Source of the DNA: Gammaproteobacteria bacterium
GTDB lineage: Bacteria; Pseudomonadota; Gammaproteobacteria; JABXHR01
Reading direction: 5' to 3'
NCBI GenBank assembly: GCA_013373515.1
Contig: JABXHR010000082.1
Coordinates: 1 to 48,076, forward strand
Length of the DNA: 48,076 bases
The translations under genes were made by a program, and so were the position numbers. Positions within the stretch are counted from its first letter, which is position 1. Every line of letters starts with the position of its first letter. Positions 1 to 48,076 of this stretch are shown here, piece after piece. Below the pieces are notes generated by a model, which worked only from the letters and a program-made list of their open reading frames with translations, had not been told where the DNA came from and searched no databases.

Positions 1-600
1 ACCACGCGCAGACATTGTCAATCTAGAACATGCAACTCATTACCAGCAACGGTTGCCCCCGGTCATGTGTCGATGCGTTCGCCGCGCCTTTCTTTGCGGT
101 GACGATTTCACAACGGGCCGCAACTACGATCAGCAACCGTTGCTCCGAAAAAAGCGTTGAATACTTGAACGTTTAGCCACAATTTCAAATGTATTCGTCG
201 ACGACATCATGGCCTATGCCATCATGTCAAATCACCGGAAGGCCGGCCCCGTAACATCTAGTGGTCAGGCTTCGCGCTGACCAGCTAGAACTAACAGACC
301 GCGAAGTCATCGAACGCTGGCTATCGGTTTATACTGGTGACGAAAAATTACGCCAATATCTCAACGGCGAATTACACGCTGAAGCCGCTTCCGAACTCGA
401 GAACTCAGTCATTCCAGCGCTTCGAGGTAGACTGCATAGCCTCTCTTGGTTTATGTCCTGCCAAAACCAGCAAATTGCTGTTACGGCCAATAAGGAAGAC
501 GATGTCACGGGTCATTTTTATTCTGGCTTCGCCTCCACGTAGACCTCCCGTCAAGCATCTCAGTCGATCTTAAGAAAAACCGCAGTCATTCGCCGCCTGA
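1..600 (+). pseudogene. Decayed REP-associated tyrosine transposase (RAYT), copy 1, cut by the window start
   Basis: Pieces of an IS200-like/RAYT (Y1 transposase) protein are readable in three frames. From base 2 the reading is PRADIVNLEHATHYQQ...MCRCVRRAFLCGDDF, the usual RAYT N-terminus, stopping near 160. Bases 170-250 give a LATIS...DIMAYAIMSNH segment. From 261 the frame changes to VVRLRADQLELTDREVIERW, then a SWFMSCQNQ...ANKEDDVTG segment matching the RAYT WFM-RCLNE...ANREDGCTGRF region. After about 540 another shift gives a SQSIL-like remnant. A 16-base GC-rich insertion (236-251) splits the catalytic Asn-His-Tyr-His (HUH) motif, and the Tyr codon behind it is TAA. The gene is inactive. 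The first two or three codons lie outside the window. The family is recognised from memory of conserved RAYT motifs, not from a search. Confidence 0.75.
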
Positions 601-635
601 GTTCACTCAACGGCACATCGCTCCATCATCATCTA

Positions 636-3122
636 TCACCAGTCACCGGCAGAACGTAGCGCCAACAGATCGTCAATCGTCCCTGGTTTGCCAGTGTAGT
701 AGCCTTGAACCATGTCGAAACCCATCGATTTGACCATTGCTAGTGTCTTGTCGTCTTCAACACCCTCGGCAACGCTTGTTTTGCTCAGACTTGAACATAG
801 CTGTTGTATTGACGCCAAGATACGACGCTTGGCCGAATTGTCGAAAGCACCTGTGACGAATGATGGGTCGATTTTGATTAGGTCGACTGGAAACTCAGAT
901 AAGTAGACAAATGCACCATGACCCGAGCCAAAGTCATCCAGTGCAAGCTTGCTGCCTAGCTCGGTAATCGCTTGAGCGCTCCGACGGCTGAGGTTTAAGT
1001 CCCTTATTGCAGCGGTTTCAGTTATCTCAAATACAATGCACTCGGGTGGCGCTTTGGTCGCTTCAAACACGCTGCCCAAAAAACCGGCGATATCGCGATC
1101 ATTAAAACTAGCGGCCGACAGATTGATGTTGATTTTCACACCAGGATAGGAGTGATGTATGCGATTGATATTCTGACATACTTCTCTGACCACCCAACGG
1201 TCGATGCTATTGGCGACCCCGCTCTGTTCGGCGTAGGGTATAAACTGAGCCGGACTGATAATGGTCTCATCGTCTGCGACCATTCGACACAGGGCTTCAA
1301 AACTCACGATGGTGCCGTCTTCAACCGATCTAATGGGCTGGTAATTGACGATAAATCTATCTTCCTTCAAGGCTCGCTCGATGCTGCGTTTCCAGTCTAC
1401 GGTAGCCTGTAACAGTGGCAACATCTGTTCATCGCCTTGGTACACGCGAAGAAACGCTTGACCTTCTCGCTTGATTTCAAACATTGCGCTGTCCGCACAG
1501 TGAACTAACCGCTCAAACCCTCCTTCCCAAAGATCAAATGGCACCAAACCGGCGCTAAAACCGGCACTGTGCACACTGTTGCCCGCTATGAAAAATCCCG
1601 CCCCTGCAGCCGACTGGACGTCAGTCAACCGCTTTTTGACCTCAGACAAGGGCATCTCTAGAAGCATCGCGAATTCGTCACCACCAAAACGCGTGATCAA
1701 GGCGTCTTCGCCAAACTGCTGTTTCAGTAACTTGGCAAAATGAAGCAACACTTGGTCGCCAGCGAGGTGACCAAAAGTGTCATTCAATAACTTAAAATGA
1801 CGCAGGTCGATGAAACAGAATATACCCGGCATTCGAAGGCTGAGCCGCTCGCTGACCAACTCACGAAAGCGATCTCGACTAAGCAGTTGGGTCAACGGAT
1901 CATGATGGGCAAGATACCGAAGCGTATCTGTGCTTTTTGCAACCTCGGATTCGAGCTGCTCAAGCCGGTGCGAGACCTCTAAGGTGGATCGATGAAGTAA
2001 CGTCAGCTCGTTATCGAATGGATCCGCGGCCACTGGACCAATCGTACTGCGAATCTCAGCAAACGCTTTGTCCGCCAACAATGGGATGGTTAAAGCGATC
2101 TTGCGCAGCCGCGAAAAGGGTTCGTTTAACCAATACACGGTAGCAATGGCGCAAAAAAACACCAGCGTGCTAGAGGTGTATATCAGCGATGTCCAAAACC
2201 GCTCCATGGTGTCCATCTGAGCCTGCACGGGCTCGAGGATTAGCAGCGCAAACGGCAATGCACCATATCGGTATGCTGCATCATGAAAAATCAACTCATA
2301 GGCCGTGTTGTCCTCGTAGACAAGCACTGGCGCTTCTGGTCCGGGCAGCTCCAATTGAGCCAATAGACTATTCAAGCGCAGCGCATCACTTGCCGCGCTG
2401 AAATAATAACCGCTTTGCGCAAGCCTAAGGACCGTTTCGCGAATTGGTACAGAAATATTGCTAAGCTCACTTATAATGGCCACTTCCAAGCCCGTGGCCT
2501 CTTTCAATTCACGAATCACGGCATCCAATGTCGAGCTAACCACCACAACCCCGGCCAATCGATCGTTGAGCCAAATGGGATGCGTATCATAAATTCGACA
2601 AACGGGCGCACAGTCGAAGCTAGGCTTTGACTCAAGAGAGAGCAAAAAATTCTCGAGCAGCGCCCTAGGCAATTCGTGTTGATCAGCATCGTAGGACAGC
2701 TGGCCGAAGCTCGCTAGCAGCTCGCCTGAGTGCGCATAGAAATACACTAACTTATCGGGCTCACTGTTTAAGGCAAGCTCCCAGTACTTTTCAAGCACCC
2801 TTCGCACATCACGGCCATCATCAGCTTGCTCGGAGATCAGTACACTCAAATGATTGGCGAACATGGCAGATTGGGTCGAGAATCGATCAGCGTAATTATT
2901 GACTAGCTGCGAAAAGTGTTGCTTGAGCGCTAGGCGCGCATCGAGCCGTTGTGCGACAAAAAAACGCTGGGTGTAGACGTATGAAGCCGTGGCGGCGACG
3001 AGCATTAGAACCACAAACATCACAGCCAACTTCCCAAAAATGGCCCATTTAACGCTGAAGAATGTCTTACGCAAAACGACTAGTATTCCACCGGAAAAAA
3101 CAGCTCTGGCTTGGTCTCCCAC
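636..3122 (-). CDS. Membrane-bound GGDEF-EAL protein (cyclic-di-GMP synthesis/degradation)
   Basis: An 828-residue inner-membrane signalling protein that should make and/or degrade cyclic di-GMP. Order: TM helix (about 29-49), a periplasmic sensor region of about 250 residues with a Cys-x3-Cys pair (171/175), second TM (about 311-331), a HAMP-like linker, GGDEF domain (about 403-560; motif RFGGDEF at 478-484) and EAL domain (about 580-820). EAL residues look intact: FEAL (608-611), NINLS, EITE, DDFGSG, KIDPSF, EGVED and QGYYTGKP. No RxxD inhibitory site is visible ahead of GGDEF. The GTG start at 3122 overlaps the end of the upstream binding-protein gene by 43 bases. A TTG at 3074 behind GGTGG is an alternative start and would remove 16 residues. 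The overlap implies one transcript with the binding protein. Net activity cannot be told from sequence. Confidence 0.9.
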   Translation of the reverse strand: MGDQARAVFSGGILVVLRKTFFSVKWAIFGKLAVMFVVLMLVAATASYVYTQRFFVAQRLDARLALKQHFSQLVNNYADRFSTQSAMFANHLSVLISEQADDGRDVRRVLEKYWELALNSEPDKLVYFYAHSGELLASFGQLSYDADQHELPRALLENFLLSLESKPSFDCAPVCRIYDTHPIWLNDRLAGVVVVSSTLDAVIRELKEATGLEVAIISELSNISVPIRETVLRLAQSGYYFSAASDALRLNSLLAQLELPGPEAPVLVYEDNTAYELIFHDAAYRYGALPFALLILEPVQAQMDTMERFWTSLIYTSSTLVFFCAIATVYWLNEPFSRLRKIALTIPLLADKAFAEIRSTIGPVAADPFDNELTLLHRSTLEVSHRLEQLESEVAKSTDTLRYLAHHDPLTQLLSRDRFRELVSERLSLRMPGIFCFIDLRHFKLLNDTFGHLAGDQVLLHFAKLLKQQFGEDALITRFGGDEFAMLLEMPLSEVKKRLTDVQSAAGAGFFIAGNSVHSAGFSAGLVPFDLWEGGFERLVHCADSAMFEIKREGQAFLRVYQGDEQMLPLLQATVDWKRSIERALKEDRFIVNYQPIRSVEDGTIVSFEALCRMVADDETIISPAQFIPYAEQSGVANSIDRWVVREVCQNINRIHHSYPGVKININLSAASFNDRDIAGFLGSVFEATKAPPECIVFEITETAAIRDLNLSRRSAQAITELGSKLALDDFGSGHGAFVYLSEFPVDLIKIDPSFVTGAFDNSAKRRILASIQQLCSSLSKTSVAEGVEDDKTLAMVKSMGFDMVQGYYTGKPGTIDDLLALRSAGDW

Positions 3123-4666
3123 GATGTCTTCGGCAGCGCATAGCGCAGGCGTTTATCGAAACCCCACATGGTATTGGGATAAAACAGCGGAATCGTGCCC
3201 AAGTCGTTGATCAAAACCTCACTGGACAAACGATAGAGCTGAAGTTGCTGTGCTTTGTCATTGGTCAACTTGGCCTTGTTAACAAGCGTTTCGAGTTGGG
3301 GATTTTGATACCGTCCGTAGTTATAAGACCCCGTAGACCCGGCCTGATCCTTCGAGATAAACAATGGGTCAAAAGTATATTCGGGCGAACCCTTCGTAGG
3401 CCCCCAGCCGAAGATCATCAAACTGTAATGATTCTCCCCAAGCTTGGGCATATAGTTTTTTCGGTCAAGGTGGCTCAATTTAACGTCAATGCCCAGTACA
3501 GCCAACTGGCGCTTTAGCTCAAGATTAATGCCACTTGTCCATGTACCATTATCAGGGACCACCAACACAAAGCCATCTCCATATCCAGCCAACTGGATCA
3601 GTTCACGCGCACGCTCCACATCCCGTATAGGCACTGAAAGGTTTGGGCTTGCCTCATACCAGTCCGGACGAAAAATTTGCCCAGCAGGCGTGCCTCCGCC
3701 GCCAGGAAACTGACGTGCAATGGCTTGGCGATCCAGCACAATGTTAATGGCTTGGCGAACTCGAATATCTTTAAATGGATTGCGCTCAAGCCGTTTGCCT
3801 GATGCATCAAATGCACTGATTGCTCGCTCAGAGTAAGTATCCAGCATTAAGAAATAGATATTTTTCGTGGCCCGACTGAAAGTTCTGATGCCCGAGTCGA
3901 TCAGGCGAGCTTGAGATGAATAGCTTAGTTGCTCAGCGACATCAACTCGCCCGTCCAACAACGCTTCGATCCGCGCCTCTTCATCAGCAATAAACTGGAT
4001 AACTAGAGTTTGCCAATATGCAGGGTGCCGCCGGTAATGATCGTTGCGCAGCAATTGCAGCTGGTTATCTTTCATTGCCCCAAACTTAAACGGCCCAGAG
4101 CCAATAATGGTACTACCTTGGCTAAAGGCCTCAGGATCATCGGGGTGCAATAAAGAAGCCGGAATGACTTTGATCAATGCTAGCTGGGCGTATAAATCAT
4201 CACGGGTAGTGGTCGTGGCACGGAAGACGTGATCGGACACCACCGATAACTGAGTAATCGTCTGTGCCAATGCCTTAAATAGCCCGCTGTTACCGACGCG
4301 CATTGCACGTTTGATCGAATAGACGGCGTCTACCGCTCGTACAGGATCTCCGTTGTGAAACACTATATCGTCGCGCAACGTGAATTCCCAATTGAAGTCG
4401 TCGATTCGATTAACCGAATCAACCAGGCCCTTCCGATTACTTCTGTCGTAGGGATCTATCGGCGCGATCGAGTCAAAAATAAGGTGGCTAATGTGCGTCT
4501 CAGCCGCCGTCGTCTCGACATGTGGGTCAAGCGTTCTGGGCGAATATGCATAGGCTAAACGAAGCTCCGCAGCAAGAGAATTTGCAGTAGCAACCACAAA
4601 GCAATAGATCAGTAAAAGTCGAGACAATTTCAATCCTTTGTTAATCATCACTAAAAGATAGGGCAT
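3080..4666 (-). CDS. Periplasmic substrate-binding protein, family 5 (peptide/dipeptide type)
   Basis: 528 residues, the usual length for SBP_bac_5 proteins (OppA/DppA type). An N-terminal signal peptide ends near residues 30-33 (NSLAA before ELRLAYAYSPRTLDPH, the typical mature start of this family). Family features follow: ETHISHLIFDSIAPIDP, FTLRDDIVFHNGDPVRAVDAVYSIKRA, GSGPFKF and a C-terminal YPNTMWGFDKRL region. The ATG at 4666 follows AGGA; an in-frame ATG at 4648 is also possible. No permease or ATPase genes of the ABC transporter lie next to it. Instead its 3' end overlaps a GGDEF-EAL gene. It may therefore present a periplasmic ligand to that sensor rather than feed a transporter, which is inference. 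A transporter encoded elsewhere is equally possible. Confidence 0.88.
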   Translation of the reverse strand: MPYLLVMINKGLKLSRLLLIYCFVVATANSLAAELRLAYAYSPRTLDPHVETTAAETHISHLIFDSIAPIDPYDRSNRKGLVDSVNRIDDFNWEFTLRDDIVFHNGDPVRAVDAVYSIKRAMRVGNSGLFKALAQTITQLSVVSDHVFRATTTTRDDLYAQLALIKVIPASLLHPDDPEAFSQGSTIIGSGPFKFGAMKDNQLQLLRNDHYRRHPAYWQTLVIQFIADEEARIEALLDGRVDVAEQLSYSSQARLIDSGIRTFSRATKNIYFLMLDTYSERAISAFDASGKRLERNPFKDIRVRQAINIVLDRQAIARQFPGGGGTPAGQIFRPDWYEASPNLSVPIRDVERARELIQLAGYGDGFVLVVPDNGTWTSGINLELKRQLAVLGIDVKLSHLDRKNYMPKLGENHYSLMIFGWGPTKGSPEYTFDPLFISKDQAGSTGSYNYGRYQNPQLETLVNKAKLTNDKAQQLQLYRLSSEVLINDLGTIPLFYPNTMWGFDKRLRYALPKTSWETKPELFFPVEY

Positions 4667-5039
4667 CTATCCTGCATTACTTGTTAGTAACTTTCATTAA
4701 CGACATCCTAGCGCGCTAAAGTAGCCTTTGCAATGTTCAAATCAAGCCAGATATCTGTACGTAGAAATCGGTCGATACTCAAAGTGGAACACCCATAATG
4801 ACAACAAAGAGCCATCTGTTCTACTGGAGAAATGCTTGGAAACTGCCTGTGTTCTACTGGACAGACGCTTGGAAACTGCCTTGAAATTGCATGCGTTGTG
4901 CTGCAGCCAGCCACCTTAAAGGCGCAAGCAACTACTAATAAAGAGGGAAACCACCCGGGACAGCCCCACCTTAACAAAACGGTTACTTTCCAACAGCTTT
5001 GTCAGCGTGAGGCCTTGAGGTATCGTGCAGACTGCCCAT
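4667..5039. other. Intergenic stretch upstream of the binding-protein gene
   Basis: No gene is supported here. It contains the presumed promoter and leader of the minus-strand binding-protein/GGDEF-EAL unit and a 33-base tandem duplication (4818-4883). The short open frames covering it have no recognisable domain, and their apparent peptide repeats come from the duplication. It ends where decayed RAYT copy 2 begins. Confidence 0.5.
4818..4883. repeat. Two-copy 33-base tandem repeat
   Basis: Two adjacent 33-base units (4818-4850 and 4851-4883) share GTTCTACTGGA at the start and GCTTGGAAACTGCC towards the end. They differ at only a few positions. The repeat lies between the binding-protein gene and RAYT copy 2. 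No protein or regulatory role is evident. Confidence 0.8.
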
Positions 5040-5430
5040 ATGACCCGACCACGCGCAGACATCGTCAATCTAGAACGCGCCACTCACTACCAGCAACTTT
5101 TGCCCCCGATAATGTGTCGTTGCGTTCGCCGCGCCTTTCTTTGCGGTGACGATTTCGCATTTGACATCATGGCCTATGCCATCATGTCAAATCACCGGAA
5201 GGCCGGCCCCGTACCATCTAGTGGTCAGGCTTCGCGCTGACCAGCTAGAACTAAAAGACCGCGAAGTCGTTAAACGCTGGCTATCAGAAGCAACCCAGGA
5301 CAGCTCCGTCTTGACACTGCCTAAAAGCGAAGTCCTCGACCCGTTTCTTGCTCTTGCCACACATTACGCCACACGCGGACTTCCTGTTTTACTTGGCCTT
5401 CCCAATACCACGGATGATCAAATACGCTAG
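5040..5430 (+). pseudogene. Decayed RAYT transposase, copy 2
   Basis: A second decayed RAYT gene, closely matching copy 1 in two blocks: bases 1-109 match 5048-5156, and 203-325 match 5163-5285. Relative to copy 1 it has lost 87 bases between these blocks. It starts with ATG at 5040 (MTRPRADIVNLERATHYQQ), runs through CRCVRRAFLCGDDF to DIMAYAIMSNH, and is then broken by the same 16-base insertion as copy 1 (5196-5211). Past the insertion the other frame resumes as YHLVVRLRADQLELKDREVVKRW. After 5285 the sequence no longer matches copy 1; the open frame to 5430 is not recognised and may be decayed C-terminal sequence. It sits just upstream of a REP-like array, the usual partner of RAYT genes. 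Confidence 0.72.
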
Positions 5431-5674
5431 TAGATGCAAACACTCGCTGATGGCGCCGGTAATTTTGGCCGCGATCCTGTGCCCTTTGAGCGTTGTGATC
5501 CCTTAGGAAGTGACGCCCGCCGTCAAATTGGCAGAATTAATGGACACCACACCGAGTTTTCTGCGAGCAACCAAGCGATCGCTAATCGCCGATAACTTGG
5601 CAAAGCTCCAGCTCACTGAGAGCTGCAGGGGAATTCAAACTCAGCAGCTGAATTGATCGTCGAGTCAAATTCAG

Positions 5675-6198
5675 CATTCCCGCGAACGGAGTCGCGGTCC
5701 GGTCCCACAGGGTCGTGCTAGATAGCGCTTTCGTGGGATGTTTAACTCCGCTTCAACGTAGCTCCTCGCGCTTGTGGGATGTTGAACTCCGTTTCAACGA
5801 AGCTCCTCGCTCCTGTGGGATGTCGAGTTCCGTCTCGACGAATCGCTCTTAGGCTTCGCTTAGCTCAGCATTCCCGCGAGCGGAGTCGCGGTCCCACGGG
5901 GTCGTGCTAGATAGCGCTTTCGTGGGATGTTGAACTCCGCTTCAACGAAGCTTTTCGCTCTTGTGGGATGTCGAGTTCCGTCTCGACGAATCGCTCTCAG
6001 GCTTCGCTGAGCTCAGCATTCCCGCGAGCGGAGTCGCGGTTCGGTCCCACGGGGTCGTGCTAGATAGCGCTTTCGTGGGATGTTTAACTCCGCTTCAACG
6101 TAGCTCCTCGCGCTTGTGGGATGTCGAGTTCCGCCTCTAAGAATAACTCTTAGGTTTCACTGAACTCAGCTTTCCCTGCAACGGAGTGCAGGTTCCAC
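5675..6198. repeat. Cluster of REP/BIME-like palindromes
   Basis: About eleven units share one plan: a GTGGGA head, a stem, a loop close to CTCCGC or TTCCGT, and the complementary stem. Forward units start near 5733, 5774, 5815, 5922, 5963, 6075 and 6115, with stems of the TTGAA/TTCAA or TCGAG/CTCGA type. Reverse-oriented units lie at 5675-5708, 5869-5897, 6017-6050 and 6170-6198. The first three have stem CCGCGA/TCGCGG (first unit slightly degenerate) and the last has CCTGCA/TGCAGG around the same ACGGAG loop. Stem changes are paired, so the fold is kept. A higher-order block (one reverse unit, a spacer with GTCGTGCTAGATAGCGC, then two or three forward units) recurs three times. There are no genes in the array. 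Neighbouring RAYT remnants support the REP reading. Confidence 0.85.
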
Positions 6199-6217
6199 GT
6201 TGGGCTACGTGCAGCGG

Positions 6218-6574
6218 CTACCCCACCGCCGCGATACAGGTAAATTCAACCAACAAATTCGGATTGGCCAATTCGGCGGTGCCACAGGCTCGCGCGGGTG
6301 CGTGGCCTTCGGGGAGCCAGTTTTCCCAGATTTGATTCATGGCATCGAAATCTTCCATGTTTTTCAACCAGACAATCACCTGAAGCAAGTTTTCTTTTGA
6401 GGTGCCACAGCTCTCTAATAGCTGATCAATCCTCGACAAGGCTTCGCGCACCTGAGCTTCGATGCCGTCCTCAGGTTTACCCACTTGGCCACACAAATAC
6501 GCAGTGCCGTTGTGTATCACGATTTTGCTCATGCGTTGGTTGGTGCCGATGCGCTGAATATTAAGCTGGGTCAT
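6218..6574 (-). CDS. RidA/YjgF/YER057c family protein (probable enamine/imine deaminase)
   Basis: 118 residues, the normal RidA size. Members hydrolyse reactive 2-imino/enamino acids to 2-oxo acids and ammonia. Visible family features: the IVIHNGTAYLCGQVG strand region, QVREALSRIDQLLESCGTSKENLLQVIVWL, and GHAPARACGTAEL, whose Arg matches the substrate carboxylate-binding Arg, followed by NLLVEFTCIAAV. The ATG at 6574 lies inside the end of the upstream oxidoreductase gene (14-base overlap), so translation is probably coupled. A longer open frame upstream is only the shadow of that gene. As the last gene of an amine-oxidising operon, its likely job is to clear the imine made by the oxidase. 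The exact Rid subfamily is not resolved. Confidence 0.9.
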   Translation of the reverse strand: MTQLNIQRIGTNQRMSKIVIHNGTAYLCGQVGKPEDGIEAQVREALSRIDQLLESCGTSKENLLQVIVWLKNMEDFDAMNQIWENWLPEGHAPARACGTAELANPNLLVEFTCIAAVG

Positions 6575-7940
6575 GTGAGGCAAGCTCTCCGAGGGTAATG
6601 GGTTTAATGGGGGTGCGAATGCGATAGTAACCGACCTCCGCTGGCGATTGGCCGAGTGCCTGTGCAAACAGCTGATTGACGGTAAGACCGCAGTAGCGTC
6701 CCTGGCAGCTGCCCATGCCACAGCGGGTAAAGGCCTTGGCTTGATTGGGGCCTTGTGCACCTTCGGCAATGGCGGTTTTGATCTGTCCGGCCGTGATTTC
6801 CTCGCAGCGACAGACGATGGTGTCGTCGCTTGGGCACAGCACGCTTTGTGGCGGCGCGTATGCATGGTCGAGAAATCGTCTTATCGGCTGAAATTTCGTT
6901 TTGGCGGCTTGCAAATGTCGGAGGCGTTCTGAGATGCTGGGGGAGTTTCCTTTGAAGGCCGATGCAATCTCGAGCGCTGCAATTTCACCGCTGATCGCGG
7001 CGGCCTCCGCCCCCAAAATGCCCGCACCATCTCCGACCTGCCACACGTGTTTCAGTCCGCTTAGACGTCCGGTTTCAGAAGTCGTCGGTTCAAAGCACTG
7101 ATTTTGCGCCGACCAGTGATGATCTGCACCGAGTGCTTTGCTGAGCTGAATATTGGGCACCACCCCGAAATGCAGCAACATATAATCGCTGTCGATGTGC
7201 TGAGCCTTGCCATGGTGCTGGTAGTGCAAGGTTAACTGCTCGCCTGCCTGCTCAATGCGCAGATTAGTTGCACCACGCAGATGCACAACACCGTGTCGGC
7301 GCAGCAACGCTTTGAGTTTTAATCCCTTCACAAAATAACCCAGTGTGGTCGCTGTGGGGCGCAAATAGTGTGCAGCGGCGGCTTCATCGCCAAAGGTACT
7401 GGTATCCACCAGCGCCCGCGGCGGTGCACCCAACGCCGCCAGTTGCGACGCCACCAGATACATCAATGGTCCGTTGCCAACCAACACAGTGTTGCATAGT
7501 GGCTTGCCGGTATTTTTAAGGTGAATTTGTGCAGCGCCCGCCGTCATCACACCGGGCAACGTCCAGCCGGGCATGGGCGTCGGCCGCTCTAATGCACCGG
7601 TCGCCAGCACCAGGGCATCAAACTGCTCGGTGCAGGTTTGGCCATTGGCTTTCCAGTTGACGGTGCCATCTGGGTCAACGCCCCAAACCACGGTCGAACA
7701 CAAATGACGCAAGCGCTCTGGTTGCGTATTGAGCCGATCGACAAGCGTCTGCCCCGCTTGATAATCCGCGCCGAGCACATGGGCGGTGGAAGCAGATACC
7801 CGCGTTATATTGCGGTAAATCTGCCCACCGACGGCGGGCTGCTCATCAAGCAACGTGACTGCAAACCCCTGTTCGCATAACGTTGATGCCGTCGCCATCC
7901 CAGCTGGCCCAGCGCCGATGACACAGACGTGCTGACTCAT
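6561..7940 (-). CDS. FAD/NAD(P)-binding oxidoreductase with BFD-like [2Fe-2S] domain (amino/opine oxidase subunit A type)
   Basis: 459 residues. The N-terminal dinucleotide fold VCVIGAGPAGMATASTL binds FAD, and a second nucleotide-binding region lies near VLVGNGPLMYLVASQLAALGA. A C-terminal BFD-like iron-sulfur domain has the pattern VCRCEE...TRCGMGSCQGRYC (four cysteines). This matches the larger dehydrogenase subunit of heterotrimeric D-hydroxyproline dehydrogenase (LhpE type), octopine/nopaline oxidase subunit A and HcnB. The ATG at 7940 overlaps the ferredoxin stop by 4 bases (ATGA). Together with the ferredoxin and the DAO-type protein it should form one oxidase complex in the cytoplasm or at the membrane. 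The substrate is not determined by sequence. Confidence 0.88.
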   Translation of the reverse strand: MSQHVCVIGAGPAGMATASTLCEQGFAVTLLDEQPAVGGQIYRNITRVSASTAHVLGADYQAGQTLVDRLNTQPERLRHLCSTVVWGVDPDGTVNWKANGQTCTEQFDALVLATGALERPTPMPGWTLPGVMTAGAAQIHLKNTGKPLCNTVLVGNGPLMYLVASQLAALGAPPRALVDTSTFGDEAAAAHYLRPTATTLGYFVKGLKLKALLRRHGVVHLRGATNLRIEQAGEQLTLHYQHHGKAQHIDSDYMLLHFGVVPNIQLSKALGADHHWSAQNQCFEPTTSETGRLSGLKHVWQVGDGAGILGAEAAAISGEIAALEIASAFKGNSPSISERLRHLQAAKTKFQPIRRFLDHAYAPPQSVLCPSDDTIVCRCEEITAGQIKTAIAEGAQGPNQAKAFTRCGMGSCQGRYCGLTVNQLFAQALGQSPAEVGYYRIRTPIKPITLGELASHDPA

Positions 7941-8209
7941 AACTCACCCGCCAGCAGCTCGGTTTGCGCCGGCTGTGGTAATACCTGCATTCCCGGCTGC
8001 GCTTCGATTTGGCAGGCTTGCTGATTGGGCTCACCGTCGACGATCACCAAGCAATCAAAACAGCTACCCATCATGCAAAATGGCCCTCTCGGCACACCGT
8101 TGACCTGCGTGGTGCGCAGTGATTTCACCCCTGCGATGAGCAGTGCACTGGCGATGGTCATGCCAGGCTCGAAGGCAATTTGACGGCCATCAAAGCTAAA
8201 CTCGTTCAA
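7937..8209 (-). CDS. Small [2Fe-2S] ferredoxin-like oxidase subunit
   Basis: 90 residues, LhpF/sarcosine-oxidase-alpha-N-terminal type. The segment GPFCMMGSCFDCLVIVDGEPNQQAC carries the four cluster cysteines. The start is taken as TTG at 8209, because GGAGG lies seven bases upstream and no ATG or GTG is placed sensibly. This TTG overlaps the TGA stop of the preceding DAO gene, and the gene's own stop overlaps the next ATG, so the three oxidase genes are translationally chained. It should pass electrons between the two FAD subunits. The longer open frame upstream is a shadow of the DAO gene. Confidence 0.88.
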   Translation of the reverse strand: MNEFSFDGRQIAFEPGMTIASALLIAGVKSLRTTQVNGVPRGPFCMMGSCFDCLVIVDGEPNQQACQIEAQPGMQVLPQPAQTELLAGEL

Positions 8210-9300
8210 AATCGATCCTCCGAGAAATACGCCAAATCTGGCGCGGTGGGTTGATCGAGCAGCCAGCCACTTAGCAATTCCGAGTGTGCGGCGGCCAAGG
8301 AAATGCCGCTGTGGCAGGTCACCAGAGCCGCCCCTGGACACTGCGTCGATTTTTGATAAATGGGCAAGCCATCGGGTGACATCACGCGAAGCGCTGCCCA
8401 GGTACGTACCAGCCTCGCCGACTTGAGCGCGGGGATAACCTTGATAGCCCGCGCGGCAATCGACGCCGTGGTGGGCACGGTTTCGCTGTCGTCATAGCCC
8501 ACATCTTCTTTTGAATCACCGATTTGGATGGCCCCTTCGTTGACTTGCCGCACCGTCAATGAGGGACGATTGACCAACTTGGGGAGTTTTTCGGTCACGA
8601 GCACTTGGCCACGCTGCGGCATCACTAGCCCGCGAAAGCCAAACATGGGCCCCAGCACTTTGGCGCCAAGCCCTGCGGCCACCACGACGCGCTCGGCGCG
8701 AACCGTTTGTTGGTTATCTAAGGTGAGCGAAAAGCCCGCATCGCCTTGTGTTGCGCCCACGACTTTTCGGCCGGTCAGATGCACAAAGCCCAAGTCCACG
8801 CAGGCATGCGCCAAGGCGTGTAACAACTGTAGCGGGTTGATATGCCCATCCTCCGGATAAAAGGTCGCCCCGCAAACTAATGGCCCGACGGCCGGTTCCT
8901 CATGCTTGATGCGGTCGCGATCGAAGACCTCATAGGGATAATCGCCACCCAAATCTTGTTTGAGTTGTTCGAACGACGCCGCGCGCGCTTGCAGCGCAGC
9001 ATCATCGACAAAATACTCATAGCCGCCAGTTTGCTGATAAGACACCTCAATGCCAGTGTCTGCCTTCAATTGGTCGACAAACCCTCGATAGCGACGAACC
9101 GCTTTTTGCGTCCATGCGGCATACGGGGCGTGACCGATGCCTTTGCTTTGAATCCAAACCAAACCAAAATTGCCGCGCGAGGCTCTGAAGTCTGAATCGG
9201 TGCCATCGATGCAGACCACTGTTTTGCCTTGTTTTAACAAACCGTGGGCAATCGACAGGCCAACCACGCCGCCACCGATCACCGCAAAATCCGCTTGCAT
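8206..9300 (-). CDS. FAD-dependent D-amino/imino acid oxidase family subunit (DAO fold)
   Basis: 364 residues with N-terminal FAD motif FAVIGGGVVGLSIAHGL, a GxVxP-type region and a C-terminal DAO tail (MSPDGLPIYQK...VTCHSGISLAAAHSELLSGWLL). It is the catalytic type of subunit seen in heterotrimeric hydroxyproline dehydrogenases (LhpB), octopine oxidases (subunit B) and sarcosine oxidase beta. The start is ATG at 9300 with AGGAAAG just upstream; the open frame extends further but lacks support. It lies 69 bases downstream of dctP, with a perfect hairpin in the gap, and begins the oxidase block of the operon. Likely reaction: oxidation of an imported secondary amine or D-amino acid to an imine. 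The substrate could be D-hydroxyproline, another D-amino acid, an opine or an N-methyl amino acid. Confidence 0.88.
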   Translation of the reverse strand: MQADFAVIGGGVVGLSIAHGLLKQGKTVVCIDGTDSDFRASRGNFGLVWIQSKGIGHAPYAAWTQKAVRRYRGFVDQLKADTGIEVSYQQTGGYEYFVDDAALQARAASFEQLKQDLGGDYPYEVFDRDRIKHEEPAVGPLVCGATFYPEDGHINPLQLLHALAHACVDLGFVHLTGRKVVGATQGDAGFSLTLDNQQTVRAERVVVAAGLGAKVLGPMFGFRGLVMPQRGQVLVTEKLPKLVNRPSLTVRQVNEGAIQIGDSKEDVGYDDSETVPTTASIAARAIKVIPALKSARLVRTWAALRVMSPDGLPIYQKSTQCPGAALVTCHSGISLAAAHSELLSGWLLDQPTAPDLAYFSEDRF

Positions 9301-9328
9301 GCAACTTTCCTTTGATTTTGATGAGAAT

Positions 9329-9353
9329 GCCAAGGCGCAGTGTGCGCCTTGGC
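9329..9353 (-). other. Perfect 11-bp hairpin between dctP and the oxidase genes
   Basis: GCCAAGGCGCA, three loop bases, then TGCGCCTTGGC. There is no following T run on the transcribed strand, so it is not a classical terminator. It lies between the binding-protein gene and the first oxidase gene of the same operon. It may stabilise the upstream mRNA or partly stop transcription, giving more binding protein than enzyme. Confidence 0.75.
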
Positions 9354-9369
9354 CGAGCATTGGGTGAGC

Positions 9370-10353
9370 TTACATGTCGCCCAAAACGCTCTTGACGTAG
9401 TCTTCGCCGATGTCAGAGATGATTTCTGGCCAAGCTTCTGCACGCATTTTAGCGGCGAGTGCTTTGCGCTGCTCGTCGCTCACCGCGAGGATTTTGGCAC
9501 CATAATCAGCCAGTTTTTGCTCATTCGCCGCTTGGTCTGCTTCTGCAGCCGCCCAACGCGCATTTTCCCAAGCCGATGCTGCATCGATCATCGCTTGCTG
9601 GTGATCTGCACCAAGATCTGCAAACGTGCCCGCATTGGCAATCACGTACCAAACTTCAAAGTGCGTGTTGTAAGGAATGTAGGTTTTGGTCACGTCGCGG
9701 AACGAGGCGTAGTATCCCTCTGCACCTGAGCCAACCACACCATCAACCACACCGGTCTGAACCGCGGTAAACGCTTCTGAGAAAGGAATGGGTGACCCGA
9801 TATAACCCAAGCCATCCGCCAGCAGCTGGAACGACTTAATGCCAGGCACGCGAATCTTGATGCCCTTCGGCGCGGTGATGTCCTCTGGCAGCTCTGCATC
9901 AACATTCAATGCAACACCACCAAAGTAAACGGGGTATGCCGCGAGTACTTTGATGTCCTGCTTGGCATAGAGTTCTTCCATCGCCTTGCGCACATTGCCG
10001 CCTGGACCGAACATTTCCTTGGCTTCTGCGTAATTGTTGGCCAAAAACGGCAATACACCCAATTGCATGCGGCGATCCGCTGATGCGCTAGCAGGCTGCA
10101 CGGCCATATCAATGGCGCCAACTGAGATACGCTCTTGAACCACGGTGTAGTCGCCCAATGCACTAGCGGGGTACACCTCGAAGGTCACGGCGTCACCTGT
10201 GGCTTTGGCCACTTCGGCCCCAAGCGCACGAATGTCCACATCCACTGTGGCGCCTTGCGGACGCACGTGACTGACTTTTAACTCCACCGCTTGTGCCGTT
10301 GAGATCGCCATCGCGATTGCAGCGGTTAATCCGAAGATACTTCCTTTGTTCAT
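9370..10353 (-). CDS. dctP: TRAP transporter periplasmic solute-binding protein (DctP family)
   Basis: 327 residues. Signal peptide MNKGSIFGLTAAIAMAISTAQA, cleaved before VELKVSH. DctP-family features: FEVYPASALGDYTVVQERISVGAIDMAVQP, KGIKIRVPGIKSFQLLADGLGYIGSPIPFSEAFTAVQTGVVDGVVG, with the conserved Arg in KIRVPG expected to bind a substrate carboxylate. The ATG at 10353 follows GAGAGG. It is 12 bases from dctM and directly precedes the oxidase genes, so the ligand is probably the oxidase substrate. DctP-type binding favours a carboxylate-bearing solute; the identity is not readable from sequence. Confidence 0.93.
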   Translation of the reverse strand: MNKGSIFGLTAAIAMAISTAQAVELKVSHVRPQGATVDVDIRALGAEVAKATGDAVTFEVYPASALGDYTVVQERISVGAIDMAVQPASASADRRMQLGVLPFLANNYAEAKEMFGPGGNVRKAMEELYAKQDIKVLAAYPVYFGGVALNVDAELPEDITAPKGIKIRVPGIKSFQLLADGLGYIGSPIPFSEAFTAVQTGVVDGVVGSGAEGYYASFRDVTKTYIPYNTHFEVWYVIANAGTFADLGADHQQAMIDAASAWENARWAAAEADQAANEQKLADYGAKILAVSDEQRKALAAKMRAEAWPEIISDIGEDYVKSVLGDM

Positions 10354-10365
10354 GTAAACCTCTCG

Positions 10366-11670
10366 TTAGACTTTGTAGCCGAACAATCTCGGCAAAAATA
10401 GCGACAAATCAGGCCAGAAGGTGGTGAGCACAACAACCGGCAGATAGCCGAATAACAACAATGTCATCGCAGGACGCACGACATCGACAAACTTCACGTT
10501 GCCAATACGCGACGCGAAATAAAGAATGGACGCATAAGGCGGCGTCACGCCGCCCATCGCCGTATTGACGCCCATGATGGCGGCAAATTGAATAGGACTA
10601 ATCTCAAGCGCCTGCATCAAAGGCATCAACAATGGTGCGATCAAAATAATCGCTGTCACATCGTTGACCACCATACCGACCAAAAACAGCAGCAGATTGA
10701 TCAATATCAGCAGTGTGGTTTTGTCTTCGGTGATCGAGAAAATGCTTTTGACTAGCTCTTGGGGGATGTTTTCCATTACGAACATCTGGCTCAAAATCAG
10801 GCTAAACAAGATCATAAACATGATCGAGCCCACCGCTGTGCCCGCCTCTTTGCCTGCTTGCGTGATAGTGGTGACATTTAGACCCTTGTAAATCCAAATC
10901 CCAACGGGAATGGCATACACCACGGCCAGTGCGGCGGCCTCTGTGGGCGTCATAATGCCGCCGTAAATCCCCCCCAAAATCATCACTGGCATCAACAGCG
11001 CAGGGAATGCCAGCTTGGTGCGTTTACTGACTTCGCGGCCAAACTCTGGCAGCGTCATCGGTTCGTCGAGCACCAAATCAAACTTACGTGCTTGGTGCAG
11101 GTTGACTGCCGAGAACAGCAGCATCACCAGCAAGCCCGGCACAAACGTCGACAGGAAGCAGGCCAAGATGGAGGTATCGGTCACCCAGCCAAATACAATC
11201 ATGGTCACACTGGGAGGAATCAATAGCCCCAATATCGAGGAGTTCGCAACAAGTGCCGTGGCGTAAGCCCGCGGATAGCCTCGCTTTTCCATCTCGGGAA
11301 TCAGAAGTGGACCGATTGCCGCCACCCCAGTTAAGCCGCTGCCCGAAATGGCCCCAATAATGGCGCAGCTCACGGTTGCCACCACGCCTAAACCACCTCG
11401 AATACGACCGACAAATACACTGACCAAACGAAGCAAACTCTCGGCGATACCGCTCGAGCTCATAATGGTGCCGGCCAATACAAACAGCGGAATGGCCAGC
11501 AATACAGGATTAGACAGCTGGCCAAAGCCCCACAGCATGTTGCCCTTCATGGTGACATCGCCAATTAGATTCATCACCATCAGCGCCGCGCCAAAGCAAA
11601 ACGGCAATGGCACACCCAAGGTCAGCAAAATAACGAGAACCGCGATGGCCAATAGTGCAACTTCAACCAT
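10366..11670 (-). CDS. dctM: TRAP transporter large permease (DctM family)
   Basis: 434 residues, normal for DctM, with about a dozen hydrophobic helices. Family signatures include NPVLLAIPLFVLAGTIMSSSGIAESLL, ISGSGLTGVAAIGPLLIPEM, LVANSSILGLLIPPSVTMIVFGWVTD, GIMTPTEAAALAVVYA and GMVVNDVTAIILIAPLLMPL. It forms the sodium-coupled transport channel in the inner membrane with DctQ. The start is ATG at 11670, which overlaps the end of dctQ by 8 bases. The open frame continues upstream as a shadow of dctQ and is not used. Confidence 0.93.
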   Translation of the reverse strand: MVEVALLAIAVLVILLTLGVPLPFCFGAALMVMNLIGDVTMKGNMLWGFGQLSNPVLLAIPLFVLAGTIMSSSGIAESLLRLVSVFVGRIRGGLGVVATVSCAIIGAISGSGLTGVAAIGPLLIPEMEKRGYPRAYATALVANSSILGLLIPPSVTMIVFGWVTDTSILACFLSTFVPGLLVMLLFSAVNLHQARKFDLVLDEPMTLPEFGREVSKRTKLAFPALLMPVMILGGIYGGIMTPTEAAALAVVYAIPVGIWIYKGLNVTTITQAGKEAGTAVGSIMFMILFSLILSQMFVMENIPQELVKSIFSITEDKTTLLILINLLLFLVGMVVNDVTAIILIAPLLMPLMQALEISPIQFAAIMGVNTAMGGVTPPYASILYFASRIGNVKFVDVVRPAMTLLLFGYLPVVVLTTFWPDLSLFLPRLFGYKV

Positions 11671-12136
11671 GTGTGCGCTCCGAGCGTAGTTGTGAAATTT
11701 GAACAATGACGTGATAAGCAATGTAGGCCAGCACCAGCGCCATGCCCACAAACAACGCCAAATCGGCATAGAGCGTCGGCCAATAGAGGGTTGGGCTTTC
11801 CTTGCCCACGCGCATAACGTATTTAGTGAAGTCCCACGCCCAATAAAGCAGCCAGCAGCCCACCACAAAGCTGATCACATCCGAGATCACCGCCAAAATG
11901 CGTTGCGAACGCTCGGTTTTGAGAAACAAATCCAGAACGTTGGCACGGATTTGTGTGTTCTCGCGTGAGGCGTTCACCGCACCGAGCATGTACAGCCACA
12001 TGGTGGGATAGACCAGCACTTCCTCGAGCCCCATCAATGGAATCTCTAAGACGTAGCGGGTGATTACCTGCACGAACTGCCCCAGCGCCAATGCGCTGAT
12101 CAATAACGTCAGGCTGTATCTAAATAGCTTTTCCAC
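11663..12136 (-). CDS. dctQ: TRAP transporter small permease (DctQ family)
   Basis: 157 residues with four TM helices; LEEVLVYPTMWLYMLGAVNASRENTQIRANVL is the typical DctQ core. GTG at 12136 is chosen because AGGAG lies seven bases upstream; an ATG at 12172 would add 12 residues but has no ribosome site. It is the first gene of the seven-gene minus-strand operon dctQ-dctM-dctP-DAO-ferredoxin-oxidoreductase-ridA, transcribed away from the LysR gene at 12224. It pairs with DctM in the membrane. Confidence 0.9.
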   Translation of the reverse strand: MEKLFRYSLTLLISALALGQFVQVITRYVLEIPLMGLEEVLVYPTMWLYMLGAVNASRENTQIRANVLDLFLKTERSQRILAVISDVISFVVGCWLLYWAWDFTKYVMRVGKESPTLYWPTLYADLALFVGMALVLAYIAYHVIVQISQLRSERTHG

Positions 12137-12184
12137 GTCATCACTCCTAATGCGCCCCAAATCCTGTCGCATCCATGCTATAAA

Positions 12185-12196
12185 TTCAAATTTGAA
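12185..12196. promoter_or_regulatory. Perfect 12-base palindrome in the LysR/TRAP divergent promoter
   Basis: TTCAAATTTGAA lies in an AT-rich stretch between the divergent LysR and dctQ genes. A related half, TTTCAAAATTTT, follows at about 12208-12219. Position and symmetry suit a LysR-type operator controlling both directions. Confidence 0.5.
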
Positions 12197-12223
12197 ATAT
12201 ATTGAGATTTCAAAATTTTATTT

Positions 12224-13144
12224 ATGACTAATGTCACTATTCAACAGCTAAGAGCATTTTTAAGTATTCTGAAGACCGGCACCATGAGCGATGCGGCGCG
12301 CGAGCTCAATCGCACCCAACCAGCGATCTCCTCCAGTATCCGAACCCTCGAAGCCCAGCTCGGATTTGCACTCTTCCAAAAGGAAGGCAGCAAACTGATT
12401 CCCACCGCGGAAGCACGATATTTAGCTGACAAAGGTCGCAAAATTCTGCGTGAGCTCGATGAAACCACCCAAACCCTGCAGCGTTTTCGGGGACAACAAT
12501 TTGGGCAGATCAAACTCGCCTGCCTGCCCTCTGCGTCGCAAGTGCTGATTCCAAGTTTGTTGGCGGAATTTCTGGGCCAGCGCGAAGGGATTAAGCTGTC
12601 ATTTTTGACTCGGACCTCGGAGACCATTGTGGGTTGGGCATCATCGCAGCAAATCGATATCGGCCTCGCCGAAACACCCAAGGAAGCCAGTGAGCTGTTT
12701 TACACCAATGATTTGGAGTTTCGATGTTTATTGGCTTGCCATCGCAGCTCACCACTGGCCGCCGCAGAGCTACCCACCATTCAGCAATTGAGCCAAGAGC
12801 CCTATATCGGGCTGTTTCCTGAGCACACCATCACCCAACAGTTGCAGGCACGACTGATCCAGCAAGGCGGCCAATTACAACAATCTGTCGAACTGCAAAC
12901 CACCATCGCAGCGTTTGCCTTTGTTAGCCAAGGACTCGGTTATACCGTTATCGATCAACTCAGTGCTGAGAGCTACCGCCTTCTCAATGCCGATGCACCG
13001 ATCGTGTTTCGTGCATTACCGTTTGAGGTGAGTTATGGACTATCGATTTTGATTCCGCGTTACCGCGATCGATCCATTCTGGCACAAGCACTGGAGCAGC
13101 AATTAATCGACGCCCTACACGATGCCAGACGCCGCGAGACCTAA
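12224..13144 (+). CDS. LysR-family transcriptional regulator, divergent from the TRAP-oxidase operon
   Basis: 306 residues, standard LysR size. N-terminal winged helix-turn-helix: QQLRAFLSILKTGTMSDAARELNRTQPAISSSIRTLEAQLGFALFQKEGSKLIPTAEA (about 5-63). A PBP2-like effector domain follows (about 90-295). ATG at 12224; no strong Shine-Dalgarno is visible. It is divergent from dctQ with a palindrome in the 87-base gap, so it is the probable regulator of the TRAP-oxidase operon, with the imported substrate as likely co-inducer. That role is inferred from position only. Confidence 0.92.
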   Translation: MTNVTIQQLRAFLSILKTGTMSDAARELNRTQPAISSSIRTLEAQLGFALFQKEGSKLIPTAEARYLADKGRKILRELDETTQTLQRFRGQQFGQIKLACLPSASQVLIPSLLAEFLGQREGIKLSFLTRTSETIVGWASSQQIDIGLAETPKEASELFYTNDLEFRCLLACHRSSPLAAAELPTIQQLSQEPYIGLFPEHTITQQLQARLIQQGGQLQQSVELQTTIAAFAFVSQGLGYTVIDQLSAESYRLLNADAPIVFRALPFEVSYGLSILIPRYRDRSILAQALEQQLIDALHDARRRET

Positions 13145-13253
13145 GGCTTATTACGTAGAGCAGCGGATCGATCAGCTGGCTGGATGTTTAGAAAGCTGGT
13201 AAAAGCATCACCTTAGCCGCTACCCTAACTACGCCCAAATCATCAAGTATTCC

Positions 13254-13832
13254 ATGAGCCTACCCGCGCGCTGTACGTATATTGTGTTCGATATGGACTG
13301 CACCCTGACACGCACCACCCATGACTACGAAGAAATGCGTCGTCTCGTCGGCACGCCACCCGGCGAGGATACCCTGCGCTATGTGTATCAACAGCCGAAC
13401 CGCGACGAGCTACTTGAGCGTATTTATGAGTGGGAGCTGTCCCATGCCAAAATCGCGTCCGCCAACGACGGTGCTCGAGCCTTACTCGACCGGCTGCGTA
13501 CGCAAGGCCACACACTCGGGATCCTGACACGCAATGCCAAGGCGCTTATCGACGTTACGCTCAAAGCCGCTGGTCTTGAGGATTATTTTGATCCCAGCGA
13601 CTGCCTAGGCCGCGAAGACTGCAAAGCCAAACCTGCGCCCGATGGTGTGCTACAGCTACAGTCTAAGTGGGGCTGTCAGCTCGATCACATGGCGATTATC
13701 GGCGACTATGCGCATGATTTGGGGGCGGGCCGCGCTGCGGGTATCTTTACGGTTTGTCTCAATGAACAAAACCGATGGCCTTCTCTGACCGATCTGCACA
13801 TCACACACTTGGAACAGATGTTACGCGCGTGA
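13254..13832 (+). CDS. HAD-superfamily phosphatase (phosphoglycolate-phosphatase-like)
   Basis: 192 residues with all HAD motifs: I YIVFDMDCTLT (about 9-19, nucleophile Asp13 and Asp15), II GILTRN (Thr), III Lys in CKAKPAPDG, and IV IGDYAHDLGAGRAAG. A small alpha-helical cap (about 25-65) fits subclass IA. The second Asp is followed by Cys where Gly is common (DMDCTLT rather than DMDGTLT). Start ATG 13254 lies about 110 bases after the LysR gene, with a weak ribosome site. Substrate unknown; a small phosphorylated metabolite is likely. No operon partner is evident. Confidence 0.85.
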   Translation: MSLPARCTYIVFDMDCTLTRTTHDYEEMRRLVGTPPGEDTLRYVYQQPNRDELLERIYEWELSHAKIASANDGARALLDRLRTQGHTLGILTRNAKALIDVTLKAAGLEDYFDPSDCLGREDCKAKPAPDGVLQLQSKWGCQLDHMAIIGDYAHDLGAGRAAGIFTVCLNEQNRWPSLTDLHITHLEQMLRA

Positions 13833-13940
13833 GCCGATGCTCAGCAGAAGACGCCTGACACGATCATAAAGTACTGCCCGATCTATCAAGAAACCGTGAC
13901 CCGTGCCGCAAAGTGACCAAGGCACTTTTGAGTCATAAAA

Positions 13941-15353
13941 TTGAAAATCTCTACTGTAACCAAATGGATTGGGTTAGGCCGGCTGAGCAATTTGAAATAT
14001 CAGCGATTGTGCGTGGGGATAATTTTGGTGATTGCCCATGTGCTTTCAACATTGGCAATTCTCGGCGTCAATGTTTTCTTCGATGTAGGAACCCAAGCGA
14101 CGGGGATTGCAATCGCGACCGCGATCTCGTTTATCAATGTGCTAGCACTCAAAGCGCATCGCAACCTAAACCTGTTTTTGCATTTATCGTTCTTGATCTT
14201 TGCAGTATCGATTAGCCACTTTATCTACCACAGCTTTTATCTCGAACGCCCCTTAACACTGTTTTTGATCTTGATCCCCTATGCCGCAAGTTACCTGCTA
14301 CGTGGCTGGGTAACCTACTTGTCGATTATCTTTGTGATTGGGTTCGACTTAGCGCTGCATGGGCATTTCACACACGACGAACCGCTACTGAGTGCAAGCT
14401 TGGTAATCGAGCTTTTATTTATGCCAATGGTTTGCGGCATGCTGCTGCTCACGCGCGATCAATCGCTGCACACCACCCGACTTGCAGAGCGTCAACGCAA
14501 AGAACTCGATGATCGACAGACGATTCTCGACACTGCCAACCAGATGCTGTCCAGTGTGATGAAGGACATTGAACAGGAGCAGCAAGGCCTACAAACCAAA
14601 TCCAGCGAATTGAAGGATGTCTCGCAGGCCGTTGAATCACTTGGCACCCAAATTGTGAGCAGCACCGGCGAAATAGAAAGCCAAGTCAATGTACTTTCCG
14701 ATGCCCTACATGACTACGCCGAGGGGTTGCGTAGCCGCGCTGCTGAACTTGAAAAACTAAGCAACGCGTCAGAGTCCTCAGTGAATTCGGTCAACCGCTG
14801 CCAGAGTGCTTTGCAATCTGCGGCAGAGTCTGCCGCCAATGTTCAAACCGCCAACGAGGAGATTCAAATCGCGGTTGACGAGATCAGCGACCTCGCCTCG
14901 CAAACCAATCTGCTAGCGCTGAATGCCTCGATAGAGGCGGCGCGCGCCGGCCAAGAAGGTATGGGCTTCGCAGTGGTCGCCAACGAAGTGCGCACCTTAG
15001 CACTGCGGAGCAAAGCCATCGTCGATTTAATCTCCGAAAAATCCACGCGAGCAGGCAAAGCAACCGACGCGATTGTGCAGTCCATCGACCAAGCTGAAAA
15101 AACAATGACCACAACCATGGCAGAGGTTGTCAATAACCGCAGCACACTGACCGAGATGGTCCAGGGCATACTCAACAAGAGCCATCGCGCTTCAGCCATC
15201 GTCGAACAAGCCAAACAAGCCAACAAAGCCACAGATTGCACAGAGACACTTGCAGGCAGGAGTATTGACAGCGCCAAAAACCTAAAATTACTGTCCTCGC
15301 AACTACACGACTCTAGTCAGCGACTCGGCGGGCTGATACAGCGGAGCAAATAG
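13941..15353 (+). CDS. Methyl-accepting chemotaxis protein with a multi-span membrane sensor region
   Basis: 470 residues. The N-terminal third is almost entirely hydrophobic helices (roughly six spans between residues 20 and 175), with only short loops and no periplasmic ligand domain. A coiled-coil cytoplasmic region follows, ending in the MCP signalling tip [41 protein letters not shown] (about 313-352), which contacts CheA/CheW. No HAMP domain and no C-terminal CheR-tethering pentapeptide are seen. The start is TTG at 13941 without a clear Shine-Dalgarno and is uncertain. The sensor probably reads a signal inside the membrane or bilayer state, which is inference. No chemotaxis genes are adjacent. 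Confidence 0.88.
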
Positions 15354-15389
15354 GTGCTTAGCCGCCAGCTTATGTGGTAGTTTGGTCGG

Positions 15390-16784
15390 GTGCATTACAC
15401 TCGGGATAAGTCTGTGACCGACACTAGCGCGCCATTTATCAAGCCCATATTTTGCCTCATTCTCGCCATCGCAATTGGCGGCTGCGGTGGTGGCGGTTCC
15501 GGCAAGACAGCCAGCAACCAGACAAATTCTGAAGTCGGCACTGACAGCTCAGGTGACACGATTGGCAGCACCGAACAATCAAAGCCTGACGCCACAGATC
15601 AAAGTACCACCGACGCAAACACAGATATCGAAAACAACACTTCGCCGACGACTCCACTCGAAAGAATCAATCATTTCCGCGCACAAGCGGGCTTGCCTTC
15701 ATTGTCTTTCCAATACGCGCTCGCTGCCGCAGCTGAAAACCATGCAAATTACCTCCTGAGTTATCCGACGCATGGACACGACGAGAATGAAGGCAATGCT
15801 GGCTTTACTGGACAAACCGCATCAGAGCGCACGATTTTTGAAGGCTTTTTCAGCCGCATAGTGTCGGAGAACATTTCCCAAGGTAACGAAAACTACGCGG
15901 AGTCAATCGACGGGCTAATGTCAGCCATTTATCATCGCTTTGGATTTTTAGACTCAACCATCGATCTCATCGGCTTTGCCAACGCTGAAACTTCAGAGAC
16001 CACTGCCTTCGTATACAACATGGCAAACGCCGCACAAAACCAGCTTTGCCAATCCGAGAGCACCTTTGAAAGCGGTCGTTACTATGTAGACATCTGCAAA
16101 GACACGTTCGTCAAAATCGCCGTTGACGATTGGGAGTCAACAAAGCTAGCACTTCAACAAAATAGTGACGACATCATCATCTGGCCCCCAATTGACGGCA
16201 GCGACATCGTGCCCGTTTTCTATGAAGAATCCCCTGATCCACTGCCCGATTACAGCGTATCTGGCCAGCCGATCTCTTTAGAATTCAACCCAGAGGCCGT
16301 TGGCGATCACAGCGTGGTCGTCACAGGATTTAGCCTTAAAAAAGGCAATACTGAAGTGGCCCCGATACGTGCCATGGACCAAAGCACCGACCCCAATCAA
16401 AAATTCAGCACTCTACAATTTGCATGGTTTCCACTCGAGCGCTTGGATTGGAATAGCACTTACGCCGTGCGTGTGGACTACGAAATCAACGGTGCCGCAA
16501 ATTCACTGAGCTGGCAATTCAGCACACGTGAACTGCCAAGTGCGCCCATCGACATCAACGCCAGCACTGAGCTGAGCATGGTGTCCGGCGATACCATTTA
16601 CCTATCCTTTGAGCCAATCAATGGCCAAAGCGATGGGGGCATTCTAAGCGAATACGACAGTCGCCAAACCTTAGATATCGAGCAAATTGACCTCGAAACC
16701 ACCAAACTCACACTAAGCGGCCCCTCAGGCTCGCAAGCAAAAATCACCAAAGGGCAATATGTGATCTCGGTGACGTTAGAATAA
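15390..16784 (+). CDS. CAP-domain (SCP/PR-1-like) lipoprotein
   Basis: 464 residues. A signal sequence (FCLILAIAIGGC) ends in a lipobox-like site with Cys32, then a Gly-rich and Ser/Thr/Asp-rich low-complexity linker (about 33-88). A CAP domain follows (about 90-215): ERINHFRAQAGLPSLSFQYALAAAAENHANYL, His128/His130 in PTHGHDE, GFTGQTASERT, SENIS and HRFGFLD. The C-terminal half (about 260-464) has beta-rich, Ig-like character but is not recognised. GTG at 15390 is the first start; GTG at 15414 is also possible. It is probably anchored in the outer membrane. Bacterial CAP proteins have varied or unknown functions. Confidence 0.8.
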   Translation: MHYTRDKSVTDTSAPFIKPIFCLILAIAIGGCGGGGSGKTASNQTNSEVGTDSSGDTIGSTEQSKPDATDQSTTDANTDIENNTSPTTPLERINHFRAQAGLPSLSFQYALAAAAENHANYLLSYPTHGHDENEGNAGFTGQTASERTIFEGFFSRIVSENISQGNENYAESIDGLMSAIYHRFGFLDSTIDLIGFANAETSETTAFVYNMANAAQNQLCQSESTFESGRYYVDICKDTFVKIAVDDWESTKLALQQNSDDIIIWPPIDGSDIVPVFYEESPDPLPDYSVSGQPISLEFNPEAVGDHSVVVTGFSLKKGNTEVAPIRAMDQSTDPNQKFSTLQFAWFPLERLDWNSTYAVRVDYEINGAANSLSWQFSTRELPSAPIDINASTELSMVSGDTIYLSFEPINGQSDGGILSEYDSRQTLDIEQIDLETTKLTLSGPSGSQAKITKGQYVISVTLE

Positions 16785-16787
16785 CCC

Positions 16788-17183
16788 CTACTCGGCCATC
16801 GGCGTACACAGCTCCAACAGCAAACCGGCAGGACAGCGCACATAAGACACCTGCTGCCCCCAAGGCTTTGTTTGGGGTGCTTTGAGTTCCGAGGCCCCAT
16901 GCTCGATCGCGAGACGGTGGGTCTTTGCCAGATCATCACATACCAACGCAATCTCGATTCCGAGTGGTTGATCTGACTGCCCCGCACTGACAAAGCCTCT
17001 AGGCAGATTACTGTATCCTAGCGCCACCGAAGCAAAGGCCAGTTTTGTCTCCCCCGTGGCCAGCTCGCCGTAGTCGCCCTCTGGCGTCATAAACCTGCGC
17101 TTTAACCCAAAAGCAGATTCGTAGAACGCCAGGGCATGATCAACGCTTTCAACGTATGCAATGGTGTAGCCGAATCTAATCAT
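16788..17183 (-). CDS. VOC-superfamily protein (glyoxalase/bleomycin-resistance-like)
   Basis: 131 residues with two beta-alpha-beta-beta-beta repeats: FGYTIAYVESVDHALAFYESAFGLKRRF at the N-terminus and GIEIALVCDDLAKTHRLAIEHGA...PWGQQVSYVRCPAGLLLELCTP at the C-terminus. The VOC fold covers glyoxalases, extradiol dioxygenases and resistance proteins; this single-domain form is too general to assign a reaction. ATG 17183. It ends 3 bases from the CAP gene stop (convergent) and lies downstream of the LysR gene on the same strand, so it may be co-transcribed with it. Confidence 0.85.
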   Translation of the reverse strand: MIRFGYTIAYVESVDHALAFYESAFGLKRRFMTPEGDYGELATGETKLAFASVALGYSNLPRGFVSAGQSDQPLGIEIALVCDDLAKTHRLAIEHGASELKAPQTKPWGQQVSYVRCPAGLLLELCTPMAE

Positions 17184-17258
17184 GTCTTTCCCTTCCTGTT
17201 CTAGTGTTCACGCAAAACAGATATCGCTTGATTTTCGTTTGCCCGCTATCAATCCATC

Positions 17259-18182
17259 TTAAATCAATAACCCAAATTCGCTCGCCCGAACATCCAAGCC
17301 TTTGGCAAACTCGAGCAGTCTATTTCTCACCGTTGAGAATCTAGGTTTCTCTTGATCAGCTTGTCGCCACCAAAGCGCGATGTCGCGTCGGGGGGCTTCT
17401 GCGACGGCAAGCTCTATCAGTTGATTGACTTCAAGCTCCCCCGTGAGTAAGGACAAGCGGGCGGGCAATCTACTGAGATAGTTTTGCGTCTTCAACAGAT
17501 GTAGCACGCTGGTGAGCGCGCCAGTAAATGCAATTTTGGCCGCAGACGGTCGATGCACCGGCGTTTGTTCATCTAAAAACCCGGCTGCCGCCCCCGCAAT
17601 AATCCAGGGCTGACCATCGAGCTTGGATTGCGCAATTGGTGCAGATTGGCAGAGCAAGCTAGAGGTCTTACCTGCAAAAACGCCTGCGCGATCGCGAAAG
17701 ACAATTTCGCGCTCCAGCGCGCCTTGCGGCACGGTCAAATGGGCAGGCGCCAACGCGAAGTCTAGCGCCTCCTCTTCCAGCAAACGAATCAGTGCTGACG
17801 CGCTAGCAGTGCGCACATGAAACACAGAATCCGTTTCACCCAGCAAAAACTCGGTCATCTCACGATGTGTTGCCAATTCCCAAAGCGGGTCGATGCCAAT
17901 GGAAAACTCACTTTGATACCCACTATGCCACTGGCGAATCACCTCTTCGCTATGCTCACTATCCGCTAGGATTTTCTCTCCGATCTGAGCCAGCCTTGCG
18001 CCGATTTCGGTGGGCACTACCCCGTAACGGGTGCGTTGCAACACTGGGCCGCCGACGCGCTGTTCTAGGGCTTGAATTGCACGCGACAAGGTGGGCTGCG
18101 TGATGTAAAGCTGCTCGCATGCGCGGGAAATCGAGCCTTGTTTGACCACAATGGCGAGCTGCTTGAGTGTGTTTGGATTCAT
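17259..18182 (-). CDS. LysR-family regulator, divergent from a flavin monooxygenase
   Basis: 307 residues. Helix-turn-helix at about 3-60 (LKQLAIVVKQGSISRACEQLYITQPTLSRAIQALEQRVGGPVLQRTRYGVVPTEIG) and a LysR effector domain after about residue 90. ATG at 18182. It is transcribed away from the monooxygenase gene (ATG 18276), leaving 93 AT-rich bases for both promoters. It probably activates that gene in response to an aromatic substrate; this is positional inference. Confidence 0.9.
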   Translation of the reverse strand: MNPNTLKQLAIVVKQGSISRACEQLYITQPTLSRAIQALEQRVGGPVLQRTRYGVVPTEIGARLAQIGEKILADSEHSEEVIRQWHSGYQSEFSIGIDPLWELATHREMTEFLLGETDSVFHVRTASASALIRLLEEEALDFALAPAHLTVPQGALEREIVFRDRAGVFAGKTSSLLCQSAPIAQSKLDGQPWIIAGAAAGFLDEQTPVHRPSAAKIAFTGALTSVLHLLKTQNYLSRLPARLSLLTGELEVNQLIELAVAEAPRRDIALWWRQADQEKPRFSTVRNRLLEFAKGLDVRASEFGLLI

Positions 18183-18275
18183 ATATGCATTTTCTTTGAA
18201 TCTGGCGATATATTTCTATTTTTACTCATAACTGAAAGCCGATAAAGTTAAGTCATCTCACTTTCGGAGCGTGCA

Positions 18276-20213
18276 ATGCAATTTCATGTGGATGGCTTCA
18301 AACCTGGCGACCCTCGCTTTGCCGACCCTCAAGATCGCGTGATTCCGCCTCCGATTAAACGGCCGCTGCCCGAACAAGTCGATGTCATGATTGTGGGCTG
18401 TGGCCCTGCGGGGTTAAACCTTGCTGCACAATTGGCACAATTTGGCGACATTAAAACCTGCATCGTCGATCAAAAAGACGATCGTTTGTTGGTGGGGCAA
18501 GCCGATGGCATTGCCTGTCGCACGCTGGAGATGTTTCAAGCCTTTGGCTTCGCCGATCAGGTGAAGCAAGAAGCGTATTGGGTCAATGAGACCGCGTTTT
18601 GGAAACCCAATGCAGACGCCCCTGCCGAAATTGCGCGCAGTAGCAAAATTCAAGATGTGGAGGACGATCTATCGGAGATGCCACACGTCATCATCAATCA
18701 AGCGCGAGTGCACGATATGTACCTTGATGTCATGCGCCAGGGCCCTGGCAAGGTCGAGCCCATCTATTCGCGCAAACTGATTGATTTGAGTGTGGATCAC
18801 AGCGACAGCGAATACCCTGTCACGCTGAGCTTCGAGCGGTTGGTCAATTACTCGCAATACACGCTAGAGACCGAGGTGGTCAAGGCACGCTATGTGGTCG
18901 GTTGTGATGGCGCACGCAGTTCGGTGCGCAAAGCCATTGGCCGTGAGTTGGTCGGCGATGCGCTCAATCAAGCGTGGGGGGTAATGGATGTTTTGGTCGA
19001 AACCGACTTCCCAGACATCCGACTGAAATCGGTGATTCAGTCCAACAACGAAGGCAATATGCTTATCATTCCGCGTGAGGGCGGCTATATGGTGCGCCTT
19101 TACATCGAGCTGGATAAACTGGCCGCCAACGAGCGCGTCTCACGGGACAAAATCGACCCCGCCTACCTCATCGCGGCGGCCAACCGCATTATGCAGCCAT
19201 ATGTGGTTGACGTAAAAGAAGTGGCCTGGTGGAGTGTGTATGAGATCGGCCAACGCCTTAGCACCGCCTTTGACAATGCCGAAGACGGCCTGCCTGCCTG
19301 CGTATTTTTGGCCGGGGATGCTTGCCATACCCATAGCCCCAAAGCTGGGCAGGGCTTGAATACCTCGGTCAACGATACTTGGAATTTGGGCTGGAAAATG
19401 GCGCACGTGCTAACGGGACTGGCGGACGAAAGCCTGCTTGAAAGCTATTCCTTCGAGCGTCAAAGCGTTGCCAAGCAACTAATCGACTTTGACCGCGAGT
19501 TCTCTTCGATGTTTAGCAAGCCGCCAAGGTCTGACGCGCACCCCGATGGTGTGGATCCTGCCGAATTCCAGCGTTACTTCCAGCAGTTTGGGCACTTTAC
19601 TGCGGGCACCGCCATTCAATACGCCCCCTCAAAACTAGTCGGAACGGGTAAGCATCAGGCACTGGCCAGCGGGCAGATTCTGGGCAAGCGTTTTCACTCC
19701 GCCCCCGTCATCCGCCATGCTGATGCCAAACCCATGCAGCTAGGCCATTGCGTGCTGGCCGATGCGCGTTGGCATGTATTTTTGTTTGCGGGCAATCAAG
19801 CGCCCATGAGCGCAGACTGCCGTGTCAAAGCCCTATGCGACTTTTGGGCCGACGATGCGCAGTCACCGCTAAAAGCGCATACGCCAGAAGGTGCTGCCAG
19901 CGATGCTGTGATTGACGTTCGGGGCGTGTTCCAAGCGCCACACCAGGCCTTTGAGGTCAATACCATTCACCCCGTCTTGGCGCCGATCAAAGGTAAATTA
20001 GGGCTACGTGATTATGAAAAGGTGTTCTGCACCGACCACAAAAGCGGCCAAGATATTTACGACATGCGCGGCATCAACCGCGAGATGGGCTGCGCAGTGA
20101 TTGTGCGCCCAGATCAATACGTGGCAGAGGTCTTACCTTTGGATGACTTTGCCGGACTCAGTCACTTTTTTGCGGGCATTCTTCTGCCAAGTAGTGCCAG
20201 TCTTAAACGTTAA
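18276..20213 (+). CDS. FAD-dependent aromatic monooxygenase (phenol 2-monooxygenase / 3-hydroxybenzoate 4-monooxygenase type)
   Basis: 645 residues, matching two-domain class A flavin hydroxylases such as MobA and PheA. GxGxxG motif VMIVGCGPAGLNLAAQL (about 33-49), DG motif YVVGCDGARSSVRKAIG (about 207-223), and GD motif FLAGDACHTHSPKAGQGLNTSVNDTWNLGWKMA (about 345-377). A thioredoxin-like C-terminal domain (about 465-645) is typical of the phenol hydroxylase family. The N-terminus MQFHVDGFKPGDP resembles 3-hydroxybenzoate 4-monooxygenases. ATG 18276 follows GGAG. It should hydroxylate a phenolic ring with NAD(P)H and O2. No ring-cleavage or other aromatic genes are near, apart from a generic VOC protein, so the substrate remains open. 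Confidence 0.88.
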   Translation: MQFHVDGFKPGDPRFADPQDRVIPPPIKRPLPEQVDVMIVGCGPAGLNLAAQLAQFGDIKTCIVDQKDDRLLVGQADGIACRTLEMFQAFGFADQVKQEAYWVNETAFWKPNADAPAEIARSSKIQDVEDDLSEMPHVIINQARVHDMYLDVMRQGPGKVEPIYSRKLIDLSVDHSDSEYPVTLSFERLVNYSQYTLETEVVKARYVVGCDGARSSVRKAIGRELVGDALNQAWGVMDVLVETDFPDIRLKSVIQSNNEGNMLIIPREGGYMVRLYIELDKLAANERVSRDKIDPAYLIAAANRIMQPYVVDVKEVAWWSVYEIGQRLSTAFDNAEDGLPACVFLAGDACHTHSPKAGQGLNTSVNDTWNLGWKMAHVLTGLADESLLESYSFERQSVAKQLIDFDREFSSMFSKPPRSDAHPDGVDPAEFQRYFQQFGHFTAGTAIQYAPSKLVGTGKHQALASGQILGKRFHSAPVIRHADAKPMQLGHCVLADARWHVFLFAGNQAPMSADCRVKALCDFWADDAQSPLKAHTPEGAASDAVIDVRGVFQAPHQAFEVNTIHPVLAPIKGKLGLRDYEKVFCTDHKSGQDIYDMRGINREMGCAVIVRPDQYVAEVLPLDDFAGLSHFFAGILLPSSASLKR

Positions 20214-20413
20214 AATTTGCTGCTCAAATTAACCCTGTGCCCGACCATCTGGACAGAGAGTTTGCCAGCGCAAAGCACTCAAACCCAAATTCTCCCGGAT
20301 TCAGCCCCCACTCCGACTGCCGATATCTATTAAAACGTAAATTCACACCACCCCGTTTAGTTGGCCGCATACGTGCGGACGATGGCATCAAAATAATGAA
20401 ATAAGAGTTAAGT

Positions 20414-21850
20414 TTGGACGAGTACGACACTGAACAAGATCAATCTAGCCTTTTTCAAGCGCTAGCCTCCTTCGTCTTTTTGCTGAAATCGATCGCCGGG
20501 TTGTGGCTAAATGAGGTGCGCTTTGACCTTCCCGCCGCTGCACGCGACACTCAGCACATCAATCACATTTCGGCGGCAATCGAAGGCGAAAACATCTCAT
20601 TCACTGGACGGATCGATCCATCCCTTTTCATCGCGGGTGAGTATGTTTCGGGATTTGAGGGCTACATTGGCGTCAAGCGGTTGGTGGAAACCTATGCTTG
20701 GGATCAAAAGCGCCGAGCGCCTGATATTCTCAAATGGCAAGAATCCCCCGACAGAATCGCGGCCAATGATGGTCTCATCCGCCAATTTGAATATAAAAAG
20801 CTCACGCCAATGAGCTACCAACTCGACGAATTGACGGTTTCTGGCGAGGATATCCACTTTGGCAACCTGATGACGACAATTGCACCGCAGCAACTGCAGT
20901 GGACCCGATCAGATACTCAAGTAGCAATCGAGGGTGATTACTTTTACTTCTCCAAAAGCGGCGGCTCGCTCACCAACCCGCAGTTCGGCGATCAACGCAT
21001 TCGTTATATTGGTCTATCTGCAGACAACACTTTCACCTATTTTGGTCGCTTTGAAGATGGGCGTGGCCGCGCTGATAACCGACATCGCAACTTCGGGCTT
21101 TTAAACAAATTTCTGCGCAATGACGGCGTATTTCATCATTTTGTGATTGGTGATCGTGCGCGTGCAATTCAAACCCTAGCGCGCGACCACGAGCAAACCA
21201 AGACCATCCTGCGTTGGGGCGGCACAGCCTTGGTCTGCGCCTCCATCTACGCCATGCTTTATTATGCATTGAGCATGTTTTTGTTTATCCCAATTGTGGG
21301 TTGGGTGATCGGGTTTGGGACATTTATCGCAGGGATTGTGATTGGCGTGCCGCTCTCACTTTGTGTCATTGCGCTGGGTTACCTTGCGGCAAATCCAGCC
21401 CTCTTAGCAGGCATATTGGTTGCCATTGCCCTTGGGTATCGGACGCTGCGAACCCGCGACCGAGCGACGCGCCGCAATGCAAAGGCCGAGGTGAAACAAG
21501 CCTTTGTTCACGAACTTCAAGGACATTCTTTGGCCGAACTTGAATTTATAGCCTTTGCAAAAGCCAACGCCGAGAACGGAACGGTGGCACCGGCCTCAAG
21601 AGTACATCTATTCGAACTTGGTGAATCGAAAGGTTGGTCCATTCAAAGAATCGACCAGCTAATTGCCGAGGCTCTGGCTGAACCGTCATCAATGAGCGCT
21701 ATCGAGCAACTCAAACAACTGATTAAATTGGCCTTGGCGGACGGCAAATTGAGCACCATTGAAGTCAAAATGATCAAGTCCACAGCCCAGCGCGCTGGCT
21801 TAAGCGACAAACAAATTCGCGACTTAATCAAAGGTGCCCTAGCAAGCTAG
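20414..21850 (+). CDS. TMEM43-like membrane protein with C-terminal TerB-like domain
   Basis: 478 residues. The N-terminal part resembles the TMEM43 family: a hydrophobic segment (about 14-32), then ARDTQHINHISAAIEGENISFTGRIDPS and GYIGVKRLVETYAWDQ. Near residues 255-345 there is a group of about four TM helices, followed by a basic cytoplasmic linker. The last 55 residues (SAIEQLKQLIKLALADGKLSTIEVKMIKSTAQRAGLSDKQIRDLI) look like a TerB/DjlA-type helical domain with an acidic helix-loop motif. The start is TTG at 20414 with AAGAG six bases upstream. It ends with a 4-base CTAG overlap with convergent rsuA. Function unknown; assignments rest on motif memory. Confidence 0.65.
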   Translation: MDEYDTEQDQSSLFQALASFVFLLKSIAGLWLNEVRFDLPAAARDTQHINHISAAIEGENISFTGRIDPSLFIAGEYVSGFEGYIGVKRLVETYAWDQKRRAPDILKWQESPDRIAANDGLIRQFEYKKLTPMSYQLDELTVSGEDIHFGNLMTTIAPQQLQWTRSDTQVAIEGDYFYFSKSGGSLTNPQFGDQRIRYIGLSADNTFTYFGRFEDGRGRADNRHRNFGLLNKFLRNDGVFHHFVIGDRARAIQTLARDHEQTKTILRWGGTALVCASIYAMLYYALSMFLFIPIVGWVIGFGTFIAGIVIGVPLSLCVIALGYLAANPALLAGILVAIALGYRTLRTRDRATRRNAKAEVKQAFVHELQGHSLAELEFIAFAKANAENGTVAPASRVHLFELGESKGWSIQRIDQLIAEALAEPSSMSAIEQLKQLIKLALADGKLSTIEVKMIKSTAQRAGLSDKQIRDLIKGALAS

Positions 21851-22530
21851 GGCACGCTGGCGATTTCTGTAGCGGTTAACTTGCGCGATTCGCCCTCGGC
21901 AATATCCAGCTCAATCTCGCCAATCCTGTCGCGATGCAGCGCCACCACTTTGCAGCCCTGCGAGATAAACATGCGTTTGACTTGATGAAAGCGGCCTTCG
22001 GTGAGCCAGAGCGTGGCTTGGTGTTGGCTGTGTATTTCTAGCTTGGCGGGTTTGGTGGTTTGGTTTTCGTTGTGCAGCAATATGCCGTTGGCGAATGCCT
22101 CGACCGCAGCGTCTGGAATAGGCTCAAGCGTGGTGACCCGATAACGCTTGGCGCAGTCATGGCGAGGAGAGGTCAGCCGGTGCGACCATGCGCCGTCGTT
22201 GGTGAGGATAACCAAGCCAGTCACGTCGCGATCTAAGCGGCCCGCCACATGTAGATCCGGAATTTCCATCGGAATGAGCGACGACACGACGGCGTGCTCG
22301 CGATCTTTGGTGGCCGAGACGTAACCTGCGGGCTTGTGAACCATCCAGTACTGTAAGCCGATCTCGCGAATCACCTCTCCCGCGAGCTTGACCACTTGCT
22401 CAGGCTGAATATGTTGCGCTGGATCGCGCGCCACCACGCCGTCTACCGTGACTCGACCCCGGCGCAACAGCGCCCGCACTTGCTGGCGGCTGTGCGGGGT
22501 TTGGTCGGCGATATATTTATCGAGACGCAC
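21847..22530 (-). CDS. rsuA: 16S rRNA pseudouridine(516) synthase RsuA
   Basis: 227 residues, close to E. coli RsuA (231). N-terminal S4 RNA-binding domain MRLDKYIADQTPHSRQQVRALLRRGRVTVDG (1-31). Catalytic core motif HVAGRLDRDVTGLVILTNDG, with the catalytic Asp in GRLDRD, and C-terminal EGRFHQVKRMFISQG. It isomerises U516 of 16S rRNA. Start is GTG at 22530, which overlaps the stop of the upstream lipoprotein gene by 14 bases, so the two are probably co-transcribed. RluB/RluE-like relatives are less likely at this length. Confidence 0.9.
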   Translation of the reverse strand: MRLDKYIADQTPHSRQQVRALLRRGRVTVDGVVARDPAQHIQPEQVVKLAGEVIREIGLQYWMVHKPAGYVSATKDREHAVVSSLIPMEIPDLHVAGRLDRDVTGLVILTNDGAWSHRLTSPRHDCAKRYRVTTLEPIPDAAVEAFANGILLHNENQTTKPAKLEIHSQHQATLWLTEGRFHQVKRMFISQGCKVVALHRDRIGEIELDIAEGESRKLTATEIASVP

Positions 22531-23083
22531 TGCTGGCCAACATACAAGTCAAGCCAGCGGAGGTGTGGATGCACATGCTGTCTGCGCTGCACTTGCGCGG
22601 ATCATCAATTACCAAATAGTCGGCGGGGCACTGTGGGGCTTGTGGGGCAACTTCGGCTTTTTTGGCCACTTCAATCACCACACCTTCAGGCGCTGCTTCG
22701 GCATCGGCTTGCGCCACGGTTGTCGAGTCGCCCGATGAGACCAATGGCTGTGTGCCATCGCCCTGGCGCTCGAAAATTGGCTCCTCGGTCAATGGGGTGA
22801 CTTGGCCAACAAGCCCATCTTGGGCTGGGGCAGCGCTGCTCTGCACCGGTGCGGGGGCAGGCGTGCTCGCTGGCGCGAGATCGGCGTTAAAGGGGAGCTC
22901 GACGGGTTCGTTGGTGCCATCGATGCTGCCAAAAAGCCCCCCGACTTTGAGACTGGCCTTTTCAAGCACATTGACCGCCTTATCACCGGCATCGAGAATC
23001 GGCTGCGGTGTGTTGGTGCACCCCGACACACTCAGCATCGCCGTACCGATCCACAAGGCATACCGCAATTTTTTTGTTAGCAT
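22517..23083 (-). CDS. Hypothetical lipoprotein with Pro/Ala-rich middle and four C-terminal cysteines
   Basis: 188 residues from ATG 23083 (GGAAAA upstream; an upstream in-frame start at 23110 seems less likely). The signal peptide MLTKKLRYALWIGTAMLSVSGC ends in a lipobox. A low-complexity segment follows, rich in Ala, Pro, Ser and Thr, then a C-terminal CPADYLVIDDPRKCSADSMCIHTSAGLTC with four evenly placed Cys that may form two disulfides. No family recognised. It lies upstream of rsuA on one transcript and divergent from tpm (31 bases between starts). Confidence 0.72.
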   Translation of the reverse strand: MLTKKLRYALWIGTAMLSVSGCTNTPQPILDAGDKAVNVLEKASLKVGGLFGSIDGTNEPVELPFNADLAPASTPAPAPVQSSAAPAQDGLVGQVTPLTEEPIFERQGDGTQPLVSSGDSTTVAQADAEAAPEGVVIEVAKKAEVAPQAPQCPADYLVIDDPRKCSADSMCIHTSAGLTCMLASSASR

Positions 23084-23114
23084 CGCTGTTTTCCGGTTTT
23101 TGAGTCTCACTATT

Positions 23115-23744
23115 ATGGAGCAAGAGTTCTGGCTCGACCATTGGCAACGCGGTCATATTCCATTTCATCGTGCCGAGGTCAACGATTTGCTGCAGAAGCA
23201 CTGGGCGGGTTTTGGGCCAAAGCACCCCACTGTGCTGGTGCCACTGTGCGGCAAGAGCGTGGACATGCCCTGGATTGCGAGCCAAGGCCATCGTGTGATC
23301 GGCATTGAGTGGGCGGCTGAGGCCATTGATGAATTTTGGCAAGCACAAGGCACCGAACCACACCGCGAACCAAGCGGGGCGTTTATTGCCAGTCAAGTTG
23401 ATCATCTCACGCTGCTACAAGGCGATGTGTTTGCCTTTACTGCCGAGCGGCTCGATGGCCCGGTAACGGTATATGACCGGGCGTCGTTGGTCGCATTTAA
23501 CCCAGAGCAACGCATCGCCTATGCCCAGCATCTCAGCGCATTACTGCAACCTGGCGACAACATGCTCTTGATCACTATCGATTACGACCAAACGCAGCGC
23601 GCAGGGCCGCCCTTTGCGGTTGGGCCAGCGTTGGTCACGTCGTTATTTGCGGATGATTTTGAGATTGAAGTATTGGACAAGGTTCGCATTCAAGGCAAAA
23701 AAATCCCGTGTTGGGATCTGGTATTTAGCCTTCAGAAAAAGTAG
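23115..23744 (+). CDS. tpm: Thiopurine S-methyltransferase
   Basis: 209 residues, normal for bacterial TPMT. MEQEFWLDHWQRGHIPFHRAEVNDLLQKHW is the family N-terminus. SAM-binding loop VLVPLCGKSVDMPWIASQGHRVIGIEW; later VYDRASLVAFNPEQRIAYAQHL and LLITIDYDQTQRAGPPFAV. Bacterial members methylate thiopurines and can methylate selenium and tellurium oxyanions. Start ATG 23115; the long open frame upstream is antisense to the lipoprotein gene. A hairpin with a short T run at 23815-23860 may end transcription. Probably a single-gene unit. Confidence 0.92.
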   Translation: MEQEFWLDHWQRGHIPFHRAEVNDLLQKHWAGFGPKHPTVLVPLCGKSVDMPWIASQGHRVIGIEWAAEAIDEFWQAQGTEPHREPSGAFIASQVDHLTLLQGDVFAFTAERLDGPVTVYDRASLVAFNPEQRIAYAQHLSALLQPGDNMLLITIDYDQTQRAGPPFAVGPALVTSLFADDFEIEVLDKVRIQGKKIPCWDLVFSLQKK

Positions 23745-23814
23745 CCGCAGCAAGGGAGTCTGCGGCTAAGGGTGAGCGGCGTTTTGCGAGGAGATCACCC
23801 TTTCTAGTCAATCC

Positions 23815-23860
23815 AGCACTCGGTCGTGGTGTGAGTTGGCGGTTACGCCCGAGTGCTTTT
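23815..23860 (+). terminator. Terminator-like hairpin after tpm
   Basis: A 9-bp perfect stem (AGCACTCGG with CCGAGTGCT) around a 25-base loop, followed by TTTA. Two further stems lie just upstream: AGCCGCAG/CTGCGGCT at 23743-23767 and AAGGGTGA/TCACCCTT at 23768-23802. The loop is long and the T run short, so termination efficiency is doubtful. Confidence 0.45.
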
Positions 23861-23896
23861 AGTGAGGTCGTTGCTCGTCGCCGCTCACTCGATGAA

Positions 23897-25087
23897 TTAC
23901 TTGATGCGGTAATTCAAACCCATGGTGACGCGAGTCGCCAAATCACCTTCGTCGCCGATACCATCGCCGCTGGTTTGGTTAAACTGCACGCCTGCGCTGT
24001 AAGACAAGCGATTCGACAAGCGCACCACGTAATCAGAGCTCAGCGTGTGCGAGGTGGTTTGAATCCCGTCGTTGTCTTGGTAATCGACCAACCATTGGTT
24101 TTGCCATTCGGTGTTATCTGTCACCTCTGTGGTGTAGCGCATGGTGTTGCTGGCACGCTTGGTGGTTTCAGCAGGCACAAACGAGAAGGTGTTTGTGAAC
24201 TGGCCGGTCTCACCCAATGGTTTTGCGTATTCTGCATCAAATTTCAGTGCAGGCTCGTCGTTCGACAAGTCGCCAATTTTGCTGCCAGTGTAGGCGGCAC
24301 CCGCGCGAACCACGAAGCCGTGTGCACGGGCATTGACTGCCATTTCGAAAAGCACTTCGTTCGCGTAGATGGTGCCCGCAGCGCCCAAACCATTGCTCAG
24401 TACGCCGGCTTGCGCCAATACTGCTTCAACGTCGGCCAGCATTTTGGCGCGATAGCTCTCAGCCGTGTTGTCAGAGACAGTGCTGTACTTTGAGCGGTAT
24501 TCATCTTCGCGTGCCACGACATGCGCGATGTCCATCAACACATTGTCGCTGGGCATTGCGTTGATCACGCCCTTAGTGCTCAGCTCTTTGCCGAGTTTAA
24601 CGGCACGCGCCAGAGGCGTAGCGTCGTAAATGCGGCCGTAGCCCAGGCCTAGGTTGACGTCATACTGTGACTGCTCGGTCCCTGTGGCGAGATTCTGGAA
24701 ACGCGCACCTGCGCCAGCTGACCAGAACAAACCTTGTGGGTCGCCGTTGATGTAGTTGTCAACAGAGCCGCTTAGCCCCAAGTTGCTGCTGGTGACGGCG
24801 TCTGCGCCATCAGCGCTATCACGTGAGGTCGAACCTGCGGCATCAATGGCAAATTGACGGCTTTGGAATTCGGTGCTCTGACGGTTGAGATAGTTGGCAT
24901 TCAACTTGACGTCATAAGCCGCCTGAGGCTGTGCGCCACCATCGGCGTAGTTCAAAGAGCCGTTCGCATAAGCTTCTTCAAACTGGCTGTTAGGCGTTTT
25001 GTAGAGGGTGTAATCCACCGCCATGGCTTGGCCAGATACCCCGGCAATCAGTGCGCTCAGCGTCGAAATCGTAAACATTGTTTTCAT
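23897..25087 (-). CDS. Probable outer-membrane beta-barrel protein, unrecognised
   Basis: 396 residues from ATG 25087, chosen because AAGGA precedes it; an ATG at 25102 lacks a ribosome site. Signal peptide MKTMFTISTLSALIAGVSGQAMA, then VDYTLYKTPNSQF. The mature part is rich in alternating polar/aromatic segments (YDVKLNANYL, YDVNLGLGYGRIYD, AYTGSKIG, VVRLSNRLSYSAGVQFNQ, RVTMGLNYRIK) suggestive of membrane beta-strands, although the last residue is Lys rather than Phe. A helical insert rich in charged residues lies at about 175-245. No family recognised. It is divergent from the HdfR-like LysR gene. Confidence 0.7.
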   Translation of the reverse strand: MKTMFTISTLSALIAGVSGQAMAVDYTLYKTPNSQFEEAYANGSLNYADGGAQPQAAYDVKLNANYLNRQSTEFQSRQFAIDAAGSTSRDSADGADAVTSSNLGLSGSVDNYINGDPQGLFWSAGAGARFQNLATGTEQSQYDVNLGLGYGRIYDATPLARAVKLGKELSTKGVINAMPSDNVLMDIAHVVAREDEYRSKYSTVSDNTAESYRAKMLADVEAVLAQAGVLSNGLGAAGTIYANEVLFEMAVNARAHGFVVRAGAAYTGSKIGDLSNDEPALKFDAEYAKPLGETGQFTNTFSFVPAETTKRASNTMRYTTEVTDNTEWQNQWLVDYQDNDGIQTTSHTLSSDYVVRLSNRLSYSAGVQFNQTSGDGIGDEGDLATRVTMGLNYRIK

Positions 25088-25219
25088 CGATATGTCCTTC
25101 ATTGTTGTGAGTCTCGGCGATCCGCCAATCGGGTTCTGCTCGAGATGGGCGCACTATATCGTTCGCCAATTGATAAAAAAAACTATATATTTCTATCTGT
25201 TCATCAAATAATTTTTGTT

Positions 25220-26062
25220 ATGGATATCGAAATACTTCGAACATTTCTCACCGTGCACCGCCTGCGGCACTTTGGGCGCGCGGCAGAGGAGCTGCATGTC
25301 ACCCAAGCGGCAGTCAGCGCAAGAATCAAACTGCTAGAGCAGCAGGTGGGCGCCTTACTTTTTGAGCGAACCAAGCGGGAAATCAGACCGACCACCGAGG
25401 GGGTGCGCCTACTGAAGTACGCTGACGCCATCATTCACGAATGGCGCAAGCTGCGGCAAGATGTTGGCAGTGGGCAAGCTGAACAAATCACCATCGGCGG
25501 TAGTTTGCGGCTTTGGAATGTCGTCATCCAGCCATGGCTTGAAAAGGTGATCCACAATCATCCCGATTGGTCGATCATTGCCGAAGCTCATACCCCAGAG
25601 CTGCTGGTGCAAAAACTCTACACCGGCGCGATCGATGTAGCCTTTATGCTCGAACCGCCGCAGCTGGAGCTATTGGCTGAAGAAGACGTGGGCCATATCA
25701 ACCTTCGCTTAGTCCACCACTTACCAAACCAATTCCTCAGCACCGTGCAGCGGCGCGACTATATCTGGGTGGACTGGGGCATTGCCCACGCGGTGCAACA
25801 TCAGCGGCTATATCCCGATTTGGTCAATCCATTGATTCGCGTATCACAAGCGGAGATGGCGTACTCGCTCTTAAAAAGTGGCCGAGGGTTCGCGTTGCTG
25901 CCGGAGCCGTTGGTCGAGGCCAAGGTAAATGCAGGCGAGTTGCATTGGGTTAAAGACTGCAACACCATGCGCAAAAACGTCTATGCGCTCTACCCGCTGC
26001 GCAGTGCCAAGCGCCCGATGATCAAAGTGGCACTCGAAGCCATGCACGCCATTTATGATTGA
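25220..26062 (+). CDS. LysR-family regulator, HdfR-like
   Basis: 280 residues. Helix-turn-helix [61 protein letters not shown] closely resembles E. coli HdfR ([30 protein letters not shown]). The effector domain occupies about 90-280. ATG at 25220; the longer open frame upstream is antisense to the neighbouring gene. The 132-base gap to the divergent outer-membrane protein gene is AT-rich and holds TTGAT/ATCAA half sites. HdfR represses flhDC in E. coli, but here the nearest target is the outer-membrane protein gene. It ends with a 10-base convergent overlap with metR. Confidence 0.88.
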   Translation: [280 protein letters not shown]

Positions 26063-27015
26063 TCGGTCTCCAGCAGATCAATGGAGTGGGCGGGTTTTTC
26101 CACACCACGCAAGGTGGACAGCGGCATGTCTTTGGCCAACAACAAAAAGTCGCGAATATAACTGCGCCCCAAATCGGCCTCGCGTACGGCTGCGTAAAGC
26201 GTACTAAATATCCCCTCACCCATGCGCAACGGCACCACAATGCCACGGTCGGTATATTCGACGGCGGCCCAGCTGGGCACAGCGGTTACGCCTCGACCCG
26301 ACGCGACCAATTGCATCATGATTGCCGTGATTTCAACTTGTCTGGTGGCTTTGGGTGCAAGTCCAGCCGGATGCAAAAATTTGCGGTAAACATCAAGCTT
26401 TTGCGGGGCGACCGGATACACAATCAGCGTTTCAGACTTGAGATCCTCTGGCGTCACAAAGCCCTGCTTCGCCAGCGCATGATGGCGCGAGACGATCAGC
26501 ACACTCTCATAGTCGAACAATGGAATATAGCTAATACCATTGATCGGTTCCGGGTCCGATGTCACCACCAAATCCAGCGCCGATTCGGCCAAGGCATTAA
26601 GCGGATCAAACAAATGCCCGCTGGCGATATCGACCTCGACATCCGCCCAATTTTCACGAAACTGATCCAAAGTTGGCATCAGCCATTGATAACAACTGTG
26701 ACATTCAATAGCGAGATTTAGACGCCCCGCCTCGCCCGTCGACAACCTCGCAAGCTTGGCCTCGTACTCTACAAATTGCGGCAATAAATCGCGGGCAGCT
26801 TCCAACACCACCTGCCCCAATGCCGTCACGCGGTAGGGACGTTTGCGACGCAAGACTAACTCGCCGCCGATACGCTGCTCCAGCTCGCGCAGCTGGTGAG
26901 AAAGTGCTGAGGACGTGACATTTAGCTGCTCTGCGGCCACCGACAACGACTGTGTAGTCAGAACGGTTTGCAACAATTCTAACGCTCTACGATCTATTAA
27001 CTGAGTTTTTTTCAC
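26053..27015 (-). CDS. metR: LysR-family methionine regulator MetR
   Basis: 320 residues. The helix-turn-helix (RALELLQTVLTTQSLSVAAEQLNVTSSALSHQLRELEQRIGGELVLRRKRPYRVTALG) and the core strongly resemble E. coli MetR: LNLAIECHSCYQWLMPTLDQFRENWADVEVDI, FDYESVLIVSRHHAL, SETLIVYPV and LDVYRKFLHPAGLAP. MetR activates methionine genes with homocysteine as co-effector. Start GTG 27015. It is divergent from metF, with a MetR-box-like inverted repeat at 27033-27045, which supports both identity and autoregulation. Confidence 0.92.
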   Translation of the reverse strand: MKKTQLIDRRALELLQTVLTTQSLSVAAEQLNVTSSALSHQLRELEQRIGGELVLRRKRPYRVTALGQVVLEAARDLLPQFVEYEAKLARLSTGEAGRLNLAIECHSCYQWLMPTLDQFRENWADVEVDIASGHLFDPLNALAESALDLVVTSDPEPINGISYIPLFDYESVLIVSRHHALAKQGFVTPEDLKSETLIVYPVAPQKLDVYRKFLHPAGLAPKATRQVEITAIMMQLVASGRGVTAVPSWAAVEYTDRGIVVPLRMGEGIFSTLYAAVREADLGRSYIRDFLLLAKDMPLSTLRGVEKPAHSIDLLETDQS

Positions 27016-27032
27016 TATTGCGACAAATATAT

Positions 27033-27045
27033 TGAGTTTTACTCA
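27033..27045. promoter_or_regulatory. MetR-box-like inverted repeat between metR and metF
   Basis: TGAG, five bases, CTCA, the spacing of the known MetR site TGAA-N5-TTCA with one symmetric change. It lies 18 bases from the metR start and about 49 from the metF start, so it could serve both promoters. Confidence 0.6.
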
Positions 27046-27093
27046 TTGTATATCTGCCGATATGCTTTGCACAACATTGAAAAGGACACCACC

Positions 27094-27942
27094 ATGAGCC
27101 AAGTTGATCTGAGTTTTGAATTGTTCCCCCCCAAAAACCCAAAACAGGAGGCGACATTTTGGAGAACCGTCGGTCAGCTCGAAACCTTTGCACCGAGCTA
27201 TGTTTCTCTGACTCGCGGTGCATTGGGCGCATCGACTGATCACGACCAAGTGCTGTTTGATTTGCATCAAGCCGTGTCCTGCAAAGTTGCTGGCCACATC
27301 ACCACACGCGGTGCAAATCGTCATGAACTCAGCAAACTGCTTGGTGAGTGGCATCAGCGCGGCATCCGCGACTTAGTTGCTTTGCGCGGCGACGGTGAGG
27401 CGGCGGCAGATGAATTGCCCGATGCCACGGCGCTGGTCGAATTGGCTCGTGAATTGGGTGGTTTCGACATCAAGGTCGCGGGATACCCTGAAACCCACCC
27501 CAAGGCGCAAAGCCGTGCAGCTGATGTCGCCGTCGCCAAGGCAAAGGTAGACGCTGGTGCCAGCGAAATTTTGACCCAGTTCTTCTTTGAAGCCAATGAT
27601 TTCCTGCGCTATCGCGACGACTGTGCGGCTGCGGGCATTGATGTCCCCGTGGTACCCGGTATTTTGCCCATCGCCGACTATCAGCGCGTGCGTCAATTTG
27701 CAGCGCAGTGCGGTGCTAGCGTACCGGATCGCTTTGATGAGATTTTCGAAGGATTGGAGGGCAATGTCGCCGTGCAACGCGAGTTGGGCGTCGATCTCGC
27801 GTCAGAGCTATGCGACAAGCTCAATCGAGAGGGGGTTGAGCGCTTTCATATTTATACGCTCAACATTCCGAATTTCGCCACCAAACTGGCAGAGAACTTG
27901 GTGCGAGAGTTCGCACCACAGCCAATACGCTTGGTGTCTTAA
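27094..27942 (+). CDS. metF: 5,10-methylenetetrahydrofolate reductase
   Basis: 282 residues, the size of bacterial MetF. It reduces methylene-THF to methyl-THF using FAD and NADH. Family features: LSFELFPPKNPKQEATFW (catalytic Glu in SFEFFPP-type motif), FAPSYVSLTRGALG, HITTRG, LVALRGDG, KVAGYPETHP, GASEILTQFFFEANDFLRYRDDC, VPGILPI and FHIYTLN. ATG 27094 with AAGGA upstream. Its product is a methyl donor for methionine synthesis; the neighbouring metR and the downstream homocysteine methyltransferase fit the same pathway. Confidence 0.95.
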   Translation: MSQVDLSFELFPPKNPKQEATFWRTVGQLETFAPSYVSLTRGALGASTDHDQVLFDLHQAVSCKVAGHITTRGANRHELSKLLGEWHQRGIRDLVALRGDGEAAADELPDATALVELARELGGFDIKVAGYPETHPKAQSRAADVAVAKAKVDAGASEILTQFFFEANDFLRYRDDCAAAGIDVPVVPGILPIADYQRVRQFAAQCGASVPDRFDEIFEGLEGNVAVQRELGVDLASELCDKLNREGVERFHIYTLNIPNFATKLAENLVREFAPQPIRLVS

Positions 27943-27948
27943 AATGGC

Positions 27949-28389
27949 TTAATGGCCCTCGTACACTTGGATGGTTTCTAGCTTCCCCGTCCAAGTTTTT
28001 TGGCGAAATTCAATGGTAATGCCCAGCAGTTGGTTGGGCGAGAAGGCGGTAAACCATCTCTCGACAGCCTCTGGCGAAGTGTCATCTGCATAAGACAGCA
28101 GATCCCGTTTAAAGCATTTTGAAGTGCTCGCTTCGGTGCTTGAGTTTTGCAAAATAAATGATGAGGTCTGCTGTTGGCCGTAGCGATTTTTAAGGGTAAT
28201 TTCGGGATAAAACCGGTCGCGTCGCCCCAGCGCGCGATCTAGACAAATCTCCAAAACATAGCCATCTTCAAGATTGGGCTCCATCACACTAACGTCCACC
28301 ACCTGCTGAGCCTCACAAAAAAATGTGCACGCTTTAGCCAGCGTTGGATTGCTAATCAAAAGCAATGTGGCGACAAACAACGGTTTCAT
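27949..28389 (-). CDS. Hypothetical secreted protein
   Basis: 146 residues from ATG 28389, with signal peptide MKPLFVATLLLISNPTLAKA. The mature protein has three Cys (CTFFC, then SKC) and alternating beta-like segments (VVDVSVMEPN, YVLEICLDRAL, PEITLKNRYGQQQTSSFILQN, LLGITIEFRQKTWTGKLETIQVYEG). No family recognised. Weak ribosome site. It follows the GGCT-like gene on the same strand after 62 bases, so it may be the last gene of a three-gene unit with it and the degenerate GGDEF/EAL gene. It ends 6 bases from the metF stop (convergent). Confidence 0.7.
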   Translation of the reverse strand: MKPLFVATLLLISNPTLAKACTFFCEAQQVVDVSVMEPNLEDGYVLEICLDRALGRRDRFYPEITLKNRYGQQQTSSFILQNSSTEASTSKCFKRDLLSYADDTSPEAVERWFTAFSPNQLLGITIEFRQKTWTGKLETIQVYEGH

Positions 28390-28451
28390 GGGGTATCGAC
28401 TAGTTTCAGTTAACCCATAAATCGGCCGATTAAGCCTTGGCTTTAACCTTA

Positions 28452-29042
28452 TCAATCGGGTTGAAAAGCATCTCTGGCTTCGAGTCGCGCAGCCCCGAGT
28501 ACTTCTGCCAAAACTTGATCAATCTGCTGAAGCCGAGCTTGCGATGCGGCCAAAGGTCGCGCATAGCGCGGCATGTGGCGATCGTTATACCAGTCACAAT
28601 CCCAATTGTGCGTCTGCTCGACAAATTGCGTGGCAAATGCCTCACTGACCTGCAGACAGCCATCGATAATCACGTCAACATAGGATTGTACAATGGGCGC
28701 AGCACGGGTCGGCGCACGATAGGTGTCAAGCAGATACACCCAGTTGTCAGCCCTCGCAAATGTGGTCTCGTCAACTGACAGTGCCGTGCGGGCATAGCCC
28801 CAAGGAAGCTCGCGCGCATCAAATGCGGACAGTTGATCATCATCAACACCAAACAAAATGCCATTGCAAACCGACTCTGAATTGAGAAAAACTGCGCCAG
28901 AAGCCATTCCAGCTGCTTCATTCAAAATCGAGAATCGACGCTCAAAGCCATCGACAGTTAGCGGTACAGACATCCCACTACCCGCTGTGCGTGAACGGCT
29001 ATCGGGTGAAATTAAGCTGCCATATCCAAAGATGCCGATCAT
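28452..29042 (-). CDS. Gamma-glutamylcyclotransferase-like protein
   Basis: 196 residues from ATG 29042 (AGGTGA just upstream). The N-terminus MIGIFGYGSLISPDSRSRT carries the YGSL substrate-cradle motif of the GGCT/AIG2/ChaC fold. FERRFSILNE, a GILFGVDDDQLSAFDARE segment with a possible catalytic Glu, and WVYLLD follow the family pattern. The fold covers cyclisation of gamma-glutamyl amines or glutathione breakdown; the substrate is not clear. 41 bases after the degenerate GGDEF/EAL gene, same strand. The open frame extends upstream without support. Confidence 0.78.
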   Translation of the reverse strand: MIGIFGYGSLISPDSRSRTAGSGMSVPLTVDGFERRFSILNEAAGMASGAVFLNSESVCNGILFGVDDDQLSAFDARELPWGYARTALSVDETTFARADNWVYLLDTYRAPTRAAPIVQSYVDVIIDGCLQVSEAFATQFVEQTHNWDCDWYNDRHMPRYARPLAASQARLQQIDQVLAEVLGAARLEARDAFQPD

Positions 29043-29083
29043 GCATTCACCTATGCCCAAAACTAGAAAGTGTACCCATAACT

Positions 29084-30562
29084 TTACGTAATTGGCAGTC
29101 TGATACTTTGATGTTCGAATTGACGGATCTCTTCGATGGTCAAGCGCTGCGCCGCTTGGCTGTAGATACTGTTCCACACCACATTCTCAGGCATGTGAGT
29201 GTCACAATCGGCACTCTCTAACTGCCCTACCAAGCAACAGGCGGCGTCACCCCACGACGGTTGCGCCAGACAATCAAGCTCGGAAATCAATTCTGCAACC
29301 TGCGCTTGGCGAATGTCGACGCCATGGTGCCAAATCGTGGTACCAATTGCGCAGGCACCCTGCGGATTCGCACTTCCCAGACTCCAAAATTTGGTGCTGC
29401 CCATCGGTAACGTGAAGTTGACTTGCTCTGAATATCTAGATGAAAAAGACAGCACCATTCCCAAGACGTAAACTCGGGGCTCGGCCGCATTTAAATAAGC
29501 AACATGACGCGCCAAGGTATCCGCGATCGCGCAAAATCCTGCAGTAATCTGTGCAGCCGATAGCGACCCCGTCACCTCGCGCCAAGGCACTTCCAAGCCC
29601 TCAATCACCACCAACGGTATGACTTCAAACGCCAGCGCCCCCTCGACCAGAGTTTGTTTTGCGGGCACATAGCGCAGCTCCAACGGAAGTTGTTTGATCA
29701 AGCGAAGCTGCTGACGTAGCGCAAGTTGAGCGCGATATTTTTCCAACAACGGAGCGGTGTAAATACAGGCCACTCGACCACTGGTTTTGGCGACAGTCAT
29801 TGCCACCATCGCTGCCGCGGACAATTGATCGAAATGAGCAAAATCGTCACGGCCAATGGCAATACCCACCGTAATCTTTAAAGGGTATTGGCGGCCATCA
29901 TATATATAGGGGGCACTGAGACGTTGACTCAGTCTGAAGAGTCGGTCGGTGGCCAGATCGGCCTCTGCAAAACGATCGAGTACCACCCAAAATTCGCCTG
30001 ACTCCGCCAGTGAATAACGATCTCTGTGTTTAATGTTACGTTGAATGCGCGCATGCAGAATCTCTTCAACATCGACCCGCTCAGATACCGAAAACCAAAG
30101 ACACAACATCACCACGCGATGTCGTGTACCCGCTCTAAGACCGACCAACTGACGAAGATCAGCGAGGCTTTGACATTTGTCGTCGCGCTGCTGAGGCTTT
30201 GCGTCGGCAGAGACTTGCCGCACCACCGTAACGCCAAACCAACCTGCGCCGAAATACCACAGTGAGGCGCGTTGCATCGGATGCTGCAGCCGCCCTTTGG
30301 CAGTTTCAACCGTCTGCCACCCCATTTCCCGAAGCGACGCGATGTAGTCCAGAGTGTGGGTTGACCGCTTGGGCAAAGCCCAGTGATGATGATTCTTAAG
30401 CCAAAAAAAGCGCCCAAAAGCATAGAGACCCGACGCGGTTGGCAGTGACCGCCAAAACAGGGATAATGTTGCGCCAACCGCAAACGCGATTGCCAGCAAA
30501 TCGTATTGACCGCCCGCAGCTGAGTTCTGCCAGAACTCATACAGTTGAATGTCCATTTCCAC
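29084..30562 (-). CDS. Membrane protein with degenerate GGDEF and EAL-like domains
   Basis: 492 residues. Two hydrophobic segments (about 22-38 and 101-115). A GGDEF-like domain follows (about 135-275) in which the active loop reads ESGEFWVVL (SGEF at 188-191 in place of GGDEF), with KITVGIAIGRDDF typical of the later GGDEF strand. The C-terminal half begins like an EAL domain (LPLELRYVPAKQTLVEGALAFEV, about 292-314) but lacks the NxE, DDxGxG and EGVE motifs. Catalysis is therefore unlikely; a regulatory or binding role as in CsrD or other degenerate GGDEF-EAL proteins is possible. Start is GTG 30562 or ATG 30556. Heads a possible operon with the GGCT-like and secreted-protein genes. Confidence 0.72.
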   Translation of the reverse strand: MEMDIQLYEFWQNSAAGGQYDLLAIAFAVGATLSLFWRSLPTASGLYAFGRFFWLKNHHHWALPKRSTHTLDYIASLREMGWQTVETAKGRLQHPMQRASLWYFGAGWFGVTVVRQVSADAKPQQRDDKCQSLADLRQLVGLRAGTRHRVVMLCLWFSVSERVDVEEILHARIQRNIKHRDRYSLAESGEFWVVLDRFAEADLATDRLFRLSQRLSAPYIYDGRQYPLKITVGIAIGRDDFAHFDQLSAAAMVAMTVAKTSGRVACIYTAPLLEKYRAQLALRQQLRLIKQLPLELRYVPAKQTLVEGALAFEVIPLVVIEGLEVPWREVTGSLSAAQITAGFCAIADTLARHVAYLNAAEPRVYVLGMVLSFSSRYSEQVNFTLPMGSTKFWSLGSANPQGACAIGTTIWHHGVDIRQAQVAELISELDCLAQPSWGDAACCLVGQLESADCDTHMPENVVWNSIYSQAAQRLTIEEIRQFEHQSIRLPIT

Positions 30563-30667
30563 GCCGAGAACGCTCCAAGCCGAGCGTATTCAAGTCCATT
30601 GAATCATGTGGATCTACAGAATCTCTAGTCACCCGTTGAGCGGCAATACAAGAATTCCTTAGGTCGA

Positions 30668-30680
30668 TGAATTAAATTCA
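30668..30680. promoter_or_regulatory. Perfect MetR-box consensus upstream of the homocysteine methyltransferase
   Basis: TGAA, TTAAA, TTCA, exactly TGAA-N5-TTCA, inside a 17-base palindrome (30666-30682). It lies about 85 bases before the chosen ATG. A metR gene is 3.6 kb away, so MetR control of this methionine gene is likely. Confidence 0.65.
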
Positions 30681-30764
30681 TCAACTCAATGAAGAACGCT
30701 CTCAACTACACTTTGACCATCTCCCCATAATTGGGGCAACGCTGTGAGTGGACAGAATCATTAT

Positions 30765-31787
30765 ATGAATACTTTTTCTCAGTTGCTGGCATCCGGCAAA
30801 CCCTTATTGGCCGACGGTGCCACGGGCACTAATCTCTTCAAAAAAGGCCTCGGCCCAGGTGACCCGCCAGAGCTTTGGAACGTCGATAACACCCAAGCCA
30901 TCTCCGAGCACTACGCCAGCTTTGTCGATGCGGGTGCGGATATTATATTGACCAATACTTTCGGCGCGAATCGCTACCGCCTCAAGTTACACCAAGCCCA
31001 AGACCGAACCATCGAGCTCAATCGAGCCGCAGCAGAACTGGCGCACGAGGTGATCAAAGCTTCAGGACGTACTGTCGCTGTCGCGGGATCAATTGGCCCG
31101 ACCGGTGAAATCCTAGAGCCATCGGGCAGCCTCACCAAAGATCAGGCCATCGAAGCCTTCAAAGAGCAGTGCGAAGGATTACTCGCAGGCGGGGTAGATG
31201 TGTTTTGGATCGAAACCATGTCATCGGCGGAAGAGATTGAAGCCGCCGTTGAAGCCTGCCAGCAATTCGATTTGCCGATTGTCTTTACTGCATCCATCGA
31301 TACCAACGGCAAAACCATGATGGGCATTAGCAGTGCACAGGTGGTGGAGATTGCCAAGAACCTTGGGACGCCATGCGCTTGCGGCACAAACTGTGGTGTG
31401 GGCGCCTCAGAGGTGGTGGCGGCCATCGAGCAAATGAACCAAGCCCGTGAAGGCGACAACACGCTGGCTCTGGTGGCCAAAGCGAACTGTGGCATCCCCC
31501 AGTTTGTCGGAGGCGAAGTAACCTATAACGGCACGCCTGAGCTCATGGCCGAGTATGCACATCTTGCACTCGATGCAGGCGCACGCATTATCGGGGGCTG
31601 CTGCGGCACCTCGCCCGAGCACTTAGCCGCGATGCGTCGAGCACTCGATAGCTATCAACCCAACACCACACCATCACTCGAGCTGATTGAAGAAAAACTG
31701 GGCGAAGTGTCAGAGGGAATGAAACGTCAGATGCGTGGCGAAGCAGATCCCAGCTCATCTCGTCGCGGTGGACGTCGTCGTCGCTAG
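30765..31787 (+). CDS. Homocysteine S-methyltransferase (betaine-homocysteine methyltransferase family)
   Basis: 340 residues from ATG 30765; GTG at 30744 would add seven. The protein transfers a methyl group to homocysteine to give methionine. Family features: LLADGATGTNLFKKGL, FVDAGADIILTNTFGANRYRL, VAGSIGPTGEILEP, and the zinc ligands in GTNCGVGA and IIGGCCGTSPEH (one Cys plus two adjacent Cys). The donor could be betaine, S-methylmethionine or another methyl compound. An odd basic tail ends the protein (SSSRRGGRRRR). A perfect MetR box lies upstream. The gene ends 4 bases past the stop of the convergent nuclease gene. Confidence 0.88.
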   Translation: MNTFSQLLASGKPLLADGATGTNLFKKGLGPGDPPELWNVDNTQAISEHYASFVDAGADIILTNTFGANRYRLKLHQAQDRTIELNRAAAELAHEVIKASGRTVAVAGSIGPTGEILEPSGSLTKDQAIEAFKEQCEGLLAGGVDVFWIETMSSAEEIEAAVEACQQFDLPIVFTASIDTNGKTMMGISSAQVVEIAKNLGTPCACGTNCGVGASEVVAAIEQMNQAREGDNTLALVAKANCGIPQFVGGEVTYNGTPELMAEYAHLALDAGARIIGGCCGTSPEHLAAMRRALDSYQPNTTPSLELIEEKLGEVSEGMKRQMRGEADPSSSRRGGRRRR

Positions 31788-32299
31788 TCTCTTGGCGGTT
31801 GCAGTTGACGCCAACGCCATGGCGTCTGCTGCAATCCGCGCTCTCGCCAAACCCCAACTTTCTGCTCAATCGCCCGTTGCTCCACATCTAACAAGTGCTC
31901 ATCCAAGCAGTAATGGCGGTAAACCACTGCCGCGCCCTGCTCGATCATCTGCCTTTGCACACTTTGACCATCGACGTAGATATCGGCGAGTACACGGTTG
32001 TAGCGATCTAATCCCCAATCCGTCACTGTAAACGGCTCATCCACCATGCTGGCAAGTGCTTGCTTGGCTTCACGGCCAAAGTGGCGCTGTTTTAGTTCGG
32101 GGGCGTCGATGCAGTTGAGACGTAGGCGAGTTTCGCCGGAGGGACATAGGGCGACGATTGAATCGCCGTCGATGATTTTAGGCTGAGTGCACTGATAGGT
32201 CGGGAGTTTGGGTTGCTTGGCAGAACAGCCAAGCAACCCCAGCACGCTGAGGAGTGCTACTTTAGAAGAATTTTTTGGCCATATCTGCCAAGCCACCAA
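31784..32299 (-). CDS. Thermonuclease-like (SNase) lipoprotein
   Basis: 171 residues. An N-terminal hydrophobic segment ends in a lipobox (VLGLLGC, Cys25). The staphylococcal-nuclease fold follows: KIIDGDSIVAL, ETRLRLNCIDAPEL (catalytic Arg, Asp and Glu region), FGREAKQAL, DRYNRVLADIYVDG (second catalytic Arg) and VYRHYCLDEHLLDVEQRA. It should cleave DNA or RNA outside the cytoplasm with calcium. Only TTG 32299 or GTG 32296 can start it, inside the 3' end of the upstream DUF937-like gene, so translation is probably coupled. Extra Cys may form disulfides. Confidence 0.8.
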   Translation of the reverse strand: MVAWQIWPKNSSKVALLSVLGLLGCSAKQPKLPTYQCTQPKIIDGDSIVALCPSGETRLRLNCIDAPELKQRHFGREAKQALASMVDEPFTVTDWGLDRYNRVLADIYVDGQSVQRQMIEQGAAVVYRHYCLDEHLLDVEQRAIEQKVGVWRERGLQQTPWRWRQLQPPRD

Positions 32300-32666
32300 T
32301 ACCCCCTACTGCGTCGAGCAAGTTGCCACCGCTTGACGCGTTATCAATCACACTTGGTACGGCTTCTGCCAAACCACCGGCCAGCTGATCGACGTCTAGA
32401 TTAAATTGTGATGCAACTGAAGCAAGTTTGTCGCTGCCGAGCGCATTGACGACATCGCTAATGTCTAGGCCATCGTTCGCGCCATCGCCGAGCCAAGAGC
32501 TCACCGCCGAGGACAAGCCGCCCGCATTGAACGAGGATACCAAACCTGCGACATCAATACCGCCGTCACCGTTGCCCATGAGTTGCTCGACAACCGACTG
32601 AACGGTATCGCCATCTACCCCAAGCTTATCGGCCAGCACGTTGGTCACAATTTTCATTAAATCCAT
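32262..32666 (-). CDS. DUF937/YidB-like protein
   Basis: 134 residues from ATG 32666, with GGAG seven bases upstream. Composition is rich in Gly, Ala, Ser and Asp. Repeated helix pairs (VTNVLADKLGVDGDTVQSVVEQLMG, LDISDVVNALGSDKLASVASQFNLDVDQLAGGLAEAVPSVID) end with NLLDAVGGIGGLADMAKKFF, as in the DUF937/YidB family of unknown function. No signal peptide. The 3' end overlaps the start of the nuclease gene by about 38 bases. Confidence 0.78.
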   Translation of the reverse strand: MDLMKIVTNVLADKLGVDGDTVQSVVEQLMGNGDGGIDVAGLVSSFNAGGLSSAVSSWLGDGANDGLDISDVVNALGSDKLASVASQFNLDVDQLAGGLAEAVPSVIDNASSGGNLLDAVGGIGGLADMAKKFF

Positions 32667-32774
32667 GGTCAAACTCCAATGATTAGTTCAGTAAAAATGT
32701 TGTGACCGCGAAGGATACCGCCTCACCAACGTCTCAAACTGAACTATTTAACAAAATGGCCGATAATTTTAACC

Positions 32775-33650
32775 ATGAGCAACGCAACGCCAGACCCAAT
32801 CGCCATTCAAAATGGCCTAAAACAACATCGGTACCTAGCTGATTTGCCATTGTCCGTGGCCATCAGCTGCGCGATGGATCTTAAGCGACCTCTGCTTTTA
32901 GAGGGCGAACCTGGCATTGGCAAAACTGCATTGGCCAATGCCCTAGCCAACGTTTGTGGTACCACGCTGATACGGTTGCAATGTCACAACGATTTGTCGT
33001 TGGAGGACGCGAGCTACGAATGGGACACCGCTGCGCAACTGCTCGCCGTGCAAGCGGGCAAAACCGATAACATCTACGATCGCGAATTTCTGTTACCGCG
33101 CCCATTGCTGCGCGCCATCAGCGAGCAACCGGCACCTGTGCTGTTGATCGACGAAATCGATCGAGCGGAGGAATCGTTCGAGGCTTTACTTCTGGAGTAT
33201 CTCGGCGAATGGCAAATCAGTATCCCCCAATACGGTACCGTACGCGCCGAGCAAACGCCGATGGTGATTTTGACCTCCAACGGCGAGCGCAGTTTGTCCG
33301 ATGCGCTGCGACGTCGCTGCCTGTTTAACCATATGCAGTTCCCAGAGGATGCTGCCGTGGTCGATATTGTGCAAATGCATCGCCCTGAGCTCGCACCCAA
33401 AGCAGCACAACAGATTCAAAGCTTGGTCGCCAGTTTGCGTAGCAAGTCATTCGAGAAGCCGCCAGGCATCGCCGAAGCGCTCGATTTGGCGGCAGCGCTA
33501 TCGCACTTGGGCTATGACTTTTTTGACGAGCGCAAAGTCGAACAAATTCGTCAATTGCTGCCCACATTGGTCAAAACCACGCGCGACTGGCGGCTGGTGG
33601 ACGATGCAACGCTCGCCGATCTCGCTTGGAGCGTGTCACTGGTGCGCTAA
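32775..33650 (+). CDS. MoxR-type AAA+ ATPase (CoxD-like)
   Basis: 291 residues. Walker A GEPGIGKTA (about 44-52), Walker B VLLIDEIDRAEE (about 122-133), sensor 1 VILTSNGERSLSDALRRRCLF with the Arg finger region, and a C-terminal lid. Members of the MoxR/CoxD group are chaperone ATPases that help insert metals or mature enzymes together with a VWA protein. ATG 32775. The stop overlaps the ATG of the VWA gene by one base (TAATG), so the two are translationally coupled. No CO dehydrogenase or other obvious client gene is adjacent. Confidence 0.9.
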   Translation: MSNATPDPIAIQNGLKQHRYLADLPLSVAISCAMDLKRPLLLEGEPGIGKTALANALANVCGTTLIRLQCHNDLSLEDASYEWDTAAQLLAVQAGKTDNIYDREFLLPRPLLRAISEQPAPVLLIDEIDRAEESFEALLLEYLGEWQISIPQYGTVRAEQTPMVILTSNGERSLSDALRRRCLFNHMQFPEDAAVVDIVQMHRPELAPKAAQQIQSLVASLRSKSFEKPPGIAEALDLAAALSHLGYDFFDERKVEQIRQLLPTLVKTTRDWRLVDDATLADLAWSVSLVR

Positions 33651-34669
33651 TGGATGGCTTAAGCGAGCAGCTACAACAACTATTTCAAGCCCTGCACCCC
33701 AATACCTCTGGCATTGATGCCCAAACCCTTGGCGACGCCGGCTGGCTGTTCAACCGCTACCACCACGACCCAGAAATCTTGCAGGCCGCCCTAAGTGCGG
33801 TGCTGTGCAAAACAGCCAAGGATCAGTCGAGATTTACCAATCTGTTCGTGCAATATCTGCAAACCCCACTCAAGCAGCTTAAATTTGATCTTCAACCCAC
33901 GCCTCAATCCGTGCAGCTGCCCCTGAGCGATGAGTCGACGCTGGTCGGACATGGCCTAGATATGCAGCAATGGTTCGATGCCGATCGCTCCAGCATGCTC
34001 GCGCTGATTGACCCTTGGCTCTCGCTGCAGGCACGGCGATTTAGCAGTAAACACCGACGCCGCGCGGTTACTGGCAAACTCAGCCTGCGCCAAACGCTGC
34101 GCCACCCGAAAAATCGGGCCGGATTTATCCAAAAACTGGTGTATGCCAAACCGGACAAAACCCCACAGCGATGGCTTTTTTTATTGGATGTTAGTCAGTC
34201 AATGGAGGGCTATAGCGTGGCCTTTCTACGCTTTGTGCACGCGCTAGCCCAGCGTTGGCCCAACCTAGACTGCATCTGTTTTGATCGTCAGCTGCATTGG
34301 CTCGAGGACACCCTGAGCATTGAAGACCCCAACGCGGCTTACCGCGCATTGAGCCAATTGGCTGGTTATTGGGGCGGCGGCACCCAAATTGCCTCCTCAC
34401 TGCAAATGCTTATTGCGCAGCGCATTCGCGGCTGCCGCATTGTGATTTACTCCGACTGTAACGATGCAGATTCGGCAGATCGGCTCGATGATGCGCTTCG
34501 CCAATTGAGTCAGCACAACACCAGTATTGACTGGTTCAATCCAAAAGCAATTCAAGCCCTAAAACCATCACACGTCGACGCACTGAGTCGTCACTGCACG
34601 CTGCACAACGAAATCCATTCACTTGAGTCGCTTAGCCGCGCGATGATGTCGCTACCGCTTCGTCACTGA
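33650..34669 (+). CDS. VWA-domain protein (CoxE-like), partner of the MoxR ATPase
   Basis: 339 residues from ATG 33650. A helical N-terminal half, a basic segment (RRFSSKHRRRAVTGKLSLRQTLRHPKNR, about 129-156), then a von Willebrand A domain with an intact MIDAS: LLDVSQS (Asp180, Ser182, Ser184), the Thr in GGGTQIASSL and Asp in YSDCND. This is the layout of CoxE, which works with CoxD-type ATPases on molybdenum CO dehydrogenase. No such enzyme is encoded nearby, so the client is unknown. Cytoplasmic; no signal peptide. Confidence 0.88.
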   Translation: MDGLSEQLQQLFQALHPNTSGIDAQTLGDAGWLFNRYHHDPEILQAALSAVLCKTAKDQSRFTNLFVQYLQTPLKQLKFDLQPTPQSVQLPLSDESTLVGHGLDMQQWFDADRSSMLALIDPWLSLQARRFSSKHRRRAVTGKLSLRQTLRHPKNRAGFIQKLVYAKPDKTPQRWLFLLDVSQSMEGYSVAFLRFVHALAQRWPNLDCICFDRQLHWLEDTLSIEDPNAAYRALSQLAGYWGGGTQIASSLQMLIAQRIRGCRIVIYSDCNDADSADRLDDALRQLSQHNTSIDWFNPKAIQALKPSHVDALSRHCTLHNEIHSLESLSRAMMSLPLRH

Positions 34670-34837
34670 CGTGACTGAAATCACTTGCAAAACACGCCCA
34701 ATCTAAAGACTATTCAAGCTTGGTTAGCCAAAGCACCGCTGCGCACAGTTGCGTCAAGCGTCAACTGGCGAGGAACTGGGCAGCAGCTAAACACTAACCA
34801 TTAACCACAGCGGTTCGCATTATTACGGAGGAATCTT

Positions 34838-35845
34838 ATGCGTCTTGTTGCGTTGTTTTTCAGTTTGGTGATGCTGGGCTCTGTAGCTGCAGCCGAAAAA
34901 GGCCAAGTGATTGGCGCGGCCAGCTACAGCATGCCAGATTGGTTTAAGCCGCTCTTTGGTGATATCCAAATCGACGCCGAAGAGGCGGACGACGTCGGCA
35001 AGCACTTAATCCTGTTTATGCATCTGAAAAATTGCCCCTACTGCGCCAAAATGCTCGACGAAAACTTCCGCGATGGGCCCACCAAAGACCGCATCGAGCG
35101 GGATTTTGATGTCGTCGGCATCAACATTGAAGGCAATATTGAAGTGGCGTTTAACGAAGACATGGTTCTTGAAGAGCGAGAGCTGGCAGACCGTCTAAAT
35201 GTGCGTTCGACGCCCTCTATTTTATTTATCAACGGGGCCAACGAATTGGTCTTGCGCGTCGATGGCTATCGTTCCAATGGCGCGTTTGAAAAAGTGCTCG
35301 ACTTCGTCAGCGGACGCCACTACGAGTCTCAGTCGTTTGATGACTATCTCGCGGCACGCAATGATGCACCAGACTGGGAATTCCCGAGCCGCCCTGAGTT
35401 TACCGATAGCGCCGACCTCGCCGCATTCAGTGAAGGGCCGATGGCCATTTTGTTCGAAAGCCCGACCTGTGCAGTCGACTGCCAAGCCACCTATGACACA
35501 TTGCTTGAAGACCCAACCATTGCCCCGCTCACAGGCTTAATGCCAATCGTTCGGCTCAACATGATGTCCGAAGAGTCCATAAAAGGCTTTGACGGCGCTG
35601 ACACCACCCCAAAAGCACTCGCAAAATCATTGGGTGCCGTGCATGCGCCAAGCTGGGCTTTGATGATTGATGGCGAAGTACACCGCGTGATTGGCAGCCG
35701 ATTGGTGGCCTTCCATTTCGGGGGTAGCTTTGGGTATTTGGCAGAGCGCGGCTATGAAAAATTTGAGTCAAGAGCTGACTACCGAAACCACCGCCAAGCG
35801 CAACTGATCGACGCAGGCTTTGATATCGATTATCGAATCAAATAG
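34838..35845 (+). CDS. Periplasmic protein with two thioredoxin-like regions (SoxW-like)
   Basis: 335 residues. Signal peptide MRLVALFFSLVMLGSVAAA, then a thioredoxin-like domain with CPYC (Cys66-Cys69) in FMHLKNCPYCAKML and cis-Pro in RSTPSILFI. This is typical of SoxW/DsbC-like periplasmic thioredoxins. A second region (about 195-320) has FESPTCAVDCQATYDTLL in the matching place, with two Cys spaced by three residues, and HAPSWALMIDGEVHRVIGS at the cis-Pro position (AP), so it looks like a second, diverged thioredoxin fold. ATG 34838 follows GGAGG. It probably reduces or isomerises disulfides in the periplasm. A bidirectional terminator follows. Confidence 0.8.
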   Translation: MRLVALFFSLVMLGSVAAAEKGQVIGAASYSMPDWFKPLFGDIQIDAEEADDVGKHLILFMHLKNCPYCAKMLDENFRDGPTKDRIERDFDVVGINIEGNIEVAFNEDMVLEERELADRLNVRSTPSILFINGANELVLRVDGYRSNGAFEKVLDFVSGRHYESQSFDDYLAARNDAPDWEFPSRPEFTDSADLAAFSEGPMAILFESPTCAVDCQATYDTLLEDPTIAPLTGLMPIVRLNMMSEESIKGFDGADTTPKALAKSLGAVHAPSWALMIDGEVHRVIGSRLVAFHFGGSFGYLAERGYEKFESRADYRNHRQAQLIDAGFDIDYRIK

Positions 35846-35866
35846 CCAAATAGCGCTTTAGCGTCC

Positions 35867-35899
35867 TAAAAATAGCACCGACTTCAGGCGCTATTTTTA
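35867..35899. terminator. Bidirectional terminator between the thioredoxin-like gene and dgkA
   Basis: TAAAAATAGC, 13 loop bases, GCTATTTTTA: a 10-bp stem whose A/T-rich ends give a T run on both strands. It lies between convergent genes and includes the dgkA stop codon. Confidence 0.75.
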
Positions 35900-36256
35900 G
35901 CTCAAAATCACCGCCATCCACACCAACGGCACCAGCAACATTGCCAAAAATACCGCTGCAGATCCCTGATCTTTTGCTCGTCCCGCCAGTGGATGTTGCT
36001 CTGAACTGATGCGATCCACAACACTCTCAATCGCAGAGTTGAGAATCTCGACAATCATCACCAATACGACCACACCGACCATCATTGCCCACTCGATTGG
36101 ACTATCAGCAATCGCCGATGCCAATACGACCGCAATCGCCAGTGCCCAAGTCTCTAAGCGAAACCCTTCCTCATATCGATACGTGGCCACGATCCCCTGA
36201 ACACTGTAACGATAAGCATTGAACAAGCGCTTGATCCCTGTATGGCCGGGTTTCAT
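35897..36256 (-). CDS. dgkA: Diacylglycerol kinase
   Basis: 119 residues with three TM helices, the prokaryotic DgkA size. EILNSAIESVVDRIS is the ExxNxAIExxVD signature with the catalytic Glu and metal ligands; KDQGSAAVFLAML follows. It phosphorylates diacylglycerol to phosphatidic acid in the inner membrane. The ATG at 36256 overlaps the stop of the upstream HAD gene (ATGA), so the pair is one transcript. The longer open frame upstream is a shadow. Confidence 0.93.
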   Translation of the reverse strand: MKPGHTGIKRLFNAYRYSVQGIVATYRYEEGFRLETWALAIAVVLASAIADSPIEWAMMVGVVVLVMIVEILNSAIESVVDRISSEQHPLAGRAKDQGSAAVFLAMLLVPLVWMAVILS

Positions 36257-37155
36257 GGGAGGTGCTCCGTGATCAAATAATTGGGGAAAATGCCGCAGTC
36301 CCGCGCATAAGATTGCCAATGCACAAAGTCTCCAGCAAAGTAACCATAATCGAGCATCAGCGCGGTATCAATTCCATAGCGATTGGCACCTAGGATATCA
36401 GTATGCAGCGTGTCGCCAACCATCAAGGTCTTGCTTGGATCCAGTGAAGAGTAGCGACTGAACACATAGTCGTACGTACAGGCAAAAGGCTTACCTACAA
36501 ACTCGATCTCGCAGCCACAGCGGGCTATCACCTGTAACGCAATTTCGCCGGGCTCGACGGTGACCTCTTTTTCAAATGGTGCGCCTAAGTCTGGGTTTGC
36601 GCACCAAATCGGTAAGCGTCTTCCCTGCAAACTATCGACCCAATGGTCGGTGAAGTCATCCTGCCAAATCATGGTGGATAGCAACACAGCCGCATCAATG
36701 TTATCGGGTACAAGCCCTTCTTTGATCTCAACGACTTCAAACGGCATGTCATCCAAAGGTACGTTGGTTTTGGAAAAACCAACGCGTTGATAGCCTCGCT
36801 GTTGCATCGCCCAGATCAACACATCCCGACTCGATACAATCTCGGGCAATTCATACCCCAGCGAGCTGAACTTGGCAGCCACCTCTTGCGAGCGACCGGT
36901 GGCGCCATTGGTCAACACAATGCAGCGAATACCCCTGCGCTGCAACGTCGAAATCGCTTCCACCATGCCAGGCACCGCTTGATTGCCAACATTCAGCACG
37001 CCAAAACCGTCCAGCAGCAACGTTTGGTATTGGTTGCCCACTTCGATGAGCTGGCGATGGATGGTCATGTACTGCTCTAACCCGGACGGCCCCTGCATGG
37101 GAAAGTCGTTGGCATAGCGTGACAACACGGTCTGAGTGGTTTGCGTTAATCGCAT
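36253..37155 (-). CDS. HAD-superfamily class IIA hydrolase (NagD-like)
   Basis: 300 residues from ATG 37155. The start is uncertain, with no clear ribosome site; an open frame to 37281 exists but runs through a strong hairpin. NagD-type features: LLLDGFGVLNVGNQAVPGMVEAISTLQRRG, CIVLTNGATG (motif II), EFVGKPF (motif III Lys) and TLMVGDTLHTDILGANRYG (motif IV). Motif I reads DGFG rather than DxD, so the usual second Asp is missing. I recall a class IIA group with DLWG at this place, so this may be family-typical. Translationally coupled to dgkA. Substrate unknown. Confidence 0.82.
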   Translation of the reverse strand: MRLTQTTQTVLSRYANDFPMQGPSGLEQYMTIHRQLIEVGNQYQTLLLDGFGVLNVGNQAVPGMVEAISTLQRRGIRCIVLTNGATGRSQEVAAKFSSLGYELPEIVSSRDVLIWAMQQRGYQRVGFSKTNVPLDDMPFEVVEIKEGLVPDNIDAAVLLSTMIWQDDFTDHWVDSLQGRRLPIWCANPDLGAPFEKEVTVEPGEIALQVIARCGCEIEFVGKPFACTYDYVFSRYSSLDPSKTLMVGDTLHTDILGANRYGIDTALMLDYGYFAGDFVHWQSYARDCGIFPNYLITEHLP

Positions 37156-37242
37156 CAAAGTCGCAGTCAAACAAAAGCCGACATTACAACAGGCTCTTCC
37201 TACCTGAGCAAGCCAACCCGCTGTACCAGCGTGCTCAACAGA

Positions 37243-37268
37243 GGGCATCAAAGGCCACTTTGATGCCC
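37243..37268. other. Perfect 11-bp hairpin upstream of the HAD-dgkA unit
   Basis: GGGCATCAAAG, loop GCCA, CTTTGATGCCC. No T run follows on either strand, so it is not a standard terminator. It would lie in the 5' leader of the minus-strand HAD-dgkA transcript if transcription starts farther right. Confidence 0.7.
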
Positions 37269-37281
37269 AGCCCTTAGACAA

Positions 37282-37635
37282 ATGTCAGCAAAAAAGATAG
37301 AAACCTTTCTCATTGATAAAAAGTTAACATATAGGAAAGGTATTTGGTTAAGCGATGTTAAGTGGGGAAAGTAATGAAATTATTTTTTGCTCACACTGCA
37401 ACTAACATGGCCTCAAATGGCAATAATAAACGAAAAAACAATAACTTAACCATCAGTATCTTTTTATCGATAAATATCTAAAGGTTTCGAGCTCGCTGCC
37501 GATACTCCATGTGAACCAGTTCACAAAATCACTCAATTTTGTGACCGATGTGGTGCATGGACTGCCTGAAGGAACAGGACAGCGCACTTCGTCATCGTCT
37601 GGAAGTCTCGGAACAATTTGAAGGAACAACACAAC
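37282..37635. other. AT-rich regulatory intergenic region upstream of the LytTR-like gene
   Basis: About 350 bases without a supported gene, distinctly more AT-rich than its surroundings. It contains GTTAA-type repeats (from 37323), an inverted GGTTAAG copy near 37444-37451, and a TTTGTGAAC-like dyad around 37510-37545 (GTGAACCAGTTCAC and ATTTTGTG). It presumably holds the promoter and operators of the small gene at 37636. Confidence 0.55.
37323..37362. promoter_or_regulatory. Spaced GTTAA repeats, possible operator
   Basis: GTTAAC at 37323 and GTTAAG at 37347 and 37357; the last two are spaced 10 bases apart, one helical turn. Spaced direct repeats built on GTT are how LytTR-domain proteins bind DNA, and the downstream gene looks LytTR-like. 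Confidence 0.4.
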
Positions 37636-37971
37636 ATGGCTGATAAGAAAATTGAATATGCGAACCCGGGCAAAACTCTAGACCGAATCAAAGCAATGTT
37701 AGATCGCAATAAAGCGCGATTCCCATTGCATTCGGGCTGGCTGGCCGCGCGGTATGTTCATCCGAATTCTTATGTTCTGCTCAATGATGGTCGCAATGAA
37801 ACCATTCGCACATCGTTGACAACAATTGAGGAAATGTATCCTGACTGTGCTGAGCGCGCAGGTCGTGACACCCTCATCAACAACACACATGTCCGCTCAA
37901 TCGATGGCGACAAAGTTTCAGCGATCGTACGCGGAGTCCCCACGACGATGACGTTGAAGACACCTGAATAG
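37636..37971 (+). CDS. Small orphan protein resembling a LytTR DNA-binding domain
   Basis: 111 residues from ATG 37636, with AAGGA eleven bases upstream. The segment from about 35 to 110 (ARYVHPNSYVLLNDGRNETIRTSLTTIEEMYPDCAERAGRDTLINNTHVRSIDGDKVSAIVRGVPTTMTL) follows the LytTR pattern: a strand, a sequence like DG...R.SL..LEE, a FxRxHRSxLVN-like stretch here reading AGRDTLINNTHVRSI, then two strands. There is no receiver or sensor domain, unlike LytR/AlgR regulators. It stands alone, with a long AT-rich upstream region and a strong terminator. Assignment is tentative; no other family came to mind. Confidence 0.6.
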   Translation: MADKKIEYANPGKTLDRIKAMLDRNKARFPLHSGWLAARYVHPNSYVLLNDGRNETIRTSLTTIEEMYPDCAERAGRDTLINNTHVRSIDGDKVSAIVRGVPTTMTLKTPE

Positions 37972-38019
37972 AACTCTCCGCGACAGCATGCGGACTCGTC
38001 AAGGACGATGAGTAAAATC

Positions 38020-38047
38020 AGCCGAGCAGATTGCTCGGCTTTTTTTT
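38020..38047 (+). terminator. Rho-independent terminator after the LytTR-like gene
   Basis: AGCCGAGCA, loop GAT, TGCTCGGCT, then seven more T. A 9-bp perfect stem and long T run make this a strong terminator for the plus-strand gene. Confidence 0.93.
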
Positions 38048-38055
38048 GGGTTTGA

Positions 38056-40839
38056 CTATTGGTAGGCGCTTATCGGTGCGCAGGAACAGATCAAATGCTT
38101 GTCGCCGTAAACATTATCGACACGTGCCACGGGCGACCAATACTTAAACGGATTGGCGGACAAACAAGCGCCGGCCTCACGGCTGTAAGGCCGCTCCCAA
38201 TCGCCGAGCACTGCCGCTTGCGTATGCGGCGCATTGGCCAACGGGCTGGCGGCGTAGTCATAGTCACCACGGCCGATGGCTTGGATTTCCTCGCCAATGG
38301 CCAACATGGCATCGATAAAGCGATCCAGCTCCACCTTGCTCTCACTCTCAGTCGGCTCGACCATCAAGGTGCCCGCCACCGGGAAAGACATGGTTGGCGC
38401 ATGGAAACCGTAATCAATCAGGCGCTTGGCAATGTCATCGACCGTTACGCCATACTCCGCTTTAATCGGGCGCATATCCAAAATACACTCATGCGCCACC
38501 AAGCCGTTGACGCCGGTATACAAAATTGGAAACACATGCCCGATGCGTTTGGCGATGTAGTTGGCATTCAATAACGCCACTTGGGTGGCCTCGCGCAGGC
38601 CCTGTGGCCCCATCATGCGCAAGTACATCCAACTGATCGGCAATATGCCCGCACTACCAAACGGGGCTGCACTGACCACGTTTTCGGCATCACCCAATTC
38701 ACGGTGTCCTGGCAGACCAGACTCGAGCTGCTCAACCACTGCCACCGGACCGACACCGGGACCGCCGCCGCCATGTGGAATGCAGAAGGTTTTGTGTAAG
38801 TTGAGGTGTGACACATCGCCGCCAAATTGACCGGGCCGAGCGACGCCGACCATGGCATTGAGATTGGCGCCATCGATGTAAACAAAACCACCGGCATCGT
38901 GTACTTTTTGGCACACCTCACGCACGCGAACCTCAAACACACCGTGCGTTGATGGGTAAGTGATCATGATGGCCGCAACCTTGCCCGCATGGATCGCGAG
39001 ATGGCGATCCAAATCGTCAATATCGACGTTACCCTGCTCATCACATGCAACCACCACCACTTTCATACCTGCCATCTGTGCTGAGGCTGGGTTGGTGCCG
39101 TGCGCCGAACTTGGGATCAAGCAAATATCGCGCGACTGGCCGTTTTTGCGATGATAATCGGCAATGGCCAACAATCCAGCGTACTCGCCTTGGCTACCCG
39201 CATTGGGCTGCAGCGATGTGGCGGCATAGCCGGTACAGACCGACAGCCAGCTGGACAATTGGTCGACCAACTCAATGTAACCCGCCCGCTGCGCCGCCGG
39301 CGCGAAAGGATGGATATTGGCAAACTCTGGCCAGGTAATGGGTGCCATTTCGCTGGCTGCGTTTAGCTTCATCGTGCACGAGCCCAACGGAATCATGCAG
39401 CGGTCTAACGCCAAATCGCGATCCGCTAGACGACGCAAGTAGCGCATCATTTCGGTCTCGCTGCGATAGTGATGGAAGCAGTCCTGTGTCAGCCAATTTT
39501 GCTTTGCTTCAGTTGCAGAGGTCAGGTTGAGCGCCTGCCAAGCACCCTCGCCCGCCAACGTTGTCACCAGTTGCTCGAGATCTTCAGCACTGTGGGTTTG
39601 ATCGACGCTCACCGAGCCCCAACCGTCCCCATGATCGCGGATATTGATGGTGGCCGCCGCTAAAGCGTCTCGCGCTGCGTCGGACAAACGGAAAGTCACT
39701 TGGTCAAATCGGGGCGCGTCGAGCACGTCGATACCAGCCGATGTCAAACAATTCGCGATATGGCTTGCTTTCGCTGCAACCTCTGTCGCAATCGACACCA
39801 AGCCCTCTGGGCCGTGATAGCTGGCATAGAGCCCTGCCGCCATTGCGAGCAACGCTTGTGCCGTACAAATATTCGACGTGGCTTTTTCGCGGCGAATATG
39901 CTGCTCACGCGTTTGCAATGCCAAGCGATAGGCGGGTTTGCCCTCAACATCAATTGATTGACCCACCAAACGGCCAGGCATGCCGCGTTTTAAATCATCG
40001 GCCACGGCCATATACGCTGCATGCGGCCCACCGCCAAACATGGGTACGCCGAAGCGCTGCATTGAACCAACCGCAATCGCGGCGCCCATTTCACCGGGTG
40101 TTTTACCCACGCACAGATAAAGCGGATCTGCACAAGTAATCAAGCGCGCGCTCTGGACTTTGAGCTGCTCTGCCAGCGCCGAAAAGTCCTCGACCACACC
40201 GCGCGTATCCGGGATTTGAACCATCACCGCACACACGGTGTCATCCACCGCCGCCGCGACGTCGTGGGTGACGTTCAGCGTAATGCCCAACGGCGCGGCG
40301 CGCGTGTTGAGCACGTCTAAAGTCTGCGGATGGATATCACTGTGGATCACAACCACTGAGCGCTTCTTACGATCCGAACGCACAGCCAGTGCCATGGCTT
40401 CTGCGGCAGCAGTGGCCTCATCCAACAAAGAGGCGTTGGCCACCGGCAGACCAGTGAGCTCGGTCACGAGCGTTTGGTAATTAAACAGCAGCTCAAGACG
40501 ACCTTGAGAAATTTCAGGCTGGTAGGGGGTGTAGGCTGTATACCATCCGGCATTTTGGAAGAAATTGCGCAGAATTACTTGAGGCACATGGGTGCCGTGA
40601 TAACCCATACCCATAAAGTTCTTCGCCAGCGTGTTCTTTTGGGCCAGCGTGTACAGCTCTGCCAGCGCCTCTTCTTCAGAGACAGCGGCAGGCAAATCTA
40701 GATCGGACAAATCTAAAATCGACTCAGGCACAATGGCGCGAGTCAAGCCATCAAGATCCTCATAGCCAAGCGTTTGCAGCATTTGCTGTTGTTCGCTCAG
40801 GCGAGGACCAATGTGGCGGGAAACAAAGCGGTCAGTCAT
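38056..40839 (-). CDS. gcvP: Glycine dehydrogenase (decarboxylating), glycine cleavage P protein
   Basis: 927 residues, one-piece P protein, slightly shorter than the usual 950-960. The PLP-binding Lys683 sits in NLHKTFCIPHGGGGPG. Other signatures: FMGMGYHGTHVPQVILRNFFQNAGWYTAYTPYQPEISQGRLE, LLDEATAAAEAM, MIPLGSCTMKLNAASEM, and SAHGTNPASAQMAGM. It decarboxylates glycine and transfers the aminomethyl group to lipoylated GcvH. Last gene of gcvT-gcvH-gcvP, 51 bases after gcvH, under the glycine riboswitch ahead of gcvT. Confidence 0.97.
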   Translation of the reverse strand: MTDRFVSRHIGPRLSEQQQMLQTLGYEDLDGLTRAIVPESILDLSDLDLPAAVSEEEALAELYTLAQKNTLAKNFMGMGYHGTHVPQVILRNFFQNAGWYTAYTPYQPEISQGRLELLFNYQTLVTELTGLPVANASLLDEATAAAEAMALAVRSDRKKRSVVVIHSDIHPQTLDVLNTRAAPLGITLNVTHDVAAAVDDTVCAVMVQIPDTRGVVEDFSALAEQLKVQSARLITCADPLYLCVGKTPGEMGAAIAVGSMQRFGVPMFGGGPHAAYMAVADDLKRGMPGRLVGQSIDVEGKPAYRLALQTREQHIRREKATSNICTAQALLAMAAGLYASYHGPEGLVSIATEVAAKASHIANCLTSAGIDVLDAPRFDQVTFRLSDAARDALAAATINIRDHGDGWGSVSVDQTHSAEDLEQLVTTLAGEGAWQALNLTSATEAKQNWLTQDCFHHYRSETEMMRYLRRLADRDLALDRCMIPLGSCTMKLNAASEMAPITWPEFANIHPFAPAAQRAGYIELVDQLSSWLSVCTGYAATSLQPNAGSQGEYAGLLAIADYHRKNGQSRDICLIPSSAHGTNPASAQMAGMKVVVVACDEQGNVDIDDLDRHLAIHAGKVAAIMITYPSTHGVFEVRVREVCQKVHDAGGFVYIDGANLNAMVGVARPGQFGGDVSHLNLHKTFCIPHGGGGPGVGPVAVVEQLESGLPGHRELGDAENVVSAAPFGSAGILPISWMYLRMMGPQGLREATQVALLNANYIAKRIGHVFPILYTGVNGLVAHECILDMRPIKAEYGVTVDDIAKRLIDYGFHAPTMSFPVAGTLMVEPTESESKVELDRFIDAMLAIGEEIQAIGRGDYDYAASPLANAPHTQAAVLGDWERPYSREAGACLSANPFKYWSPVARVDNVYGDKHLICSCAPISAYQ

Positions 40840-40890
40840 AGCTTCCTCACGTTGAATAATGGTCGCCCCGACGGCATCGGGGCGCAGAAT

Positions 40891-41280
40891 TTAGGCGCCG
40901 TGCTCGACGAAATCGTCGTATTCCGAGGCAGTCATCAGCTCTTCAATCTCAGACTCGTCGTCTGGGGAGATTTTGAAAATCCAGCCACGCTCATAAGGCG
41001 ATTCGTTGATCAATTCAGGGCTATCCGCAAGGTCGCTGTTGACTTCGATGATCGTGCCCGACACCGGCGCATAAAGATCTGAGGCCGCTTTGACAGATTC
41101 AACAACTGCACAGGCTTCTTGGGCCGCAACCGTGCGATCTACCTCTGGGGTCTCAACAAATACAACGTCGCCGAGTTCACTTTGAGCGTGCTCGGTGATG
41201 CCGACCAGCACATTGCCGTCGTCGTCCAATAATGCCCACTCGTGGGACTGTGCATAACGCAAATCGGTAGGTGATTCCAT
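40891..41280 (-). CDS. gcvH: Glycine cleavage system H protein
   Basis: 129 residues, typical. The lipoylated Lys64 lies in [20 protein letters not shown], preceded by [16 protein letters not shown]. It shuttles the aminomethyl intermediate from GcvP to GcvT. ATG 41280, 12 bases after the gcvT stop; same operon. Confidence 0.97.
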
Positions 41281-41292
41281 GGTGTACTCCAG

Positions 41293-42351
41293 TTAAAACG
41301 TAGCTTTGCTGTGACTGACGAATGGGTATTTTACGCGTCTGAGCGGCAAACGCTTAGTGCGAATTTCAACCTCGTAGTCGTCTGCAAGCGTTGAGACGCG
41401 AGCAAGCCCAATCGAACGCCCCGTGGACACGGAGTAGCCGCCGGATGTGAGCTCACCAACTTGTTGATTTTGATGAAATAGTGGCAGGTGACCACGCAAA
41501 ACGCCCGGTGCTTCGAGCACCACACCCACCATATGTTCCTGAGGATCGGCTTTCGCCGCTTCGATCACGTCGCGTCCAATAAACTCGCGCGCGGGATCTT
41601 TGAGATCGACCACCCACGCCAAGCCTGAGGCGATGGGGGTGTGCTCGCGATCTAGGTCATTGCCATAGAGCGCCATACCGGCTTCCAAGCGCAGGCTATC
41701 ACGTGCGCCGAGACCACACGGTGCGGCACCGGCATCGATCAGCTGCTGCCACACTTGTCGCCCATCCTCTGCGCCGAGCATGATCTCAACGCCATCCTCA
41801 CCGGTGTAGCCTGTTCTGGCGATCCAGCGATCGCCGTCGCGTAAAAAGCTGAAACGCTTTTCTGGAGTCGGTAGGCCGATTTTTTCGCACAGTGCAATCG
41901 CCTCAGGCCCTTGCACCGCAATCAATACACCATCAAATGCAGTGGTTAATTCGACGCCGGCAACACCTGCCAGCTGCGATTCAATCCAAGCCATATCACT
42001 GTCGCGGGTGCCTGCATTGAGTACCAAGCGAAAATGGTCGGCGCTGGCTCTGTAAACAATTAAGTCATCGATCACGCCGCCGTCTGCTTGGCACATACAG
42101 GTGTACAGTGCGCGACCGTCGCTGAGTTTGGCCACATCATTGGTGAGCAGACGACGCAAAAAATCACCGACCGTCGGCCCGGTGAGATCAACAGGCGACA
42201 TATGGCTGACATCAAAAATGCCCACATGTTCGCGTACGATGTTGTGTTCTTGTTTTTGAGAGGAATATTGAACGGGCAACGCCCATCCAGCGAAATCTAC
42301 AATTTTGCCGCCAAGGGCTTGGTGCTGTTCGAACAGCGGGGTCTGTCGCAT
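41293..42351 (-). CDS. gcvT: Glycine cleavage system aminomethyltransferase (T protein)
   Basis: 352 residues from ATG 42351, with AGGAG five bases upstream. The open frame runs on to 42633, but that part is the riboswitch. Features: MRQTPLFEQHQALGGKIVDFAGWALPVQYSSQ, GIFDVSHMSPVDLTG (catalytic Asp region in the GcvT fold), RTGYTGEDGVEI, GLGARDSLRLEAGMALYGNDL, and ASGLAWVVDL. It releases ammonia and passes the methylene group to THF. First gene of gcvTHP. Confidence 0.96.
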   Translation of the reverse strand: MRQTPLFEQHQALGGKIVDFAGWALPVQYSSQKQEHNIVREHVGIFDVSHMSPVDLTGPTVGDFLRRLLTNDVAKLSDGRALYTCMCQADGGVIDDLIVYRASADHFRLVLNAGTRDSDMAWIESQLAGVAGVELTTAFDGVLIAVQGPEAIALCEKIGLPTPEKRFSFLRDGDRWIARTGYTGEDGVEIMLGAEDGRQVWQQLIDAGAAPCGLGARDSLRLEAGMALYGNDLDREHTPIASGLAWVVDLKDPAREFIGRDVIEAAKADPQEHMVGVVLEAPGVLRGHLPLFHQNQQVGELTSGGYSVSTGRSIGLARVSTLADDYEVEIRTKRLPLRRVKYPFVSHSKATF

Positions 42352-42369
42352 AGTCACTCCTGGTGATTG

Positions 42370-42540
42370 CGCCCCTCTGTCCTCGTTGCCTGAGAGATTG
42401 ATGCCTATGCTGGCAGTTTCCCCGTGGGCGGGCGCGAAGCGCCTCTCTCCAGAGTGTGATGATATAGAACGGTCCTTTTGCCTGAGCGTTTCCGAGCGAG
42501 TTGCGCCTTCGGCCGCAGCGTGTGCTGCTGTCTCCCAATC
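42370..42540 (-). promoter_or_regulatory. Tandem glycine riboswitch upstream of gcvT
   Basis: Two successive glycine aptamers on the minus strand. The first (about 42536-42466) reads GGGAGACAGC...GCCGAAGGCGCAA...GCTCAGGCAAAAGGACC. The second (about 42455-42373) reads CTGGAGAGAGGCGC...CTCTCAGGCAACGAGGACAGAGG, the conserved glycine-aptamer core. The tandem ends 19 bases before the gcvT start. Glycine binding normally turns on the gcv operon. Confidence 0.92.
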
Positions 42541-42655
42541 TATCCCCAAAAGGATACTCGCTATGCGCGAATCGTGCAAATTCCGTCTTAACGATGCCTT
42601 GAAAGTGGTGCGTACCGCCCTACACTCAAACAAATAAACGAAAAACTGTAACCAT

Positions 42656-43150
42656 ATGAAAAAGCTTATGGAAAAGCTTTTGAAGCCCGTATCGACGGCG
42701 AATAGAATCTGGCTTTCGTTAAAAGTAAAGCGCGCAATGCGCGTGCTAAATCAGCGCTATATGGAAAGCCACCGTCAGCGCTATGTGCGGTATTTATCCA
42801 CGCTCAGCGCAACCCAATCCGATCTGTCTGCGCTACAGCAAAAGAGTCAGCAACTGACTCAACAAAAACTGCAATGGCAACGCCAACTCAACCAAGCCAA
42901 TGCCGAACCGATTGCGCTGCTCGCCGCGAAGAGAGCGCTGAAAATAGCCGCTATTGAAGAACGAAAATATCACCAGTCTATGCGCCGACTGGGCATCGAG
43001 ATTGAAGTGATTGAAGATGCGATTGAACAGCTTCGGCCCTACGCCAACGCCAATCGAAATGCGCTATTCCAAACCGTCATTGATCTGAACACTGTGAAAC
43101 AAGGTTCGACCGCATTGCGCGCAGCTGAACCCGATCAGCACTACCCTTAG
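42656..43150 (+). CDS. Hypothetical basic coiled-coil protein
   Basis: 164 residues. Basic N-terminus ([35 protein letters not shown]), then long Gln- and Leu-rich heptad-like helices (about 45-135). No signal peptide or TM. ATG 42656 has no convincing ribosome site; an in-frame ATG at 42668 is possible. It stands alone, divergent from the gcv operon, and its TAG overlaps the fabB stop by 4 bases. No family recognised. Confidence 0.62.
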
Positions 43151-44367
43151 CCCGTGTAGCGCTGGAAGACCAATGAAGCGTTGGTGCCGCCAAATCCAAA
43201 GCTATTGGACATGACGCGGTCGAGCTGAATATCTTGATTGGCGCGGACGATATTGAGCCCTTCGGCTTTTTCATCCAGAGTTTCGATATTGGCCGACTCT
43301 GTAACAAACCCGCCCTGCATCATTAGCAAGCTGTAAATCGCCTCCTGAACGCCAGCGGCGCCCAATGAATGACCTGACAAGGATTTGGTTGACCCAATCA
43401 ACGGCGTGTTATCACCGAATACTTCGCGCACTGCACCGAGCTCCGCAACATCCCCTACAGGTGTCGATGTTCCGTGGGCATTGATGTAATCAATGGGCCC
43501 ATCGACCGTAGACATCGCCTGCTGCATACAGCGCTTGGCGCCCTCACCCGATGGCGCAACCATGTCATAACCATCCGATGTCGCGCCATAACCGACGACC
43601 TCAGCAATGATATTCGCGCCGCGTGCTTTGGCGTGTTCGAGCTCCTCAACCACAAGCATGCCACCACCACCGGCGATCACGAATCCGTCGCGATCTGCGT
43701 CATACGCTCGAGAGGCTTTGGTGGGGTTATCGTTATATTTGGTAGACAGTGCGCCCATTGCATCGAATAAGCAGCTCAACGTCCAGTGCTCTTCTTCGCC
43801 ACCACCCGCAAACACGATGTCTTGCTTGCCCAGCTGAATCTGCTCAAGTGCGTTGCCGATGCAGTGTGCGCTGGTCGAGCACGCTGAGGAAATCGAGTAA
43901 TTCACGCCTTTGATGGCAAATGGCGTCGCCAAACAGGCCGACACAGTACTGCCCATGGTTTGAGTCACTCGGTAGGGCCCAACACGCTTCAGACCACGCT
44001 CACGCAGAATGTCTGCCGCCTCGACCTGCGATGCAGACGATGCACCACCGGAACCAGCAATAATCCCAACCCGAGGGCTCGAGATCTCCTCTGCACTAAG
44101 GCCTGCACTGGCAATGGCTTGCTCCATGCTGAGAAACGCATAGCCCGCAGCTGACCCCATAAAGCGCCAGCGCTTGCGATCGATGTGCTCGGAAAGATCG
44201 ATATTTGGACGACCCGCAACATGGCTACGAAACCCCAGCTCGGCATAGTCTTCAACAAAGGAAATCCCAGATTTGACCGCTTTGAGCGACGCTGCCACTT
44301 CATCGGTGCTATTGCCCAAACAAGAGACCACACCCATTCCAGTAATTACTGCTCTTCTCATCGTCAT
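43147..44367 (-). CDS. fabB: 3-oxoacyl-ACP synthase I
   Basis: 406 residues, as in E. coli FabB. Active-site Cys163 in [16 protein letters not shown]; the two active His in [12 protein letters not shown] and [17 protein letters not shown]; glycine-rich end [15 protein letters not shown]. It elongates unsaturated acyl-ACP in fatty acid synthesis. Its ATG overlaps the fabA stop by one base (TAATG), giving the classic fabAB operon. Confidence 0.97.
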
Positions 44368-44885
44368 TAACTCATTGCATCCATTGAGGTAAACAAGCCA
44401 ACGCGAAGGTCTTTGGCTTCGTAGATCAATTTGTCGTCGCAGTACATACGACCGTCGGCAATGCCCATGACCAACTTACGCTCGATAAGGCGCTTGAGAT
44501 CGATTTCGTAACGAACGATCTTGGCTGTTGGCAACACTTGCCCGGTAAATTTCACCTCGCCCGCACCCAATGCTCGCCCACGACCAGGGTTGCCCTTCCA
44601 GCCGAGGAAGAAACCCACCAATTGCCACATCGCATCGAGACCTAAACAACCCGGCATTACCGGATCAGTGGGAAAGTGGCAATCAAAGAACCACAGCGAT
44701 GGATCGATATCCAACTCCGCGACAATGCTGCCTTTACCGGTAGGACCGTCATCGGCGGCAATGTGGGTGATACGATCGAGCATCAACATATTGTCAACCG
44801 GCAGACGGGCATTGCCCTCGCCAAATAAACGACCATGGCCGCAGTCGATAAGCTCTTGTTTGCTGTAGCTAGATTGTGGGTACAC
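44367..44885 (-). CDS. fabA: 3-hydroxydecanoyl-ACP dehydratase/isomerase
   Basis: 172 residues, the E. coli FabA size. Catalytic His70 in [15 protein letters not shown] and Asp84 in [16 protein letters not shown]. It introduces the double bond at C10 in anaerobic-type unsaturated fatty acid synthesis. First gene of fabA-fabB. The 140-base upstream region, shared with the divergent GntR gene, contains a GCGTACA element at about 44981-44987 like a FabR half site, without a clear second half. Confidence 0.97.
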
Positions 44886-45025
44886 TTAACACTCTCAGTG
44901 GTTTGCCAACGAGCGGCAAACGCGTTGATATTAAAAAACTTGCCCATGATACTAAAAACCCGAACGCATCCCAAACAATGCGTACATTTTGATCCAAATT
45001 GATTGCCCACAGCCGGAGAATCGAG

Positions 45026-45781
45026 ATGCCAAGTACTGTCACGACAGCCAGCTCTATCGCGCGGCGAATCGAAACGCTAATTCTCGATGGCACGCTGCCG
45101 CCGGGCAAAAAAATCCCGAGCGAACGCCAGCTTGCCGAGCGCATGGGGGTATCTCGGCCAATCCTGCGAGAAGCCATCAAAGAACTACGTGGACGCGGCG
45201 TGGTCAATACAGAGCACGGTCGCGGCACGTTTGTCATGGGCATGGTGCAAGAGTCGGCACCGACATCACCTCTGGTTCACCTGTACAAAGATCATTCGAG
45301 AACAGTCTATGACCTACTCGAAGTACGCGAGCTACTCGAAGGCCAAGCAGCCAAACTCGCCGCCATTCGCGCGACGCAAGCCGATAAGCACAATCTGACC
45401 AAGGCATTTGAAGCCCTCGACGCTGCCACGGCGCAAACAGAAACCTACGAAGCCGCCAAGCTTGATCACAATTTTCACCACGCCATCTACATTGCCTCCC
45501 ACAACCCAGTGTTGGTGCACACACTGGAGAACCTGATGGAATTGATGCGCCATTCGGTGTTTACCTGCGTCAGCAACCTCTATCATCGGCCCGCGCAAAA
45601 GGCGCAGATCGACCGCCAGCACCGCCAGATCTACCAAGCCATTATGGGCGGCCAAGACGAATGGGCACAAAAATCCGCCGCCAATCATATTCGGCATGTG
45701 GCCAACGAATTGCGCGAGATCGAGCGCGAAGAGGAGCGCCTAGTGCGCGCCGAGAATTGGGAAAAAATTTCTACCTTCTAA
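45026..45781 (+). CDS. GntR-family regulator with FCD domain (PdhR/LldR/GlcC type)
   Basis: 251 residues from ATG 45026, with GGAG upstream. N-terminal winged helix: ARRIETLILDGTLPPGKKIPSERQLAERMGVSRPILREAIKELRGRGVVNTEHGRGTFV (about 12-70). The C-terminal FCD domain (about 90-215) has the DHNFHHAIY and HRQIYQAI...AANHIRHV motifs with Asp/His metal ligands. Ligands in this group are usually carboxylates such as pyruvate, lactate or glycolate. Divergent from fabA; the following peroxiredoxin gene starts 21 bases later, so it may be co-transcribed. The target is not evident from sequence. Confidence 0.9.
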   Translation: MPSTVTTASSIARRIETLILDGTLPPGKKIPSERQLAERMGVSRPILREAIKELRGRGVVNTEHGRGTFVMGMVQESAPTSPLVHLYKDHSRTVYDLLEVRELLEGQAAKLAAIRATQADKHNLTKAFEALDAATAQTETYEAAKLDHNFHHAIYIASHNPVLVHTLENLMELMRHSVFTCVSNLYHRPAQKAQIDRQHRQIYQAIMGGQDEWAQKSAANHIRHVANELREIEREEERLVRAENWEKISTF

Positions 45782-45802
45782 CCCTGCATAAAGGATTAAA
45801 CG

Positions 45803-46291
45803 ATGAGTATTTCGATTGGAGATCAACTGCCAGAGGCCATGCTGTTGTCGAGCAACAGCGATGACGTGGCAGAAGTCAGCACACATGCCATGGCCAATGG
45901 CCGCAAAGTTGTATTGTTCGCGGTTCCCGGCGCCTACACCCCTACCTGCAGCAGTGCACATGTGCCCAGTTTTATACGTGTGGCCGCCGACCTAAAAGCC
46001 AAAGGCGTCGATGAAATTGCCTGTATCAGTGTCAACGACCCATTTGTGTTGAAGGCATGGGGCGAAAGCACCGGCGCAATCGCTGCCGGAATCAATATGT
46101 ATGCAGATGCCGCGGGCGAATTTAGCCAAGCGCTCGGTCTTACATTTGACGCACCTGCGCGTGGACTTCTCAACCGCTCCTTGCGCTACTCCATGCTGGT
46201 TGAGGATGGCAAAATCACGCAACTCAACGTTGAGGAATCACCCGGCGTCTGTGAGCTTTCTGCTGGTGAGACACTGCTAGAACAGCTGTAA
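45803..46291 (+). CDS. Peroxiredoxin (Prx5/redoxin type)
   Basis: 162 residues. Peroxidatic Cys49 in FAVPGAYTPTCSSAHVPSF, and a possible resolving Cys near 150 (SPGVCELSAGE). AGGAT precedes ATG 45803. It reduces peroxides with glutathione, glutaredoxin or thioredoxin as donor. It ends directly against the oxyR stop (convergent, no gap) and sits in the oxyR-katG neighbourhood, consistent with peroxide defence. Confidence 0.93.
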   Translation: MSISIGDQLPEAMLLSSNSDDVAEVSTHAMANGRKVVLFAVPGAYTPTCSSAHVPSFIRVAADLKAKGVDEIACISVNDPFVLKAWGESTGAIAAGINMYADAAGEFSQALGLTFDAPARGLLNRSLRYSMLVEDGKITQLNVEESPGVCELSAGETLLEQL

Positions 46292-47188
46292 TTAGAGCGC
46301 TGCCAAGGCATCTGCAAACTCACCCAATAAAAAGCGTTTATTGGGATGAGTTTGACGGCAAATGGCCACCAAATCGCGAGTAGGTTGCTCGCGAGTTTCC
46401 ACTTCAGTGATGGGTAAGTTGTCAATCAGCCCCGCATCAATCGCCAACTGAGGCAGCAATGCCGCCCCATATCCTGACGCCACCAGACGAACCATCGTCA
46501 ACAAGCTATTGACGCTTAACGCCTCTGGCAAAGCGCCCTCCAAACTACAGGCCGCAATGCCATGATCGCGAAGACAGTGGCCTTCTTCCAACCACACCAT
46601 TTCATTGGCTTGCAACGTACTGAGCGACACTGCGGTCGCCGACGACGCCATCGCTGATTGACGGCTGACGACCAGCTTGAGTCGGTCTGCACGCAGCTGT
46701 CGCTGCGCCAGTTCCTCGATATCTGCAGGCAGTGCTAACAGCCCAATATCGACGCGCCCCTCGCGGAGGGCTTGGATCAGTTGATGGGTCTGTAACTCTT
46801 GAAACTGGATGCGCAAATCCGCAAATTTTTGGGCAGACACTGCGAGCACTGATTCAACCCAGAACGGAGCAATCGTTGGAATGGCGCCAATGACCACTTG
46901 GCTACGCCCAACCTGCGCTGCACTCATCGCTTTGGTGGCTAAATCCTGCGAAAGCTGAACAATTTGCTTGGACTGTGCTAAAAGCGCACGCCCCTCAGGG
47001 GTCAGCAATACGCTGCGGCGGTCTCGTTCAAACAGGGCAATGCCCAGCTGCTGCTCTAAGACTTGTATTGCAGAGGTCAGCGTGGGCTGGCTCACCGCGC
47101 ACTGATCAGCGGCAGTGCGAAAACTCAGTGTTTCCGCCAGCACGCAAAAGTATTCGAGCTGGCGCAATGTGATGGAGGACATGCCCAT
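46292..47188 (-). CDS. oxyR: Hydrogen peroxide sensor OxyR
   Basis: 298 residues from ATG 47188 (ATG 47182 is equally possible). Helix-turn-helix TLRQLEYFCVLAETLSFRTAADQCAVSQPTLTSAIQVLEQQLGIALFERDRRSVLLTPEG. The redox pair is present with exact OxyR spacing: EEGHCLRDHGIAACS (Cys205 and Cys214, nine apart, matching E. coli Cys199/Cys208). It activates katG and related genes on oxidation. Divergent from katG with an OxyR-type element just outside its start. Confidence 0.93.
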   Translation of the reverse strand: MGMSSITLRQLEYFCVLAETLSFRTAADQCAVSQPTLTSAIQVLEQQLGIALFERDRRSVLLTPEGRALLAQSKQIVQLSQDLATKAMSAAQVGRSQVVIGAIPTIAPFWVESVLAVSAQKFADLRIQFQELQTHQLIQALREGRVDIGLLALPADIEELAQRQLRADRLKLVVSRQSAMASSATAVSLSTLQANEMVWLEEGHCLRDHGIAACSLEGALPEALSVNSLLTMVRLVASGYGAALLPQLAIDAGLIDNLPITEVETREQPTRDLVAICRQTHPNKRFLLGEFADALAAL

Positions 47189-47190
47189 TA

Positions 47191-47205
47191 ATAGCCAAAA
47201 CCTAT
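47191..47205. promoter_or_regulatory. OxyR-type binding element
   Basis: ATAG, seven bases, CTAT, the OxyR half-operator. It abuts the oxyR start and lies about 105 bases before katG, so it fits autorepression plus katG activation. A second half at the expected spacing is not clear. Confidence 0.55.
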
Positions 47206-47226
47206 CAATTAAACTTCTATAATTAA

Positions 47227-48076
<850 letters not shown>

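Follow-up and report, generated by a model that had tools for sequence, protein, structure and literature searches.

Short hairpin inserts at three conserved histidine codons in a dispersed family of RAYT-type transposase remnants

Introduction

The transposases of TnpA Y1 subclass 2.3 are characterized, in the part of their published account considered here, by high copy number and low similarity within a genome (Quentin et al. 2018, PMC6006769). The corresponding part of the report on TIRtrons gives their ends as of the GGGGWSAS type, termed the TIR motif, and also describes the Rickettsia palindromic elements, which are palindromes located inside coding genes (PMC3733652). RAYTs are held to mobilise REPs and REPINs in trans (PMC3116915, PMC8266576), and a TnpA_REP of Marinomonas cleaves next to 5-bp palindromic REPs, its cleavage sites being CT and CA (PMC8266576). 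Short inserts at histidine codons are not mentioned in the parts of the accounts of subclass 2.3 (PMC6006769) and TIRtrons (PMC3733652) on which this comparison draws.

Broken copies of RAYT genes are ordinary. The copies described here are not, since they combine divergence at synonymous sites with near-identical inserts at three conserved histidines. The window, meaning the whole stretch of DNA analysed, is the 48,076-nucleotide contig C185 of a gammaproteobacterial draft genome of 287 contigs and 3.65 Mb, the order of which is represented by just one further genome within the searched set.

Results

The window contains two RAYT remnants on the forward strand. Copy 1 (1-540) is cut off on the 5' side by the start of the contig, and copy 2 (4951-5285) comprises the left end of an element (GGGACAG...), a 5' leader, an ATG at 5040 and a RAYT remnant for which the family homology stops near 5285. 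A pattern search located the identical 16-mer CGGAAGGCCGGCCCCG at 236-251 and 5196-5211, as reported in the initial annotation, which also had the 16-mer parting the Asn-His codons from the Tyr-His-Leu-Val-Val codons in each copy. The description is accurate for copy 2 (AATCAC / TACCATCTAGTGGTC), in which removal of the 16-mer does give NHYHLVV, but not for copy 1 (AATCAC / TAACATCTAGTGGTC), where the Tyr codon is replaced by TAA (252-254). A further lesion of copy 1 is a TGA in place of a Trp codon (near 157-159); copy 2 is internally deleted at about 5159/5160. The two copies are 96% identical over 203-325 and 90% identical over 1-112. In both, the HUH motif is split by the 16-mer and the sequence stops before the Tyr region, and the order found in an intact RAYT or TnpA Y1 protein, HUH followed by Y---NP, is present in neither. 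Identity of the family with intact RAYT-like genes elsewhere reaches at most 59% over 81 residues (other genomes), a level of homology that identifies the family as RAYT. Judged by sequence, the window copies are RAYT family remnants and not working members. A repeat array with units of roughly 150 bp lies at 5671-6195 of the window and contains palindromes like those around an intact RAYT on contig C107.

The observation in the initial annotation is real but incomplete, as two further inserts of like build had not been listed. Insert 1 of copy 1 (46-61, forward strand) is GCAACGGTTGC CCCCG, located after the CA of the His codon of a conserved YH, and insert 2 (133-148, forward strand) is GCAACCGTTGC TCCGA, located after the CA of the His codon of a conserved DH; each amounts to a net addition of 15 nucleotides relative to intact RAYTs and is in frame. 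Insert 3 (235-251, forward strand, including the 16-mer) consists of the hairpin CCGGAAGGCCGG and CCCCG after the CA of the first HUH His, and its net addition of 16 nucleotides shifts the frame. In copy 2 insert 1 (5093-5108, forward strand) is GCAACTTTTGC CCCCG, with the loop changed and the 4-bp stem retained, insert 2 is taken out by the internal deletion, and insert 3 (5195-5211, forward strand, including the 16-mer) has the same sequence as in copy 1. Each insert directly follows the CA of a His codon, begins with a perfect 4-bp stem with a loop of 3-4 bases (GCAA-CGG-TTGC in insert 1, GCAA-CCG-TTGC in insert 2 and CCGG-AAGG-CCGG in insert 3) and ends with CCCCG or TCCGA. The chance of such a starting stem in a random stretch of the same composition is about 1.3%, and it was seen in three of three inserts, a notable pattern, albeit one recognised post hoc.

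A DNA search of the same genome revealed related stretches on contigs C287, C69, C24, C193, C99, C198 and C247, with weaker ones elsewhere. The search for RAYT-flanked copies of the 16-mer that was proposed with the initial annotation found the homologous site on C24, C69, C193 and C99 with one or two mismatches. The recurrence of the same site on four other contigs with no more than two mismatches rules out a chance origin of the 16-mer, and the presence of the same inserts on five contigs rules out an artefact of a single contig. The C99 copy has inserts 1 and 3 and an uninterrupted His codon at site 2. On C247 (L186:5919-6074) an in-frame deletion runs between inserts 1 and 2 through their common sequence, and the family homology stops at site 3. 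In a degraded copy, C198b (L080:320-480), the palindrome of site 1 is turned the other way round and site 2 has palindromes unlike those of the other copies. Intact relatives free of inserts, which had also been proposed as a check, were found as RAYTs in 16 other genomes and on C123 of the present genome, all without inserts. The alternative that the 16-mer is normal coding sequence in a family alignment was refuted for the relatives examined, and for the inserts in general it was ruled out in about 25 relatives.

The insert sequences are almost confined to the RAYT gene family in their own genome, and across 368 other genomes of the class they do not exceed background. The pattern CA-hairpin-YCCSR gave 18 matches in 457 kb of the same genome, 14 of them from the family, compared to 1 for the reversed control; a match in gcvT is ordinary coding sequence. 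A mini-hairpin element dispersed genome-wide was not seen outside the RAYT family in this 457-kb sample, which is part of the genome. No GTAG stands beside the insert hairpins, and the GTAG or CGTC tag and high extragenic copy number of REPs and REPINs were not observed; nor, in the 457-kb sample, was in-frame insertion into many unrelated genes of the Rickettsia type. The stability of the short hairpins and of the folded transcript is not unusual, and a structured RNA was ruled out by a whole-transcript fold no better than shuffles. Kissing between the CGG loop of insert 1 and the CCG loop of insert 2, which trade places in C198b, is not claimed, as C193 and C69 break the pairing. The suggestion in the initial annotation that insertion is tolerated by frameshifting is weakly opposed by the sequence, since insert 3 separates both metal-binding histidines and the +1-prone CCC-G at the insert end of copy 1, copy 2 and C193 is TCC-G in the other three of the six copies (C24, C69 and C99), a pattern not that of a programmed +1 frameshift or bypass.

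The copies have in common a left end (GGGACAGCCCCATCTTAACA) that starts with GGGACAG and extends about 100 bases up to the start codon; further upstream they bear no relation to one another. Since the left end is common and the upstream flanks are unrelated, the anatomy is that of a dispersed element rather than of one local duplication. The left end is conserved, with CGGGACAG, and an inverted copy lies at C198:3626-3685. Pieces of the RAYT C-terminus are located on C173 (more than one), C210, C198 and C287, and contigs break at elements (start of C185, start of C193, end of C287). Almost every copy is dead, through truncation or for other reasons, while the left ends are kept. Among the options given in the initial annotation, the best supported is that the broken form makes up a family of its own and spreads in trans, with the 16-mer in six copies on five contigs that have like left ends and unrelated upstream flanks, and spread in trans is likely on these sequence features, with some elements including toxin-antitoxin genes. 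Genes for a ribbon-helix-helix protein and ParE (type II toxin-antitoxin) are beside RAYT remnants on C210; a Gp49-like gene with an HI1420-type antidote, followed by an unassigned small gene and ParE, is beside remnants on C198; and HicA/HicB-like genes, recognised by eye only, are beside remnants on C173. This placement suits cargo that would be moved by a transposase supplied elsewhere. N- and C-terminal RAYT remnants flank or adjoin type II toxin-antitoxin genes on three contigs (L189:2696-4030, L185:4331-6186 and L193:10083-10962).

A helper transposase with matching ends was not found in the assembly. The single RAYT on C123 (L079) is intact, has no inserts, contains NHYH and YVDLNP, and is 56-58% identical to the family; no other uninterrupted NHYH site of this kind turned up in the assembly, and directly upstream of the C123 gene a matching left end is missing. 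It matched profile NF047646 with an E value of 2.8e-11, a match that falls below the curated cut-off, and a search of solved structures with it gave no useful relative. A related-locus search of genome contigs and viral contigs gave no homologues in other organisms. Pattern searches gave 23 matches on genome contigs and 2 on viral contigs, all outside RAYT genes, and two more viral patterns gave nothing; phages had no match, and plasmid RAYTs among the matches listed were less than 45% identical.

Comparison of copy 1 with C193 revealed 4 and 2 differences among 68 first and 68 second codon positions of the 5' part and 35 among 67 third positions; for the 3' part, with codons taken in the shifted frame proper to it, there were 5, 10 and 30 differences at first, second and third positions. 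For pairs of distinct lineages pS of the 5' part was mostly 0.4-0.8 with pN below 0.15. Because of these codon-position differences and pS and pN values, the copies appear to have diverged while both halves were selected as protein, each in its own frame. Close pairs gave no sign of selection in the 3' part (pS 0.14 and pN 0.14 for C24 and C193; 0.06 and 0.06 for copies 1 and 2), and therefore those genes were dead by then. The claim that the second copy was made after the transposase was already broken fits the close pair formed by copies 1 and 2 but fails for the family, in which, on both sides of the insert, other copies differ from each other at roughly half of the third codon positions and seldom at first or second ones. 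In contrast to third positions, with a pairwise identity of 58%, the inserts are 93% identical, and in 100,000 draws of random triplets of 16-nt background windows none was as conserved. Flank divergence ranges from 6% to 30% with insert divergence about 5-7% throughout; the latter is flat, at 7.5% where flanks differ by less than 12% and 5.5% where they differ by more than 26%, these values coming from non-independent pairs and small counts. Conversion of one copy, also raised in the initial annotation, and short-tract gene conversion around the inserts in general are unsupported, as third-position similarity does not rise near the inserts and no tract is homogenised.

Discussion

Plain inheritance of a single old lesion does not explain near-identical inserts in diverged copies. 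From the sequences, the inserts would either have entered several diverged copies late or be ancestral and strongly constrained. We tentatively prefer late entry, perhaps with placement by a Y1 enzyme and persistence of broken copies by movement in trans, as a possible history that falls short of probable. The two window copies are members of a mostly dead, genome-wide family of RAYT-type (TnpA Y1, HUH) mobile elements, and the inserts would be mini-hairpins that entered several already diverged copies late, each gene being inactivated in cis. By analogy, a Y1 transposase cutting beside CA near small hairpins could have placed the inserts, a suggestion made because the relevant part of the published account has TnpA_REP cutting at CA beside small palindromes (PMC8266576). 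Broken copies, some with toxin-antitoxin cargo, would have been kept because mobilisation of their ends in trans was still possible. The flat insert divergence is as expected for young, unconstrained inserts. Against late insertion, four or more diverged lineages would have had to receive the same sequence at an identical base position, no donor for the inserts was seen elsewhere in the same genome and neither a homing agent nor a helper transposase with matching ends was found; moreover, ancestral insertion with strong nucleotide constraint until the death of each copy predicts equally flat divergence.

Ancestral inserts would require the fewest insertion events. The copies would have diverged as coding genes with the inserts already in place; these would have been tolerated, being in frame at the first two sites and recoded or bypassed in some way at site 3, and also constrained as nucleotides, for example as hairpin binding sites. 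Coding constraint in both halves, each in its own frame, agrees with this history, which we consider rather unlikely, as does the position of C99, without insert 2, near the base of the tree (weak support). In the hairpins of inserts 1 and 2 of the main copies every substitution is within the 3-nt loop, which hints at constraint. Late insertion is nevertheless favoured because insert 3 interrupts HUH between its two histidines, inserts 1 and 2 replace histidines conserved in intact relatives, the CCC-G slip site is not kept in half of the copies and stem bases of insert 3 are changed in C193 and C99, and because no single 15-nt excision at site 1 or 2 restores the His codon. The ordinary stability of the hairpins and folded transcript also speaks against ancestral inserts. 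It is improbable that one dead insert-bearing element spread in trans and that conversion from diverse functional insert-free copies then replaced the stretches between inserts, sparing heterologies of 15-16 nt and producing mosaics that mimic selected divergence. The copies are indeed mosaic, the nearest relative along C193 being C69, then C24, then copy 1; third positions differ right to the insert edges, and since the assembly breaks at elements active copies could be missing. However, an insert-free donor of the family is absent from the assembly, and near-total retention of inserts in every copy demands strong bias. Simple local duplication after a single lesion, of copy 2 from copy 1 or the reverse, is in keeping with the closeness of the two and is very improbable: as a full account it is ruled out by the lesion on four other contigs and by copy 2 being as close to C287, over the part covered by C287, as to copy 1, and the family is marked by three inserts rather than one.

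A wider proposal is that precise and repeated insertion of a 16-17 nt hairpin is possible after CA in conserved His codons of its own transposase family, silencing diverged copies within one genome at the same three positions. This would be a site-specific mini-insertion, self-limiting or host-imposed, of a kind not described before. We regard this proposal as doubtful. If the inserts did arrive repeatedly, there would be a precise, seemingly undescribed way of placing tiny hairpins, with bearing on the birth of REP-like sequences and the silencing of Y1 transposases; if they were tolerated, an HUH enzyme would work with its motif interrupted.

The closest described systems share features with the family. 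In copy number and divergence it fits the description of TnpA Y1 subclass 2.3, and as in that subclass RAYT-like proteins are long (about 330-430 aa for most intact relatives), several per genome and mutually divergent, with the Y---NP signature in the intact relative on C123; unlike the subclass, the copies here are fragments with three short inserts that the part of its description considered does not mention (PMC6006769). TIRtrons and TIRYTs likewise have a RAYT-like gene in the element, the left end GGGACAG is near GGGGWSAS, and end sequences also occur solitary in the genome, but no clean pair of terminal inverted repeats could be delineated for the family elements. Short hairpin-forming gaps inside coding sequence are also known from translational bypassing elements (phage T4 gene 60, mitochondrial byps), but the sequence around the present inserts has no matched codon pair for take-off and landing. 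Like the Rickettsia palindromic elements, the inserts are palindromes within coding genes, two of three in frame, but they are much shorter and are in RAYT copies only, with no unrelated genes. In common with REPs and REPINs they are short palindromes adjoining a dinucleotide open to cleavage by an enzyme of this type, as CA is in Marinomonas, and they differ in having no GTAG tag, in a length of only 16-17 nt and in occupying one gene family rather than scattered intergenic sites.
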